Numbered from the stretch's first letter, positions 1 through 64,000 are shown. The stretch: 64,000 nucleotides of DNA from Armatimonadota bacterium (GCA_026392115.1 JAPLCQ010000086.1:1-64000); one strand, 5' to 3'. The notes: generated from the letters alone by a model not told the origin. Numbers and translations are program-made.

Positions 1-73
1 CAGCGGCGAAGCGCTCCAGCCGCTCCCGCCACGCAGTCTCCACCAGAGCCCTGCTCGCCATGTCAACCTCCAT
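1..73 (-). CDS. Possible partial gene at left edge, product unknown
   Basis: A reading frame opens on the minus strand with two in-frame ATGs (complement of 71-73 and 59-61) and stays open to the window edge. It encodes MEVDMASRALVETAWRER and a few more residues. GGAGG lies 5 nt before the second ATG, which favours that start. It is about 190 nt downstream of the nucleotidyltransferase gene on the same strand, so it could be a fourth gene of that cassette. Too little is present to name a family, and it may not be a gene. Confidence 0.35.
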   Translation of the reverse strand, partial: MEVDMASRALVETAWRERLERFAA

Positions 74-259
74 GCAAGTGATGGAGGCATTATCCGGATC
101 CGAGACGGCGAAGGGAACGTGGGGATGGTTTGACGCTTACGGTCCACGTGCTCGATTGGTCGGCAGATCTGGACGACCAGGTCCCAATGCCGTGACACGT
201 CGGGCGTCCCGCCGTCGAGTAGCATCCGTGTCTCGCGTGTGCGCCTATCACCGATGTTG

Positions 260-1300
260 CTAGGTAGGTGCCACAGGCGGACTGGTCTTCTGAAGCAACG
301 ACAAGACGAGTTCACCCGGCGCGGCGACAGAGTATCCTGCCTCCGCGGCGAACCTGCCCACATTCTTGTCAAAGGTGGGCTCCGCTGCGAACGTCTCGAA
401 GTCGACAAGGCTGGCGTTCACCAGTTGGGACTCGCGCCTCAGCTTGGCGATGCCCGAGAGGACCGCGGCTGGGTCGACGGCTTGAACGAGCGCTAAGTAG
501 ATATCAAACGCGTCGCGAGGTCGCTTTGGGCGTTTCGCGCACTCGCACTTCGTCACCACGACTCCAACCTCGTCGATAAGGGGCACCTGCAGCGTGAGTT
601 GGCTTCCGCCTGCGGGTAACGTGCCCGTCACGCATTCCTGCACGATGTGGCCGCGGAACACGAAGGCTGACTCTGGCAGCGCAATCGACTTCACGATCAG
701 CGTGGCCTCCCGCTCAGCACATTCGCGCACGTGCAGGTCGAGGTGGTCTACCATTAAGTCCAGGTCTGCTTTGCCTTCAAGTGGGTGCAGGAGATCGATG
801 TTGAACATCAACCGCTCGTTGCCCACAGCGAGAGCCCTCAGTAGCTGAAAGGGGTGCTTTGCAGACGCCGTGTATCCTTCGGCCAAGAATGCCGACACTA
901 CACGGTCAAGCTCGGCCCGGCTCGTGGCCTCTTGGAACAGGAGATCAACGTCCTTCGTGCCAGGATGTGGTATCGGCGCACAGTTTCGTAGGTAGGGCGA
1001 CCAGCCACCCACTACGCAGTACTGGCTGTCTTGCCCAGAGGCGATCCTCACTGCATCAAGTAGTAGTCCTTGGGCTGCGTCTTGAATGGTGCCATAAGCG
1101 TGATGTGCCAACCGAGTTGCCTCCCCGCACCATGACCAACTGCACCGGACAAGCGCCGATCCGTTGGCGAACGTCAGATCACCATCCATAATGGTGCCGC
1201 ACGTAAACCCACGCCCAGGAACTGTAGCTCCTCCCTGTCGTGGATGCAGACAGACCCTTCCCGCAACTCTGCGCTGTCCGTGTGCGCCAGCACCAGCCAT
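260..1300 (-). CDS. Nucleotidyltransferase-fold protein (AbiEii/MNT-like)
   Basis: 346 residues. The NTase signature is visible: VVGGW at 96-100, TKDVDL at 115-120 with the acidic pair D117/D119, and a third candidate carboxylate D169 in NIDLL. This is the hGG...DhD layout of polymerase-beta-type nucleotidyltransferases, which include AbiEii and MNT antitoxins. The ATG at 1300 is 6 nt after the upstream HEPN stop, with GGAG 9 nt before it, so coupled translation is likely. An internal ATG at 1189 (MDGDLTF) is the alternative start; the first 37 residues are low-complexity and could be untranslated. It is the third gene of a DUF262-HEPN-NTase run. In known MNT/HEPN pairs the NTase adds nucleotides to the HEPN toxin; that role here is an inference. 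Confidence 0.75.
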   Translation of the reverse strand: MAGAGAHGQRRVAGRVCLHPRQGGATVPGRGFTCGTIMDGDLTFANGSALVRCSWSWCGEATRLAHHAYGTIQDAAQGLLLDAVRIASGQDSQYCVVGGWSPYLRNCAPIPHPGTKDVDLLFQEATSRAELDRVVSAFLAEGYTASAKHPFQLLRALAVGNERLMFNIDLLHPLEGKADLDLMVDHLDLHVRECAEREATLIVKSIALPESAFVFRGHIVQECVTGTLPAGGSQLTLQVPLIDEVGVVVTKCECAKRPKRPRDAFDIYLALVQAVDPAAVLSGIAKLRRESQLVNASLVDFETFAAEPTFDKNVGRFAAEAGYSVAAPGELVLSLLQKTSPPVAPT

Positions 1301-1306
1301 TACATG

Positions 1307-2371
1307 CTACTCCATGCCGGCTGTCTCGTGGTCTACTTTCAGACGGAGCAGGTCCGCACTCCAGGTCACGCGCGGCTCCAGTTGCAGTCCTAACTCGGCC
1401 CCATCGCTGAGCGCAGCCAGTGTCACAGGCTCATCGTTCAGTTCTAGACTCATGACACGGACTGGTGTGCACCGGTTGCCACGACGGGCGATCAGATCGT
1501 CGCCGGTCGAGACCGTGCAGGAGCGCATCGATGCTACTACGGCGTCAGGATCCGGGTAATAGTGGTTAACACGACCGAGGACGGCCACGTTCCCGAGGTC
1601 CTCCATCCGCTCTACCGCAGCGCTGAAGAAGCAGTTTCCGAGCGCCTCGCAGAAGCAGATCAGGAAGTCGATGACCAACCCGAGTTGCGGACGGGAGAGT
1701 ACATTCGCAACGTCGCCGTGCGCTGCCTCATTGCGAAGCACCACAATCCCGTCAAGGTAGCTTTCAACCGTTTCAGAATTACCAAGGCGTTCAAGCATAA
1801 AATCAACCATACTAGGGTGTTCGGTTAGGACTAAGACGGGCTCCACGATGCCGACGTTCAGTAGCATGTCCGCTAGGGTCTGCATACGCAGGTTGTCATC
1901 GCTCGTCTTGAAGAACTCACGGCGTACATCGTAGCGACCGGCACGGTTAAGCCCACCCCACAGGCCACCAAGCACATCCTGGTCCGATAGGTGCACGTAC
2001 TTCCGCCACTGGCGCCGACCCAATATGTGCCCGACGCCTCTCATGTGAGAGTCCCTCGTCCTTGCTGGTAGGTCGGAGTAAGCCGGATACAGGTCGGGGA
2101 GCATCGCGAGCCACTCGTCCACATATGCTGCCACACAGTGCTCGTACATGGCATAGGCGCGCGTGATCGCGGAGCAGTGGTCGTAGACACGCCACGCTGC
2201 GGAGTCTGGTACCACGGTGCCCAGATGTGGTCCAACGACCGCGCCACCTGGGTCGGCGCCTTGGATAGAACAGTGCTCAGCCACGCTGCTGCGCACCAGC
2301 TCGGCAAACGCGAGGTACTTACGCATGCAATCGGCTTGCTCGACCAGTGCCGCACAGGGGGATAGGAACAC
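1307..2371 (-). CDS. HEPN-domain protein (RiboL-PSP/MAE_28990-like)
   Basis: 354 residues. Helical, with an RNEAAH motif at 213-218, which is the RX4H active-site pattern of HEPN ribonucleases (R213, H218). Before it is a helical stretch (about 60-110) with YEHCVAAYVDEWLAM, reminiscent of the RiboL-PSP-type HEPN families. There is no signal peptide or membrane segment. It starts 6 nt after the DUF262 gene stops and ends 6 nt before the NTase gene begins, so the three are surely cotranscribed. HEPN proteins often act as RNases in toxin-antitoxin and abortive-infection systems. The family assignment rests on the motif and helical pattern; its RNA target, if any, is unknown. Confidence 0.65.
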   Translation of the reverse strand: MFLSPCAALVEQADCMRKYLAFAELVRSSVAEHCSIQGADPGGAVVGPHLGTVVPDSAAWRVYDHCSAITRAYAMYEHCVAAYVDEWLAMLPDLYPAYSDLPARTRDSHMRGVGHILGRRQWRKYVHLSDQDVLGGLWGGLNRAGRYDVRREFFKTSDDNLRMQTLADMLLNVGIVEPVLVLTEHPSMVDFMLERLGNSETVESYLDGIVVLRNEAAHGDVANVLSRPQLGLVIDFLICFCEALGNCFFSAAVERMEDLGNVAVLGRVNHYYPDPDAVVASMRSCTVSTGDDLIARRGNRCTPVRVMSLELNDEPVTLAALSDGAELGLQLEPRVTWSADLLRLKVDHETAGME

Positions 2372-2377
2372 AGGCAG

Positions 2378-3625
2378 CTACTCGGCCAACACTTCATCAA
2401 GCATTGATGTGAAGAGCTTGATACGGGTCTCAACATCCGCCTTGGTGTTACCGCGGCCAGTAAAGGTGCCCGGTTCATTCACCTCGAACATAGCGCGCGT
2501 TGCCTCCACCACACGCGCCTGCCGGCCAACTAGGACCTCGGCGTCGTCCAACCGGTCGGCAAGGCCAACAAGGACCGCGTCTCCGAATGCCTTGTGAGGA
2601 TGCTGCTCCCATAGGCCACGACCGGCGTTCCATGGCCTGAAGAGCCTGTCGCCGTATATGCGCGCGCCGAGCGTAACCGTCCGAGCGAAAACCGACCGCA
2701 ACAAAGCGAGGTCTTCACCCGAGAAGGAACGTGAACGAGCCATGTACAGGTCCAGAAAGCCCTGCATGCCGCGCTGGTACCTTGCAGCGTGCCGCAGCGC
2801 AAAAAACCTCAGCACCACCTCGGCATCTTCCATCTGGGCCCAGAACCGGTTTTCGACGAGGCTCTGGGGGGGCGGGTCACCATGCTCAGGCGACCACTCC
2901 TCCAGATCCCATGCCGCCCGAAACGGCGGGAGTCGCGCGAGTTCGAGTAGCAGATCATTGAAGGGCCCCTGGTAGAGGCAGTTGCGGACCTCCTGCTTGC
3001 CAAGAAGAACACCACCTGTGTTGAGCCGCTCAAACACCAATTGCTTCAGCAGCATGGCCTCCTCGTCGGAAGCCGCAGATTCAGTAAGGACTACGGTATA
3101 TGATATCGACCGGCGATCAAGAGCCGCCCTGATCCGAGCCGGCAGCCTGGCATATGTCCTTCCGTTTAGTTCGGGCCATCGCTCGAGATCAGCAAGGACC
3201 AGTTCGTTGTTATAGAATGCCTGCACTGCCGATACGCGCTGCTGGCCGTCCATCACCTCGTATGTCGCGAAGTCCGTCTCATAAACGAACAGTGGGGGCA
3301 CCGGGATATTCATAATGAACGACTCGATCAAGCGCGACTGCCTAGTTGCGTCCCACCTTGGCCGGCGCTGGTAGTTGGGCCGGCAGTTCATGTAGCCAGT
3401 GCGCTTCAGTGCCGCGACAAAGTTCGGAAGTTGCTCTCGGTTTGACTCCGTAACGATGCGTTCAGCCTTGCGCCCGTATTTGTCGGCGATCTCCGCGTCG
3501 GTCAGCCGATGCGGCACGGCCAAGGGCGGTTTGCCCCACATCTGCTCCTCGCCAAGCGCGAATTGCTGCACAGTAGTCCTCCCAGTTCGGCCCCGGTGCG
3601 CAGCGCCAGATCCACTCCGCTCCAT
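2378..3625 (-). CDS. DUF262 (GmrSD N-terminal/ParB-like) protein
   Basis: 415 residues. DUF262 hallmarks: PNYQRRPRWD at 83-92 and DGQQR at 126-130, followed by a helical C-terminal half with no DUF1524 HNH domain. DUF262 is the ParB/Srx-like domain that in GmrS/BrxU-type restriction enzymes binds nucleotide and drives cleavage of modified DNA. The ATG at 3625 has no clear Shine-Dalgarno but follows an AT-rich stretch. A second in-frame ATG at 3541 (MWGKPPLAV) has GAGGAG close by and could be the true start. First gene of the cassette; the gene and its two partners are visibly less GC-rich than the glycosidase genes to the right, suggesting transfer. Confidence 0.8.
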   Translation of the reverse strand: MERSGSGAAHRGRTGRTTVQQFALGEEQMWGKPPLAVPHRLTDAEIADKYGRKAERIVTESNREQLPNFVAALKRTGYMNCRPNYQRRPRWDATRQSRLIESFIMNIPVPPLFVYETDFATYEVMDGQQRVSAVQAFYNNELVLADLERWPELNGRTYARLPARIRAALDRRSISYTVVLTESAASDEEAMLLKQLVFERLNTGGVLLGKQEVRNCLYQGPFNDLLLELARLPPFRAAWDLEEWSPEHGDPPPQSLVENRFWAQMEDAEVVLRFFALRHAARYQRGMQGFLDLYMARSRSFSGEDLALLRSVFARTVTLGARIYGDRLFRPWNAGRGLWEQHPHKAFGDAVLVGLADRLDDAEVLVGRQARVVEATRAMFEVNEPGTFTGRGNTKADVETRIKLFTSMLDEVLAE

Positions 3626-4066
3626 AATGGTATATCACATGCCCGAGTACAGCGGCATTCCCGGCGTCAGCCCGCAGGCAATTCCGCGTCGGCATGTGTT
3701 GCTCGGCGCGTCCTCGAATACAGCACGCCGCTGTGGCCATGCCATTGCGCCTTCTGCTTCACGTGCGGTTCCTGCTATCCCGCGCCAGGGCACGGTTCCT
3801 ACCGTCTCACGGGTTGATACCCGTGGTCGGGAGCACGCCGACAGGGTCGGTGTACATCAGTCCGTCGTGGCGGACTATGCGCCCTTGGTCCTGGGCGGCC
3901 CATGCCGGCGCGAGAGGCCGAGCGCGGCCCTGCTGCCGGCCTGCGGTCCGGCGAGAGCAGTCGGCACATGCGTTATCGATGTTCCTTGGCGGCGGTACGG
4001 GCGAAGCCGTTGTCACGGGCACTGTCGCTAGCCGATCGCCAACGCGCAGGCTTGACCGACCCAAAT
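3626..4066. other. Gap between defence-like cassette and GH block
   Basis: About 440 nt without a convincing gene. Short open frames occur on both strands (for example a minus-strand frame at 3807-4064) but none has a recognisable motif, ribosome-binding site or homology I can name. The upstream region of the DUF262 gene, including the AT-rich stretch complementary to 3626-3640, lies at its left end. The rest may be decayed coding sequence. Confidence 0.4.
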
Positions 4067-6142
4067 CTACTCGCCCACCACGCCCACTTCCACCAACCGC
4101 AGCCCGCGCTTCGACTCGTTCCGCCCGAAGTCGAACCGCACGTGCGAGGCCTGCACCGGCGCGAACCGGACGCGGCTCCGCGAGGTAACGCCCGCGCCAG
4201 GCAGGACGGCAACCTGCCTGAACGTGACGCCGTCGGCGGAGACCGACACCGTCGCCCGGTCCGGGATGCGGGAGGGCGGGATCTGCTGCCCGTCGCCCTC
4301 GAAGTAGTCCACGAAGACGCCGCGGACCTGCCTGGGCGACTTGAGGGCGATGGTGACCGACTCCTCTTGCTCGGCATCGGCGAACGTGACGCCGTCGTTG
4401 AAGGAGCCGTCGATCAGGTTCGTGAGCTTGTTGGGTCGGTCCGACAGCACGTCGTTCCTGGGCGCGAGCGCCGACGGCGAGGCGACCTCCGCGCCCTCAA
4501 ACCAGAACGACACGCAGTCGGTCTTCTCTTCGACGCGCCGGAACACGTCCAGCAGCTTCGGCCCTTCGGGCAGGGCGGCCAGCCGCGCGAAGAATTCGCC
4601 CCTGGCCGGCTTGCGCGGGTGTTCACGGCCGTTCTCATCGAGGAAGGAGGCGTGCGGTGTGAGAACTCGGTCGCCCATCCGCTCAAGCAGGCGGATGGCC
4701 CTGATCGGCAGCGTCCGCTCGATGACGAAGAGGCGAGCGGAGGCGGGCAGCTTCGCAAGCTCATCGGTAAGGACCAGTTCCAGGTCGCCGGGCGGCATCC
4801 GGTCGCAGATGCGCAGGAAGGCGTCGATGTGGTTCACGGCCGACACCGTGTAGTGGAGCGTCTCCTCCGGGAAGTAGACGCGGACCTTCCCCGGCCTGTA
4901 CCTTGCGTAGCGGCTTGGGTCGGCCCCATAGGCGCCGCCAAGCTCCTTCCATGCCTGCCCGTTCGCCGTCCGCCGCTCGCCGCTCGCCGCGATAAGCCCC
5001 CAGACCTCCTCACGGCCGCACCAGGCCATGGCGCCCGCCGATGGGCCGCCCACATCCGCAACCAGCTTGAAGGCGCGGGGCTTGACGCCGGGGACCTCCG
5101 CGATGAAGAGCCGCGAGCCGGCCGCCGCCGCGAACTTGGAGAGGGTGCGGTACTGCGGGTAGTACTCCAGCGTGTCGCTGTAAAGGTCGGCCGAAAGGAA
5201 GCCGCCGGTCACGGCCGCCGTGCGCATGCTGGGGCCACAGGCGGGCACGGTAGAGGAGCGGATGTCGGCCAGCGCTCCCAGCGGGTTGAGCAGGCAGCCG
5301 CCGGCCCAAACCGCTCCCGGCGCCCTGCGGTGGATCGAGTCGCGCAGGCCAGCCAGCACGTCGCGCTGCATCAGGTCCATGGCCCTTCGCAGGTCGAAGG
5401 TGCGGCGGCTGTTCACGGCGGAGGGCTCCACGGAGCGGCCGTCTGCAGTCATGATGCGCGGCGTCTCGACCTGCTCGAAGCCCGAATACGACGTGCCCCA
5501 CTCGCGGTTGAGCGCACCGATCCTGCCGCCGTACATGCCGGCCAGCTTCCGCCTGAACGCCGCAGGGAAGCGGACGCTCTTCTCGTGCTTGTACGTGTTC
5601 CACCACCAGCTCTCGTACCAGCCGTAGACGATCTGGGCGCCGTACTTCTCGGTCAGGTGGTCGACCACCAGCATGGTGAACCAGACCGTGGGATCTGCGT
5701 TCTCGGGCACGTGGAGCGACATCCATGCCTTGGTGGTCAAGTCGCCGCGGACCTCCGGCGAGGGGCAGACGTTAGGCGTGAAGCCGTGCTTAACCATCCA
5801 GTCCATGACGGCGTCGAGGCTCCGCCAGTCGGGCGCGGCCAGGTCACCGGGGTCTAAGCGGCCATCGGGCCGCCACGTGAGGAGCCGCTTCTCGTCTATG
5901 CCCACCTCGCTGGGGTAGAGCGGGAAGCGGACAGCGTTGCATCCCAGCGACTTCAGGTATCCCGCATCGTCGTCGGTCAGCGGCCAGTAGCGCGCCAGCA
6001 GCTCCGGCGGCCCGACGTTGTACTGGTTCACGCCGAAGAGGATGCGGGGGATGGGCGGCAGTCCTGGGCGGGACGACGCGGCGGCGTCGCCGCTCAGCAT
6101 CAGGGCGCAGAGCGCCGGCAAGATGGCAAGAGGTGGTCTCAT
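4067..6142 (-). CDS. Secreted GH42-like glycoside hydrolase with C-terminal discoidin-like domain
   Basis: 691 residues from the ATG at 6142 (MRPPLAIL...), chosen because it begins a signal peptide ending near AAASS; the frame extends upstream without signal character. An (alpha/beta)8-type region follows (ILFGVNQYNVGP, NAVRFPLYPSEVG, IVYGWYESWWWN), resembling GH42/GH5-like beta-glycosidases; E in YES is a candidate acid/base. The last 150 residues (VSADGVTF...HVRFDFG...GLRLVEVGV) look like an F5/8-type carbohydrate-binding domain. Its first 97 codons are duplicated at 7773-8065. Family and substrate are inferred from motif patterns only. Confidence 0.7.
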   Translation of the reverse strand: MRPPLAILPALCALMLSGDAAASSRPGLPPIPRILFGVNQYNVGPPELLARYWPLTDDDAGYLKSLGCNAVRFPLYPSEVGIDEKRLLTWRPDGRLDPGDLAAPDWRSLDAVMDWMVKHGFTPNVCPSPEVRGDLTTKAWMSLHVPENADPTVWFTMLVVDHLTEKYGAQIVYGWYESWWWNTYKHEKSVRFPAAFRRKLAGMYGGRIGALNREWGTSYSGFEQVETPRIMTADGRSVEPSAVNSRRTFDLRRAMDLMQRDVLAGLRDSIHRRAPGAVWAGGCLLNPLGALADIRSSTVPACGPSMRTAAVTGGFLSADLYSDTLEYYPQYRTLSKFAAAAGSRLFIAEVPGVKPRAFKLVADVGGPSAGAMAWCGREEVWGLIAASGERRTANGQAWKELGGAYGADPSRYARYRPGKVRVYFPEETLHYTVSAVNHIDAFLRICDRMPPGDLELVLTDELAKLPASARLFVIERTLPIRAIRLLERMGDRVLTPHASFLDENGREHPRKPARGEFFARLAALPEGPKLLDVFRRVEEKTDCVSFWFEGAEVASPSALAPRNDVLSDRPNKLTNLIDGSFNDGVTFADAEQEESVTIALKSPRQVRGVFVDYFEGDGQQIPPSRIPDRATVSVSADGVTFRQVAVLPGAGVTSRSRVRFAPVQASHVRFDFGRNESKRGLRLVEVGVVGE
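5841..6142. repeat. Direct duplication, copy A (5' end of GH42-like gene)
   Basis: The 293 bp from 5850 to 6142 match 7773-8065 without indels. About a dozen mismatches are visible across the first 270 bp, with more in the signal-peptide codons. Both copies end exactly at the start codon; sequence upstream of the ATGs is unrelated. This copy belongs to the intact gene. Confidence 0.85.
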
Positions 6143-6365
6143 GCTGGTACGATACCCTGCAAGGCGTGGCAGCACTGGACGGAGAGCCCGACGCGCGCGA
6201 TTCGGCACCACGGAGCGCTGCAGCCCTATGCCTGGGAGGCGACGCCCGTGAACCAACGGCCCATCGCCAGCCTAGTGGCGGCCGCGTTGCCATCACCGGT
6301 CCCGCTGTGCGGGCCCCGGCGTCCGACCGGCCGCTCATGCGGGCGTGCCGATCGCGTCCAACGGA

Positions 6366-6660
6366 ATGTCGCTCTGTGTCATCGTGGTGCTGTCTGGCGC
6401 TGCGGAGGCGGAACGGCACGACGCTGAGGAGTTCGCTGACGCCCTGGGCGCCGTCTCCGGTGCGGGCCCGACGATCGCCGAGGCCGTGTAGCCGCCGAGC
6501 ACGCCCGCCATCATCGTCAGCCCCGACGCCGCTGTGGCCCCTGCGTTCCCGGACCGCGATCCGGCGCGGCTCGGACCCGAGGAGTATGTCGTCCAGACAC
6601 TGCCCTCCCCCATTCTGGTGGCCGGCGGCCGGCCTACTGGGCTCAGCTTGGGCCTCGCCC
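6366..6660 (+). pseudogene. Remnant of a glycosidase N-terminal domain
   Basis: A plus-strand frame beginning at ATG 6366 reads MSLCVIVVLSGAAEAERHDA, then EEFADALGAVSGAGPTIAEAV, an in-frame TAG at 6489-6491, then in the same frame PSTPAIIV, RLGPEEYVVQTL and ILVAGGRPTG before losing similarity. That order (an Ig-like strand rich in AAEELxxxLxxxSGA, then EEYVVxT and hVAGGRPRG) is typical of the domain preceding GH20 and GH67 catalytic barrels. It carries a stop, and the catalytic part is missing. It sits in the gap between the GH42-like gene and the Ntn-hydrolase gene. Confidence 0.6.
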
Positions 6661-6696
6661 GAGCGCCGACATGTCGTGTGCAGACGATGCGCCTGT

Positions 6697-7620
6697 TCAC
6701 TCCCGTTCGGGATCACGACGCTGCTCGCGCTGCTTTCGGGCCGCATCGACAGCTCGACCACTCATGTCCTTGTCGGCACCAAGGTTGGTGCTGAACTTAA
6801 CCTTGGGCTTCCATCGCCTGTATCTGTTCCACTGATCAGGCCGTATCAGGGCCAGCACCTGACGTGACGCCATATTGGCCTGAATCACTGTGCCGGTCTG
6901 GCAATCGTACGTGGAAACGACGGTGATCACCTCCTCGCCTGGCCTTATGGTCGCACTGATGGCTTCGGCGTAACGGAATGCACCTTTGGCGGTAACCACT
7001 GTGTGGAGTATCTCACCTACTGTCTTCCAGGGCACGTTGAGAGTGCTAGTGAACGCGCCGTACCCGCTGTGCAGCCATCCGATGCGATGCCCCATCCTGA
7101 CTCCCGTAGCCCTGTTCTTGAACGCTGGGTCTAGCACCTTGGTGCGGAACTCCCGAAACTGCGGCTCCTCCTCGCAGGAGCCACACACAGCGTAATCACC
7201 ACGTGGTACCCGATTAACAGTGGTCTGTAAGCCTCGGTAGCTCACGCGCAGGAGGATATTGCACTTTGAGAAGGCTGGCCAAGCCGCACCTACCAGGAAA
7301 TCTGCAGTCGTGTCCTTCAGTAGCCGGTTGCGCCTAAACGCTCTCTCGATCCGGTAGTTAGAGCGCTTGGCGCGATCAGCGGTTAGGACACCACCACGCA
7401 GGCACCGCAACAACTGGGGACGAATTGCGATGAGCCAGTTGATTACTGGCTCCATGTTGCCCGCAAATGCCACGGCAAGATGCGGGCTGTACGCATACAA
7501 CTTGAACATCTCATCCTGTACGCCTTCACAGGTGCTATCTGGTAACCACCATGAGACACGCGCATCGGCACCGAGTAAAATGTCGCCGCGGTTATCAATG
7601 AAGCCAACGATGCAAGTCAT
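6697..7620 (-). CDS. Ntn-hydrolase superfamily (proteasome-beta/HslV-like) protein
   Basis: 307 residues. The ATG at 7620 has a perfect AGGAGG (complement of 7631-7636) 10 nt upstream, which decides the start over the longer frame. The N-terminus MTCIVGFIDNRGDILLGADAR has Thr directly after Met and the strand-turn-GAD pattern of proteasome-beta/HslV-type Ntn hydrolases, in which Thr becomes the nucleophile once Met is removed. It is longer than HslV (about 175 residues), has a basic C-terminus (RKQREQRRDPERE), and has no HslU or proteasome partner nearby. Codon use is less GC-rich than its neighbours. It stands between a dead glycosidase fragment and the truncated GH42 copy, suggesting a transferred gene. 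Activity and target are unknown. Confidence 0.65.
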   Translation of the reverse strand: MTCIVGFIDNRGDILLGADARVSWWLPDSTCEGVQDEMFKLYAYSPHLAVAFAGNMEPVINWLIAIRPQLLRCLRGGVLTADRAKRSNYRIERAFRRNRLLKDTTADFLVGAAWPAFSKCNILLRVSYRGLQTTVNRVPRGDYAVCGSCEEEPQFREFRTKVLDPAFKNRATGVRMGHRIGWLHSGYGAFTSTLNVPWKTVGEILHTVVTAKGAFRYAEAISATIRPGEEVITVVSTYDCQTGTVIQANMASRQVLALIRPDQWNRYRRWKPKVKFSTNLGADKDMSGRAVDAARKQREQRRDPERE

Positions 7621-7621
7621 G

Positions 7622-8065
7622 TTATGAAGTCCTCCTAATATGCGCGTCGAGCGCAAGAGACACGCCGGTCGCGGGCTGCCGAAGCCAGGACTGGCTGTGC
7701 CACAGGTGGCTGGGCAGTTGGCAGCCGGCTTGGCTCCGCGAGCGGCACCTGTCCGGCTTAGCCAGTCCGCCGGGGTCGAAGCGGCCATCGGGCTGCCACG
7801 TGAGGAGCCGCTTCTCGTCGATGCCCACCTCGCTGGGGTAGAGCGGGAAGCGGACGGCGTTGCATCCCAGCGACTTCAGGTATCCCGCGTCGTCGTCGGT
7901 GAGCGGCCAGTAGCGCGCCAGCAGCTCCGGCGGCCCGACGTTGTACTGGTTCACGCCGAAGAGGATGCGTGGAATGGTCGGCAGTGCGGGGCGGGACGAC
8001 GCGGCGGCGTGGCCGCTCAGCATCAGGGCGCAGAGCGCCGGCAGCACGGCCAGTGGGCCGGCCAT
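7622..8065 (-). pseudogene. Truncated duplicate of the GH42-like gene (N-terminal 97 codons)
   Basis: From ATG 8065 the frame encodes a signal peptide (MAGPLAVLPALCALM...) and the same ILFGVNQYNVGP and RFPLYPSEVG segments as the intact gene at 4067-6142. It then departs after LDPGG-like residues and ends in unrelated sequence. An in-frame ATG at 8125 lies 5 nt after the stop of the pectate-lyase-like gene, so the fragment occupies the third position of that operon. The AGGAGG that drives the Ntn-hydrolase gene lies in its last codons. No catalytic residues are left, so it is a relic. Confidence 0.75.
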
Positions 8066-8129
8066 GTTCTTCCGACGGTCGGCACGGCTGTCCGACACAA
8101 TCCGGCTTCGCGTCCAAGACGCCATACGC

Positions 8130-9449
8130 CTACTCCTTGATGTTCAGGCCGGTCACGACCTTCGCCTTGCCCCGCCTCTCCAGCTTCAGCCCGCCCTTGA
8201 AGCGCGTGGCGGTGACGATGACGCTCTTCGCCTTCGGCCCGACCAGCAGGTGCCGGCGCGCCATGTCCGTGAAGTCGCAGCCGTCGATGGTGAGCCCGTT
8301 GCCGTTGACGAAGATGCCGGGGTGGCCCGCATCGGTCAAATCCTTGGGCACGAAGGGGCCGCCGGGCCAGTAGAAGTGGCAGCCGATGAAGGTGGCGCGC
8401 CCCTGGCCGCTCAGCGACGCATAGACGGCCCGCGCGTCGCCTCTGCCCACGTACGGCTGCTGGTAGCCGGTGTTGAAGATGCCGCAGTTCACGAACTTGA
8501 CGGGCCCCAGGCTGCCCTCGCGCACCTCAATACCGGCGTTGATCTGGCAGTTGGTGAAGAGGAAACCCGCGTGGACCTGGCTGTACTCGACCAGCACGCC
8601 CAGGTCGCAGACGTCGGCGCCCGAGTTCAGGATCAGGCCGTTGCCCGCATCCGTGCGCAGGGCGGTCATGTGGAAGCCGACCTTGTAGCCGAGGCAGAAG
8701 ACGTTGGTGAGCATCTCCCAGTCGGTCCGGGCGAAGATGAACGCCGTGGCGTTCTTGCGGGTGAACGGGATCAGCTTCTCGGTCCAGAAAGGCCAGAAGT
8801 GGATGTCCTCGAGCCTGCCGCAGTCCAGGCAGACATCGACGAAGATGCCCGTATGCAGCGGCTGGCCATAGAGGCCCCGCACGAGGTGCCGCCCGCAGGG
8901 GAACGTGCCGAAGTCGACGCCGTTCCACGGATTGACCAGGAGGACGTCTGTGACCGTGACGTTGTCGCCCTGGCCGCGGATGCACCACGGGTAGGCGACG
9001 GGCTTCTCGACATCCTGCTCCGGGTAGATGACCGTGATGCCCTTGAGCCCGGCGTTGGCGTTCAGCTTGATGAACGGCTCCCCGGCCTCGCTGCCGCGCC
9101 CTTCGACCGCCATCAGCGTGCTGCCCCGGAACTGGCTTCGCGCCGTCGGAGCGCGGAAGACGCCCTCCAGCGTGACGTTGTCATGGACCGTCAGGCGGCC
9201 CTTGATCAGGTAGTTCCCCGTGGGCGCCCGGACGATGCCGCCGCCCTCGCGGCCCACCGCGTCGAGGGCCTTCTGGAACGCCGCCGTGTCGTCGGCCTTG
9301 CCGTCGCCCGTCGCTCCGAAGGCAAGCACCGACCGGTTGCCCGGCTCATCGGCGGCCCGGGCGGACGCCGCGAGCGAACCCGCCAGCGCAACCGCGACGC
9401 CCCACGCCGCGAGACCCAGCCTCCACCTGTTCGTCGTTCGAGCCGGCAT
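8130..9449 (-). CDS. Secreted pectate-lyase-superfamily (Pectate_lyase_3-type) beta-helix protein
   Basis: 439 residues. Tat/Sec-type signal peptide (LGLAAWGVAVALAGSLAASARA), then SVLAFGATGDGKADDTAAF at about 40-58, the classic N-terminal motif of the Pectate_lyase_3/rhamnogalacturonase family, followed by repeated short strands (NVTLEGVF, LKGITVIYP, VTDVLLVNP, FVNCGIFNTG) of a right-handed beta-helix. It probably binds or cleaves an extracellular polysaccharide. The start codon is 1 nt from the stop of the upstream propeller/glycosidase gene, so the two are coupled. Confidence 0.8.
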   Translation of the reverse strand: MPARTTNRWRLGLAAWGVAVALAGSLAASARAADEPGNRSVLAFGATGDGKADDTAAFQKALDAVGREGGGIVRAPTGNYLIKGRLTVHDNVTLEGVFRAPTARSQFRGSTLMAVEGRGSEAGEPFIKLNANAGLKGITVIYPEQDVEKPVAYPWCIRGQGDNVTVTDVLLVNPWNGVDFGTFPCGRHLVRGLYGQPLHTGIFVDVCLDCGRLEDIHFWPFWTEKLIPFTRKNATAFIFARTDWEMLTNVFCLGYKVGFHMTALRTDAGNGLILNSGADVCDLGVLVEYSQVHAGFLFTNCQINAGIEVREGSLGPVKFVNCGIFNTGYQQPYVGRGDARAVYASLSGQGRATFIGCHFYWPGGPFVPKDLTDAGHPGIFVNGNGLTIDGCDFTDMARRHLLVGPKAKSVIVTATRFKGGLKLERRGKAKVVTGLNIKE

Positions 9450-9450
9450 A

Positions 9451-12354
9451 TCACTTCGCTCCGTTCTGGACGCCTCGATTCCGCGCCTCGTCGAACAGCG
9501 CCTTCGCCGGGTCCTCGGTGAGGATGGCGGACTGCAGGAACGCGCAATCGCGCGAGATGATGCCCTCGTAATCTGTGGGCGTGCCGTCCCACTTGAGGAT
9601 GGAGTAGCACTTGCCGGGCTCGTTCACCACGCCCATGTAGAAGCCGCTGCCGTTGGGCAGGATGCCCTGGTGCTGCCGGCGGAAGATCTCGCGCTTGATG
9701 ATGTCGGCCTTCTCCTTCATCCCGACGCTGGAGAAGGCCATGATGGCCGGGACGGTATCCTGCGGGAAGATGCCCCCGTTGCAGTAGTAGGGGAACTCGT
9801 GCTTCCCGTAGTCGGCGAAGTTGTACTCGTCCGGCACATCCTCGAGGTTGCCGGGGATGCCCCAGTAGAGCCCGGTGTAGTCGCCCAGCTCGGGCGCCAT
9901 GTAGCGGATCGTCTTGCCCTTGGCGCTGTCGAAGTAGCTCGCCGAGGCCAGGTCGTCCCAGAGCTGCTGCATCAGGTCGCGGGCCGTCACCTTGATGCCG
10001 GCATCCTGCTCCAGGCAGTCCGCGATGCCGAAGAGCGCGGCGGTCTCCTGGATGATCGGGTTGGCGTAGTCGTGCCGCTTGCCGTCCTGCCCGATCCACC
10101 AGATGTAGCGGCGCCTGGCCGTGTCGAAGAAGGTCCGGTTGTAGACGCGCCGCATGCGCACCGCCCAGTCCGCGTACCGGTCGGCCGCGGCGGCATCGCC
10201 GATGTCGCGCATCATGCGGGCCACGCCCAGCAGCGACTTGTAGGCCTGGCCGTTGACCATGGCGTTCTTCCAGCCGGAGCTGATGGTGTCATAGCCCGTG
10301 TCGCCGAACTGGTTGCGACCGTTGCCGTCGCGGAAAGTCTCGATGAGGCCGTCGCCGTCCAGGTCGCGGGCGAGCAGGTAGTCCGCCGCCCGGGCGAGGA
10401 CGGCCCGGTTGGCCTCGACGAACTGCCGGTCGCGGGTGCTCAGGTAGTAGTCCGTGGCGGAGTTGAGCACGCCGGTGTTGGCGTCGGCCGAGATGTTGCC
10501 GGTCTGCAGCACGTAGTCCAGCGAGCCGTCGGCGTTCATGCGCTGGTTCAGCCAGAACTCGATGGTCTTGCGGGCGACCCTGTTCAGGTCGATGCCCATG
10601 ACGCGGGCCGCGTCGCCCATGCCCGCCAGCCACTGGAGGTTGCGGTCCATGTTGCACGAGACGGGGTCGGAGATGACGTTGTTGCCGGTGATGCCGCCGG
10701 GCGAGCCGAGCCACCCCGAGCCATCCTCCTGCGGCTTCATGTAGGGCGTGATCTGGAGGAGCGAGATGAGGCCGCGGCGCACCCTGGCCCACTCGGCGGC
10801 GGGGATACGGCGGTTCGGCCTGGCCAGGCGGGCAGGGCGGAACACCACCGTGCGCGCCGGCGTGGCGGGGTCAAGGACGGACACCCGCAGGTCGATCTTC
10901 TTGTAAAGGCGGCTGCCGGTGAAGAGGCAGTCGAGGCGATCGTTCGGCTCCTCGCCGCTCAGGCGGAGCTGCCCCATGTCCAGCGCGCTGATGATGAGCG
11001 GCGCCTTGACGACGCCCTCGGCGCCCCACTCCTCGGCCAGCACGGTGGTTCCCATGGCGCGGGGGTCGAAGGGGATCAGCAGTTCCGCCCGGGCCACGCG
11101 GGCGGCGCTCGGTCCCGAGAGCGCGAACCGCATGGTGAGCTGCTGCCGGAGCAGAGCGATCGTCCAGTCCACGTGCGCCCCGGCGACGGCGTCGAAGCCG
11201 TACTCGGCGCGCCCTCGGCTGAGGCGGCAGGCGGCGGGCAGCTCGGCGGAGTCGACCCGCGTGCCGTCGTCCAGCGTCACGATCAGCCGGATCGGCTCGC
11301 GGATCAGGTTCGTCTTGGCGCGGTCGCCTCCCTCGGTGTCGAGCCCGAAGGCGACGATGGCGGCCGACGACCGGGACGCGGCGAGGTTGGTGACCGTGTG
11401 CCCGATCGGGGTCCAGTCCTTGCCCGTGTTCGATGGCTTCGGCCGGAAGTTGCCGATCTGCATGGGCTCGTCGAAGGGCGCATCGGTGAACGCGATGCTG
11501 ATGGGCGAGAGCATCTCAGGGCCTCCAATGCGTCGGACAGGGGCGCCGGGGTTCGGCGTGTCGGTGCGCCACAGGGTCACCTCGTTGCTGGTGAGGTTCG
11601 CGGCATAGAGCAGGCCGTCGGGGCCGATCGCCATCGACACGGGCGTACCAAGGCCGCCGCCCGCCCCCGCCCACTCGGTGGTCTGCTTGCCGTTGAAGCG
11701 CAGGATGCGGTCCTGGTTGGTGCTCTGGAAGGCGTTGCCGGAGCCATCGAACGCCAGGCCCCAGGGCGCGTGTCCCGGCAGCGCCGACCAGAGCGGCGCA
11801 AGCTGTTCGGCGCCGGTCATGTCCGACGCGCGCAGGCCGAACGCGCCGAAGTCGGCCATGACCAGGCGGTCGCCTCTCACCGCGATCTGCGTGATACCGC
11901 CGGGCGACCCCGCGGCCACGTCGGCCTTCCATGCGCCGGTCCGGCCGTCGAACCGTTTCACCTTCCCGTCGCCCTGGCTTGCCACCAGCAAGTCGCCCTG
12001 ATACCATGCCATGCCCGTGGCCCTGGCGAGATGGCCGGCCTGGCCGACGGGGGCGTCGGTGAAGGTCCCCAGCCGCCGCCCGGTGCGTCCGTCGAACATG
12101 ACGACGGACCCCTGCGTGCCGGGTAGCCCCGTGGAGACGTACCAGCGGCCGTCGGGTCCCGCCAGCAGGCAGTCGGGTATCGGCACGCCGCGTATGAAGG
12201 TGCCTCGGTGCCGGCCGGTCTTCAGGTCGTACCGCTCCACCTTGCCCGAACCGTGCATCAGTACGAGCAGGTCCGGTGCGGGGCGCCCTGGAGGCGACGC
12301 GGCGAACGCCGGGGCCATCAGGGCCGGACACGCAAGGGCGACCAGGGAGAGCAT
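9451..12354 (-). CDS. Secreted NHL-type propeller fused to (alpha/alpha)6 glycosidase domain
   Basis: 967 residues from ATG 12354, chosen because GGAGG lies 8 nt upstream and a signal peptide (MLSLVALACPALMAPAFA) follows at once. Residues about 28-300 contain repeated GPDG/FDGRTG blade motifs of an NHL/SMP-30-like beta-propeller. A beta-rich linker follows. The C-terminal 400 residues (YLSTRDRQFVEANRAVL, DLDGDGLIETFRDG, GWKNAMVNGQAYKSLL, GDYTGLYWGIP) have the six-hairpin toroid pattern of GH37/63/116-type enzymes. It heads an operon with the pectate-lyase-like gene. It may recognise and trim a plant-type glycan; substrate unknown. Confidence 0.7.
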   Translation of the reverse strand: MLSLVALACPALMAPAFAASPPGRPAPDLLVLMHGSGKVERYDLKTGRHRGTFIRGVPIPDCLLAGPDGRWYVSTGLPGTQGSVVMFDGRTGRRLGTFTDAPVGQAGHLARATGMAWYQGDLLVASQGDGKVKRFDGRTGAWKADVAAGSPGGITQIAVRGDRLVMADFGAFGLRASDMTGAEQLAPLWSALPGHAPWGLAFDGSGNAFQSTNQDRILRFNGKQTTEWAGAGGGLGTPVSMAIGPDGLLYAANLTSNEVTLWRTDTPNPGAPVRRIGGPEMLSPISIAFTDAPFDEPMQIGNFRPKPSNTGKDWTPIGHTVTNLAASRSSAAIVAFGLDTEGGDRAKTNLIREPIRLIVTLDDGTRVDSAELPAACRLSRGRAEYGFDAVAGAHVDWTIALLRQQLTMRFALSGPSAARVARAELLIPFDPRAMGTTVLAEEWGAEGVVKAPLIISALDMGQLRLSGEEPNDRLDCLFTGSRLYKKIDLRVSVLDPATPARTVVFRPARLARPNRRIPAAEWARVRRGLISLLQITPYMKPQEDGSGWLGSPGGITGNNVISDPVSCNMDRNLQWLAGMGDAARVMGIDLNRVARKTIEFWLNQRMNADGSLDYVLQTGNISADANTGVLNSATDYYLSTRDRQFVEANRAVLARAADYLLARDLDGDGLIETFRDGNGRNQFGDTGYDTISSGWKNAMVNGQAYKSLLGVARMMRDIGDAAAADRYADWAVRMRRVYNRTFFDTARRRYIWWIGQDGKRHDYANPIIQETAALFGIADCLEQDAGIKVTARDLMQQLWDDLASASYFDSAKGKTIRYMAPELGDYTGLYWGIPGNLEDVPDEYNFADYGKHEFPYYCNGGIFPQDTVPAIMAFSSVGMKEKADIIKREIFRRQHQGILPNGSGFYMGVVNEPGKCYSILKWDGTPTDYEGIISRDCAFLQSAILTEDPAKALFDEARNRGVQNGAK

Positions 12355-12447
12355 GAAGGCAACCTCCAGGGAGAGGGGCGCGACAAAGCGCAGATCCGTC
12401 CCCGGACTATACCGCACGTGCGCGACGACGAGGAGGGTCGGCTCGCG

Positions 12448-13665
12448 CTAGACCCACCACCAGGGCACGGCCCGCACCCCGGGCGCCACGGCACACGGCG
12501 CATCGCATGTGGCGACGAGCGTGCCGGGCACGTCGGGTTGGCCCACGAGCGCGCGCCACTTCTGCAGCGCGGCGACATGGCTCGGAGTTACCGTGGCGGT
12601 GGCCTTAACCTCCAGCGGGTGGACCATGCCGTTCCACTCGATGAGGAGGTCCACCTCCAGGCCGTCGTGCGACCGCCAGTACGAGAGAGGCGGCGGCAGG
12701 CCCCGATGCCGAAAGAGCTTCACCCACTCGCTGACCACCGCTGACTCCATCAGGGGCCCAAGGAACGGTCCGCGCAGCAGCGGCTCAGGACTGTGGAGCC
12801 CCAACAGGAAGGTCACGAGCCCCGGATCAAGGAAGAATAGCTTCGGAGCCTTCACCAGCCGCTTGCCGAAGTTGGCGTGGAACGGCGGCAGCAGGTAGAC
12901 CATGCCGGCCGCCTCCAGCACCGACAGCCATGAGCGCGCCGTGGGCGCCGTGACCCCGGCATCGCGCCCCAGGTCGGCCACATTCAGCATCTGGGCGTTG
13001 CGGGCCGCCGCCAACCGCACAAACCTGTCGAACGCGCTCAGGCTACCGACGTTCAGCACCTGCCGCACGTCCCGCTCCAGGTAGGTCTGGTAGTAGCTCG
13101 CGTACCAGAGCTCGCGATCCACCTCGGGGTTCGATCGCATCTCCGGATAGGTCCCGCGCAGCAGCCAGCCGGCCGTTGTCGTAGGCGGCCTGGTTCCATC
13201 GTCGGCAGCCTGCAATCGCGCCAGGAGGTCATCGGGCCGCGGACATAGCCGGTCACTCCCGGTCATCTCCTCGGCGGCCAGCGGGAGCAGCGAGAGCACG
13301 GCGGCTCGGCCCGCCAGCGACTCGGTGACGTTCTGCATCAGGGCGAACGACTGGGACCCGGTGAGAATCCACCGGCCCGGCGCCCGGTCCGCATCGACGG
13401 CCGCCTTGATATAGGGCAGCAGTTCGGGTGCGTACTGAATCTCGTCCAAGATCGCCGGCGGGGAGTTGTCGCGCAGGAAGCCCACCGGGTCGGCCAGCGC
13501 CCGTGCGCGCGTGTCCGGGTTCTCCAAAGAGAGATACCGGTGCGTGGCGGACCACCCGTGGCGGAGCAGGGTGGTCTTGCCGGACTGCCGCGGGCCGGTG
13601 ACCACCGCAACAGGGAAGGTGCGCAGCGCCCTGCGGAGCGTGCCGTCGAGAGTGCGCGGGATCAT
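12448..13665 (-). CDS. AAA_14/DUF4143 ATPase
   Basis: 405 residues. Walker A GPRQSGKTT at 24-32, Walker B-like PAILDEIQ near 70-77 and sensor-like RWILTGSQSF near 98-107 define the AAA_14 domain. The C-terminal half, with the LNVADLGRDAGVTAPTARSW helix-turn-helix-like segment and LEVKATATVTP (a nuclease-fold-like ExK motif), is the DUF4143 region. These ATPases are common, often mobile, and of unknown function. It is a single gene, and a near-perfect palindrome (13682-13716) overlaps its likely promoter. Confidence 0.9.
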   Translation of the reverse strand: MIPRTLDGTLRRALRTFPVAVVTGPRQSGKTTLLRHGWSATHRYLSLENPDTRARALADPVGFLRDNSPPAILDEIQYAPELLPYIKAAVDADRAPGRWILTGSQSFALMQNVTESLAGRAAVLSLLPLAAEEMTGSDRLCPRPDDLLARLQAADDGTRPPTTTAGWLLRGTYPEMRSNPEVDRELWYASYYQTYLERDVRQVLNVGSLSAFDRFVRLAAARNAQMLNVADLGRDAGVTAPTARSWLSVLEAAGMVYLLPPFHANFGKRLVKAPKLFFLDPGLVTFLLGLHSPEPLLRGPFLGPLMESAVVSEWVKLFRHRGLPPPLSYWRSHDGLEVDLLIEWNGMVHPLEVKATATVTPSHVAALQKWRALVGQPDVPGTLVATCDAPCAVAPGVRAVPWWWV

Positions 13666-13681
13666 GCGGACATGATGACCT

Positions 13682-13716
13682 CATGCAGATCGAAAGTCAA
13701 GCCTTCGATTTGCATG
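13682..13716. promoter_or_regulatory. 13-bp inverted repeat upstream of DUF4143 ATPase
   Basis: CATGCAGATCGAA (13682-13694) and TTCGATTTGCATG (13704-13716) form a palindrome with one mismatch around a 9-nt centre. On the minus strand the centre contains TTGACT, a fair -35 box, 17 nt from a CATCAT that could be the -10 just before the ATG at 13665. The arrangement suggests an operator covering the promoter. The regulator is unknown. Confidence 0.5.
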
Positions 13717-13747
13717 ATCGGTTCCCGCGCTCCCACGGGACCCCAGC

Positions 13748-13774
13748 GTCAACGCCGTCAACCGCGTCACGCCG
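13748..13774. repeat. GTCA-type 9-bp tandem repeat (3 units)
   Basis: Units GTCAACGCC, GTCAACCGC and GTCACGCCG lie head to tail between the divergent ATPase and BlaI genes. Related arrays occur at 19405, 41669 and 58505. Confidence 0.6.
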
Positions 13775-13867
13775 GGCCTTGACGTCGTAGACGCCGCTGA
13801 CGGCGTTGTCTGGAACGACCGCGCCGGCGTGTTCGGCCAAAGTGCTGGAAAAACCGCACGCCGGGGC

Positions 13868-13903
13868 TTGACATCGGCGGCGAGGATGCTAAAATACCAG
13901 CAT
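13868..13903 (+). promoter_or_regulatory. Sigma-70 promoter with overlapping operator for blaI-blaR1-like pair
   Basis: TTGACA (13868-13873), a 16-bp spacer and TAAAAT (13890-13895) make a strong promoter. ATGCT (13886-13890) and AGCAT (13899-13903) form an inverted repeat with an 8-nt gap directly over the -10 box. BlaI-type repressors bind such short dyads, so this is the likely autoregulatory operator. The half-site differs from the staphylococcal TACA/TGTA consensus. Confidence 0.6.
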
Positions 13904-13948
13904 GCCGGCCCGAGGCGCCGGGTGCGCGGGCCTTTGCTGGAGGTAACC

Positions 13949-14359
13949 ATGCCGAACGGGGTGGTGCGCGGGCTCAGCCGGCGCGAACGACAGATCATGG
14001 ACATCATCTTCGCCAGGGGCTCGGCCACGGCCGGCGAGGTGCTGGAGGCCTTGCCGGACCCGCCCAGCTACTCGGCGGTGCGCGCCCTCCTCCGCGTGCT
14101 GGAGGAGAAGGGCCGCCTGACGCACCGGCGCGAAGGCGCGCGCTACGTCTACAGCGCCACCGAGCCCCACGGCGTGGCCGCGCGCAACGCCCTGGGCCGC
14201 GTGGTCACCACCTTCTTCGGCGGCTCCGTGGAGCAGGTCGTCGCCACGCTCCTCAGCGACAGCGAGCTCCGCGTTTCCGACCACGAGCTGGACCGGCTGG
14301 CCCGGCTCATCGCCGACGCCCGACAGGCGGAGGACCCAACCCATGCGACTGAGCCCTGA
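13949..14359 (+). CDS. BlaI/MecI-family transcriptional repressor
   Basis: 136 residues from ATG 13949 (GGAGG 5 nt upstream). A winged-helix N-terminus (LSRRERQIMDIIFARGSATAGEVLEAL, VRALLRVLEEKGRLTHRREG, RYVYSATEP) is followed by a short dimerisation tail, the standard BlaI layout and length (about 120-140). It overlaps the next gene by 17 nt. In this family the repressor is inactivated by proteolysis after the M56 sensor senses an envelope signal. The promoter and candidate operator are directly upstream. Confidence 0.92.
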   Translation: MPNGVVRGLSRRERQIMDIIFARGSATAGEVLEALPDPPSYSAVRALLRVLEEKGRLTHRREGARYVYSATEPHGVAARNALGRVVTTFFGGSVEQVVATLLSDSELRVSDHELDRLARLIADARQAEDPTHATEP

Positions 14360-16559
14360 ACTCGCGGCCATGGCCCTGATCGACCTCACGGCCAGGGCGT
14401 CCCTCATCCTGCTGCTCGGCGGACTTCTCGCGGGGCTGCTCCGCCGGCGCCAGGCCGAGCTGCGCCATGCCGTCTGGCTGGCGGCGCTGGCGACAGTGGC
14501 CGCGCTGCCGCTCCTGATGGCCGTGTGCCCGACCTGGGAAGCGCCCATCAGGGTCGGCGCAGGCGCCGCGCCGATCGTCAATGAGGAGCCGATCGCGCCC
14601 GCGGCGGTCGTCACCTTGCCCGCGGCCACGGCGCCGGAGACCGCGCCCATCGCTCCGCCGGCTCTCGCGGTCGCCGCTCCAACGGCGCCGGTCCTTCCGT
14701 CGCCGCCGATGTGGCCGCGGATTCTGTTGTCGGTCTGGGTCTGCGGCTTCGCGGCGCACCTGGGTCGGCTGGCCGCCGCGGGAGCTCGGGCTCACCGGCT
14801 GATGCGGGCATCAGTGCCGGCCGAGGGATGCGTGGCGACGGTCGCCGGGCGCGCGGCGATGCGCATGGGCATTCCGATGCCCGAGGTCCGCACGATGTTG
14901 CCCGGCTCGAACGTCGGGCCGCTGGCCGTGGGGTGGCGGCGCGCCGGTGTGCTGCTTCCTTCCGACGCCGGCGCATGGCCCGAGGAGCGCCTGCTCTCCG
15001 TGCTCCTGCACGAGATGGCCCACGTCCGCCGCCGCGACGCCGCCTGGGCCACGGTCGCCGGTCTGGTCTGCGCGCTGCACTGGCTGAACCCGCTGGTCTG
15101 GCTCGCCGCGGCCCGGCTTCGGACCGAGGCCGAAAGCGCCTGCGACGACCGCGTGGTGGGCGCCGGCGTCAATTCCGGGGCCTATGCGGACCACCTGCTG
15201 GCTGTGGCCCGCGCCTGCCGGGCCGGTCTCCTTCAGGGATCCGCGTCGGCCGCCGCACGGCCGCCCGCCATCGAGGATCGCGTCCGCGCCCTGCTGCAGC
15301 CCGGCCTCGATCGCCGCCCGCTCGGCGCTTGGTCCTGGGCGGGGGCGCTGCTGGCGATGGTCATCGCATCGACCGTCGTGGCCTCGGGGCGGGGTGCGGC
15401 GCAATCCCGAGCCGTGGCGAAGCCGGTTGCCCCAAAGCCGCACCCGAGCGCTGCCTCGGCGCCCACCCGTCGCAAGCCTGTCGCGCCCAATCGCCCGACC
15501 GAGAAGCGCGCACCGGCCCACATCGCACCATCCGCCGCCGCGGCCGCCGCGCAGATCGCCGCCCTGAAGGCGAAGATCGCGACCCTCGAAGCCGCCCTGA
15601 AGACGCGCCCGGTCGCCAACCTGCGCGCCCAGAAGCTGCAGGCCCGCCGAGACGCGCTGGTCACGGAACTGGCGGGACTCCGGGCCGCCTCCGACGAACC
15701 GAGCGCGGCCGTCGCCGGGGCCCAGGCCGAGCTGCTGGAGGTCGACTCGCTCCTGTCCCAGGCGCTGGCATCGGGCCCCGGCGCAACCGCCAGGGAGCAG
15801 AACCTACGCATGGAGGCCGACGCGCTGACCGCGGAACTCGCCCGTATGCGAACCACGTACAAGCCCGCGCACCCGGCGATGGCGGACCGGATGGCCAGGC
15901 TGCAGGCGCTGAACCAGCTACTCGCCGCGGCGTCCCATGCCCGGCCCGCAACGGCGCCGCCGCCGCCGAAGCCCGCGCCCGCCGCTACGACACGCACCGG
16001 CGATGTCACCGGCATCCCGCTTCAGCACGCCGACGCCACGCTGGTGGTCAAGGCGCTCCGCGACCAGAAGCCCCGGCCACCGGGGCTCAACGTGCTGGCG
16101 GCCGATGTAGCGGGCAACCGCGTACTCGTGGCCGACTCCGAGCGTGCGGTGGCCGAGGCGCGTGAGATCGTGGGCCTCCTGGATGTCGAACCGCGCAAGG
16201 TGCGCCTCGACATGGCCATCCAGCGCTTAGTGCCGGACGCCGAACCCGAACTCGTCTCCACTCCCCGGGCGCTGACCTTCAACAACTCCGAGGCGGCGGT
16301 CAGCCAGACAGGCGCCTCGCGAACGGTTGAAGTGCGGGTGACGCCGACGATACACGGCGACGGGAGCATGACCCTCCGCATGAGCTTCGACGTCAGCGTG
16401 GGGCGCATGGTCACCCGGGTCAACGGCGCCAAGCGAATAAGGCAGGGCGAAGCGGCCAGGCTCTGGCTCCCGGACAAGCGCGACGGCATGACCGCCCCCG
16501 ACGGCCCGGAGGCGGGCCCCGGCTACCTGCTGCTGGTGACGCCGACGGTGGCGAAGTAG
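14343..16559 (+). CDS. BlaR1-type M56 membrane metallopeptidase fused to secretin-like domain
   Basis: 738 residues. Four hydrophobic segments in the first 330 residues frame the M56 zinc motif HEMAH (H223, E224, H227), with EAESACDDRVV further on as the third-ligand region. After the last membrane segment (near 340) comes a Pro/Ala-rich linker and two coiled-coil stretches (AAQIAALKAKIATLEAAL and similar). From about 555, GIPLQHADATLVVKAL, VLVADSERAVAEAREIVGLLD and a beta-rich tail resemble the NolW-type N-domain and first strands of secretins. The usual penicillin-binding sensor is absent, so this is not a beta-lactam receptor of the classical kind. It is coupled to the BlaI gene. Confidence 0.8.
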   Translation: MRLSPELAAMALIDLTARASLILLLGGLLAGLLRRRQAELRHAVWLAALATVAALPLLMAVCPTWEAPIRVGAGAAPIVNEEPIAPAAVVTLPAATAPETAPIAPPALAVAAPTAPVLPSPPMWPRILLSVWVCGFAAHLGRLAAAGARAHRLMRASVPAEGCVATVAGRAAMRMGIPMPEVRTMLPGSNVGPLAVGWRRAGVLLPSDAGAWPEERLLSVLLHEMAHVRRRDAAWATVAGLVCALHWLNPLVWLAAARLRTEAESACDDRVVGAGVNSGAYADHLLAVARACRAGLLQGSASAAARPPAIEDRVRALLQPGLDRRPLGAWSWAGALLAMVIASTVVASGRGAAQSRAVAKPVAPKPHPSAASAPTRRKPVAPNRPTEKRAPAHIAPSAAAAAAQIAALKAKIATLEAALKTRPVANLRAQKLQARRDALVTELAGLRAASDEPSAAVAGAQAELLEVDSLLSQALASGPGATAREQNLRMEADALTAELARMRTTYKPAHPAMADRMARLQALNQLLAAASHARPATAPPPPKPAPAATTRTGDVTGIPLQHADATLVVKALRDQKPRPPGLNVLAADVAGNRVLVADSERAVAEAREIVGLLDVEPRKVRLDMAIQRLVPDAEPELVSTPRALTFNNSEAAVSQTGASRTVEVRVTPTIHGDGSMTLRMSFDVSVGRMVTRVNGAKRIRQGEAARLWLPDKRDGMTAPDGPEAGPGYLLLVTPTVAK

Positions 16560-16603
16560 GAGGGGGCCGGGCGGAGACCCGACATCGGCAACCGCCCGCC
16601 CGC

Positions 16604-17638
16604 CTACACCGGCTCGGACCACTCCATCACGACTTTTCCGCTGTTGCCGGTGCGCATCACCTCGAAGGCCTTCTCGAACTCGGTGTGGTGGAAGCGGTGG
16701 GTGATAACGGGCGAGATGTCCAGGCCGCACTGGATCATCATGGTCATCTTGTACCAGGTCTCGAACATCTGGCGGCCGTAGATGCCCCGGAGGGATAGGC
16801 CGCCGAAGACCACGACGTCCCAGTCGATCTCGGCCTTGGGCAGGATGCCCAGCAGGGCGATCTTGCCGCCGTGGCCCATGTTGGAAAGCATCATACGGAA
16901 AGCCGTTGCGTTGCCGGACATCTCCATGCCCACGTCGAAGCCCTCGGTCATCCCCAGCTCGCGCTGCAGCGCCTGGTCCACCGGCCGCTCGGCCACGTTC
17001 ACGGCCAGCGTGGCGCCCATGCGGCAGGCGATCTCCAGCCTGTAGGGGTTCACGTCCGTGATGACGATGTTGCGGGCGCCCGCGTGGCGCGCGATGGCCG
17101 TGGCCATGATGCCGATGGGGCCGGCGCCCGTGATGAGCACGTCCTCACCCAGCAGGTCGTAGGTGAGCGCCGTATGCGTGGCGTTGCCCAGCGGGTCGAA
17201 TGAGCTGAGGATGTCCGTGGGGATGCGCTTGTCGGCGGGCCAGACGTTGCCGGCCGGGATGGCGATGAACTCGGCGTAGGCCCCGTCGCGGTTCACGCCG
17301 ACTCCCAGCGTGTGGGCGCAGAGGTGGCGCCGTCCGGCCAGGCAGTTACGGCACCGACCGCAGACCACGTGGCCCTCGCCGCAGACCAGGTCGCCCTGCT
17401 TGAAGCCCTGCACGTTGGAGCCCCAGCCCGCGACCTGCCCCACGAACTCGTGGCCGATGACGAGGCCCACGGGGATGTTGCGCCGCGCCCAGTCGTCCCA
17501 GTTCCAGATATGCACATCGGTGCCGCAGATGCTCGTCTTCAGCACGCGGATGAGCACGTCGTTGGGGCCGACGGCGGGCTCGGGCACATCGGTCAGCCAG
17601 AGGCCGGGAGCGGCCTGAGCCTTGGTGAGAGCTTTCAT
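16604..17638 (-). CDS. tdh: L-threonine 3-dehydrogenase, zinc-dependent
   Basis: 344 residues, the normal family length, from ATG 17638. SICGTDVHI with catalytic Cys, GHEFVG with the zinc ligand pair, the four structural-zinc cysteines in [21 protein letters not shown], and the Rossmann motif GAGPIGIMA are all present. [20 protein letters not shown] is typical of Tdh. It oxidises threonine to 2-amino-3-ketobutyrate with NAD. No kbl (glycine C-acetyltransferase) is adjacent; a related sorbitol-type dehydrogenase is the main alternative. Confidence 0.85.
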
Positions 17639-17729
17639 GGGGCGCCTCTTCGGTGGTCGCGGATTGCCGTAGATAGTACCGCGTGGCCGCCGGGTGGTAC
17701 GCTTGGGGGCGCCTGCAAGGAGACACGCC

Positions 17730-19328
17730 ATGCCCCTGCTGCTCGCCCTATGCCTGCTGGCGGCGCCCGCGCTGCGGGTCCTGCCGCCCAGCCGAATCGC
17801 GCCCATCAACGGCGTTCCCACGCTGCACGTGGCCGGAGCGCCCTTCTTCGTGCTCGGCGCGCAGTGCGACATCTGGCGCAGCACTCGGCAGGACGCCGCC
17901 GCGGAGGCCTTCTTCGAGGGCTACCGGGCCATGCACGCCACAACCGTTTCGGTAGGCGTTCCCTGGTCGAAGGTCGAGCCCGAAGAGGGCAAGTTCGACT
18001 TCGCCTTCATCGACTGGTTCATCCGGCAGGCCGAGAAGCGCGGGCTGCGGCTCGTGCTCAACCTCTTCTGCACCAACGTCTGCGGGAAGGTCGCCGAGAT
18101 GGCCCCCGGCGGCGGCTACTACCCCCAGTACGCCCCGGACTGGATGCTGAAGCAGCCCGACCGATACCAGCGCATGGTCCTGCCCGCCACGTGGCGCTAT
18201 GCCGGCGGGGGGCCGCCCATGTGCCCCAACGACCCGGACACGCTGGCCCGCGAGCGGCGCCTTGCGGCGGCGGTAGCCAAGCGCCTGCGCGAGACGGACC
18301 TTCGCCGCACCGTCGTCATGCTGCAGATCGACAACGAGTACTACTACCAGCAGTGGGAAGGCCCGGCCCCGGCCTACGGTAGCCCCGAGTACAAGGCGGT
18401 CCGGTGCCGTTGCGCCTACTGCGACGCGAAGTGGGCCGCGGGGACGTGGCCCTCCGCCGAGGTCTTCATGTTCGAGGGGCTCGCCGACTACGCCGCCTCG
18501 GTGGCCGAGGCGATCACGTCCGAGTACGCCATCCCGGTCTACGTCAACAGCCCCTGGTGGTCGCCTGAGACCGTGGCCACCTTCCTGCGCCGGGCGCCGA
18601 AGGTGGCGTTGGTGGGAATCGACGGCGCCTTCACGACTGTGGAGCCGAACGTGCTCGTGCAGTGCCAGGTGGGCCGCAACATCGTCTTCGCCGCCGAGAA
18701 CCCCACCGAGAACATGCAGACACGCATGAACCTGGATGCGCTGCCCTACTACACACTCATCGGCGCCATGGGGATCGGCAACCTGCTCTGGGAGGCCGGG
18801 CCGCCGCGCACCGTGGTGGAAGACCCGGACGCCCGCGCGCGCTACGGCCGTGCGCTGCAGCCGCTCCGGAACGCCATGGAGCCCATCGCCCGTGCGCGAG
18901 GCACGGAACGGCTGCTCGGATGGTGCGCAGTGCGCGAACCGGCCCCCGACGCCCGCGAGGACGCCCACGGCAACCCGATCCCCGGCCCCTCCGGCGCGCC
19001 TGCCGTGCGGACGGAGCAGATCCGCATCCGCGAGGGACTGAACCTACGCCTGGCACCGGCGGGCCGGTTCGACGCCACCGTAGGCGGCGTCCCGGTGACG
19101 GTCGAAGGCGCGTCGGCCGGCGTGCTGGTGCGCACCGGGCCGCGGTCGATTGTTGTCGCTCTTCCTGCGGGGCGCGTCACGCTCCACGGCATCGCCCGCG
19201 CACAGGCCGAGGCGGGCCGGTTCGAGGGCGCCCGATGGGTCCGCGCCGCGAAGCACGCGGTCGCGCAGGCGGGGGCCGATGCGACGATCGACGCGGCGGC
19301 AGGCGGCGTGGTGCGCGTGGTTTGGTGA
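17730..19328 (+). CDS. Secreted beta-galactosidase-like glycoside hydrolase (GH35/GH42 type)
   Basis: 532 residues from ATG 17730 (AAGGAGA 6 nt upstream); the signal peptide is [17 protein letters not shown]. Clan-A features: [12 protein letters not shown] at the first barrel strand, [16 protein letters not shown], and MLQIDNEYY with the NE pair carrying the probable acid/base Glu. The barrel contains a CRCAYC cluster. It ends in a small beta domain (about 430-532). Divergent from tdh. Exact family uncertain; GH35-like sequences and GH42 share these motifs. Confidence 0.7.
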
Positions 19329-19404
19329 AGGGGAGAAGGGACGAAGGGGCGAAGACGTTCGCCGTTGGTAGCTCGGGCCTCCGTGCCCGAGTTCCCCCGC
19401 CGTC

Positions 19405-19470
19405 GTCAGCACGGTCAGCACCGTCAGCACGGTCAAGCCTCTGTCGTCATCCTGCCGCGAAGCGGCGGCC
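19405..19470. repeat. GTCAGCACG tandem array plus GTCATCC module
   Basis: Units GTCAGCACG, GTCAGCACC, GTCAGCACG and GTCAAGCCT (19405-19440) are followed by a GTCATCCTGCCGCGAAGCGG module. The same order is seen at 58505-58565. It lies in the 320-nt gap between the glycosidase gene and radA, in which I see no gene. Confidence 0.75.
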
Positions 19471-19648
19471 GCACCCGCCCAAGTCGCCGAAGGGCGACTT
19501 CCCGCCGTTCGTTGCAGCGACTTCAGTCGCCGGCGCCCCCGGCGCCATTGCCGTTGTGCTGGATGATCAGGCGCCGTGGGGCCGCCGAAGGGCGGCTCTG
19601 CGCCGTACGTAGCCGTCGGCTCTATCCGGCGGCCTTTGGGAGATGCCT

Positions 19649-21049
<1,401 letters not shown>

Positions 21050-21060
21050 AGGAGACCGAA

Positions 21061-21915
21061 ATGGAAACCTACGCACCGTCTCTCGACCGCGCCATGCTCA
21101 CGGGGCTCGTCTCGCGCTTCCTGGCCGAAGACATCGGCACGGGCGACATCACCACCGCCGTCATGGTGGCCCCGGACGCCTTCGCCAGCGCCGCGCTGGT
21201 CTTCCGCACGCCGGGCGTCGTGGCGGGCCTGCCGGCCGTGGTGGAGGTCTACCGGCAGCTCTCGCCCGAGGTGACCGTCATGGAGTCGGCCCACGAGGGC
21301 GACCTGCTCGAGGCAGGCGCAACCGCCGCCGTGGTGCAAGGCCCCGCACGTCCGATCCTCACCGGCGAGCGCGTGGCCCTCAACCTGCTGCAGCGGCTCA
21401 GCGGCGTCGCCACCCTCACGCGCCGGTTCGTCGATGCCGTGGAGGGCGCCGGCGCCCGCATCGCCGACACTCGCAAGACCACGCCGGGCCTGCGCGCGCT
21501 GGAGAAGTACGCCGTGGCGGTGGGCGGCGGCCACAACCACCGCATGGGCCTCTACGACGCGGTCATGATCAAGGACAACCACATCGCAGCGGCCGGTAGC
21601 ATCGCCGAGGCGGTGGCCCGCGCCCGTCGAGCCATCCCGCACACCATGACGATCACGGTGGAGTGCGACCGGCTGGAGCAGGTGGACGAGGCCCTGGCGG
21701 CCGGCGCCGATATCCTGCTGCTGGACAACATGACCGACGACGTGCGCGCCGAGGCGGCTTCACGATGCCGCGGCAGGGCCGTGGCCGAGGCGTCCGGCGG
21801 CATCACGCTGGAGACCGCGCGCCGCATCGCCGAGACCGGAGTGCAGGTGCTGTCCGTCGGCGCGCTCACCCACTCGGCCCCGGCGCTGGACATCGGCATG
21901 GACTTCCACGCGTAG
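21061..21915 (+). CDS. nadC: Nicotinate-nucleotide pyrophosphorylase (carboxylating)
   Basis: 284 residues, full length. AGGAGA lies 6 nt before the ATG. Signature segments: EDIGTGDITT, LNLLQRLSGVATLTRRFVDA, ADTRKTTPGLRALEKYAV, GGGHNHRMGLYDAVMIKDNHI and ILLDNM. It converts quinolinate and PRPP to nicotinate mononucleotide in NAD synthesis. Cotranscribed with radA; no nadA or nadB is in the window. Confidence 0.97.
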   Translation: METYAPSLDRAMLTGLVSRFLAEDIGTGDITTAVMVAPDAFASAALVFRTPGVVAGLPAVVEVYRQLSPEVTVMESAHEGDLLEAGATAAVVQGPARPILTGERVALNLLQRLSGVATLTRRFVDAVEGAGARIADTRKTTPGLRALEKYAVAVGGGHNHRMGLYDAVMIKDNHIAAAGSIAEAVARARRAIPHTMTITVECDRLEQVDEALAAGADILLLDNMTDDVRAEAASRCRGRAVAEASGGITLETARRIAETGVQVLSVGALTHSAPALDIGMDFHA

Positions 21916-21924
21916 CCCCGCGCG

Positions 21925-24900
21925 CTACTCCTCGACCACGATGCGGAAGCCCGTGTCCATGACGGGCTGGTAGGGCGCATAGGGCGTGCGGTAGCTGCTG
22001 GTGGCCTGGAACGGCCGCGTCCACCAGGAGCCGCCCCGCACGACGCGCTCGCCGGCGACGCGGGGGTCGTTCCGGCCGTCGTCGTCTCGGTAGGGGTAGG
22101 GCGCGTACAGCGACCGGGTCCACTCGGCCACATTGCCATGCATGTCGGCCAGGCCCCATGGATTGGGCTTGTAGGCGCCGGGGCGGGCCGCGAGCTGGTT
22201 GCCGTCATCGTGGCCGGCGTCCTTGGGAATCCAGTCGTCGAACCGGTTCGGGTTGGCGATGGTGCGGATCGAGAAGTAGTTGTCCGCCGACGTATCGGCG
22301 GCGAAGAGGCTCAGCCGCTTGTCGCCCAGGTTGGCGTAGGACGCGTAGTCGGCGCCCATGGGTCCGAACGAGTAGGCCGAACCGGAGCCGGCCCGGCAGG
22401 CCCACTCCCACTGCGCCTCGGTGGGCAGCGTCACGCGGCGGCCCGTCCGAGCCGAGAGCCACCGGCAGAACGCCATGGCCTGCTGCCATGAGACGCGGCA
22501 GACCGGCTGGTCGGGCTCGTTCAGCGACCAGGGCCGCTGGCCGAACTGGTAGCTGAGGGCGTCGGCCACGCGGCTGTCGTGGTTCGGGTCGAAGAGCCGG
22601 TACTGGGCGTTGGTCACCTCGGTGGCGCCGATCCAGAAGGGCTTCCGGATGCGTACGCGGGCCACAGGCGCCTCGTCGGGGTGGCCTTCGTCGGAGCCCA
22701 TGGCGAACTCGCCCGCCGGGGCCCGCACCAGCGCCAACGACTGCCCGGCGCCCAGCTTGAGCCGCAACAGCGCGCGCGACGGCTTGCCCTCGACGAGCGG
22801 CGGCATACTCAGCCCCGACGCGGCGACGGCGCGGGCCGCCGGGACGGGCTTCGGCCGGGGCGTCGGCGCCGGGGAGCCGGGCCAGCGATCCGGGGCCGGC
22901 TCCTCATGGTTCTCGTCCACGTTGGCGTACTTGCGGCGCAGTTCGGCGCGGCGCACCTCCGATTTCACGATGCCCTGCCCCACGATGGAGGACCAGGAAC
23001 CGTGGTAGGGCCGGTTCATGTCGTGCCAGGTCACCAGGCGGTCCATGGCGTCGCGGTCGAGGTTCACGCCGTGATGCCCTTTGCGGAGCATCTTGCCCAG
23101 CTCGGTGGCGGAGAAGTGGAACTCCATAGGCGACAGCACGTGGTAGTCGCCTTCGATGCCGTTGTTGCGCACGAAGGGGAAGAGGTTGGCGTAGCTGGTG
23201 GAGAAGCGGCCCGCGTTGCCTCCGCCGTTCCCGGCGAACTGGCTGCTCCAGTCACGCAGCGGCTTGCCGCCCTCAAGGTCCGGGTTCGCGCCGCCGGGCT
23301 GGTGGCAGCTCACGCATTGCCGGTCCAACACGGGCTGGACCTCGCGCTCGAAGCTGAAGCCGACGGTCTGGGGCCGCCAGGGCGTGATGGGCGCGGGCGC
23401 CTGCGGGACCGGACGCGGCGCGCGCGCCAGGGAGCCGCTGCTCTGGCTCTCATGGCAACCGACGCAGGCGAGCACCTCCCCCGGCCGCGCGGTGAGCCAG
23501 CTCCGCATGAGGGCCAGCGCCTGGCCGTTGGCGTTCAGCGGCTGGATGGAGAGCGGTACGTTGGCCGGCACGCGGATCGATGCCGAGCCGTCGGGCCGCA
23601 CCGGCGCCGTGCCCAGTACCCGGTGGATATCCCAGGGACCGTCCATGCCGATGATGCCGTAGAGCCCGCCCACGCCGCGATAGCCGAAGGTGTACGAGAA
23701 GATGCGGACCGACTTCACCGTACCGCGCGGGATGCCCTTGAGGCCCGGCCCGCGGTAGATATCCTGGATTTGCAGCACGGCGTCCTTGCGGTCGGGCTTC
23801 ACGCGGTCGGGGATCACCGGCGGAGCGGGCTGCGCTCGGATGGGCGTTGGCTCCAGCAGCGCCCAGCCCGGCTCCGCGGCCACCTGCAGCAGGTTGTCGT
23901 AGATGTCGGCCAGGTAGAGGCCCCAGGGCTGATCGGCCGACGGCTGGCAGGCGACGAGGAAGAGCTTGTCGGTGATGGGGCTCGGGTGGACGAAGTTGGG
24001 CCAGACGTTCTCCATGTGGTCGTAGATCTTGCCCTGAACCGGCTTGCCGCGGCCCGGGATGCGGGTGACGGCGCCGCGGGCCTCTTGCCTGCCTCGGGCC
24101 ACATCCAGCAGCACCAACTCGCCGGTGCGCGCCGGGCCATGGTGGCCGCTGGAGATGCCGACCACCTGGTTCGGCTTACCCGGCACCGGTTGCGCGTAGA
24201 AGAAGGCCGCCGGCCAGTAGCTGTTGGAGCCGTAGAACTCGCGCTGGTTGGTGCCGTCGGGGTTCATGGTGAAGAGCAGGCGCGTGTTGGAGTGGGGCGT
24301 GTCTGTGTATTCCCAGCGCTGGTAGAGCACCGAGCCGTCGGCCATCACGCGGGGGGTCCAGTTGTGCTCCTGGTCGAAGCAGAGCTGGCTCACCGTGCCG
24401 TTCTTCTGCAGCCGAAAGATCGTGGCCACGGGGCTGGCGCCGCCCACACAGGGCACGGCAACCATGCCGGCCGTGCAGGTGAAGAGGACGTCGCCGCCCG
24501 GCGTATAGCACGCATCGTAGCTGTCCACGTCGGCGCCCATGTCGGGCGTCACGCGGAGCGGCAGCATGGTGTCGAGCCCCGCCTCCCAGACGTGCCAGCG
24601 GTCCTGATCGTCGGGCATGGAGAAGAGGAGCCGGTCGGCGTTGAAGTGGAGGCAGAGGTCGCCCACGAACCGGCCTCCGGTGGGGCGGAAGAGCTCGCGC
24701 GCGGGGCGGCGGCCATGCAGCGAGATCTCGACGAGCGCGTTGTCGTAGCCGCGGCGGGCCAGGTCGGCGTTGCTGTTGAAGTTGGCGGGCAGGCCCATGT
24801 TCCCGGGCGAGCGGCGGATGGCGAGCACGCGGTCGAAATCGAGAGCCGGGTTGCGCAGGAGCACCTCGCGCTGCAGGTCGACGATGCCGCGGGCCTGCCG

Positions 24901-25851
24901 GACCGCCTCGGGCTCGCCTGCGAGGGTTCGCTTGGCCAGGCCCGCGAGGTCGCGCGGCAGGGCGGCGATGCGGCGGCGCAGCTCGGGGGCGTCCCGGTAG
25001 CGGTCGGGCGTGGCCGCGGCGAGGTCGTCCAGCGCCAGCCGCAGCCCGGAGGCGCTCACCAACGGGAGTTGGCCCGCCAGCCGGGCGCGCTCGGCCTCGT
25101 CCAGGGCCTCCCGCGCGGCGCGGCGCAGCCCGGCGGCGTCCAGATCGCCCAGGAGCAGCGCCCCGCTCCGGTCGGCCAGCGCGGGAAGAATCCGGTCGGC
25201 CTCGGCCGAGTAGCCCGAGGCGCCGGCCTGCGCCGGCGGCGCGACGCCTGCCAGGAAGCGGACGTGGCCGTTGGTCCCGGCCTGGTCGTCGATGCCCGCG
25301 CAGGCCTGGAACGCGGCATACGGCCGGTCCAGCTTGAAGTGGAGCAGGCTGTCGGCGTGGGCCCAGTAGCCGAATGCCATGGTGCGCCCGGCGAGCTTGA
25401 TGGCGGCTCCGGCCACGTTCTTGTTGATGAGAAGCGTGCCCCATCCCACCTTCTGCTCGGCGGGCTGCAGGTCGGTGAGCCGCGTGACGGAGCCGTCCGA
25501 CGCCACCAGCTCCGGTTCGCCCCAGGCCGACTGCCCGTAGTCGTAGGTCGGCGCGCTCTGCACGGCAAGGTAGAGGTCGGCCTGGCCCGTCAGGTCCAGC
25601 CGAATGGCGACAGGCGCCATACCGCCGCGCATGACGCCGGTGGCGATGGGCGCCGGCTTGCCCGCCAGTTCCGCGCGCATCCGCTCCCGCCCGGTCAGGA
25701 TGGCCCGAACCCAGCCGTCCAAATCCGGCGCAACGGCCGCCTGAGCCGAAGCCCGGGAGATCGGCTGCGGCTTCCGCGCGCTGTAGGCCCCGGCGCCGAC
25801 CAGCGCAAGGGTGGAGAGGGCCAGGGCTACAGGCAATCGCCAGACGGGCAT
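21925..25851 (-). CDS. HzsA-like/cytochrome/FGE multidomain secreted protein
   Basis: 1308 residues; GGAGG is 6 nt before the ATG. Signal anchor (LPVALALSTLALVGAG). An NPCBM-like lectin domain (about 70-210) is followed by a long propeller-type region with TPGGDVLFTCTA, typical of HzsA-related proteins. Two haem-c motifs, CVGCH near 796 and CVSCH near 846, suggest a dihaem electron-transfer module. The last 270 residues are a formylglycine-generating-enzyme (SUMF1/FGE-sulfatase) domain: LVRAPAGEFAMGSDEG, LPTEAQWEWACRAG, NVAEWTRS and VVRGGSWW. Last gene of a run that begins with the Gfo/Idh gene at 29416. Likely a periplasmic oxidoreductase/binding protein; the reaction is unknown. Confidence 0.75.
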   Translation of the reverse strand: MPVWRLPVALALSTLALVGAGAYSARKPQPISRASAQAAVAPDLDGWVRAILTGRERMRAELAGKPAPIATGVMRGGMAPVAIRLDLTGQADLYLAVQSAPTYDYGQSAWGEPELVASDGSVTRLTDLQPAEQKVGWGTLLINKNVAGAAIKLAGRTMAFGYWAHADSLLHFKLDRPYAAFQACAGIDDQAGTNGHVRFLAGVAPPAQAGASGYSAEADRILPALADRSGALLLGDLDAAGLRRAAREALDEAERARLAGQLPLVSASGLRLALDDLAAATPDRYRDAPELRRRIAALPRDLAGLAKRTLAGEPEAVRQARGIVDLQREVLLRNPALDFDRVLAIRRSPGNMGLPANFNSNADLARRGYDNALVEISLHGRRPARELFRPTGGRFVGDLCLHFNADRLLFSMPDDQDRWHVWEAGLDTMLPLRVTPDMGADVDSYDACYTPGGDVLFTCTAGMVAVPCVGGASPVATIFRLQKNGTVSQLCFDQEHNWTPRVMADGSVLYQRWEYTDTPHSNTRLLFTMNPDGTNQREFYGSNSYWPAAFFYAQPVPGKPNQVVGISSGHHGPARTGELVLLDVARGRQEARGAVTRIPGRGKPVQGKIYDHMENVWPNFVHPSPITDKLFLVACQPSADQPWGLYLADIYDNLLQVAAEPGWALLEPTPIRAQPAPPVIPDRVKPDRKDAVLQIQDIYRGPGLKGIPRGTVKSVRIFSYTFGYRGVGGLYGIIGMDGPWDIHRVLGTAPVRPDGSASIRVPANVPLSIQPLNANGQALALMRSWLTARPGEVLACVGCHESQSSGSLARAPRPVPQAPAPITPWRPQTVGFSFEREVQPVLDRQCVSCHQPGGANPDLEGGKPLRDWSSQFAGNGGGNAGRFSTSYANLFPFVRNNGIEGDYHVLSPMEFHFSATELGKMLRKGHHGVNLDRDAMDRLVTWHDMNRPYHGSWSSIVGQGIVKSEVRRAELRRKYANVDENHEEPAPDRWPGSPAPTPRPKPVPAARAVAASGLSMPPLVEGKPSRALLRLKLGAGQSLALVRAPAGEFAMGSDEGHPDEAPVARVRIRKPFWIGATEVTNAQYRLFDPNHDSRVADALSYQFGQRPWSLNEPDQPVCRVSWQQAMAFCRWLSARTGRRVTLPTEAQWEWACRAGSGSAYSFGPMGADYASYANLGDKRLSLFAADTSADNYFSIRTIANPNRFDDWIPKDAGHDDGNQLAARPGAYKPNPWGLADMHGNVAEWTRSLYAPYPYRDDDGRNDPRVAGERVVRGGSWWTRPFQATSSYRTPYAPYQPVMDTGFRIVVEE

Positions 25852-25911
25852 GATGCACCTCCGCGGGGGCGGGAATGGGACGGATGGGACGGATGGGACC
25901 TATGGGATGGC
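25849..25911. repeat. Junction repeat J1 (leader plus 9-bp array)
   Basis: Starting at the start codon of the HzsA-like gene, this holds its ribosome-binding site (CGGAGGTGCATCATG on the minus strand), four 9-bp units on the plus strand (ATGGGACGG twice, ATGGGACCT, ATGGGATGG; 25875-25910) and the stop codon of the upstream gene (25900-25902). It matches J2 at 26656-26709 apart from two substitutions and one missing unit. Confidence 0.85.
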
Positions 25912-26658
25912 GGGGCAGCTCCGTGTCCCCTTGCACGCTGGATAGGTGGAGCAGCCCCAGAACTGACTGCCTGCGTTAGGGCCGGAACGGGCCGTGCGGA
26001 GGCGCATCGCCGAACCGCACTGCGGGCAGGCAGGCGGCGGAGGCCCCACGGCGCCGGACTCCGTAGCTGGCGTGCACCGATCACGCGCCTGTAGCCGAGC
26101 CGCCAGCATCCGCTCCCGAATGCCGCCATGCTCGACAAAGTCACGCTCCAGACGCTGGATCTGCCGATCAAGCAGGTAGCACGCCTGAGTACAGAGCACC
26201 ACCATCAGGTTACCTACGAGCTCGGCATCAGGCGACTCGATGTGCCTCCTAAAGGTCTCATAGGTCGCATCCGTCCCATTGGTCCCGTCGCCGTTGCCTG
26301 CCCCGAGCCGCCGCAACTCCAAGGCCCTGGGGTCGTCCTTGGGCCAGATCGGCAGGTCGCGCAGCACCAGGAAGTCGCGGTAGTCCTCCAGCAGCTCACC
26401 GAGACTGGCGCGCGCCACATTCGTGAGCCGAATCTCCGTGCTCTTGCTGGTTGCCGACGCCAGGCTACCCTCGACGATGTTCTGCTTGGTCGAGCGGGCC
26501 GACTGCTCCATCTGGTCGCGCGTCCGCGAGCCGAGGCGGACCCACTTGGCGGCCAGGTGGAACATCGCCCGGAAGATCACCACCGCCTTGCGGTAGGTGA
26601 GGAGCCCTTCATACCCTCCATGCTGGGGTATGAAGCCGTCAGCGGCAGGGCGTTGCAT
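25900..26658 (-). CDS. Four-helix-bundle suffix-type protein with topoisomerase-like zinc finger
   Basis: 252 residues. Residues 15-190 fit the four-helix-bundle (S23/bAvd-related) pattern: LLTYRKAVVIFRAMFHLAAK, DQMEQSARSTKQNIVEGSLAS, NVARASLGELLEDYRDFL. NGDGTNGTDATYETF (near 122-136) is encoded by a degenerate run of the same 9-bp repeat that flanks the gene. A C4 zinc finger (CPQCGSAM...FWGCSTYPACKG) like that of topoisomerase IA ends the protein. Its start and SD, and its PAIP-stop end, lie in the duplicated junctions J2 and J1, so the gene looks like a cassette dropped between Uma2 and HzsA-like genes. Function unknown; RNA or nucleic-acid binding is plausible. Confidence 0.85.
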   Translation of the reverse strand: MQRPAADGFIPQHGGYEGLLTYRKAVVIFRAMFHLAAKWVRLGSRTRDQMEQSARSTKQNIVEGSLASATSKSTEIRLTNVARASLGELLEDYRDFLVLRDLPIWPKDDPRALELRRLGAGNGDGTNGTDATYETFRRHIESPDAELVGNLMVVLCTQACYLLDRQIQRLERDFVEHGGIRERMLAARLQARDRCTPATESGAVGPPPPACPQCGSAMRLRTARSGPNAGSQFWGCSTYPACKGTRSCPAIP

Positions 26659-26709
26659 GATGCACCTCCGCGAGGGCGGGAATGGGACAGATGGGACCTA
26701 TGGGATGGC
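26656..26709. repeat. Junction repeat J2 (leader plus 9-bp array)
   Basis: From the start codon of the four-helix-bundle gene, the same SD/leader as J1, then three 9-bp units (ATGGGACAG, ATGGGACCT, ATGGGATGG; 26682-26708) and the Uma2 stop codon (26698-26700). Both genes that end in a junction finish with PAIP-stop. Confidence 0.85.
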
Positions 26710-27294
26710 CGGTTCCTGCCGGGACGGCTGCACGTTCTCGTACAGCGCCGCGAGCTCCAGGGAGCATCCGATGGCGGGGACCTGCGCGGTGGCCTCGGGG
26801 CCCTCGTAGGCCGTGTAGCTCCACGCCTGCTCGGCGCCGCGGCTGAACACCTCGACCAGCGGCCTGTCCTGGCTGATCAAGACGTAGTCACGCAGGGAGC
26901 CCAGCCGCCGGTAGTGCTCGAACTTCGCGCCGCGGTCGTGCGCCTCCGTGCTCGGTGAGAGCACCTCCACCAATGCCGTGGGGTTGAGCAGCGTATCGCC
27001 GCGGTCGTCCTCGACCTCGGCCTGGCCGCAGACCACCGACAGGTCCGGGTAGGTGTAGGTCCCCGTCGCCTCTACCTTCACGCGGAGGTCCGACGAAAAG
27101 GTGTCGCACGGGCTCCCCTGCAGCTGCCGGCCGATCAGCGAGGTGGCGCGCGCCGTGAGCCGCGCGTGGGCGACGCTCCCGCCGGACATGGCGTAGAGGA
27201 CGCCGTTGATGAGCTCGTGCTTCAGGTCGCTCTCGCGCTCAAACCGGAGGTACTGCTCCGCGGTCCAGTGCCGTCGGGACGGCGCCACGCTCAT
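26698..27294 (-). CDS. Uma2-family (DUF820) endonuclease-fold protein
   Basis: 198 residues from ATG 27294, which overlaps the stop of the DUF1080 gene by 4 nt (ATGA), with a GAGGTG just upstream. The PD-(D/E)xK-like core is visible: RHWTAEQYLRFERESDLKHELINGVLYAM, YTYPDLSVVCG, PTALVEVLSPSTEAHDRGAKFEHYRRL, DYVLISQDRPLVEVFSR. Uma2 proteins are abundant in Cyanobacteria, Planctomycetota and Armatimonadota; their function is unproven. It is coupled to genes of sugar metabolism. Confidence 0.9.
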   Translation of the reverse strand: MSVAPSRRHWTAEQYLRFERESDLKHELINGVLYAMSGGSVAHARLTARATSLIGRQLQGSPCDTFSSDLRVKVEATGTYTYPDLSVVCGQAEVEDDRGDTLLNPTALVEVLSPSTEAHDRGAKFEHYRRLGSLRDYVLISQDRPLVEVFSRGAEQAWSYTAYEGPEATAQVPAIGCSLELAALYENVQPSRQEPAIP

Positions 27295-27971
27295 GGCGCC
27301 ACCTCGAACTCTCGGATGCGCAGCTTGCGGAACCAGACCCGCCCGCCGTGGTTCTGGAGCATGATCGCGCCCGGTTGGCGGGCGAACCAGTCGGCACTGC
27401 CCTCCTCCTTGGCGAACTTGCTGCGCGCCAGCCGTTGCGACCAGTCGCTGGAGCCGATCTCGATCTCGATGGTCCTGACGCCGTTGAGCCAGTGCTCCAG
27501 GTGGTTGCCCCGGGCCACGATGCGCGAACGGTTCCACTTCCCCGCTTCGGCGGACCGGGCTTCTGGCGCGGGCGCGATCATGTTGTACAGGCTCGCCGTG
27601 GCGCCCAGATGCGACCGGCCCTCCCTGCCCTCGTCCCAGATCTGGTACTCGGGGCCCAGCCATGCGCCGTCCGGCACGCGGTGGAGGCGGTACTTCACGC
27701 CGCTGTTGGTCTTGGCGTCGACCTTCCACTCGAACTCAAGCTCGAAGTCGCGGTAGGTGGCCACGGTGAAGAGGTCGCCGGGCCGCCCCTCGACGGTGAG
27801 CGCGCCCTGCTCCACGCGCCAGCCCGCGGCGGGCGGGGCGCCGTCGGCCATGGTCCAGCCCTTCAGGCTCTTGCCGTCGAAGAGGGGCTTCCAGTCCGAT
27901 GCCTCTGCCACGGCGGCCAGGACCAGCACCGCGACGGCGGCTGCCAACGTGGCCCATGGTCTTCGCGTCAT
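27291..27971 (-). CDS. Secreted DUF1080 (3-keto-disaccharide hydrolase-like) protein
   Basis: 226 residues. Signal peptide (AVAVLVLAAVAEA), then WKPLFDGKSLKGWTMADG, the family's first motif, DFELEFEWKVDAKTNSGVKYR, YQIWDEG, and PGAIMLQNHGGRVWFRKLRIREF at the end. The laminin-G-like DUF1080 fold includes 3-ketoglucoside-cleaving enzymes. It overlaps the Gfo/Idh gene upstream and the Uma2 gene downstream by 4 nt each. The pairing with a Tat-exported oxidoreductase fits a 3-keto-sugar route: oxidise the sugar at C3, then cleave. Confidence 0.88.
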   Translation of the reverse strand: MTRRPWATLAAAVAVLVLAAVAEASDWKPLFDGKSLKGWTMADGAPPAAGWRVEQGALTVEGRPGDLFTVATYRDFELEFEWKVDAKTNSGVKYRLHRVPDGAWLGPEYQIWDEGREGRSHLGATASLYNMIAPAPEARSAEAGKWNRSRIVARGNHLEHWLNGVRTIEIEIGSSDWSQRLARSKFAKEEGSADWFARQPGAIMLQNHGGRVWFRKLRIREFEVAP

Positions 27972-29416
27972 ACCTTCTCGGGCACCTCGAAGCCCGGCCG
28001 GTACTCGCGGCTCACCATGGCGTTGGCCGCGTCGCTGTCGAGGAAGCGCTCACCGCGGGGGTCGAACTCCAACACCGGGCCCACGCGCAGACGGCTCGTC
28101 TTGGTGTCGACGCCGTTGCGGGCCAGGTGCTCCTCCATGCGCGCCAGCGTCTCGGCGGCCTGCGGAGCATCTTTGACCGACTGCTCCACCGCGTCCGGAT
28201 CGGCCTCGGCGCCCAGCCGGTAGCTGATGTTGCCCATGTGGCAAAGCGCGCTGGAGAGGTGGCCCTCGAGGATGTCGGCGTTCAGGTCCGAGACCTTGCG
28301 GCTGCGGACGCCCTCGATAAAGTTGGCGAAGTGGTCGCCGCCGCGGAAGCCCTTGCCGGTGAACTCGGCCATCTGCTTGCCGTCGCGGTCGAAGGCCTTG
28401 TTGCCTGCCACGTATCCGCCCTGGCACTCAATGATGTTGCCGATGTCCTGCCCCCGGTAGCGGTCCATGGCCTTGGCGCCGGTCCGCTCGGGCAGGCCGC
28501 GCACCTCGAAGATGAGCTTGGCGCGGCCGAACTCCAGCACCACGAACTGGGTGTTGGCCGTCTCGCCGTCATCCTCGTACCCCACGCGGCCGCCGATGCT
28601 GGTGACGCTGCCCGCCAGCCGGCCTTCGCCCAGCGCCCAGCGGGCGATGTCCATCTGGTGGATGCCCTGGTTGCCCAGGTCGCCGTTGCCGGAGTTCCAG
28701 ACCCAGTGCCAGTCGTAGTGGAGGCTCTTGCGGGTGAGCGGGAGCTTTTCGGCGGGGCCGCACCAGAGGTCGTAGTCGATGCCCGCGGGGATGGGCTGCG
28801 GGCCGTCCACCTTGCCGATGGAGGCGCGGCGCTTATAGCAGAGCGCGCGCGACACCTCGATGCGCCCGATGTGCCCCTCCCTCAGCCAGGCCCAGGCCTC
28901 GCGCCATTCGGCGCTGGACCGGCTCTGCGTTCCGGCCTGCACGATACGGTTGTACTTGCGCGCCGCGCGCACGGCCTGGCGCCCCTCCCAGATGTTGTGG
29001 GAGACGGGCTTCTCGACGTAGACATCCTTGCCCGCCTGGCAGGCCCAGACCGTGATCAGCGAGTGCCAATGGTTGGGCGTGGCGGTGGAGATGACGTCGA
29101 CGTCCTTGCGCTCGAGGAGCTTGCGGACGTCGGTGAAGGTCTCGACGGGGCTGCCCTTGTCGCGCAGCCGGCGGGCGCCGGCCTCCAGGATCGCGGCATC
29201 GACGTCGCAGAGGGCCACCACGCGGACGCCCTTCATGCCGCTGAATGCGTCGATGTGGCTCTGGCCCCGGCTCTTGAAGCCCACGACACCCACGCGGATG
29301 TCGTCGTTGGCGCCCGGCACATGCGCCCAAGCCGACGCCGGCAGGGAGAGCGCCCCCGCCGTGAACGCGGCTCCGCGCACGAAGCCGCGCCGGGTCATTC
29401 CGCCTTGCTGATCCAT
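27968..29416 (-). CDS. Tat-exported Gfo/Idh/MocA-family oxidoreductase
   Basis: 482 residues from ATG 29416, with AGGAGG 6 nt upstream. Tat signal with twin arginines (MTRRGFVRGAAFTAGALSLP). Rossmann motif VGVVGFKSRGQSH, CDVDAAILEAGARRL, TPNHWHSLITVWACQAGKDVYVEKP with the EKP motif, and GNQGIHQMDIARWALG. Close to the periplasmic GFOR-like group with bound NAD(P). Start of the operon through DUF1080, Uma2, the four-helix protein and the HzsA-like protein. Confidence 0.93.
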   Translation of the reverse strand: MDQQGGMTRRGFVRGAAFTAGALSLPASAWAHVPGANDDIRVGVVGFKSRGQSHIDAFSGMKGVRVVALCDVDAAILEAGARRLRDKGSPVETFTDVRKLLERKDVDVISTATPNHWHSLITVWACQAGKDVYVEKPVSHNIWEGRQAVRAARKYNRIVQAGTQSRSSAEWREAWAWLREGHIGRIEVSRALCYKRRASIGKVDGPQPIPAGIDYDLWCGPAEKLPLTRKSLHYDWHWVWNSGNGDLGNQGIHQMDIARWALGEGRLAGSVTSIGGRVGYEDDGETANTQFVVLEFGRAKLIFEVRGLPERTGAKAMDRYRGQDIGNIIECQGGYVAGNKAFDRDGKQMAEFTGKGFRGGDHFANFIEGVRSRKVSDLNADILEGHLSSALCHMGNISYRLGAEADPDAVEQSVKDAPQAAETLARMEEHLARNGVDTKTSRLRVGPVLEFDPRGERFLDSDAANAMVSREYRPGFEVPEKV

Positions 29417-29489
29417 GGGGTTCCTCCTGGCTGGATGCGCGCCTGCCTGATGAAGGAACGATACCTTAGGATGCGCGCATTGGGAAGGG

Positions 29490-30380
29490 CTACAGCAGGC
29501 CGCAAGCCCCCAGCGCCGCGCGCATGACCTCCCGCTCGCGCTCGTTGGCCGCCACGAGGGGCAGGCGAGGAGCGCCGCAAGGGACGCCAACCATCTCCAG
29601 GCCGGCCTTCAGCGGAGCGGGGCTGGGCGCCGTGGGCTGGAAGCAGGCCCGGACCATCGGGAGCATCTCGGCGTGGAGCCGCGCGGCCCCTGCCAGGTCG
29701 CCGCCGAAGAAGGCGTCGTGCATGGCGCGCATCCGTCGTCCGACCAGGTGCGCGGTGACGCTGACGACGCCCGTGGCGCCGATGGCCAGCATGGGGAGCA
29801 CCAGGCCGTCCTCGCCGCTGAAGAGCTCCAGTCCCGCCGGGGCGCCGGCCGCGATGTCGGTGGCCTGCAACAGGTTGCCCGAGGCCTCCTTGACGGCCAC
29901 GACGTTCTTCAGGTCGCGGGCGAGCCGCAGCGAGGTGGCGGCCTCCATGTTGACGCTGGTGCGGCCGGGCACATTGTAGAGCATGACCGGTACGTCGACA
30001 GCCTGCGCCACGGCGCGGAAGTGCTGGTAGAGGCCCTCCTGCGAGGGCTTGTTGTAGTAGGGGGTCACCAGCAGCAGGCCGTCTACGCCCAGGTCGGCGG
30101 CCTTGCGGGCCAGAGCCACGGAGCCGGCGGTGTCGTTGCTGCCGACGCCGGCGATGATCGGCCCGCGGCCGCGCGCGGCGCACCTGGCCAGGTCGAACAT
30201 CCGCAGCTTCTCGTCGGACGAGAGCACGGGCGATTCACCCGTGGTGCCGCAGACGATGAGCCCCTCGGTGCCGGTCTCGAACAGGTGGTCCACCAACCGC
30301 GCCACGGCCGGCTCGTCGATGCGCCCTTCGGCATCGAACGGCGTCACCATGGCCGTCAGCACGCGTCCCCATCTCGCCAT
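29490..30380 (-). CDS. dapA: 4-hydroxy-tetrahydrodipicolinate synthase
   Basis: 296 residues from ATG 30380 with GAGGGG upstream. Catalytic set: T46/T47 in CGTTGES, Y135 in YNVPGRT and Schiff-base K164 in VAVKEASGN. It condenses pyruvate with aspartate semialdehyde in lysine/diaminopimelate synthesis. It lies 38 nt downstream of asd, which makes its substrate. Confidence 0.97.
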   Translation of the reverse strand: MARWGRVLTAMVTPFDAEGRIDEPAVARLVDHLFETGTEGLIVCGTTGESPVLSSDEKLRMFDLARCAARGRGPIIAGVGSNDTAGSVALARKAADLGVDGLLLVTPYYNKPSQEGLYQHFRAVAQAVDVPVMLYNVPGRTSVNMEAATSLRLARDLKNVVAVKEASGNLLQATDIAAGAPAGLELFSGEDGLVLPMLAIGATGVVSVTAHLVGRRMRAMHDAFFGGDLAGAARLHAEMLPMVRACFQPTAPSPAPLKAGLEMVGVPCGAPRLPLVAANEREREVMRAALGACGLL

Positions 30381-30418
30381 CTTGTTGCGTTCCCCTCTGC
30401 CTCGCTGTGGCCCGGGCT

Positions 30419-31438
30419 CTAGGCGGACTGCTGCCGCATCCACTCCAGGGCGATCTGGAATCCGTTCAGCGCCGCGCCCTTCAGTATCTGGTCGCCGCAG
30501 ACGAACAGGTCGATGGCGTTGTCATTGGAGATGTCGGCCCGCACGCGCCCCACCAGCACCTCGTCGCGGCCGGTGGCCTCGATGGGCATCGGGAAGTGGC
30601 TCCGCTCGGGGTCATCCACGATCACCACGCCGGGGAACGAGGCCAGCGCGTCCCGGACCGCGTCGAGGCTCGGCCGCGCGCCCTCGAACTCCACGTTGAT
30701 GCTCTCGGAGTGGGCGCGGAGCACCGGCACGCGCACGCAGGTCGCCGTCACGCGCAGGTCGGGCTGGTGCAGGATCTTGCGCGACTCCAGCACCATCTTT
30801 CGCTCCTCCTCGTTGTAGCCGTCCTCGCCCACGGGCGTGTTGTGCGAGAAGAGGTTGAACGCGATGGGGTGCGGGAAGATGCGCGGCGTCGGCTTCTGGC
30901 CCAGCAGCACCTCGCGGCTCTGGTCCAGCAGCTCCTGCATGGCCTGCGCGCCCGCGCCGGAGGCGGCCTGGTAGGTCGAGACGACCATCCGGCGGATGGC
31001 GCCCACCTTCCGCAGCGGGGCCACGGCCATGAGCGCGATGATGGTGCTGCAGTTCGGGTTGGCCACGATGCCCTTGTGGAGCGCGATGTCCTCGGGGTTG
31101 ATCTCCGGCACCACCAGCGGCACTTCGGGGTCCATGCGGTAGGCCGACGAGTTGTCGATGACGATGGCCCCGGCGGCCACGGCGTGCGGCGCGAACTCGC
31201 GGCTGCGCCCGGCGCCCGCCGAGAAGAAGGCGATGTCGATGCCGTCGAACGACTCAGGCGTCAGCTCCTGGACGGCGACCTCGCGGCCGCAGAAGCGGAG
31301 CGCGCGCCCGGCAGAGCGTTTGGATGCGAGCAACCGCAACGAAGCCAGCGGGAACTCCCGCTGCTCGAGAAGCCGCAGGAACTCGGTGCCCACGGCGCCG
31401 GTGGCGCCAACGATCGCTACGTTGTACTCGCGAACCAT
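30419..31438 (-). CDS. asd: Aspartate-semialdehyde dehydrogenase
   Basis: 339 residues from ATG 31438, with GGGGG in SD position. Rossmann GATGAVGTEFLRLL at 11-24, active-site C130 in IVANPNCSTI, and the conserved VSTYQAASGAGAQAM and RVPVLRAHSESINVEF. It supplies aspartate semialdehyde to the adjacent dapA. Confidence 0.97.
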   Translation of the reverse strand: MVREYNVAIVGATGAVGTEFLRLLEQREFPLASLRLLASKRSAGRALRFCGREVAVQELTPESFDGIDIAFFSAGAGRSREFAPHAVAAGAIVIDNSSAYRMDPEVPLVVPEINPEDIALHKGIVANPNCSTIIALMAVAPLRKVGAIRRMVVSTYQAASGAGAQAMQELLDQSREVLLGQKPTPRIFPHPIAFNLFSHNTPVGEDGYNEEERKMVLESRKILHQPDLRVTATCVRVPVLRAHSESINVEFEGARPSLDAVRDALASFPGVVIVDDPERSHFPMPIEATGRDEVLVGRVRADISNDNAIDLFVCGDQILKGAALNGFQIALEWMRQQSA

Positions 31439-31603
31439 CACAGACCCCCGTAAAGACAAGTGATCCGGGCGGCTCATCAGCCGTCCGGGCGCAAACAGAA
31501 TGGCACAAATGCGCGCGGGGTGGCAAACGCCCGAGCCCCTCCGCGCGTGTGCCACACTGCATGCAGAGCCGCGCCTTGCGGCCACGCCCACCGGAGGCGC
31601 CCC

Positions 31604-33937
31604 ATGCGCACCGCCGCACTCTTTACGCTCGCGTCCAGCCTGTCGACGGCCGCCCTTGCCGGTCCGGCGACCGACCCACCCGACGCGCCGATCACGCATA
31701 TCGGGCTGGTGGCGCCGAGCATCGTCGGCGTCACGTTCCGGTGCGGCAAGGTGGAGTACGGCGTCCAGACGCCCTACGCCGCCCAGCCGGGCGACCGGGT
31801 CGACACGGGCAAGGACCTCTGGGTCTTCCGCGGCGGCAAGTTCCTCGGCGCCCTGGTCGGCAGGGATCGCAAGCTTATCTGGCTGCCCGACCGCCTGGTG
31901 GGCGAACCCTTCTGCGCCGACTGGGCCTCGCCTGCATCCTACCGCGTGGCGGTCGGACGCTCCGCCGTCGACGCCCCGGTGGCGGTCTACCGGAAGAGCA
32001 AGGCCGCCGACCTGGCCCGCACGGGCCCGTGGGAGTTTCGATCACCCACAGAGGATGTGATCTACCTCCGCCTGCCGCGGCCCGTGCCGCCGGGCGAGGC
32101 GATCAGCATCAGCTGCGGCGGGTCGCGGCCCTGGCGGCGGAGCCTCACGTTGGACCCGGCGCGCACGCGCAGCGAGGCGGTCCATGTCACGCAGATCGGC
32201 TTCCGACCGGACGACCCCGCCAAGCCCGCATTCCTCTCCTGCTGGATGGGCGACGGCGGCCCGCTCGCCTACGATCCGGCGCCCGCCTTCCGCGTGGTGG
32301 CCGATGCCGGCGGCAAGACGGCGCTCAGCGGCCGGGCGCGGCTGGGCAAGGCGGCGTCGGAGAAGGATGAGGACGCCTACGGCAACAACCACAACCTCGC
32401 CGACGTGTATGAGATGGACCTCTCGGGCCTGAAGACGCCCGGCCGCTACCGCGTGGTGGTCGAGGGCATCGGATGCTCGCACCCGTTCGTCGTCGCGCCC
32501 GATGTCTGGCGCAAGGCGTTCATCGTATCGGCAAGGGGCTTCTACCACCAACGCTCGGGCATCGCCCTGGGGCCTCCCTACACCACCTTCAGGCGGCCCA
32601 GGGCCTTCCATCCCGCCGACGGCCTGCGCGTCACCGAGAGCTCCACCGGCATAATGGACACCGGCAACGGCCTGGCCAACGAGGGGAGCAACTTCGGCAA
32701 CCTGGTGAAGGGCGCCACCGATCGCCCCGTGGCGAATGCCTGGGGCGGGACCATGGACGCCGGCGACTGGGACCGGCGCATCCAGCACCTCGACGCCTCC
32801 CGCCTGCTGCTGGAGCTGGTCGACCAGTTCCCCGCCACGTTCGGCGCGCTGGGCCTCAACATCCCCGAGAGCGGCAAGGGCCTGCCGGACGCCGCCGCCG
32901 AGGCGCTCTTCAACGTGGACTTCTACCGCCGCCTGCAGACGCCCGACGGCGGCATCCGCGGCGGCATCGAGTCCGAGGAGCACCCGCGCCAGGGCGAAGC
33001 GAGCTGGCAGGAGTCGCTCAGGGTCTACGCCTACGCGCCCTGCGTCTGGTCCAGCTACCTCTATGCGGGCGTGGCCGCACGGGCCGCGCGCGTGGTCGCG
33101 CCGCACAAGCCCGACCTGGCGAAGGCCTACCGCGAGAGCGCCCTGCGCGCCATGGCCTGGGGCGAGCGCGAACTGCCCTCCCGCGCCGACAAGAAGGACC
33201 CGCACGCCGTGCGCGACGCCCGGAACCTGGCGGCGGCCGAGATGTTCCGGCTCACCGGCGAGGCGCGGTGGCACGACCTCTTCCTGCGGACCACCGCCTT
33301 TGTACGGCCCGACGCCGAGCTGAACGTCTGGCAGGACCATGACCAGAGCGACGCGGCGTGGGTCTACCTCCGCACCGATCGGCCCGGTGTGCGCGCCGAC
33401 ATCCGGGCCAACTGCCGCGCCGCCCTGCTGCGCGAGGCCGACCAGCGCGTGGCGCAGGGCAAGCGCACGGCGTTCCACTGGACCGGCAACCCCTATCGTC
33501 CCTTCAACTGGGGCCTCTTCAGCGCGCCCGACGGCGTGACGCTGGCGCGGGCGCACGCCCTGACGGCCGACCCGCGCTACCTGCGGGCGCTGGCGCTCGC
33601 CTGCCAGCCCGGCGCGGGCGCCAACCCGAGCAACCTCTGCTACACCACCGGCGTCGGCCTCCGCAGCCCCGAGCATCCGCTCCATATCGACTCGCGGATC
33701 ACCCGTCAGCCGCCGCCGCCGGGCCTGACGGTGGGCGGTCCCAAGGATGTGGTGCGCGACAAGGACGGCTGGGAGCACAAGCTCTTGGCGCCCGTCACCG
33801 TCCCGCCTCCCGCCCGCTGGCCCAACGCCGAGGCCTACTTCGACGTCTTCTGGTACCCCAGCATGTGCGAGTTCACCATCCACAGCCCCATGGCGCAGAA
33901 CGCCTACAGCTGGGGCTACCTGGCCGCGCGGAAGTAG
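31604..33937 (+). CDS. Secreted GH9-family cellulase-like enzyme
   Basis: 777 residues from ATG 31604 (GGAGG upstream, signal peptide ending at ALAGPA). An Ig-like CelD_N-type domain ([56 protein letters not shown]) precedes the (alpha/alpha)6 barrel. [14 protein letters not shown] has the GH9 DAGD pair (D385, D388) expected to hold the base. The family's C-terminal acid Glu is probably the one in [12 protein letters not shown] near the end. Probably an endoglucanase or related beta-glucan hydrolase. Confidence 0.85.
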
Positions 33938-33995
33938 GGGCCGACCGGGAGTGGGCCGGAGACGCGCGGGATTCCGCAAAACAGGCGCGAAACGC

Positions 33996-34182
33996 TTGCG
34001 TCCCGGAGGCGTTCGGGTATAGTGTCAGATACGCCCCATCGGTGGGGCGGTGCCTGAGGTCCGAGAGAGTACTAGACGATGGTGACGCTAATCCGCCTGT
34101 CCGGCCGGTTGCCCGTCCAATCGCTTGCCTTTCCTCACCAGGGCACATTGACCATGCACATGCATCGGAAGGGGTCTCATTG
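33996..34182 (+). promoter_or_regulatory. Cold-shock gene promoter and long 5' leader
   Basis: TTGCGT (33996-34001), 16 bp, TATAGT (34018-34023). The transcript would carry a leader of about 150 nt before the ATG, as in cspA-type mRNAs that refold with temperature. Near its 5' end a perfect 7-bp stem with a TCGG tetraloop (34032-34038/34043-34049) stands out. SD GAAGGGG is near 34168. No other gene is seen in the 245-nt gap. Confidence 0.6.
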
Positions 34183-34392
34183 ATGGCGACCGGTACGGTC
34201 AAGTGGTTCAACGCAACCAAGGGTTACGGCTTCATCGCGCAGGATGACGGCGGCAGCGACGTCTTCGTGCACTTCAGCGCGATCCGCAGCTCGGGTTACC
34301 GCGAGTTGGCCGAGGGCCAGCGCGTGCAGTACGATGTTGAGAACGACACCCGCGGTAAGGGCCTCCGCGCGGCGAACGTCACTCCTATCTAA
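34183..34392 (+). CDS. Cold-shock domain protein
   Basis: 69 residues. [20 protein letters not shown] contains RNP1 (KGYGFI) and DVFVHFSAI contains RNP2; the length is typical of CspA-type OB-fold RNA chaperones. It shares a frame with a long spurious open frame from the GH9 gene, but its own start, SD, leader and terminator define it. Monocistronic. Confidence 0.97.
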
Positions 34393-34423
34393 CTGCCGCA
34401 CTTCGGCTACCACAGAAACCAAC

Positions 34424-34448
34424 GGCCTCCCCGGTTCTCGGGGAGGCC
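34424..34448. terminator. Bidirectional hairpin terminator
   Basis: GGCCTCCCCG (34424-34433) and CGGGGAGGCC (34439-34448) make a perfect 10-bp stem with a GTTCT loop, 31 nt after the cold-shock stop and 25 nt before the end of the convergent gene at 34474. Only a weak T-run follows on either side. Confidence 0.75.
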
Positions 34449-34473
34449 GCGCTCTTGTCTGCCGGCCGATCGC

Positions 34474-35586
34474 CTACTGGCGCACGCCGCGCAGGCGGGC
34501 CAGCCAGAGGGTGTTGGCCTGATCCGCGCCGGGCGTCAGCGCCGCCAGGTCGATGAGCAGGACGGACTTGATCTTTTCGGGCGTCAGCTTGGCGCCGGGA
34601 TCCTTGGTGTCGTCCGACGGCGAGAAGGCGCTGAACGGCAGGTCCAGCTCCTTCGCCGCGCCGCCGCCAGCCAGGTCCGCCATCGTATTGAACTTGCCGC
34701 CGCCCACCTGCTCGATGATCACCGCGACCTTGGCATCCTTCGTCGAGGCCATCGTCAGCTTCAGCCGCACGGCGCCGGCCAGCTTGCCCGCCCGGATCGC
34801 GCGCATGGCGCCGGCGGGAGTGCCGGTCAGCTGCTTGTAGTCCAGCTTCAGCCCCTTGCCCGCGATGGGCTTGTCCGTCACCACCGTGGCCGCGCAGCCG
34901 CCCAACGGCATCCAGAGGAGCTGCGGCCGCACGAAGGAATCCAGCACGATATCGGCGCTTGCCGGTTCGGTGATCGGCTGTGAGCTCACCGTTACATCGT
35001 CGAGGAAGAGCGTGTGCGGTCCCGGCTTGATCCCCAGGATCTTGGCGGCCATCTCGGGATCGCCCTGCACGAAAATCTGGCCCATGTCGGCGAGGCCCAC
35101 CGCCGCCACCTGGTCGAGGTCGAGCTTGTTGTCGGGGTCCTTGGGATCGTTCTCGCCGTCCGAGAGCGAGAAGTCGTCGGCGCCCAGGTGGACCTCCTGC
35201 CAGACGTTGGCGGGGGCGAAGAAGGGCGCGATATATCGGGCCTCCTGCTCCTGGAGCACGATGATGAGTGCCGCCGCGTAGTCGGACTTGATCCAGAAGC
35301 GCAGCGACCGGGTGGCGGCGGGCAGACCGCCGGGGACTGGAACCAGGGCCAGGCTGACCTCGCCCTTCTTGACCTCGTACTCGAACTTCAGCGCGGACTT
35401 GCCGCTATGCGCCTGACCGGCTGCTTGTGTCAGCGATACACGGGCGGTGGCCCCCATGGCCGTCCAGCCGTGGTCGGTATCCTCGAAAGTGTGTTGCACC
35501 AGCGCCTGGGGCGCGGGCGTCTGGGCCAGGGCGGGCACGCAGAGCGCCGCCGCCAGGGCCGGACCGACCCACAGACCTCGTCTCAT
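34474..35586 (-). CDS. Secreted protein with two carbohydrate-binding-like domains
   Basis: 370 residues from ATG 35586, where a signal peptide begins (WVGPALAAALCVPALAQTP). Two beta-sandwich repeats are visible: HTFEDTDHGWTAMGATARVS...SLRFWIKSD...FLDDVTVS, then a second half with AVRLKLTMASTKDAKVAVIIEQ and a matching KIKSVLLIDLAAL. This resembles CBM11/CIA30-type domains. No catalytic motif was recognised. It may bind glucans outside the cell next to the GH9 enzyme. Confidence 0.6.
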   Translation of the reverse strand: MRRGLWVGPALAAALCVPALAQTPAPQALVQHTFEDTDHGWTAMGATARVSLTQAAGQAHSGKSALKFEYEVKKGEVSLALVPVPGGLPAATRSLRFWIKSDYAAALIIVLQEQEARYIAPFFAPANVWQEVHLGADDFSLSDGENDPKDPDNKLDLDQVAAVGLADMGQIFVQGDPEMAAKILGIKPGPHTLFLDDVTVSSQPITEPASADIVLDSFVRPQLLWMPLGGCAATVVTDKPIAGKGLKLDYKQLTGTPAGAMRAIRAGKLAGAVRLKLTMASTKDAKVAVIIEQVGGGKFNTMADLAGGGAAKELDLPFSAFSPSDDTKDPGAKLTPEKIKSVLLIDLAALTPGADQANTLWLARLRGVRQ

Positions 35587-35677
35587 CGCCGGACCTCCGA
35601 TCCTATTGCTGCGCGCCCACAGTCCAAGCGCGGTGCCGCGCACATCCAAAGACTACGCGCGGAGCGCCCGTCCGGTT

Positions 35678-36016
35678 TTACCCGGGAGGCCAGCCCAGCG
35701 CCCGGCCGCCCAGGATATGCATGTGGACGTGCATCACGAGTTGCCCGCCGTCGGGCCCATGGTTGACCACGACGCGGTAGCCCGACGCCTCGACGCCCAT
35801 GGCGCGCGCCGCCTTCACAGCCGCCTGCAGGTAGCGCCCGGCCAACCCCTCATCCGCCAGGTCGGCCAACGTGGCCACGTGGACTCGGGGTATCAGCACG
35901 CCGTGCAGGGGCGCCTGCGGGTCGATATCGCGAAAGGCGACGAACTCGTCGTCCTGGTACATGATGTCGGCGGGAATGGCCCCCGCGGCGATCTTGCAGA
36001 AGATGCATCCATCCAT
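35678..36016 (-). CDS. HIT-family nucleotide-binding protein
   Basis: 112 residues. CIFCKIAAGAIPADIMYQDD and the histidine triad HVHMH (H96, H98, H100) followed by ILGG are diagnostic of the Hint branch, which hydrolyses adenosine phosphoramidates. Full length for the family (105-120). Single gene. Confidence 0.96.
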   Translation of the reverse strand: MDGCIFCKIAAGAIPADIMYQDDEFVAFRDIDPQAPLHGVLIPRVHVATLADLADEGLAGRYLQAAVKAARAMGVEASGYRVVVNHGPDGGQLVMHVHMHILGGRALGWPPG

Positions 36017-36149
36017 GGTCCGGCCTCCTGGGTGTATGGCCCTACCGTTCGACGCGGAAGCCCCCCTCTCCTCCGGCGGCGCAAATCGCGTACACTACAG
36101 TGGACGGCCATGTGCTGGACTGCTTGGGTATGGGCCGCCGGGAGCCGCC

Positions 36150-37865
36150 ATGGGCCGCGCAAGCCTCCTCCAGACGAACACGGTGACCTATCAGGAGCTG
36201 GTCGGCAACGGCCGGACTTTCCGTGTCCCGCCCTACCAACGTGATTACTCATGGACCCGCGATCAGTGGGAGGATCTCTGGAACGATATCCTCGACATCC
36301 AAGGGGACCCGGACCAGCGCCACTACATGGGCGCCATCGTGGTCAAGGCGGAGTCCGATCGTGTCATGCACGTGATCGACGGCCAGCAGCGCCTGGCCAC
36401 CCTGGCCATCCTGACGCTCGCCGTAATCGGCCGACTCGGGTCCGGGCAGGATGGCGGCGATGAGGTCGAGCGCAACCGGGAGCGTGCGCGGGCTCTGCGC
36501 AGCCGGTACATAGGCGAGAAGGACCCGGCGTCGCTGACTGAGGTCAGTAAGCTCGAGATGAACGCGTCCGACAACGGGCTGTTCCAGGACTATCTGGTGC
36601 AGCTCCGCCGACCGGCCAGCCTCGCCGCGTTGACCCACTCCAACCGACTTCTCTACGACTGTCTCACGTACTTCACGGATCGCCTGGCCGACCTCGCCGA
36701 GCAAGGGGCGGACGGTGCGACCATCGCGGCGCTGGTCTCGGAGGTGGTCGCACGCCGCCTGCTCTTCATCCTGATCACCGTAGATGATGAGGTGAGCGCC
36801 TACACGGTGTTCGAGACGCTCAACGCGCGCGGGCTTGAGCTGACCGCCACCGACCTGCTGAAGAACTTCCTCTGCTCCCGTATCCGCACGGACTCCGATC
36901 TTGCCGCGGTGCAGCGGCGCTGGCAGCGGCTGGTGGCGACGGTTCGGCACGAGATGGTCCCCGAGTTTCTGCGCTACCACTACCTGACCCTTGACCGAAG
37001 GGTCCGCTCGACCCGCCTCTTCCAACGCATTCGCACGGATGTCATCGACGCCGCCGGCGTCCTGCGGCTACTGGATCGACTGGAGGCGAGGGCCCCTCTG
37101 TTCGAGGCGCTGGGTGACGCGTCCCACGGGTACTGGATCGACTACCCCGGCGCGGCCCAATACGTGCGTGCGCTGGCGCTGTTTGGGGCTCGGCAGATGA
37201 CGCCGCTTCTCTTCGCGGCCGACGAGCGCCTCACTCCCACCGAGTTCGTCAAGCTCCTGAAACTGGTCGTGGCCCTGACGTTCCGGTTCACGGTCGTCTG
37301 CCGGCGTAGTTCGAACGATCTGGAGCCGACGTACCACGACGCCGCTCGAGGAGTACTGGACGGTTCGGCGCAGACGGCGCGGCAGGTGTTCGACCTGCTC
37401 CGGCCTATGTATGTTGGTGACGCCCAGTTCCGCGCCGCATTCGCCCAGATGTCGCTACCCACGGCGGGAGCGGGCCGCAAGGTGACCAAGTACATCCTGT
37501 GCCGACTGGAGAGCGACGCAGCGGGCCGCGTCGTTGACTGGGAGACCGACCCGTCGTCGGTGGAGCATATCCTGCCGGAGAACCCGATCGATGCGTGGAA
37601 CGGCGTCGCTCCGCAGGCGAAGTGGAGCGACTGGGCCGGGCGATTGGGCAACCTCGTCCTGCTCGAGGGCTCGCTGAACCGCGATGCCGATCAGCTCTCG
37701 TTCGTCGACAAGCAGATGCTCTATACTCGGTCCGCCTATGCGTCGGCCAGGGAGTTGGGCGGGGAAAGATTCAACGACTGGACCTGCGCGCAGATCGAGC
37801 GCCGACAAGAGACGTTGGCGGCAACGGCGTGCCGCCTCTGGCGATCCGACTTCGCCGACTCGTAG
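36150..37865 (+). CDS. GmrSD-type DUF262-DUF1524 protein
   Basis: 571 residues from ATG 36150 (GGAG 5 nt upstream). N-terminal DUF262: VPPYQRDYSW at 26-35, MGAIVV, and VIDGQQRLATL with D77-R81. FETLNARGLELTATDLLKNFL is the conserved helix pair. C-terminal DUF1524/HNH-like part: VEHILPE (H473) and RLGNLVLLEGSLN. Single-chain GmrSD enzymes cut DNA carrying modified bases in a nucleotide-dependent way and protect against phages. It stands alone without a methylase. It is a different architecture from the DUF262 gene at 2378. Confidence 0.9.
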   Translation: MGRASLLQTNTVTYQELVGNGRTFRVPPYQRDYSWTRDQWEDLWNDILDIQGDPDQRHYMGAIVVKAESDRVMHVIDGQQRLATLAILTLAVIGRLGSGQDGGDEVERNRERARALRSRYIGEKDPASLTEVSKLEMNASDNGLFQDYLVQLRRPASLAALTHSNRLLYDCLTYFTDRLADLAEQGADGATIAALVSEVVARRLLFILITVDDEVSAYTVFETLNARGLELTATDLLKNFLCSRIRTDSDLAAVQRRWQRLVATVRHEMVPEFLRYHYLTLDRRVRSTRLFQRIRTDVIDAAGVLRLLDRLEARAPLFEALGDASHGYWIDYPGAAQYVRALALFGARQMTPLLFAADERLTPTEFVKLLKLVVALTFRFTVVCRRSSNDLEPTYHDAARGVLDGSAQTARQVFDLLRPMYVGDAQFRAAFAQMSLPTAGAGRKVTKYILCRLESDAAGRVVDWETDPSSVEHILPENPIDAWNGVAPQAKWSDWAGRLGNLVLLEGSLNRDADQLSFVDKQMLYTRSAYASARELGGERFNDWTCAQIERRQETLAATACRLWRSDFADS

Positions 37866-37907
37866 CGTGGCGCGAGTCGTGATGAACGCCGCTGGTATCC
37901 TATTCGC

Positions 37908-38921
37908 ATGAACGCCGCCCTCCTCGAGGTCACCGACCTGCAGAAGCGATTCACCGTCAACCGGCGCCAGGGACTCCGCACATTGCGCGAGACCGTGCGG
38001 GCCGTGGACGGGGTGGACCTGCGCATGCGGGCCGGCGAGACGTTCGGGCTGGTGGGCGAGAGCGGCTGCGGCAAGAGCACCGCAGGGCGGGCCATCCTGC
38101 GGCTGATCGAGCCCAGCGGCGGCACGGTGCGGTTCGAGGGCATCGACCTGCTGGGCCTCGGACCGGAGGCGCTCCGGCAGACGCGGCGCCGGTTGGGCAT
38201 GGTCTTCCAGAATCCCATGTCGGCGCTCAACCCGCGCATGAGCGTCGGCGACGCCGTGGCGGAGCCGCTGATCGCGCACAACCTGGCCGATCGCAAGGAG
38301 GCCCGCGACCGCGTCGCCGCGCTGCTGGCGCAGGTGGGATTGGAGCCCTCCCACATGTCGCGCTACCCGCACGAGTTCTCAGGCGGCCAGCGGCAGCGCA
38401 TCGGCATCGCCCGCGCCATCGCCACGGAGCCGCGCCTGCTCGTGCTGGACGAGCCGATCTCGGCGCTGGACGTCTCCGTGCGGGCGCAGGTGCTGAATCT
38501 GCTCATGGACCTGCAGGAGAGCCTCGGCATGGCCTACCTGCTCATCGCCCACGACCTCTCGGTGGTGCGCCACGCCTGTAGCCGCGTAGCCGTCATGTAC
38601 CTGGGCATCATCGTGGAGGAGGGTCCGGCCGGGACGCTCTTCTCCGGCCCGCTGCACCCCTACACCCGGGCGCTCGCCATGGCCGCGCCCTCGCCGGACC
38701 CCGCGCGCCGCGCCGTGCGCGCGCCGCTGCAGGGCGACGTGCCCACATCGGTGGAGATTCCTTCCGGCTGCAGGTTCCGCACGCGCTGTCCGTTGGCCGT
38801 CGCCCGCTGCGCAGAGGAGCGGCCCCCGCTCATCGAGGCCGCGCCCGGCCGCCGCGTCGCCTGCTTCCGGGCCGGCGAGGCCCCCGAGGCTACGGCTCCG
38901 CCGCCAGCGCCCCTCGCATGA
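37908..38921 (+). CDS. Oligopeptide-type ABC transporter ATP-binding protein (DppF/OppF-like)
   Basis: 337 residues. Walker [10 protein letters not shown] at 50-58, signature [14 protein letters not shown], Walker [13 protein letters not shown], and the C-terminal oligopeptide-transporter extension ([16 protein letters not shown]...[12 protein letters not shown]). No permease, DppD-like ATPase or binding-protein gene is adjacent, so it is an orphan here. There is no clear SD; TATCCTAT sits just before the ATG, so leaderless expression is possible. Its 3' end overlaps the convergent GH84-like gene by 32 nt. Confidence 0.92.
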
Positions 38922-40641
38922 ACGCCACGTCGGCGGCCAGCGTTCTCCCCTCCGCGCGATAGCGACCGGGGAAGAGGCGCCGCAGGTCGCGGAGCAGCTT
39001 CCCCATGGCGTCGGCGTAAGCTTCGGCGGCCGAGCGTCCCTGCGGCAGCGCGACGAGCTTCACGAACCGGTCGCGCACGGGGTTCGTCGACGTGCTGGGC
39101 GGCGCGTAGAGCAGAAAGCCCGGATAGGCCTCCACCAGTCTTCGAAGACACTCCGCCCGCGCCCGCGAGCCCGCGCAGAGCAGCAGGGCCTGTCCGATGG
39201 CCTCCTCGGGATCGTAGGCCGCCGGGTTGTAGGCATACTCGGCGCAGGTGAGCATGGGGAGCCGGTTGGCCTCGTTCTGGCTGCACATGGAGTTGCTCAT
39301 GTAGCCCTCGGCCGCCCGGCAGAGGTCGGGATCACGGTTCACCAGCGGACCCAGGTGCATGGTGGGCGTGTTGTCGTTCACCGGGTAGTTGTCCCAGATG
39401 AAGAGCTTGTGGCCCGCGACGGCGCCGTAGGCCTCGGCGGCCCTGCGTGTGATGCCGCCCACCACGCCCGCGCCGGTCCAGAAGAGCCGCACGTCGGGGT
39501 CCAGCTCGCGCGCCAGCGTCTGCAGGTAGGCGCGCTCCGCCGGGTCGCTTCCATCGCCCCAGTAGATCGTCGGCGTGAAGATCATCCGTGCGCCGGGGTC
39601 CGTGCGCTTCAGGCGGCGCGTCAGTTCGTTCACCACGCGGGCCTGCCCGGAGGGGTCGATCCCCTGGCTGATATCGTCCAGCGAGACGTTGAACCAGCGC
39701 ACGCCCCGCGACTGCGCCCATGCGTAGTGGCTCCAGAGGGCCTCCACGTCGGCGGCCTTGGCGTAGTCCAGCGGCCGGGCGCTGCTCAGGTTCGGGTTCA
39801 TGCTGAAGCAGAAGGCGACGCCCGCGGCCGCGCATTTGCGCATGACCCGTTCATATGCGCGCCGCTTGGCCGCAGGCAACGGCTCCCACCAGCGGTTGGA
39901 GCGTGCGTCGCCGAAGGGGTAGCGCTCCACGTCGAACATGCTCGCGTAGCAGTTCATCAGGAAGTTCATGCGGCCCTTCACGAGCCACGGGATTTCGGCC
40001 AGGTACTGCTCGGGGCGCCACATCCAGCCCTTGATGCCGCGCACGGCGAAGCCGGACTCCGCCCCGGCCGGAAGCGGCCTGGGGAAGGGACGCGCCGCCG
40101 CCGGGACGGCCACGCGGAAGTCACGCGCCAGGTCGCGCCGGAACACGAAGCCCGGCGGTGCCACGGCGCAACGGGCCACCATGAACCAGGGCGGCATGCC
40201 GACGCGGCCCTCGGGCTCGCGGTTCTCGACGCGCAGCGTGTTGCCGCCCGGCTTGAGCAGGCCGTCCGGGATCGGCCAGCTGCGCACCTGCCAACCCTTG
40301 TCCGGGAAGCCGCTCTTGCCCGCGAAGAGCTCCCGCCCGTTGAGCAGAACCGCGATGGCGCACTGGCCCTCGAAGTCGTCGTCCACCGCCTTGACGTAGA
40401 GGCGAAGCGGCCCCGCCGGCCATGCGTCGCGGCTGAAGCGCCCTTCCATGACGGATCGGGCGCCGGTGGGAGCGGCGTAGACGAAGTTGCAGCGCAACTC
40501 GGAGCCGCGAATGCCGCCGAACAGGTCGGCCGCCCCGCCCGTAAGGTCGCCGCCGGCCAGTTCCGCCGCGGGCGACTGGGCTCCGGCGGCGGCTGCGGCG
40601 CAGAAGGCCGCCAGGGCCGCCGCCAGCGGTTGCCATCGCAT
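38890..40641 (-). CDS. Secreted GH84-like (hyaluronidase/O-GlcNAcase-type) glycosidase
   Basis: 583 residues from ATG 40641 with a signal peptide ([16 protein letters not shown]). A beta-sandwich domain ([10 protein letters not shown]...[15 protein letters not shown]-type Leu/Asn-rich strands) precedes a TIM-barrel region. [12 protein letters not shown] has an adjacent Asp pair (D322, D323), the hallmark of GH84 substrate-assisted catalysis. [22 protein letters not shown] and [17 protein letters not shown] are also GH84-like. It begins 5 nt after the stop of the secreted gene at 40647. Confidence 0.75.
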
Positions 40642-40646
40642 GGCCG

Positions 40647-41522
40647 TCAGTTCACCTGGATCAGCAGGCGTTGGATCTGCCGGTTGATCCCGTCGTTGGT
40701 CCTCTGCCGCTCCTTGAGTATGTCGGCGTCGGTATCGCGGCCGTGCTTGAACGTGCCGGCCACCGTCCCGGTGCGCTCCTCGGCGGCCCGCACCTCGGCC
40801 TGCAGCCACTTCATGTTGATCTGGATGGAGTTCTGCACCTTCTGCAGGATGGGCACCGCTTTGGCGAACTGCGCCGCGGGAGCCCGGAAGGTGATGGTGC
40901 TCTTGCTCTTCCAGAGCCCCACGCCCAGCTTGATGCTGTCCTCCACGGCGGCGAACATGAGCTGGCGGTAGCGGACGCCGCCCTCGGTATACTCCACGGC
41001 CACCAGCGAGGCCTGGTAGACCAGCGGGAGCGTCACGCCCATGAGCGCGCGCAGCTTGTTGAGCGCCGCCTCGGCCTCGGGAACCGCGACCTGGCTCAGC
41101 ACGCGGACGTTCTGCGCCGCGGGCGACGTGCGCGGGAGGATCACCTGCAGCAGGTAGTTGGCAGGGCCCATGCGCGGCATGGAGAGGCAGCCGTTGCACT
41201 GCGAGCCGGGTGGGAACGCGCCTCCGGCGGGCGAGGCGGTCATGTCGATGAACTGCACGTCGGGCAGCCACATGCCGCGGATGGAGCCGGCGGCGTTGTT
41301 CTGCACGGTCCACTCCACCTTGGCCTCGGTCGCGTTCAGCGCGCCGGCCGCGTCGGGCCCCCAGTGGGTGACGCCGCCGATGGTTTTCCAGCCGGCGGGC
41401 ACCTGCGCTGTGAAGGCTTTCTGGTTGCGCTCAACGTACTTCACGAACTTGGTCTGCCCCGCCGCCGGCAGGGCGCCGGCCAAGCAAGACAGAAGCAGGA
41501 TGGTGCGAAGCGATCGATGCAT
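40647..41522 (-). CDS. Secreted protein of unknown function
   Basis: 291 residues from ATG 41522, with GGAGG just upstream. Signal peptide (ILLLSCLAGALPAAGQ). The body has PAGWKTIGGV (a motif seen in many lipoproteins of the PsbP/DUF1795 type), a CNGC pair, and a helical C-terminus ending ILKERQRTNDGINRQIQRLL. No enzyme motif was recognised. It is coupled to the GH84-like gene, so the two probably act on the same material. Confidence 0.6.
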   Translation of the reverse strand: MHRSLRTILLLSCLAGALPAAGQTKFVKYVERNQKAFTAQVPAGWKTIGGVTHWGPDAAGALNATEAKVEWTVQNNAAGSIRGMWLPDVQFIDMTASPAGGAFPPGSQCNGCLSMPRMGPANYLLQVILPRTSPAAQNVRVLSQVAVPEAEAALNKLRALMGVTLPLVYQASLVAVEYTEGGVRYRQLMFAAVEDSIKLGVGLWKSKSTITFRAPAAQFAKAVPILQKVQNSIQINMKWLQAEVRAAEERTGTVAGTFKHGRDTDADILKERQRTNDGINRQIQRLLIQVN

Positions 41523-41668
41523 GGCGCTCCTCCGTAGCGACGGCTGCCCACATTTGGCGCGGCGTCCAGCCGGCACGGAGGGTAGATACGCCCCGCGCGC
41601 CGGGATCACCTGCTGGAGGGGGCTATGGGGCTGAGGAAGCGCCTGGCCGCAGGCAGCCAGTCAGTAGG

Positions 41669-41731
41669 GTCAATGGTGTTAATCATGTCACCGTATTGAC
41701 CATATTGACATTATTAATGGTGTTGTCGATG
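41669..41731. repeat. AT-rich degenerate 9-bp tandem array (7 units)
   Basis: GTCAATGGT, GTTAATCAT, GTCACCGTA, TTGACCATA, TTGACATTA, TTAATGGTG and TTGTCGATG follow one another. They keep a 9-bp period and a GTCA/TTGA start but are far more AT-rich than the surroundings. They fill the divergent gap between 41522 and 41840, where I see no gene. Confidence 0.6.
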
Positions 41732-41839
41732 AGCCAGGCGTGCGTCTTGATCTCGGCCGCGGATCATGCCTCGGTGCGCGCCGGGGCGCCCCCGCCGGGT
41801 AGGCTTGAACGTGCGCCGCTTGCGCCAAGGAGTTCCGTG

Positions 41840-42781
41840 ATGCTCGCCCCGTGGTTGCCCGCCCTGCTCTGGGCCTTCGCGTTGCCGCCGGGCCCGCCGC
41901 CTGCGGCGCGCCTTATCATCGCCTCCGAACGGGGGCGCGGCGGCGTGCTGCAGCTCTACATGGCCGCCGCCGACGGCTCCGGGGCCAAGCGCATCACGCG
42001 CGGCGATGCCGTGGAGCCCGAGGGCGTCTTCTCTCCCGACGGCGCCCGCATAGCCTGCACCGTGGCGGACCCGATCCACAACACCTCCGACATCGCCGTC
42101 ATGGCCGCGGACGGCTCGGGCCTGCGCCGCCTGGTGGTCGCCGGGAGCAAGCAGCAGTGCTGCGAGCCCAGTTGGTCGCCCGACGGCAGGCGCATCGCCT
42201 ACGCCGTGCTGGAGCGGCCATCCGGTGGCGCCGCGGCCTGCCACCTCTGGGTGGTTCCATCCGACGGTGGAGAGGCCGCGCGGCTGGGCGAGGGCATGCT
42301 GCCGGCCTGGTCGCCGGACGGCAAGACGATTCTCTGCACGGTGGTCCCAGCCGGTTCCGGCGAGAAGAAGCCCGCCATCTGCCGCATGGACCCCGACGGC
42401 GGACGCCGCCGCCCGCTGCTGCCCGACGCCGCCATGGCCGCCTGGTCGCCCGACGGGCGGCGGATCGCCTACATCGGCATCGGCGAGTGCGGCGCCATGA
42501 ACGTCTTCACCTGCGCTCCCGACGGCACGGACCGCAAGCGGCTCACTACGCTGGACGACCCTTTCGTCTGCGGGCCGCAGTGGACGCCGGACGGCAAGGC
42601 GATCCTCTTCACCGACGCCGCCAGGCCGAAGTCGAGCGTCGCCGAGCCATCCATCCACATCTACTCGGTGCCGGCGCAGGGCGGCAAGCCCCGGCAACTG
42701 ACCCGGGAGGGCGGCATGAACTTCGTGGGTAGCGGTAGCGGCATCTTCCTGCTGATGGCCGTTCTGGCCGGGCCCGATTAG
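41840..42781 (+). CDS. Secreted TolB-like WD40 beta-propeller protein
   Basis: 313 residues from ATG 41840 (AAGGAG 7 nt upstream) with a signal peptide. Five to six TolB/PD40 blades are recognisable from repeated (F/W)SPDG(R/K)RIA(Y/C): VFSPDGARIACTV, SWSPDGRRIAYAV, AWSPDGKTILCTV, AWSPDGRRIAYIG and QWTPDGKAILFT. It ends with a hydrophobic stretch. Probably a periplasmic binding or scaffold protein. The next gene starts within 15 nt. Confidence 0.85.
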   Translation: MLAPWLPALLWAFALPPGPPPAARLIIASERGRGGVLQLYMAAADGSGAKRITRGDAVEPEGVFSPDGARIACTVADPIHNTSDIAVMAADGSGLRRLVVAGSKQQCCEPSWSPDGRRIAYAVLERPSGGAAACHLWVVPSDGGEAARLGEGMLPAWSPDGKTILCTVVPAGSGEKKPAICRMDPDGGRRRPLLPDAAMAAWSPDGRRIAYIGIGECGAMNVFTCAPDGTDRKRLTTLDDPFVCGPQWTPDGKAILFTDAARPKSSVAEPSIHIYSVPAQGGKPRQLTREGGMNFVGSGSGIFLLMAVLAGPD

Positions 42782-42794
42782 GGTGGGCGCGGCC

Positions 42795-44465
42795 ATGGTG
42801 CGCGTGCATCTCACGGTGAACGACGAGCGAGGGAACCTGTCGCCTTTCCGGGCCGACGTGCTGGCTCCCGGCGCCCGGAGACGCGCCGTCTGGAGTGTCG
42901 ACGGATGCGCCGAGATCGAGGCGCCGCCGGGAGCCACGCTGCGGGTGGGCAGGGGGCTTGACCACGATGCCGTGGACCTGGTCGTCGGATCGACCGACCA
43001 GCGCCTGGAGGCCGTCCTCGTTCGGCGGTTCGACGCCCGAAAGTGGGGCTGGTACGGCGGAGACAACCATGTGCATGTGGTGCATGACCCCTCGTCCGAC
43101 CCCTCCCTCGATATCGGCCACGGGGCGCGGCTGGCCCAGGCGGAAGGACTGGACACCATCCAGCTGGCGTACCAGTGGGAGCCCGCGGGCGCCTGGCCCG
43201 AGGCCGTCGAACTGGATGCCCGGTGCCGCGACGCCGCCCGTCCCGGCGTCACCGTGGGCTGGAACGTGGAGACGCCGAAGTCCTACATTGAGGAGGACGA
43301 CGGCGGCGAGACGGGCGACCTCCACTGCCTGGGCCACGGCTGGACCGCCGGACTGAGGGATATCTCCCGCGGGCCGGGCTGGTTCCACTCGGGCCCCAAC
43401 TACCGCGTGCTGCAGGAAGTGGCGAAGCAGGGCGGCGTGGCCGGGGCGGCGCACCCAACGCGGAGCTGGACCCACAAGGGCAACCTCGTCTCCAATCGCA
43501 ACTCCGAGCTACCGTTCGACATGGTTGCGGGAGCGCCCTATGCGGCCATCGACATCCTCAACGATGGGCCCGCGGGCTTCTTCGCCGATGAGCGGGTCTG
43601 GTACACGCTCCTGAACCTGGGGTACCGCGTCGCGGGCACGGCCAACAGCGACGCCTGCCTGGATCGAGGCGACGGGCCCGGCCGGTTCCGCACCTACGTG
43701 CAGGTTCGCGGCGGCTTCACCTGGGCCAAGATGGTGGAGGCCGTACGGGCGGGCCGGGTGGTGGCCAGTTCCGGCCCCTTCGTGCGCTGGAGCGTGGCCG
43801 GGATGCCGCCGGGATCCGAGTTCGCCGCAGACGACCGCGCGCGGCGGGCCGTCATGCGCGTCTGGTCCGCCCCGCAACCCGCGGAGCGGCTGACGGCGGT
43901 GCAGCTCATCCGCTGCGGCGAAGTGGTGCGCGCATGGGACCTGCGGAGCCTGGGCGTGCGGACCTGGTCGGGGGCCTTCGATCTGCGGGCCGACGAGTTC
44001 GCCTGGTACACGTTGCGGGTCCTCTCCAACCCCATCGACGCACCGGAGGCGCCTCCGTCGGTGGCGGTGGGGGGCGTCGTCTGGTTCCTGCCGCCCGGCT
44101 TCCGCCGCCCCGAGCCGACGCCGGCCCGCGTCGACCTGACCGTTGTGGACGAGGCCGGGCGACCCGTGCCCGGCGCCGCGGTGGCGGTCACCGACGCCGA
44201 GGTCGAGGTCGCCCGGTTCGCCGCGGACGCCGACGGCCGGGCTCGAATCACCGCGCCGGCCACGGCCTGCATCGCCGTGGCGGCAACGGGCTTCGCGCCC
44301 GAGGAGCGGCGCATCTTCACCGACTGCCCGGAGATTCTGGAGGCCTGCATCGCCACCGATACGGCCTGGGCGAGCCTCCACCAACCCGCCACCTACCATG
44401 CCATGCGGCGCCTCCTGGGCGGGCTGAAGATGCGAGTTACGCTCCAGACTGCGCCGTCCGCTTGA
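42795..44465 (+). CDS. PHP-domain (CehA/McbA-like) metallohydrolase
   Basis: 556 residues from ATG 42795, preferred over a GTG at 42783 because AGGGTGG is about 8 nt upstream. A beta-sandwich precedes WGWYGGDNHVHVVHD, whose DNHVH is the first metal-binding motif of PHP phosphoesterases. HPTRSW and GTANSDACLD supply later ligands. A C-terminal Ig-like domain (VDLTVVDEAGRPVPGAAVAV) follows. CehA/McbA proteins hydrolyse phosphate esters or carbamates; the substrate is unknown. No signal peptide is visible, though the upstream partner is secreted. Confidence 0.75.
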   Translation: MVRVHLTVNDERGNLSPFRADVLAPGARRRAVWSVDGCAEIEAPPGATLRVGRGLDHDAVDLVVGSTDQRLEAVLVRRFDARKWGWYGGDNHVHVVHDPSSDPSLDIGHGARLAQAEGLDTIQLAYQWEPAGAWPEAVELDARCRDAARPGVTVGWNVETPKSYIEEDDGGETGDLHCLGHGWTAGLRDISRGPGWFHSGPNYRVLQEVAKQGGVAGAAHPTRSWTHKGNLVSNRNSELPFDMVAGAPYAAIDILNDGPAGFFADERVWYTLLNLGYRVAGTANSDACLDRGDGPGRFRTYVQVRGGFTWAKMVEAVRAGRVVASSGPFVRWSVAGMPPGSEFAADDRARRAVMRVWSAPQPAERLTAVQLIRCGEVVRAWDLRSLGVRTWSGAFDLRADEFAWYTLRVLSNPIDAPEAPPSVAVGGVVWFLPPGFRRPEPTPARVDLTVVDEAGRPVPGAAVAVTDAEVEVARFAADADGRARITAPATACIAVAATGFAPEERRIFTDCPEILEACIATDTAWASLHQPATYHAMRRLLGGLKMRVTLQTAPSA

Positions 44466-44526
44466 GGCTTCCGTGTATGCTAAGTGAAAGGGCCGCGCCG
44501 CCGCATCCAACAAGCAGGAGGAGAGG

Positions 44527-45114
44527 TTGGCAGCAGCGACGGCGGCCGGAACCGGGATCACCACTGGATTGAGCGCCGGCGCCACCGACAGGTCAGCGGA
44601 TGCACGATTGCTTGCCGACGCACGGGCGGGCGATGGGCGTGCGCTCGGCCGGCTGCTGGAGCCCCACCAGGCGCCGCTCTACCGGCTCTGCCTGGGCGTG
44701 CTGCACCACCCGCAGGACGCCGAGGATGCCGTGCAGGAGGCGTTCATACGGGCCATCAAGTCCCTGGGCGGCTTCCGCGCCGATGCCAACCTGCGCACCT
44801 GGCTCTACCGGATCGCGCTCAACGTCTGCCTGGAGCGAAAGCGCAGCGCCAAGCCCCTGGAGCCGCTCTACGAGGAGACGCTGGTGACGGAGGCCGGCTC
44901 GCTCGAGGACGCCGCGCTGGCGCGGATGCGGGCGATGCAGGTGCTGGCCACGCTCAAGCCGCACCACCGCGCCGCGCTGGTGATGAAGGAAGTCGAAGGC
45001 TTCAGCGTCGAGGAGATCGGCGCCGCCATGGGCTGGAACCGCAAGAAGGCCGAGAACGAGTTGTACCAGGCGCGCCGCGCCCTGGCCGAGTGGCGGCTGG
45101 CGCAGCAGGAGTAA
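44527..45114 (+). CDS. ECF-type RNA polymerase sigma factor
   Basis: 195 residues with a TTG start, 5 nt after GGAGGAGAGG. Region 2 (YRLCLGVLHHPQDAEDAVQEAFIRAIKSL, TWLYRIALNVCLERKR) and region 4 (LKPHHRAALVMKEVEGFSVEEIGAAMGWNRKKAENELYQARRAL) are complete. The anti-sigma gene follows after 12 nt, so this is a membrane-signal-responsive pair. Confidence 0.93.
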   Translation: MAAATAAGTGITTGLSAGATDRSADARLLADARAGDGRALGRLLEPHQAPLYRLCLGVLHHPQDAEDAVQEAFIRAIKSLGGFRADANLRTWLYRIALNVCLERKRSAKPLEPLYEETLVTEAGSLEDAALARMRAMQVLATLKPHHRAALVMKEVEGFSVEEIGAAMGWNRKKAENELYQARRALAEWRLAQQE

Positions 45115-45126
45115 CGGGACAGACTG

Positions 45127-46467
45127 ATGGACGCCGCATGTGACCTCTGCCGCCGCGCCCTCTGCGCGGAGCCGTCGGAGCCGCCGGGAGCCGAGCCGAG
45201 GCTCGACCCGGTCGCGCACCTGGCCGCGTGCCCGTCGTGCCGCGCCTTCGGCGAGGCGATGGGTTCCGGGCTGGGCGACCTGCGCTCCATGGCCGGCATG
45301 GCTCCCGCCGGCAGTCCCCTGGGCCGCGCCATGGCGGTCGCCGCCCAGCCCCGACGCGCGCCCCGGTGGCCCTTCGCGCTGGCGGCTTCAGCCGCGGTCG
45401 CCGCCGCCGCGTGGCTGGCGGTCGTGCGGCCCCTCCCCCAGTCGACACTTCAGGAGGCCGCCGACAAGGCCGCGACGTCCCAAGCGGCCGGTCCAGCCGC
45501 CATGCCCGCCGCCAAGGAAGCGGCCCGGCAGCTCCCCGGCACGGACCGGGGCTCAAGGGCCCGGCGCGGCCTGCGCTACGAACGCCGATCAGCCGCCCCG
45601 ACCACGCGACGCGACGCGGCCGCGGGCGGAGCGGCGGAGAGGCAGGCGGTCGTTGCGGGAGCCGTCGAGCCCGCGCGCCCCCGGTCCGTCTCGTTGCGCG
45701 CATTCGGCGCCGAGGCGCGGCCGGTGGCGGCGGATGCCGTAGCCGGCATGCCCGCTCCCCAGGCCGCTGTAGCCGGTCCCGCGGCGGCGCCCGCGCTTGC
45801 CGAGAGCCGCAACGTGGACGCATACAAGGCCGTCTCGGCGGCCCCGGTGACGCTGACGCTCGCCGAGATGCCCGCGCCCGAACTGGCCGCGCGGCTGGCC
45901 AAGGCGTTGGAGAGGCCCCTGCGGGTCGATCCCGCCCTTGCCGAGGTGCGGCTCGCGCTGCGCTGCGTCGAGCGTCCCGCATCCGAGGTGCTGCAGGCGG
46001 TGGCCGCCGCCACCGAGGCCCGGTGGACGCCCGCGACCGACGCGCTCCTCCTGACCCAGGCCGTCGAGGCCGAGGAAGCGGCCGCCGCGCCGGGGCCGGT
46101 CGCCCTCAAGACCGAGGCTTCCGCCGTCGGAGGCCGCATGGGCGGCGCCGTGAGGGAGATGCGGGCGCAAGAGGGTTCCGCCGCGCCCACGGGCATGGCG
46201 GGCGGCCTGGGCGGCGGCGCGGCGGCCGACGGCGTTCCCGCGTTCGGCCGCGGCGGGAGCGCCGGTTTCGCCAAGCAGGATCGCGCCCTGGCCGCGAAGA
46301 TGCAGGCGAGCCGTCCGGAGCCGCCGCGCAACGCCGTCACGGTGCGTTGGCCGCACGGGCTCGCAGCGGCGCGTGCGCGGCGCGGCACGGCTCCGGCGCT
46401 CCCGCCGAACTGGGTCGTCACCACGGAGGCCGGCGCCCAGGCCGGCAAGCCGCCCGCAGGACGCTGA
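45127..46467 (+). CDS. Zinc-finger anti-sigma factor with C-terminal STN-like domain
   Basis: 446 residues. HLAACPSC (H31, C35, C38) and CDLC at 5-8 form a zf-HC2-type ZAS domain that would hold the partner sigma. One membrane helix lies near 80-100 (FALAASAAVAAAAWLAVV). The long Ala/Pro/Arg-rich periplasmic part contains TLAEMPAPELAARLAKALERPLRVDPALAEVRLALR and SEVLQAVAAATEARWTPATDALLLTQA, the two-strand/helix pattern of an STN/secretin N-domain. Such a sensor domain on an anti-sigma is unusual. Confidence 0.75.
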   Translation: MDAACDLCRRALCAEPSEPPGAEPRLDPVAHLAACPSCRAFGEAMGSGLGDLRSMAGMAPAGSPLGRAMAVAAQPRRAPRWPFALAASAAVAAAAWLAVVRPLPQSTLQEAADKAATSQAAGPAAMPAAKEAARQLPGTDRGSRARRGLRYERRSAAPTTRRDAAAGGAAERQAVVAGAVEPARPRSVSLRAFGAEARPVAADAVAGMPAPQAAVAGPAAAPALAESRNVDAYKAVSAAPVTLTLAEMPAPELAARLAKALERPLRVDPALAEVRLALRCVERPASEVLQAVAAATEARWTPATDALLLTQAVEAEEAAAAPGPVALKTEASAVGGRMGGAVREMRAQEGSAAPTGMAGGLGGGAAADGVPAFGRGGSAGFAKQDRALAAKMQASRPEPPRNAVTVRWPHGLAAARARRGTAPALPPNWVVTTEAGAQAGKPPAGR

Positions 46468-46511
46468 TCCCCGCACGCCGCGCCGTGCTATGCTCAGGTA
46501 CGGAGGCGATC

Positions 46512-48293
46512 ATGCGTTTCAGACGATGGGTGTCGGCGGCCGTGCCGGCGACGGCGCTGGCTTGCCGCATGGCCGGAGCCGGACCGGTGCAACCTCCCAT
46601 CGTGCAGACCGCCCTGGATGCGCTTCGGCATCGAGCCGCGCTCCTCGGAGCCTCCGGCCGACGCGCGCCGGCGGTGCGCCTCACTCGCCTCGACCCCGAC
46701 AGGCCCCGCCTGGGCGACTGGGACCTGATCCCCGAGCTTGCTCCCCTCCGCCCGTGGCAGCGGCGGCAAGGGTATGCGATCCGCCGACAGCCGGGGCGGC
46801 AGCCCGAGGTGGCCGCCCAGGCGCCGGAGGGGCTGGCCTTCGGGCTGGCGCACCTCACGGGCCTCCTTCGCGCCGCGCCCGGCGGGGGCGCCCGGTTCGA
46901 TCTACCGCCGGACGCCCGCCTCTTCGAGGCGCCTGCCATCGAGGAGCGCGGCGAGTACCTGAACATCGGCTACGATATCCCGCCCATCACGCCGCACACC
47001 TGGGACGCCGCCCGATGGCGCGCCTATATCGACCAACTGGCCCTGGCCCGCCTGAACCGCTTCTACTTCTTCCTCTGGGGCAGCGACGTCACGGCGTGGG
47101 AGGGCTCGCGCCTTTCGCGCACCGAGACCAGCCGCCGGCTCTTCAGCGAGCTGCCCGGCGCCATCCGCTACGCGCGGCGCCGCGGCCTCAAGGTCGTCCT
47201 CATGCTGGGGCCGACGCTGATCCCCAACGACGTCTACGACCTCCACCCCGACTGGCACGCCGACATCGAGTATGCGCGTCACGGCTTCCCCGTGGTCTGC
47301 CCGAACCACCCGGAGGCCTGGAAGGCGATCACGGCGGCCCTGCGCGCCCAGCTGGATCGGCTACGGGCCGTGGATGCGGTGCAGGTCTGGTTCTACGATC
47401 CCGGCGGCTGCTGGTGCGAGGCGCGCGGGTGCAAACAGGGCCAGGCGGCCTCGCTGGCGCGGCAGGTGCGCGAGTTCGCCCGCCTCTTCCGCCGCGTGAA
47501 CCCGCGCGGCGGACTGGAGGTGAACCTCTGGCCCATGGCCCTCTGGGAGCGGGAGCAGAAGGTGGAGGTCCGCAAGCCGCTGGTGCGGGCCTTGCGCCGC
47601 GACTTCCGGTCCGGTTGGCGGGGCATCACCATGGTGGGAACGGCCGAAGAGGGGCCCACGCCGACGCCGCGATGGGAGAAGGAGCTGGGCTTCCGCACAG
47701 GGCTCTTCATCTTCGCGGCCAACCCGGAGTCGGGCTACAGCTTCCTGACGCCGCACCTGCGCTATGTGCCCTGGTCTGCCCGGGTGGCTCGCGACTTCGG
47801 CGTCGACGCCTGCTTCGGCCACCGGCTGGAGGCCTGGACGCGCCTGCCCGCCACGGCGCTCATGGCCCAGTGGCTCTGGAACCCCGATCTGGAACCCGCC
47901 GAGGCCGTGCGGCGGCTCTCGTGCAGCCTTATGGGCGACGACCGGGCCGGGGCGGCGCTGGCCGGGGCCATCACGCTGCTGGACCGCATCACGGACGAGG
48001 GCGCCGCGCCGGAACTTGCCGGGCCGCTGCGCGCGGCCGCCGCCGAGGCATGGCCGCTCGCGGCGCCGGGACTGCTCAAGGAGATCGAGTACCTTCCGGC
48101 CATGCTGGAGGCGGTGGCGGCCGTCGCCGAGTCGGTCGGCGCGGCTCCGGAGGAGCTGGCGCGCTGCGAGGCCCGCTTCGCCGAGGCCCTGCGACGCAGC
48201 CCGACGTTCGCGTCTCTGGCGGCCGACGCGCCGGGCGCGTTCAGGCGATATCGCGAGATGCTGCTGCCCGGTTGGCGCAATCGGATGTTCTGA
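46512..48293 (+). CDS. Secreted GH20-like glycoside hydrolase
   Basis: 593 residues from ATG 46512 (GGAGG 5 nt upstream). An N-terminal alpha/beta domain (PEVAAQAPEGLAFGLAHLTGLL) of GH20b type precedes a barrel: ARLNRFYFFLWGSDV, GLKVVLMLGPT, VWFYDPGGCWCEARGC. A helical C-terminal third follows. The usual GH20 DE pair is not obvious; DPGG may take its place, so the family is tentative. Confidence 0.65.
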   Translation: MRFRRWVSAAVPATALACRMAGAGPVQPPIVQTALDALRHRAALLGASGRRAPAVRLTRLDPDRPRLGDWDLIPELAPLRPWQRRQGYAIRRQPGRQPEVAAQAPEGLAFGLAHLTGLLRAAPGGGARFDLPPDARLFEAPAIEERGEYLNIGYDIPPITPHTWDAARWRAYIDQLALARLNRFYFFLWGSDVTAWEGSRLSRTETSRRLFSELPGAIRYARRRGLKVVLMLGPTLIPNDVYDLHPDWHADIEYARHGFPVVCPNHPEAWKAITAALRAQLDRLRAVDAVQVWFYDPGGCWCEARGCKQGQAASLARQVREFARLFRRVNPRGGLEVNLWPMALWEREQKVEVRKPLVRALRRDFRSGWRGITMVGTAEEGPTPTPRWEKELGFRTGLFIFAANPESGYSFLTPHLRYVPWSARVARDFGVDACFGHRLEAWTRLPATALMAQWLWNPDLEPAEAVRRLSCSLMGDDRAGAALAGAITLLDRITDEGAAPELAGPLRAAAAEAWPLAAPGLLKEIEYLPAMLEAVAAVAESVGAAPEELARCEARFAEALRRSPTFASLAADAPGAFRRYREMLLPGWRNRMF

Positions 48294-48305
48294 GCCCGTT
48301 CGCCC

Positions 48306-48334
48306 TTGCCCCAACGGTCACCATGTGTTAGACT
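48306..48334 (+). promoter_or_regulatory. Promoter without a following ORF
   Basis: TTGCCC (48306-48311), exactly 17 bp, TAGACT (48329-48334). The sequence it would transcribe (from about 48341) has no coding frame; see the candidate RNA. Confidence 0.45.
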
Positions 48335-48340
48335 CAGGCG

Positions 48341-48550
48341 TCAATAGACGATGCCGAAGTTGTGACCCTGCAGACGATTGGTGATGTCCGATTGCGGTTC
48401 AGAGCCAACGCTCCTTCAATGGAGTGAGGCTCGGCGTTGCTGAGTGGTATCCCCTAACCGGGAAGCGCAAGGCGCGCCGGCGCACATCCGCCCGTGTTAT
48501 GCGGGTTCTTGAACCGCGGGCACACGGCGTCGCGGGGTGCACAGGCGGTC
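48341..48550 (+). ncRNA. Candidate structured small RNA
   Basis: About 210 nt without an open frame, between two convergent genes, with a promoter at one end and a hairpin terminator at the other. GAGCC (48402-48406)/GGCTC (48428-48432) enclose CTCC-TTCAAT-GGAG. The alternative pairing of AGCCAACGC (48403-48411) with GCGTTGCT (48434-48441) would exclude that fold. A further hairpin is centred on 48508-48511. I do not recognise it as 6S, tmRNA, SRP or RNase P RNA. Confidence 0.35.
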
Positions 48551-48580
48551 GGCGGTCGGCCCTTAGCGGGGTCGGCCGCC
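48551..48580. terminator. Hairpin terminator between convergent genes
   Basis: GGCGGTCGGCCC (48551-48562) pairs with GGGTCGGCCGCC (48569-48580) over 12 bp, counting two G-U pairs in the plus-strand transcript, around a 6-nt loop; GGTCGTTTGT follows. It lies 28 nt past the end of prs, so it may also stop that transcript. Confidence 0.6.
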
Positions 48581-48608
48581 GGTCGTTTGTCGGCCCTCCT
48601 CCAGGTCC

Positions 48609-49565
48609 CTACGTAGGCCTCGTATAGCCCCCGAAGAGCTCGCTGACGGAGTCGTTGGCGTGAATGCGCTGGATGGCGTTGGCCAGCAGGGGCGCCACGC
48701 TCACCACGCGAATCTTGGACCCGGCGTTCTCCAGCGGAGGCACCGTGTCCGTCATCAGCAGGCTCGCCAGCGGCGACGCCTCCACCTGCGCCACCGCGTT
48801 CCCCGAGAGGATGCCGTGCGTGCAGCAGGCGTGCACGGCCCTGGCGCCTCGGGCGATGAGGGCTTCGGCTCCCTTCACGATGGAGCCGCCCGTGTCGATC
48901 ATGTCGTCGATCATCACGCAGGTCCGGCCCGCCACGTCGCCCACGATCTCCAGTATCTGCACCTGGTTCGGCTCCGGCCGCCGCTTGGCGATGATGGCCA
49001 GAGGCGATCCGAGCTGCTCCGCCAGGCTCCGGGCGCGGGTGACGCCGCCCACGTCGGGGCTCACCACCAGGGCGTCGTCGCCGCAGAGGCCCCGGCTCCG
49101 CAGGTCCTCGCCGATGATGGGACCGGCGTAGAGGTGGTCCAGCGGGATGTCGAAGAAGCCCTGAATCTGCCCGGCGTGGAGGTCCACGCAGAGCACGCGG
49201 TGGGCGCCGGCCACGGTGATGAGGTTCGCGATGAGCCTCGCGGTGATGGGCTCGCGGGGCTTGATCTTCTTGTCCTGCCGGGCGTAGCCGTAGTAGGGGA
49301 TCACCGCGGTGATGCGCCGCGCCGACGCCCTGCGGAAGGCGTCGATCATGATGAGCAGCTGCATCAGGTTCGAGTCGACCGCGCGGCAAGTGGGCTGGAC
49401 GATGAAGACGTCCATGCCCCGGGCGCTCTCGTCGATCTGGATCGAGGTCTCGCCGTCCGCGAAGCGGCGGATGTGGATGTGGCCCAGCTCGACGCCCAGG
49501 TTGTCGGCGATCTTGCCGGCCAGCTCCGGGTTGGCGTCGCCGCTGAAGAGGCGCAGGTCGCTCAT
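48609..49565 (-). CDS. prs: Ribose-phosphate pyrophosphokinase
   Basis: 318 residues. LRLFSGDANPELAGKIADNL, RRFADGETSIQI, AVIPYYGYARQDKK with RPRPP-synthase active-site residues, VDLHAGQIQGFFDIPLDHL, and the PRPP loop VMIDDMIDTGGSIV. Its ATG overlaps the glmU stop by 4 nt; the pairing of glmU with prs is common in Gram-positive and related phyla. Confidence 0.98.
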   Translation of the reverse strand: MSDLRLFSGDANPELAGKIADNLGVELGHIHIRRFADGETSIQIDESARGMDVFIVQPTCRAVDSNLMQLLIMIDAFRRASARRITAVIPYYGYARQDKKIKPREPITARLIANLITVAGAHRVLCVDLHAGQIQGFFDIPLDHLYAGPIIGEDLRSRGLCGDDALVVSPDVGGVTRARSLAEQLGSPLAIIAKRRPEPNQVQILEIVGDVAGRTCVMIDDMIDTGGSIVKGAEALIARGARAVHACCTHGILSGNAVAQVEASPLASLLMTDTVPPLENAGSKIRVVSVAPLLANAIQRIHANDSVSELFGGYTRPT

Positions 49566-50974
49566 TTGGCTCGGTCTCCCTTTTCGTCGCGCAGGCGTCG
49601 CGCCCAACCCGGCTTGACGGCCTGCCGGCTGCGGCCCAGGCCCAGGGCGTCGTCCGGCACGTCCTCGGTCAGCGTGGAGCCCGCGGCGGTGTAGGCGCCG
49701 GCCCCCACCCGAATCGGGGCCACCAGCGTGTTGTTGGAGCCCACGAAGGCCCCCGGCCCGATCTCCGTGCGCCGCTTCACCCATCCGTCGTAGTTGCAGG
49801 TGATGGTGCCGCCGCCGATGTTGGCCTCGGCGCCCACGTCGACGTCGCCCAGGTAGGTCAGGTGCGCCAGCTTGGCGCCGGGGCCCACGACCGCCAGCTT
49901 GAGCTCGCAGAAGCTGCCGACGCGCGCGCCCGCCCCGATGTCGCAACCCGGCCGGATATGCGCGTACGGCCCCACGGTGACGTCCGCGCCGATGCGGCTC
50001 TCGGTGACGTGGGACGCCAGGATGCGGGCGCCGTCGCCGATCTCGCTCTCCTCGATGCGGCAACCCGCCCCGATCAGGCATCCCGCGCCGACGGCGGTGC
50101 GGCCCCGAAGCTGCGCGTGGGGCTCGACGAGGGTGTCGGCGCCGATCTCCACGTCCACGTCCACGCTGACGCTGTCGGGATCGGGCATGCTGACCCCCGC
50201 CAGCATATGCCGCCGCAGGATGCTCATGCGGAGGGCGCGGGTCACGGCGGCCAGCTCCACGCAGGTGTTGACGCCCAGAACCTCGCTCTCGTCGTCGACG
50301 CGCACGCTCACCGCCTTGCGGCCCCAGCCGTGCAGGATGCCCACGGCGTCGGTGAGGTAGTACTCGTTCTGGTCGTTCTGGCTGCCGATCCGCGGCAGGG
50401 CCTCCAGCAGATCCGGGCCGCGGAAGCAGTAGACCGAGGCGTTCCACTCGTGCACCGCCAGCTGCTCCGCCGAGGCGTCGCGGGCCTCCACGATGCCCGT
50501 CACGGCGCCGTCAGGCCCGTGCAGCACGCGGCCGTAGCGTCCGGCGTCCGCCGCCCAGCCCTCCAGCAGGGCCACGGAGGCCCCCGCCTCGGCGCGGGCG
50601 CAACGCAGGGCGGCCAGCGTCTCGGCCTTCAGCAGCGGCACGTCGCCGGCCAGCACCAGCACGTCGCCCTCCACGCCCGCCAGCGCGTCGGCGGCGCACC
50701 GCACCGCGTGGCCCGTGCCCCGGGGGTTCTCCTGCAGCACGTACTCCACGGCGTCGCCCAGCCCGGCGCGCACGCGATCGGCCGCGTGGCCCACGATGAC
50801 GACGATGCGCCCGACGCCGGCGGCCCGGCAGGCCCGTATGACATGGGCGGCCAGCGGAATGCCGCAGAGCGGATGCAGCGGCTTGGGCGTCGCCGACTTC
50901 ATGCGGGTCGACTTGCCGGCGGCCAGGATGACGGCTACGGCCTCGGGTCGTGCGGGTGCATCGGTAACCGGCAA
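49562..50974 (-). CDS. glmU: Bifunctional N-acetylglucosamine-1-phosphate uridyltransferase/acetyltransferase
   Basis: 470 residues from a TTG at 50974, chosen because GGGAGG lies 6 nt before it. The frame extends to another TTG at 51031, but that overlaps a TATAAT box. ILAAGKSTRMKS at 16-27 is the uridyltransferase signature. The left-handed beta-helix hexapeptides fill the C-terminal half (IGAGCRIEESEIGDGA, VGPYAHIRPGCDIGAGARVG, ANIGGGTITCNYDG). It makes UDP-GlcNAc for peptidoglycan. Confidence 0.95.
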   Translation of the reverse strand: MPVTDAPARPEAVAVILAAGKSTRMKSATPKPLHPLCGIPLAAHVIRACRAAGVGRIVVIVGHAADRVRAGLGDAVEYVLQENPRGTGHAVRCAADALAGVEGDVLVLAGDVPLLKAETLAALRCARAEAGASVALLEGWAADAGRYGRVLHGPDGAVTGIVEARDASAEQLAVHEWNASVYCFRGPDLLEALPRIGSQNDQNEYYLTDAVGILHGWGRKAVSVRVDDESEVLGVNTCVELAAVTRALRMSILRRHMLAGVSMPDPDSVSVDVDVEIGADTLVEPHAQLRGRTAVGAGCLIGAGCRIEESEIGDGARILASHVTESRIGADVTVGPYAHIRPGCDIGAGARVGSFCELKLAVVGPGAKLAHLTYLGDVDVGAEANIGGGTITCNYDGWVKRRTEIGPGAFVGSNNTLVAPIRVGAGAYTAAGSTLTEDVPDDALGLGRSRQAVKPGWARRLRDEKGDRAK

Positions 50975-51030
50975 GGTGATCCTCCCAAGGGGGTCATGGG
51001 TCAGCGTGCGGACGCTCGCGTTGGTCGCCA

Positions 51031-51036
51031 ATTATA
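51031..51036 (-). promoter_or_regulatory. -10 box of the glmU-prs operon
   Basis: A perfect TATAAT on the minus strand, about 57 nt before the TTG start. No good -35 box is seen at 16-18 bp; GTTCGC is the best match. Confidence 0.5.
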
Positions 51037-51133
51037 GACGGTTCGGCGCGCCCGCGAACAGCGCCGGCGCGCGGGCCATGGGGTACACCTTCTGCGGCGA
51101 GGCGCGCCCGCCCGCCGCCGTCCCTCGGAGGAA

Positions 51134-51926
51134 GTGATGCAGACGACGATCGCCCTACTCATATTCGCGGCGGCAGCGGCCTCGGCGGCCTCGGCGGCCC
51201 AGACGCCCCCATCGGCGCAGGTCCGCCTATGGCCGGGCGTGGCCCCCGGCGAGACGGGCGATATCGGCCCGGAGCACGACACCACGCCCGAGGCCGAGCG
51301 CAAGCCCGCCAAGCAGGCGATCCTGCGGCTCACCAACGTCACCGAACCCACGCTGCAGCTGTTCCGGCCGGCGCCGGGCAGGAGCAACGGCGCCGCCGTG
51401 CTGGTCTGCCCCGGAGGCGGCTACAGCATAGGACGCGCAGCGGGCCATGGGCCTGATCCGGCGCCGCGCGGCCGAATGGGGCGTCGATCCCCGCCGCGTC
51501 GGCGTGCTGGGCTTCTCGGCGGGAGGCCACCTCTCGGCCATGCTCTCCACCGACTACCGCCAGAGGACCTATCCGCACGTCGACGCCGCCGACACCGAGA
51601 GCTGCCGGCCAGACTTCAGCGTGCTCATCTACCCCGCCTACCTCATCAAGGAGCGCGAGGTCACGAAGCTCGCGCCGGAACTGAAGATCGATGCGGAGAC
51701 GCCGCCGGCGTTCCTCTCCATGGCGCTGGACGACCCGATCCGGGTGGAGAACGCCATCGGCTACGCCCTGGCCCTGAAGGCCGTCGGCGTCCCCGCCGAG
51801 CTGCACGTCTATCCCAGGGGCGGCCACGGCTACGGCCTTCGCGCCAGTGCGGGACCCGCCGCCACATGGCCCAAGCGCGCCGGGGAATGGCTCAAGAGCC
51901 AGGGCTGGCTGGAGCCGCGGCCGTAG
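51134..51926 (+). pseudogene. Alpha/beta hydrolase (acetyl-xylan-esterase/BD-FAE-like) broken by internal deletion
   Basis: From ATG 51134 a signal peptide, then LRLTNVTEPTLQLFRPAP and AAVLVCPGGGYSI, the oxyanion-region motif of this family. Right after it, near 51430, the sequence jumps to DAQRAMGLIRRRAAEWGVDP in another frame (51433 onward), which normally lies some 40-50 residues later. That second frame goes on to GVLGFSAGGHLSAML with the nucleophile Ser, SMALDDPIRVENAIGY and the HGYG histidine, to a stop at 51926. All catalytic residues survive in two pieces, but about 120-150 nt are missing and the frame is lost. SD GGAGG precedes the start. Confidence 0.75.
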
Positions 51927-51931
51927 AGCCA

Positions 51932-52005
51932 AGCCCTTGCCGTCATCCTGACGCGAAGCGGAAGGACCCCCAGGCGTGAGCCGCCGCACCCGCGGACTCG
52001 GGCAC
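51932..52005. repeat. Dispersed GTCATCC repeat element, single copy
   Basis: CCGTCATCCTGACGCGAAGC and the following AAGGACCCCC...GTGAGCCGCCGCACC closely match 58544-58595. It lies just after the hydrolase pseudogene. Confidence 0.65.
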
Positions 52006-52096
52006 GGAGGCCCGAGCCACCAGGGTCGGGGCGCGGCGGCGCGTGCGACCGCGGTCTGGGGCTTGCGGCCACGCGGTCGGGCGCCAGGGCGACGCC

Positions 52097-52146
52097 GTCC
52101 GTGTGCGTCCGTGTTGGTCCGTGTTGGTCCGTGCCCATCCGTGTCA
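52097..52146. repeat. 10-bp tandem repeat (5 units)
   Basis: GTCCGTGTGC, GTCCGTGTTG twice, GTCCGTGCCC and ATCCGTGTCA in the 286-nt gap before the SBBP gene. No gene or clear terminator is seen in the rest of that gap. Confidence 0.75.
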
Positions 52147-52212
52147 CGAGGAAGCGCCCCCGGTGGCCGAAGCCTCCGGGGGCGCTGGTGCGTCTGGGGT
52201 TGGGGCGTTGGG

Positions 52213-55200
52213 CTACGGCGCGACGGTCAGCGTGCCCGATGCCGTGCCGGCGTTGTAGTCGGCGTCCGCCGTGAAGGTCACGGTGAACGGGAAGGAGCCT
52301 GCCGCCGCCGGGGTGACAGCGACGGTGGCCCTGCCCGATGCGTCGGTGGTGGCCGTGGTGTCGAGGCTCGCGCCGGCGCACTGGAACCGGAGGGACTTGC
52401 CGCTGACGGGCGTCAGGGCCCCGTTCTTCTGGTACCAATAGAAGTAGGCCGATAGCGAGCCCGCCGTGCCCGCCTTGCCGGCGCGGTTGGTGGTGTAGAC
52501 GTAGACGTTCCGCTTGCCGCCCACCGTGAGGTTGGCCGTGCCGGTGGATGCGGCGTAGGCGGCGTCGCCCAGGAAGCGGGCGTTGATGGTGTAGGTCCCC
52601 GCGGTGGCCGGCGCCGTGGCCGCGAGGGTGGCCTTGCCGCTTGCGTCGGTCACGCTGGACGCCGGGGTCCAGGAGCCGCCGTTGAACTGGAACTCCACCT
52701 GCTTGCCGGCGATGGCCAACGGGCCGGTGGTGGAGGTGGAGGAGGCGCCGAGGTAGGCCACGAGGCCGATGCCGTCGCCGGGCCCGGCGGTGAGCGCGGT
52801 GCAGTTGACGGCGGTGGCGGCCAGCGCGGTGCAGGTGAGGGTGCCGGAGCCGGTGGAGCCGTCGGTCCCGCCGCCGCCGGCGAAGCGGCAGTTGATCGTG
52901 TGCGCTCCCGCGGCCGGCGCGGTGAGGGTCAGCGTGGCGTAGCCGCCGGCGGTGCTGGTCAGGATCTCAGAGGGGATCCAGGCGCCGCTGTCGATCTGGA
53001 ACTCCAGCCGCTGTCCGGCATAGGCCGAGCCGGACTTGGTGAGCTTGGCGCGAAGGGTGATGCGGGCGCCGGCGGTGGCGGCCAGGTTGTCCACGGTCAG
53101 CGTCGATGTCTCGCCTCCGAGGTTCAGCTTCACCACATAGACATCCTGGTCACCGCCGTTGGCGGTCTGGTAGGCGCCGGGCGTTGTGGGCCCGCCCCCG
53201 AACCGCCCGGCAACGTAGACGCCGCTTGCGTCGACGGCAACCCCCGTTGCCTGGTCCCAGCTTCCGACATCACCGCCCAGGAAGGTGCTGTAGAGCAGGT
53301 TCGATCCGTCGGCGCTGAGCTTGCTGAAGACGCCCTTCACCGAGTTACCGCTGTAGGGGTGCGTGGTCTGGTGGGCGCCGGGCGTTGTGGGATAGGTGGT
53401 CGCCGCGGAGGAGCCGGCCACATAAGCCGCGCCGGAGGCATCCACCGCGATTGCGAGCAGATGGTTATCATAGAAGGTCTGGCTCGTGCTGGAGCCGCCC
53501 AGGTAGGTAGAGTAGACGAGGGAGCTGCAGGCGGGGTTCAGCTTGGCCACGAAACCGCAATTGGAGTCTGCGTTGATGGGCCTCGTAACCATGTAGGCGC
53601 CAGCCGTCACGGGAAGATCGGTCGATTTCGTAAGGCCGGCCAGGTAGATATTGCCGCCGGCGTCACTGGCGACGGCGCGGGAATGGTCGTCCCCGGAGCC
53701 GCCGAAGCAGGTGCTGGCGACGAGCGCACTGCCCGCCGCGTTCAGCCGGGTCACAAAGCCATCGCCGGCCGCGTCTCCCGTGGTCTTGTAGGCGCCTGCC
53801 GTCGTCGGGAAGTCGGCAGAAGCGGTGCGGCCCGTCACGATGGCGTCGCCGCCGGCGACGGTGATGCCCGTGGTGCTGTCCATGCCGCTACCGCCGAGCG
53901 CCGTGGCGTAGACCAGAGCCGAGCCGGCGGGGTTGAACTTGGCGACATAGCCGTCCCAGCTCCCGCCACTGGTGGTCTGGTAGGCGCCCGGCGTGGTAAG
54001 CACGAGAAACTGGAAGTTGCCGCAGACGTAGGCGCTCCCAACCCCGTCCACGGCGATGCCGGATACAAAGTCGATGGTTACCGTACCGAAGTAGGTGCCG
54101 TAGACCAGCGCGGCGCCGTCGGCCGCGAGGCAGGTGACGACCGTGTCGAAGTCGGAAGAGCCGCCGTACCTCGTTGTCCGGTAGGCGCCCGGAGTAGTGG
54201 GCCAGGCGCCGCTCTTCGTCTGGCCGCACGTGTACACGTTGCCGGTGGGACCTAGCGCCACGGCCGCGATGTTGTCATCGACGCCGCCACCCAGATACGT
54301 GCTGAAGACGAGTCCGCTGCCGGCGGCGTTGAGCTTGGTGACAATCCCCACCGCAGCGGTAGAGGCGCCCGGTTTGGTCGTCGAGTAGGCGCCGGCCGTA
54401 GTGGGATAGTCCACGGACATGCTAGAGCCGACCCCGACGACGCAGCCCGTGGAATCCACGGCGATGGCGGTACACACGTCGCTTCCGGCGCCGCCCACCA
54501 ACGTGGCATAGGTAACGGAGGGGTCGACTACCAGCGGACGCGAGGCGTCGTACCGTGCGATTTGGAACGCGACCGTGTTGCGCTCCAGCGTGAAGCCGCA
54601 GGCGACCTGGGTGCGCTTGCCGTTCAGCGTCTGGTAGGCGTAGGGCCGGTTCAGGACCACGTCGCCGCAGGCGGTGGATGCCACAACGCGGCCGGCCACG
54701 TTCCGGAGCGACCGCGCGCCGCTGACGGCCATGCGGATCCTCGCCGGGTCGGCGCCGGGCTTCACCACGAAGTCATACTCCAGCGTTCGGCTCTGCCCCG
54801 CTCCGTAGTAGACCAGGTCCACGCCGGGGTAGACGCCGGCGACGCGGGCTCGGGCGTAGGTGGGGACGCGGGCGTGCCACTTCTTCGGGTCGTTGCCGAT
54901 GAAGTAGTTGACGATCCCGGCCTGCTTCTCCAGCCCTGTGACCGCGGCCTTCGCGTTGGAGCCGGTGAGCTTGAGGCGCAGGGCCGCCGCCTTGCCGCCC
55001 TTGGCCAGGGCGAAGACGGCCTCGGTGTTGGTGAGGAAGACCGTGCCGCCGGAGGTGCGCCCGACGAACTGGACGGCCCTGGGGTACTGCCCGGTGTTCT
55101 TCTCAAAAGTCAGGGGCAGGTTGGGCGCCTGCATCCTGGGCGTGCCGGGCGCCGCCATGGCGGAGCCGACCGACAGGAGGAGCGCCGCCGGAGCGGTTAG

Positions 55201-55263
55201 GCGCAGAAGGCTCCTCAGGGAGTGTGGGTTGGGCCGCGCGGCGGCCGAACTGTGATTCCACAT
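52213..55263 (-). CDS. Secreted SBBP-repeat beta-propeller protein with Ig-like C-terminus
   Basis: 1016 residues from ATG 55263 with a signal peptide (LRLTAPAALLLSVGSAMA). The N-terminal domain (LPLTFEKNTGQYPRAVQFVG, YPGVDLVYYG, RTLEYDFVVKPGADP) is the one that usually precedes SBBP propellers. About nine repeats follow, each with a YxTYLGG-type strand and an AVD(A/S)xGxxYVxG strand, often spaced by YPTTxGAYxTT. Three Ig-like domains of about 90 residues close the protein. Probably a cell-surface adhesion or scaffold protein. Confidence 0.88.
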   Translation of the reverse strand: MWNHSSAAARPNPHSLRSLLRLTAPAALLLSVGSAMAAPGTPRMQAPNLPLTFEKNTGQYPRAVQFVGRTSGGTVFLTNTEAVFALAKGGKAAALRLKLTGSNAKAAVTGLEKQAGIVNYFIGNDPKKWHARVPTYARARVAGVYPGVDLVYYGAGQSRTLEYDFVVKPGADPARIRMAVSGARSLRNVAGRVVASTACGDVVLNRPYAYQTLNGKRTQVACGFTLERNTVAFQIARYDASRPLVVDPSVTYATLVGGAGSDVCTAIAVDSTGCVVGVGSSMSVDYPTTAGAYSTTKPGASTAAVGIVTKLNAAGSGLVFSTYLGGGVDDNIAAVALGPTGNVYTCGQTKSGAWPTTPGAYRTTRYGGSSDFDTVVTCLAADGAALVYGTYFGTVTIDFVSGIAVDGVGSAYVCGNFQFLVLTTPGAYQTTSGGSWDGYVAKFNPAGSALVYATALGGSGMDSTTGITVAGGDAIVTGRTASADFPTTAGAYKTTGDAAGDGFVTRLNAAGSALVASTCFGGSGDDHSRAVASDAGGNIYLAGLTKSTDLPVTAGAYMVTRPINADSNCGFVAKLNPACSSLVYSTYLGGSSTSQTFYDNHLLAIAVDASGAAYVAGSSAATTYPTTPGAHQTTHPYSGNSVKGVFSKLSADGSNLLYSTFLGGDVGSWDQATGVAVDASGVYVAGRFGGGPTTPGAYQTANGGDQDVYVVKLNLGGETSTLTVDNLAATAGARITLRAKLTKSGSAYAGQRLEFQIDSGAWIPSEILTSTAGGYATLTLTAPAAGAHTINCRFAGGGGTDGSTGSGTLTCTALAATAVNCTALTAGPGDGIGLVAYLGASSTSTTGPLAIAGKQVEFQFNGGSWTPASSVTDASGKATLAATAPATAGTYTINARFLGDAAYAASTGTANLTVGGKRNVYVYTTNRAGKAGTAGSLSAYFYWYQKNGALTPVSGKSLRFQCAGASLDTTATTDASGRATVAVTPAAAGSFPFTVTFTADADYNAGTASGTLTVAP

Positions 55264-55522
55264 GCGATGCGTGTTCCTTTCCGGGTGGTTGACGATCTGC
55301 CCATCGGCTGGGCGCCTGCAATCCCCCGTCGGAGGCCATTGTACGGAACGCTGCGCTACGCTACCGCTACGGAACGGGCATGAATCGCCGCTACGGTCGG
55401 CCATGTTTCAGCGATTCCGCGAAGAAGCTCGGGCGCTCCGGGTGCTATCCTGTGGATGGGCGGCGTTGGTGTGCGTTTCTCTTGTTCCCGATGTCTTTGC
55501 GGGGCCGTTCGGGAGGGTGCCG

Positions 55523-58480
55523 TTGGAGCTGGACGTTTGGCGTGTCGGCATGTTCGGAGGGCTCTCTTTGCAGGGGCTTGGCGGAAGCAGTCCCGCCTAC
55601 CCCACGCGAAGGACCGCCGCCCTGCTGGCGCGCCTCGCCTACCCCGGGCGCCGCCGCTTCTCGCGCGACGAACTGACCGAGTGGCTCTATCCGAACGCGG
55701 GAGCCGACGAGGGACGGGTCCAGATGCGCCAGGTTCTGGTGCGCCTACGCCGCCTTCTGGAGCCGGAGGGCGTGGCGTCCGGCAGCGTCGTGGTGAGCGA
55801 CCGTGAGCACGTCGGACTGAACCCCGCGGCCTTGCGTACCGACGTCGCCGACTTCGAGGCAGCCATGGAGGCGGCAATCGGCTTGGAGGGAACTGAGGCG
55901 GAGGCCGCGCTGACGCGAGCCGTCTCGATCTACACGGGCGACCTCCTGCCGAGCCTCGACGGCGAGTGGGTGGTCTACGAGCGCCAACGCCTGCGCAACC
56001 GGGCGCTAGACGCTCTGGTAACGCTGGCGGGCCTGTGCGAGTCCGCCGGCAACTACGCCGCTGCCGCCGACCATGCCTCGCGGGCCATCGCCATCGATCC
56101 GCTTGGCCAGGGCGCGCATGTGGCACACATCCGGAGCGCCGCCGCGGCGGGCGATGCCGGCGGCGCGCAACGGCGCCTGGCCGCCATGACGAGGCTCTGG
56201 CGCGAGGAGTTCGGCTCCGATGCCCCGCCGGCGGCCTATGCCGCGGCCGCCACCGTTCGGCGCGGCTCCGAACAGCCCGTCCCGCATGGGGTGCGCCGCG
56301 GACGCGTGCCGGCTCCGCTGAGCCGCTTCTTCGGCAGGGAGGCCCAGGTCGAGGAGATCCGCGGCAGGCTGGCGCCGGGTCCGGAGCAGACTCGGTTGCT
56401 GACGCTGACCGGTCCGGGCGGCGCCGGCAAGACGCGGCTGGCGGTGGCGGCGGCCGCCGCGCTGATGGACGCCTACAGCGGCGCGATCCGGTTTGTGCCG
56501 CTGGCCGACGTGGCTGGCCCCGGCTCCGTGGCCTCCGAGCTGGCGCGCGTGCTGGGTGTGCCGAGCAGCGCCGACGAGGCGCTGGCAGCGGCCATCAGCA
56601 ATACGTTATCCTTGGAGGCGGGCTGCTTGCTCCTGCTCGACAACATGGAGCATGTGGTGGACGAAGGTGCGCGCATCGCCGAGATGCTCCTGTCGCAATG
56701 CCCCGGCCTGGCCCTGCTGGCCACCTCGCGGCGGTCGCTGGGCGTGCAAGGGGAGCGCCGGATGGCCGTCGCGCCCCTCGAAACGCCGCCCGAGGCCGCC
56801 GCTGCCGGCCGCATCCTGGAGTACCCCAGCGTTCGGATGCTGGCCGACCGCATCCAGGCGCGGCGGCCGGGCTTCGCGGTGACCGACCTGAACGCCCCGG
56901 CGGTCGCGGCGCTCTGCGCCCGGCTGGACGGGCTGCCGCTGGCCATCGAGCTGGTGGCCGGTTGGGCCGGGATGTACACACTGGAGGAGATGGTCTCCCG
57001 GCTCGCCGTGACGCCGGCGCTACTGACGAGCCCATCGTCAGCCGCTTCGTCTCGCGTCGCCTCGCTGGATGCCGCCATGGAGTGGAGCCTTCGCCTGCTG
57101 GATGATGGGCAACGCCGGCTCTTTGCGGCTCTCTCCGTCTTCCGAGGCGGCTGGCTCATCGATGCGGTGGAGGACGTGTGCGGCGCTGGGCCGGCCCGGC
57201 TTCGCGGCCTGCAGGAGTGCTCGCTGATCATGGCGACGGCCACCGGCGGACGGATGCGCTTCGGAATGCTGGAGACGCTACGGGCCTTCGCCGAGCAGCG
57301 ACTGGAGCCGGCCGAGGCCGACCGTGTGCGCGGAAGGCACGCCCGCTGGTTCGCCGAGATGGCGGAGCGCGCCGTGGCGCAGGCATCCGACAAGGTCGTA
57401 GAGGGCTGGCCGACGACGCTGGAGCCCGACCTGGCCAACTGCGGCGCGGCGCTCCAGTGGTGCCTGCTGGAGCCCGGCCGATCGACCGACGATATCGATT
57501 CGGGCGTGCGCCTGGCCGCGGCGCTCTGGCCTTACTGGGGCGTGATGGGCCAGTTCGGCGAGGCCCGACGGTGGCTTAGCGCGGCTCACGACGCATGTGG
57601 GGATCGGCGCACGGCGGAGCACGCGTGCGTGCTGCAGGGCCTGGGGCTCATCCTCGCCATGGACCACGGTTGCGCCGCCGCCCTGGAGTGCGGCGATGAG
57701 AGCCTGGCCATCGCCCGCGAGCTGGGCGACCCGGTCGGCGAGACGAAGGCGCTGGCGACGCTGGGCAAGATCCACGAGCGGCGCGGCGAGATGGCCGAGG
57801 CGCGCAGCAGCTTCGAACTGGCCCTGGGTGCGGCGCGCGCCAATGGTCTGGACGACGTGGCTCTGTCCGTCCTGCTCGGACTGGCGCTGGTGGCCGAGGC
57901 CGAGGGCGAGAGCGAGGCGGTCGCGGACACCCAGCGTCAGGCCCTGGCGCTGGCCCGGAAGCTGGGCAGCAAGCGGTACGCGGCGCTCCTCATGCAGGAG
58001 CTCGGCCTGCTCGCCTGGCGCACGGGTGATCTCGACACCGCACAGGCGCACCTGGAGGAGAGCCTTCGCCACAGCCGCGAACTGAGCGACACCTACTGCG
58101 AGGCGCGCTGCCTCTGGGGTCTCGGCCATGTGGCACGGGCGCGGGAAGATGCGCCGCAGGCTGCCGGGCGGTTCCGGGCGATGCTCGGCCTCGTCCGCGT
58201 AGCCGGGCGCGGCGCCCTGCGCGCCCCCTGCCTGGAGGGCCTGGCCCATACGGCGGAGGCCCAGGGCGCGCACGAGACCGCGGCGACGCTGCTTGCCCAC
58301 GCGGAGATGCTGCGCGAGGCGCCGAACTTGCCGCCGCCGACGCCGGGGGAGATGGAGGCCCACGCGGCGCTGGCGCTCCGCCTTCGGGAAGCGCTGGGCG
58401 AGGAGGCCTTCCTGGATGCCCGCGGGCGCGGCAGGAGCCTGTCCACCGACGACGCCCTGCGACTGGCCGCAGAGGGATAG
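55523..58480 (+). CDS. SARP/AfsR-like regulator: BTAD, NB-ARC ATPase and TPR domains
   Basis: 985 residues from a TTG at 55523, chosen because GGGAGG is 6 nt upstream and the sequence MELDVWRVGMFGGLSL begins a winged-helix strand. The longer frame has a membrane-like N-terminus unsuited to a regulator. Winged helix (FSRDELTEWLYPNA, RQVLVRLRRLLEP), then BTAD (ADFEAAMEAA, YTGDLLPSLDGEWVVYERQRLRNRALDAL), ATPase with Walker A GPGGAGKT at about 297 and LLLLDNMEHV, and C-terminal TPRs. Likely a signal-integrating transcriptional activator. It is divergent from the SBBP gene, a plausible target. Confidence 0.88.
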   Translation: MELDVWRVGMFGGLSLQGLGGSSPAYPTRRTAALLARLAYPGRRRFSRDELTEWLYPNAGADEGRVQMRQVLVRLRRLLEPEGVASGSVVVSDREHVGLNPAALRTDVADFEAAMEAAIGLEGTEAEAALTRAVSIYTGDLLPSLDGEWVVYERQRLRNRALDALVTLAGLCESAGNYAAAADHASRAIAIDPLGQGAHVAHIRSAAAAGDAGGAQRRLAAMTRLWREEFGSDAPPAAYAAAATVRRGSEQPVPHGVRRGRVPAPLSRFFGREAQVEEIRGRLAPGPEQTRLLTLTGPGGAGKTRLAVAAAAALMDAYSGAIRFVPLADVAGPGSVASELARVLGVPSSADEALAAAISNTLSLEAGCLLLLDNMEHVVDEGARIAEMLLSQCPGLALLATSRRSLGVQGERRMAVAPLETPPEAAAAGRILEYPSVRMLADRIQARRPGFAVTDLNAPAVAALCARLDGLPLAIELVAGWAGMYTLEEMVSRLAVTPALLTSPSSAASSRVASLDAAMEWSLRLLDDGQRRLFAALSVFRGGWLIDAVEDVCGAGPARLRGLQECSLIMATATGGRMRFGMLETLRAFAEQRLEPAEADRVRGRHARWFAEMAERAVAQASDKVVEGWPTTLEPDLANCGAALQWCLLEPGRSTDDIDSGVRLAAALWPYWGVMGQFGEARRWLSAAHDACGDRRTAEHACVLQGLGLILAMDHGCAAALECGDESLAIARELGDPVGETKALATLGKIHERRGEMAEARSSFELALGAARANGLDDVALSVLLGLALVAEAEGESEAVADTQRQALALARKLGSKRYAALLMQELGLLAWRTGDLDTAQAHLEESLRHSRELSDTYCEARCLWGLGHVARAREDAPQAAGRFRAMLGLVRVAGRGALRAPCLEGLAHTAEAQGAHETAATLLAHAEMLREAPNLPPPTPGEMEAHAALALRLREALGEEAFLDARGRGRSLSTDDALRLAAEG

Positions 58481-58504
58481 CGCAGCAGCCGCGCGGCAAG
58501 CGCG

Positions 58505-58717
58505 GTCAGCACGGTCAACACGGTCAACACCGTCAAGCCCCCGCCGTCATCCCGGCGCGAAGCGGAAGGACCCCCCGGCCTGAGCCGCCGCACCTGCGGG
58601 ACCACCCCGCCCCGCCGTTCAGCGCGACGCCAACGGAAGCGCCGGGCAACGCGGAAGCGCGGCGGGCGGCTTACGGGGGATCCTTCGGCCAAACGGCGGC
58701 CTCAGGATGACGGCAAC
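58505..58717. repeat. Composite intergenic repeat with inverted end
   Basis: GTCAGCACG, GTCAACACG, GTCAACACC and GTCAAGCCC (58505-58540) are followed by CCGTCATCCCGGCGCGAAGC (from 58544) and GTGAGCCG-like sequence shared with 51932-52005. A reversed GTCATCC module (GGATCCTTCGGCCAAACGGC to GATGACGGCA, 58679-58714) closes the element. It fills the gap between two genes; no ORF is supported. Confidence 0.75.
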
Positions 58718-58757
58718 GTGGGCAGGCCCCCGGGCAAGCCACCGCGGCGCCGTGCCG

Positions 58758-59936
58758 CTACTTCGGCGGTTGCGGCCGGGCTGTGGCCTCCTTCAGCAGC
58801 GGCTCGATGTCGAAGCCCAGCGGGGCGCCGGCGCTGATCTTGCGGCGGGCCGAGACGATGGCGTCTTCTAGTCCCGGGGGCGTCTCGTTCTTCCACCAGT
58901 TCATCCGCTCGCTGTAGCACCAGACGTACTTGTCCGTGGTGTAGAGCGCCCAGTAGATGTTGTGCTCGAACCAGCGGGCGCGCTCGTCCGGGGTCATGCG
59001 GTAGCTCGTGTAGCTCTCCGGGTCGGGCTGCCGCAAGGCGAAGTTCTGGTCGACGTAGAGGGCCATGCCCACCTGCACCTGCCGGTCGTACCTGGTCCGC
59101 AGCTCCGGCGGGATGAGCAGGCGCGCGCGGCTTCGGATGGCGTGGTAGGCCCGGAAGTACTGCTCCCGCGTGGTGGTGTAGTAGGCCATCTCGTTGCCGT
59201 CGACGAACCGCGCGCCGGGGCTCGCGCCCTCCAGCATCCCCACGAAGAAGTCCGGCATGAGGCCCCACGAGCGCTCCTGCAGCCGCTTGCCGCGCTCGGG
59301 CTCGGGCACGTCGGCCAGGTCGCCCATGAGGCTGACATGGAAGAACGTGAGGATCACCGCGGCGGGGAGGGACTTCTCGAAGGCCCGCATGAGCTGCGCG
59401 CCGCGCTTGCGAACCTGGGCGCGGTAGTCGGCGAAGCTGCGCGACGCGGCCCGGGGCTGCTTGGCATAGTTCCAGAGGTCGAAGTCGTAGGGCTCGGGGT
59501 CGAAGCAGATGCCGGCCAGCGGACCCGATCGCGCCGCCCGGACCAGGAGCCGCGCGTTGCCCTCGACGGCCTTCCACTGGGCGTCGTCGAACCAGTCCCA
59601 CCCGGCGGGCGGCGAGCCCCAGATCAGCACGAAGTTCTCGTTGAAGCGCTCGAAACGGAGCGACTTCAGGATGCGCTGGTCCTCGGCGAAGGCGGCCGGG
59701 GCCAGCGGCTTGGTCACGAAGGCGTTGTAGCCGCCGTTCAGCCGGTAGACGACGCCCTCGAACGGACGCTGCTCCATGGACTTTTGACCGGCCTGAAGCT
59801 GGGCCGGGCTCGGCACGTCCCAGCCGTACTCGATGAGCTTCTTGCCCCGCAGGTCCGCCAGATCGGCGGCGGGGGCGCCCGCGGCCACCAGGACGGCCGC
59901 CAGGAAGGGCAGGGCGCCTTTCACGAACAATCTCAT
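58758..59936 (-). CDS. Secreted protein of unknown function, TIM-barrel-like
   Basis: 392 residues from ATG 59936 (GGAGG 6 nt upstream) with a signal peptide (FLAAVLVAAGAPAA). Motifs such as IEYGWDVPSPAQL, FVLIWGSPPAGWDWFD, GICFDPEPYDF, VILTFFHVSL and RWFEHNIYWALYTTDKYVWCYSERMNWW suggest a glycoside-hydrolase-like barrel with acidic residues in DPEPY. It does not match a family I can name. Divergent from the GH106-like gene, it is probably part of the same glycan response. Confidence 0.65.
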   Translation of the reverse strand: MRLFVKGALPFLAAVLVAAGAPAADLADLRGKKLIEYGWDVPSPAQLQAGQKSMEQRPFEGVVYRLNGGYNAFVTKPLAPAAFAEDQRILKSLRFERFNENFVLIWGSPPAGWDWFDDAQWKAVEGNARLLVRAARSGPLAGICFDPEPYDFDLWNYAKQPRAASRSFADYRAQVRKRGAQLMRAFEKSLPAAVILTFFHVSLMGDLADVPEPERGKRLQERSWGLMPDFFVGMLEGASPGARFVDGNEMAYYTTTREQYFRAYHAIRSRARLLIPPELRTRYDRQVQVGMALYVDQNFALRQPDPESYTSYRMTPDERARWFEHNIYWALYTTDKYVWCYSERMNWWKNETPPGLEDAIVSARRKISAGAPLGFDIEPLLKEATARPQPPK

Positions 59937-60094
59937 GCTGAACCTCCGCTCCGGCGTGACATTCGGGCTGAGGATACCCCGCGCCGGGCGCACGGAGCGG
60001 GCATTCGCCTCCATGCGTCCTTACTGAGTGCAGGAGCGGCGCGCCCTTCCGCCGTATATACGTGTATGATCGCGCCCCAGCAAGGATGCCAACC

Positions 60095-63000
60095 ATGCCG
60101 AACCGGACCATAGCCGCCGCCGCCGTCCTCGCCGCACTGGGTCCGTGGGCGCGCTGTGCGCCGGCCCCGAAGGCGCCCGCCGCGCCGGCCGCCGCCGGCA
60201 TCGCCGCCCTGCAGGCGGAGTTCGCCAAGCCGCCGCGCACCATGGGTCCCATGCCCCTCTGGTGGTGGAGCGGCGACGATCTGGACGCCAAGCGGCTCAT
60301 CTGGCAGATGGACCGAATGGCGGAGGCGCGCGTCTACAACGCCGTGGTGGCGCACGTGGCGCCCACGAGCGGCCTCTACGGCTCCGCCGCCGACAGGCCC
60401 AGGTTCCTCTCGGAGGAGTGGTGGCGCATCGTCGCCCAGGTGGTGAAGCACGCCAAGGCCGTCGGCATGCGCCTCTGGTTCTCGGACCACCTGGGCTTCC
60501 CGTCGGCCGGCATCCAGGACCGCCTCCTCGCCCGCAGGCCCGAGTGCCGGGCGCGCGACCTGGAGGTGACCGAGAGCGACGCTGCGGGTCCCGCCGAGAT
60601 CGAGGCCGCGGGCGAGGCGCGTCCGCTGGCAATCTTCGCGCTGGAACTGCCGCGCAAGGGCGCCGCGCCGGCCCTGGGATGCCGCATCATCGACTTCAGC
60701 GCCGCCGCCGCCGCCGGGCGGAGCCTGCGCCTGCCCGAGGGCGCCTGGCGCGTCCTGACGTTCACCGAGACCCCCGGCGGGTTCGACTACCTCTCGCCCA
60801 GGGCGTCGGCGCTGCTGCTGGAGACCGTGCAGGGAGCCATGGAGCGCCGCCTCGGGCCCTACCTCGGATCCACCGTGGCGGGCACCTGCCGCGCCGACAT
60901 GCCGTCGCCGAACCGCTGGACCGCCGGCTTCCTGGAGAAGTTCCGCAAGCGCAAGGGTTACGACCTCCGGTCGCGCCTGCCGCTGCTGCTCTACGACGTG
61001 CGGCCCACTTCCGGCAAGCTCCGCTGCGACGTGGCCTCCGTGCAGGCCGCCCTGCTGGAGGAGGCGCTGCTGCAGCCGTCGTCCGCGTGGCACGCCAGGC
61101 ACAACATGCGCCTGCTGAACGAGCCGCCGGTGGGCTTCGACAACCCCATCGAGGCGCAGTCCGCCTTCCCCGAGTCGCTCCGCGCGCTCCGCTGGGCCGC
61201 ATCTCAGGGCTCCGACGACGCCGCATCGCTGAAGACGCTCAGTTCCGCCGCGCATACCCGCGGAGGCCCGGGCGCCTGGATGCTCGGCGCGGGCGCGACG
61301 GGCTGGAACCAGACGCTGGAGCAGAGCGCCCGGGCCGTTGAGGCAGCGGCCCTGCGCGGCGCGGCGCTCTTCAGCCCCGGCGGCTTCCTCTACGCCACGC
61401 AGGCCGGGTGGTGGGAGTGGTCCAACCCCGGCGGCTCCTTCCGGCAGCCCACCTGGCGCCAGCACGCCCTCTTCGCAGACCATGTGGCCCGCATCGGCGT
61501 CATGGCCTCCGGCGGGAGCCACCGTTGCGACGTGGCTCTGGTCTACCCCTCCAGCGCCATCATGGCCGCCATGGACCCCCTGAGCGGCTCCCTGGTGGCG
61601 GCGCGCGCCCGTCAGGCGGCGGCCGTGCGGGACGCCTTCACGGCCACCCGCAAGGCGCTGGACGCCGCCGGTCTCGACTACGACGTGCTGGACGAAGCCA
61701 CGGTGGCCGCCGGCGTCGCCGGGGGCGGACGCCTGCGCGTGGCCGGAGAGGCCTATCGCGCCCTGCTGCTGCCGGGGCTGACGACCTTCGCCGCCTCGGC
61801 CGCCTCGCGCCTCCGCGACCACCGGCTGGCCGGAGGCGTCGTGGCCACCGTGGGTGCGCTCCCCGCCGAGGCCGCCGAGATCGGCGTGAGGGACGGCGCC
61901 ATGGCGGACGCCCTCCGCACGGCCTTCGCGCCGCGCGGCCCGGGCAGGGCCCTCTCCGGCACGACCGCCGCCGCCGCCGTCCGCGCGCTGCTCGCCGCGC
62001 TGGGCCGGCACGCGTCGCCCGTGGGCCGGACGCTCCACCGCGCCGTGGCCGACGGCGACTGGTTCCTCGTGACCGGCGAGCCGGGCGGCTCCGAGACGGC
62101 CTGGTTCCGAGCCGAGGGGCGCCCCGAGATCTGGAACCCCTACACCGGCCGCTGCGCGCCCGCCCGCCCGGTGGGCGCGAGCAAGGGCGCCGTCGGCCTG
62201 CGGCTCTCGTACGCCGAGAGCCCCGCGCTGCTGGTCGTCTTCCGCCGCGACGCCGCCTCCGCGGCCGCGCAGCCCACGGCCCTGCTCGGGGCGGTCCGCC
62301 CGGCGCAGACCCCCGTCGCGCCGCAAGGCAGGCGCGAGGTGCGCCTGGCGCCGGAGTGGAACACCTCGCTGGCGCAGACCGCCGACAACCGTTGGGGCGA
62401 CTTCGCCCTGCCCGCCACGCGCGGCCCGCTGCCGGTGGAGTGCCGCCGGTTCCGCTACCGCGAGGAGCGGCTGGGCGAGGACGGCGTCGCGCTGGGCTGG
62501 CACGAACCCGGGCCCGCGCCCGGCGAATGGAGCTGGGTCACCGCCGGCTTCGGCCAGCGATGGTGGATCAGCGGAGAAGTGCCGCCCAGGTCCGACCTGC
62601 CGCTGCCGGGCCCCGACACCGGCGTCTGGACCCCCTCGGCCCCGATGTGGGCGCCGGCCGCCTACTCCACCCGCCTGGGCATCGAGAAGGACCCCGTGCA
62701 TCGCGCCACCTTCGGACCCAAGGGGCGCGTGCCGGACGAGTACCTGGACCTGGGCGCAGGCGCCGAGGGAGCCACGCGATACGCCGTCACGTTCCTCCAC
62801 AGCCCCGTCGAGACGCAGGCCACCGCGTGGCTCGGCGGCAACGGCAGGCCCGAGCTCTGCGTCAACGGCGAGTGGCTCGCCGAGGGCCAGACCACCGTGC
62901 GTCTGATGGCGGGCTACAACGCCGTGGCCCTTCGGCTCAAGCAGCCCGCGCACTCGCGCCTGCGGGCCTTCCTGCATCTGGGCCCTCCCGGCCTCTCGGC

Positions 63001-64000
63001 CTGGCGTCCGGCGTGGATCTGGTACCCGGATGCGCCTTCGCCCGGCGCCCTCCGCACCTTCCGCACGACGCTGGACCTCGACACCGTGCCCGACCGCGTG
63101 GAGGCGCTGATCACCGCCGACAACTCCTACGCCCTCTTCGTCAACGGGCGGCCCGTGGGGCGCGACGGCGGGAGCAGCGCGGCCTTCTGGCAGAGCGCCG
63201 AGACCTACTCGATCCGGCAGTTCCTGCACGCCGGGGCCAACGTCATCGCCGTGCGCGTACACAACCTGACGGGGCAGGCGGGGCTCCTGGCCGCCATCCG
63301 CGCCTATGACGAGCACGGCGCGCCCAAGGACCTCCTGACCACCGGCCCCGCATGGCGCGCCGGCAAGGATGCGCCGAACGGCTGGAACCGCGCCGGGTTC
63401 GATGACTCCTACTGGCCCGAGGCCATGGTCGCCGGCTGGTATCCCTGCGAGCCCTGGGGCTGGATTCAGGGCATGGAGGACCTGCGCGGAGCGGTGCTGC
63501 CCGACTCCGGCCGGCTCAACGGCCGTACCGCGCCGTGGGCCTCGGCCATTACCGTCGACCCCCGCCCCGGCCTGCGCAAGAGCGTGGGTTGGTACCGGTT
63601 CGACCTGCCGCCCGGCACGACCACCGTGGACCTGAGCCTCTGGGGCCGGTACCGGGTCTTCATCGGCGGCAAGGAGTGCGCCCCCGCGGAGAACGGCATC
63701 GTCGGCGTGCCCGCCGAGCTCGTCGCCCGAGGGGCCGTCTGCGCGCTACGGGTGCAGCAGCCCGCCGGCCGCTACGAGGGCGCCGTCTTCGAGGCCCCGG
63801 TGCGGCTCACGGTCGCCGCCGGACGCATGGAGCCGGGGCCCTGGTCCGCCCAGGGCCTCGCCTCCTACTCCGGCGGCGTGCAGTACCAGCAGACCGTGGA
63901 CCTGCAGGCGGCCGCGCCCGACGCCACGCTGGACCTTGGAGCCGTGCAGGGCGTCGCCGAGGTGAGCGTGAACGGCCGCTCGGCGGGCGTCCGCCTCTGG
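60095..64000 (+). CDS. Secreted GH106-like alpha-L-rhamnosidase, partial
   Basis: Open for 1302 codons to the window edge with no stop. ATG 60095 has AGGA 8 nt upstream and a signal peptide (TIAAAAVLAALGPWARCAP). PPRTMGPMPLWWWSGDDLDA and LIWQMDRMAEARVYNAVV match the start of GH106 barrels. PLWWWSG, TAGFLEKFRKRKGYDLRSRLP and GFLYATQAGWWEWSNPGGSF fit the same family. Two beta-sandwich domains with ALFVNGRPVGRDG and YRVFIGG follow. GH106 enzymes release rhamnose from pectin side chains, consistent with the pectate-lyase-like gene in this window. The end of the protein lies outside. Confidence 0.8.
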   Translation, partial: MPNRTIAAAAVLAALGPWARCAPAPKAPAAPAAAGIAALQAEFAKPPRTMGPMPLWWWSGDDLDAKRLIWQMDRMAEARVYNAVVAHVAPTSGLYGSAADRPRFLSEEWWRIVAQVVKHAKAVGMRLWFSDHLGFPSAGIQDRLLARRPECRARDLEVTESDAAGPAEIEAAGEARPLAIFALELPRKGAAPALGCRIIDFSAAAAAGRSLRLPEGAWRVLTFTETPGGFDYLSPRASALLLETVQGAMERRLGPYLGSTVAGTCRADMPSPNRWTAGFLEKFRKRKGYDLRSRLPLLLYDVRPTSGKLRCDVASVQAALLEEALLQPSSAWHARHNMRLLNEPPVGFDNPIEAQSAFPESLRALRWAASQGSDDAASLKTLSSAAHTRGGPGAWMLGAGATGWNQTLEQSARAVEAAALRGAALFSPGGFLYATQAGWWEWSNPGGSFRQPTWRQHALFADHVARIGVMASGGSHRCDVALVYPSSAIMAAMDPLSGSLVAARARQAAAVRDAFTATRKALDAAGLDYDVLDEATVAAGVAGGGRLRVAGEAYRALLLPGLTTFAASAASRLRDHRLAGGVVATVGALPAEAAEIGVRDGAMADALRTAFAPRGPGRALSGTTAAAAVRALLAALGRHASPVGRTLHRAVADGDWFLVTGEPGGSETAWFRAEGRPEIWNPYTGRCAPARPVGASKGAVGLRLSYAESPALLVVFRRDAASAAAQPTALLGAVRPAQTPVAPQGRREVRLAPEWNTSLAQTADNRWGDFALPATRGPLPVECRRFRYREERLGEDGVALGWHEPGPAPGEWSWVTAGFGQRWWISGEVPPRSDLPLPGPDTGVWTPSAPMWAPAAYSTRLGIEKDPVHRATFGPKGRVPDEYLDLGAGAEGATRYAVTFLHSPVETQATAWLGGNGRPELCVNGEWLAEGQTTVRLMAGYNAVALRLKQPAHSRLRAFLHLGPPGLSAWRPAWIWYPDAPSPGALRTFRTTLDLDTVPDRVEALITADNSYALFVNGRPVGRDGGSSAAFWQSAETYSIRQFLHAGANVIAVRVHNLTGQAGLLAAIRAYDEHGAPKDLLTTGPAWRAGKDAPNGWNRAGFDDSYWPEAMVAGWYPCEPWGWIQGMEDLRGAVLPDSGRLNGRTAPWASAITVDPRPGLRKSVGWYRFDLPPGTTTVDLSLWGRYRVFIGGKECAPAENGIVGVPAELVARGAVCALRVQQPAGRYEGAVFEAPVRLTVAAGRMEPGPWSAQGLASYSGGVQYQQTVDLQAAAPDATLDLGAVQGVAEVSVNGRSAGVRLW

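Follow-up and report, generated by a model that had tools for sequence, protein, structure and literature searches.

A DUF262–HEPN gene pair with a predicted translation-factor-like barrel, next to an AbiEii/MenT-like nucleotidyltransferase gene, in an Armatimonadota genome

Three adjacent genes, located at one end of a 64,000-nucleotide stretch of DNA from an Armatimonadota bacterium (GCA_026392115.1, JAPLCQ010000086.1:1-64000; this whole stretch is referred to as the window), encode a DUF262 protein, a HEPN protein and a nucleotidyltransferase (NTase). Their arrangement raises the question of whether the three genes represent one conserved system, as proposed in the preliminary description, or whether the functional unit is smaller.

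The locus and its genomic surroundings

The positions of the three genes, their motifs, their short spacing and their location in a locally low-GC insert, all noted in the preliminary description, were confirmed (Table 1). All three open reading frames (ORFs) are intact, and the gaps between DUF262 and HEPN and between HEPN and NTase amount to 6 nt each when the longest plausible starts are used. A consensus promoter above chance was not found at the locus.

Table 1. Features at the DUF262–HEPN–NTase locus (window coordinates).
Feature	Coordinates	Strand	Remarks
DUF262 (GmrSD_N, ParB/Srx-like) protein	2378..3625	-	415 aa; Pfam PF03235 5e-20
HEPN (RiboL-PSP type), predicted RNase	1307..2371	-	354 aa; Pfam PF18735 5e-9
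Predicted C-terminal beta-barrel of HEPN, residues ~261-345	1337..1590	-	AlphaFold strands 262-344, Foldseek
NTase ORF, AbiEii/MenT-like	260..1300	-	346 aa; core from ~residue 68; weak PF08843
IS66-family element end	1..140	.	at contig end; tnpA start reads on minus strand

The GC content of the three-gene stretch ranges between 0.57 and 0.63, compared with about 0.66-0.73 further along the window, and the GC3 values of the three genes (0.66-0.70) differ from that of the next upstream gene (0.89). The DUF262–HEPN module was probably acquired as a low-GC insert. Low GC is not limited to the cassette, because a second low-GC gene, the ORF at 6697-7788 with neither a Pfam nor a PADLOC match, was also observed. 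This ORF is located between the two copies of a 300-nt repeat (92% identity, window 5825-6124 and 7748-8047), by which the start of a 729-aa gene (4067-6256) is present a second time in truncated form. Moreover, a second DUF262 protein is encoded on the same contig at 35871-37865 on the plus strand; this protein carries a DUF1524 nuclease domain (GmrSD_N 2e-36, GmrSD_C 1e-20, PADLOC HEC-06 3e-186) and represents a single-chain GmrSD-like enzyme.

Sequences matching the IS66 end at 96-100% occur at seven places in the genome, this one included, and the copy in contig C47 carries an IS66 TnpB (PF05717, 2e-39). Between the IS66 end and the NTase stop codon, a short remnant resembles the start of a URO-D-family gene that is present in contig C47. 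Together with the contig ending there, these remains just downstream of the genes would suit an inactive or broken defence insert, i.e., cargo decaying beside the IS66 element; this explanation is improbable, with three intact ORFs and invariant catalytic residues arguing against it.

Conservation of the pair and standing of the NTase

A contig scan with a four-sequence DUF262 alignment retained 80 relatives, whose record titles place them in at least nine phyla (Acidobacteriota, Pseudomonadota, Bacteroidota, Desulfobacterota, Cyanobacteriota, Armatimonadota, Actinomycetota, Bacillota and a candidate phylum (Uhrbacteria)), the closest 26 of them featuring 49-60% DUF262 identity. A HEPN gene was found directly 3' of the DUF262 gene in 73 of the 80 loci, usually at a spacing of -8 to +18 nt, and several of the seven loci without a downstream HEPN gene are situated at contig ends or are gapped. 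One weak HEPN match (genome G027, locus L052) looks like chance and was rejected, its ORF being unalignable as HEPN and devoid of RX4H. For DUF262 relatives on viral contigs, a HEPN partner was detected in 25 out of 52 cases, mostly among the closest relatives. DUF262 and HEPN distances correlated in 32 pairs (Mantel r 0.86, reached in 0 of 2000 permutations), partly reflecting shared descent.

At least 1.2 kb of downstream sequence was available for 63 of the 73 pairs and at least 3 kb for 53; an NTase of the window type was found downstream in none of either set, and the genes 3' of the pair vary among loci. No NTase match was obtained anywhere in 27 pair-carrying genomes (25 belonging to the closest clade), a search without a positive control of its own, the query of which does find relatives elsewhere. 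A few distant AbiEii relatives, none of them near a pair, were detected in Armatimonadota, Acidobacteriota and Cyanobacteriota genomes, and no NTase of the window type was found in phage and viral collections. Since the NTase profile has a limited reach and missed AbiEii genes of other subfamilies in three loci (L080, L087 and L111), where they were seen by motif or Pfam, these negative results apply to NTases of this type.

NTases residing near other pairs belong to other toxin-antitoxin pairs. In a Bryobacteraceae genome (L063:5123-7200), a true MNT-HepT pair is located directly upstream of the DUF262–HEPN pair; in L080, an AbiEii gene with its own helix-turn-helix gene follows about 1 kb downstream, and AbiEii-like motifs occur near the pair in L087 and L111. 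These cases fit the gathering of defence and toxin-antitoxin genes in islands. Further defence neighbours of the pair comprise AbiE, GajB, a reverse transcriptase, NaeI and type I specificity genes, recorded as individual observations rather than as an enrichment. In a P2-like Vibrio phage, the pair lies next to the repressor (L193:5010-7282), and the record annotates its second gene as RiboL-PSP-HEPN. Two plasmids carry the pair as well: in Shewanella it follows an integron integrase, and in a conjugative plasmid of Nostoc the HEPN gene is split by a stop codon.

A conserved three-gene system was thus not borne out. Missing co-occurrence in other genomes, named in the preliminary description as evidence that would speak against its proposal, was found for the NTase only, DUF262 and HEPN being recurrent companions; that no described system with this trio had come to mind is explained by the trio not being a recurring system. 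The functional unit is probably a two-gene DUF262–HEPN module, next to which the NTase is an independent neighbour in this genome only.

The NTase itself carries the motif GGW...GTKDVD at residues 98-119, so that its identity as a nucleotidyltransferase with GG...DVD holds, whereas its proposed membership of the MNT kind does not. Its match to PF08843 (AbiEii; 0.006) remained below the cut-off (17 bits vs a gathering threshold of 22.5). The predicted structure, computed from an alignment of the window plus genome loci only, reached a mean pLDDT of 65 overall, with a modelled core at approximately residues 68-340. The first ~67 residues of the ORF have very low model confidence and no counterpart in homologues, and the true start may therefore be further in, making the second 6-nt gap uncertain. 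TglT/MenT3 (Rv1045) of M. tuberculosis was the best Foldseek match of the core (E 1e-3), followed by lincosamide and aminoglycoside NTases, and residues T115, D117, K251 and D263 correspond by motif to S78, D80, K189 and D211 of MenT3 (PMC10435456). The NTase accordingly shares its catalytic residues with the enzymes of AbiE (type IV toxin-antitoxin) and MenAT systems and belongs to the AbiEii/MenT type rather than to the minimal MNTs. In contrast to its homologues elsewhere, which adjoin AbiEi-type genes, it has no AbiEi or MenA antitoxin gene beside it: its neighbours are the HEPN gene and, on the other side, the IS66 element and the contig end.

Two alternatives assign the NTase a role in the locus. 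According to the first, a HEPN toxin and an AMPylating NTase antitoxin form an MNT/HepT-type pair, with an unrelated DUF262 gene upstream. HEPN does adjoin an NTase here, and both motifs are intact, but the conserved partner of HEPN is DUF262, and the proteins belong to other families: the HEPN protein to PF18735 rather than PF01934/PF08780, and the NTase, a 346-aa ORF with GG(x17)DxD, to AbiEii-like enzymes rather than to the minimal NTases of fewer than 150 aa with GSX10DXD. HepT/MntA depends on RX4HXY and GSX10DXD (PMC7641770), whereas the window HEPN reads RNEAAHGD, and the tyrosine of RX4HXY is present in just one of 32 HEPN proteins. The gene order is reversed as well, MNT being located upstream of HEPN in HepT/MntA modules (PMC7641770) and, in true pairs, almost always keeping a fixed place with respect to HEPN (PMC3710099), and the window NTase is not conserved. 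On family, motif and tyrosine, this interpretation was rejected as highly improbable. Modification of the HEPN protein by the NTase, suggested in the preliminary description, is likewise not supported, as the HEPN protein lacks the tyrosine modified by MntA and the NTase is not a minimal MNT.

The second alternative is a lineage-specific three-gene system, in which the AbiEii/MenT-like NTase was recruited as third component and would either act on tRNA as a second effector or, as a regulator, modify HEPN or its RNA target. The common strand, the short spacing, an SD-like GGAG ahead of the start codon (ATG at 1300), the low GC3 shared with the pair and the intact active-site residues are in its favour. 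In addition, MenT toxins modify tRNA 3' ends (PMC10435456), and the predicted barrel of the HEPN protein (see below) resembles those of tRNA-handling translation factors. Nevertheless, the NTase accompanies no other pair, AbiEii homologues reside with AbiEi-type partners, the RX4HXY tyrosine is missing, and the unmodelled N-terminus renders translational coupling uncertain, so this alternative appears rather unlikely. Its more specific form, in which a DUF262-gated HEPN RNase directed to tRNA or the ribosome by its barrel has gained an AbiEii/MenT-type tRNA NTase as second translation-blocking effector, is a speculation to which we give little credence. The two-gene module with an independent NTase gene is preferred over these alternatives.

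The DUF262 and HEPN proteins

The assignment of the first gene of the pair to DUF262 proved correct, with the Pfam match given in Table 1 and an intact DGQQR motif (residues 126-130, window 3250-3236), of which D126, G127, Q129 and R130 are invariant in all 32 aligned DUF262 homologues. According to Pfam, the protein matches by its N-terminal domain alone, and a DUF1524/HNH nuclease domain is absent from it. In GmrSD, BrxU and SspE, which share the DUF262 domain with the DGQQR NTP-binding motif, DUF262 binds or hydrolyses NTPs and controls a nuclease once modified DNA has been recognised (PMC10952713). These systems carry a DUF1524 nuclease in the same or a partner protein, whereas the presumed effector of the window pair is the HEPN RNase. 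Of the earlier reading as a modified-DNA sensor/nuclease, the sensor may stand at most, and the nuclease does not, given the missing DUF1524/HNH domain.

For the HEPN protein, the assignment was upheld by the PF18735 match, the RX4H motif (RNEAAH, residues 213-218, window 1735-1718) and a helical model. PF18735 matched 31 of the 32 aligned HEPN proteins, and none of the 32 deviates at R213 or H218; hence, the loss of RX4H in homologues, which the preliminary description would have taken as contrary evidence, was not observed. The AlphaFold model, based on an alignment of 32 sequences, reached a pLDDT of 90.8 and comprises an all-helical part (residues 4-258) followed by a beta-barrel (262-344). 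When the model was compared with the PDB by means of Foldseek, the best matches were barrel proteins or domains, namely Pbp11 of P. abyssi (1e-4), EF-Tu, eIF5B, IF2 and SelB, and the C-terminal domain of a U32 peptidase matched the barrel with a TM score of 0.81 (normalised by target length). The barrel is accordingly predicted to resemble translation-factor domain 2 and the U32 peptidase C-terminal domain. Sequence profiles gave weak matches in the same direction (GTP_EFTU_D4 5e-4 at best among members, eIF5B 0.006), and the hhalign comparison of the barrel with the EF-Tu-type domains of the genome itself was not significant.

Of the 73 HEPN partners, 60 reach the barrel region, whereas the remaining 13 do not possess it, are cut or match locally only. 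Downstream HEPN proteins without a barrel, or with a local profile match only, were recorded in L087, L089, L091, L092, L101, L114, L125 and L135. The occurrence of such partners beside DUF262 relatives suggests partner exchange between HEPN families. Judging from its predicted fold, the barrel may direct the HEPN protein to tRNA or ribosomes, a tentative proposal with somewhat less than even chances, as such barrels are likewise found in Pbp11 and U32 peptidases, the partners of which differ. A described RNA target of such HEPN proteins was not found in the open-access literature.

Known systems and a possible mode of action

The closest PADLOC model to the window DUF262 protein was NsnA (3e-57), which we take to be a component of Menshen (NsnA, NsnB, NsnC), followed by PD-T4-2_A (3e-34). 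In Menshen, DUF262 is paired with a predicted OLD nuclease (PMC10952713), whereas PADLOC gave no match to NsnB, NsnC or an OLD-type nuclease, or indeed to any other model, for the HEPN, the NTase or the 6697-7788 protein of the window. PD-T4-2 (Vassallo et al. 2022), which protects its native E. coli strain against T4 (PMC9519451), is recorded as DUF262 plus a PF18735 HEPN protein (PMC10952713), the same domains as those of the first and second gene of the pair. The window HEPN protein differs in its 354 aa with a predicted barrel and in not matching the PD-T4-2_B model (168 positions), which found no match in the 31 aligned homologues at E 0.1 either. Matches to PDLC04028 were not convincing in any of the seven genomes or records with pairs. 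Since the PD-T4-2_B model fails to match its HEPN protein, which in addition has the predicted barrel, the window pair was filed as a variant of the PD-T4-2 architecture, not as PD-T4-2 itself, and its role in defence is proposed by analogy.

HEPN proteins of the RiboL-PSP-HEPN family, to which that of the window belongs, were noted in operons with ParB-like genes in 2013 (Anantharaman 2013; PMC3710099); the table entry for this family in that publication gives a fusion to endoRNase L-PSP rather than a translation-factor-like barrel. A search of the open-access literature from 2019 on for DUF262, HEPN and phage matched the review PMC10952713 alone. The DUF262–HEPN pair as such is already described (PMC10952713, PMC3710099). 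Regarding the functions first attributed to the locus, the link of DUF262 and HEPN with defence finds backing in the PD-T4-2 architecture, whereas the MNT/HEPN toxin-antitoxin reading failed on families, motif and tyrosine.

By analogy with GmrSD, BrxU and SspE, the DUF262 protein is most likely an NTP-binding sensor or switch without a nuclease of its own. It would detect the DNA of an invading phage, which may be modified, or a change brought about by the phage and, once triggered, would release or activate the HEPN protein, a predicted metal-independent RNase (RX4H). The C-terminal barrel would direct this RNase to tRNA, ribosomes or translation complexes, and translation, and phage production with it, would come to a stop. 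The downstream NTase would have no part in these steps, being presumably an independent AbiEii/MenT-type gene beside the module. For the pair, sensing, activation, RNA target and defence function are all inferred.

The proposed three-gene system is thereby corrected to a widespread two-gene DUF262–HEPN module, the common form of which appears to join a DUF262 switch to a HEPN RNase bearing a predicted translation-factor-type barrel. Judged against the open-access literature, a barrel on a HEPN protein is a modest surprise, and it offers a concrete and testable guess at the RNA target of the HEPN protein, which may be tRNA or the ribosome.
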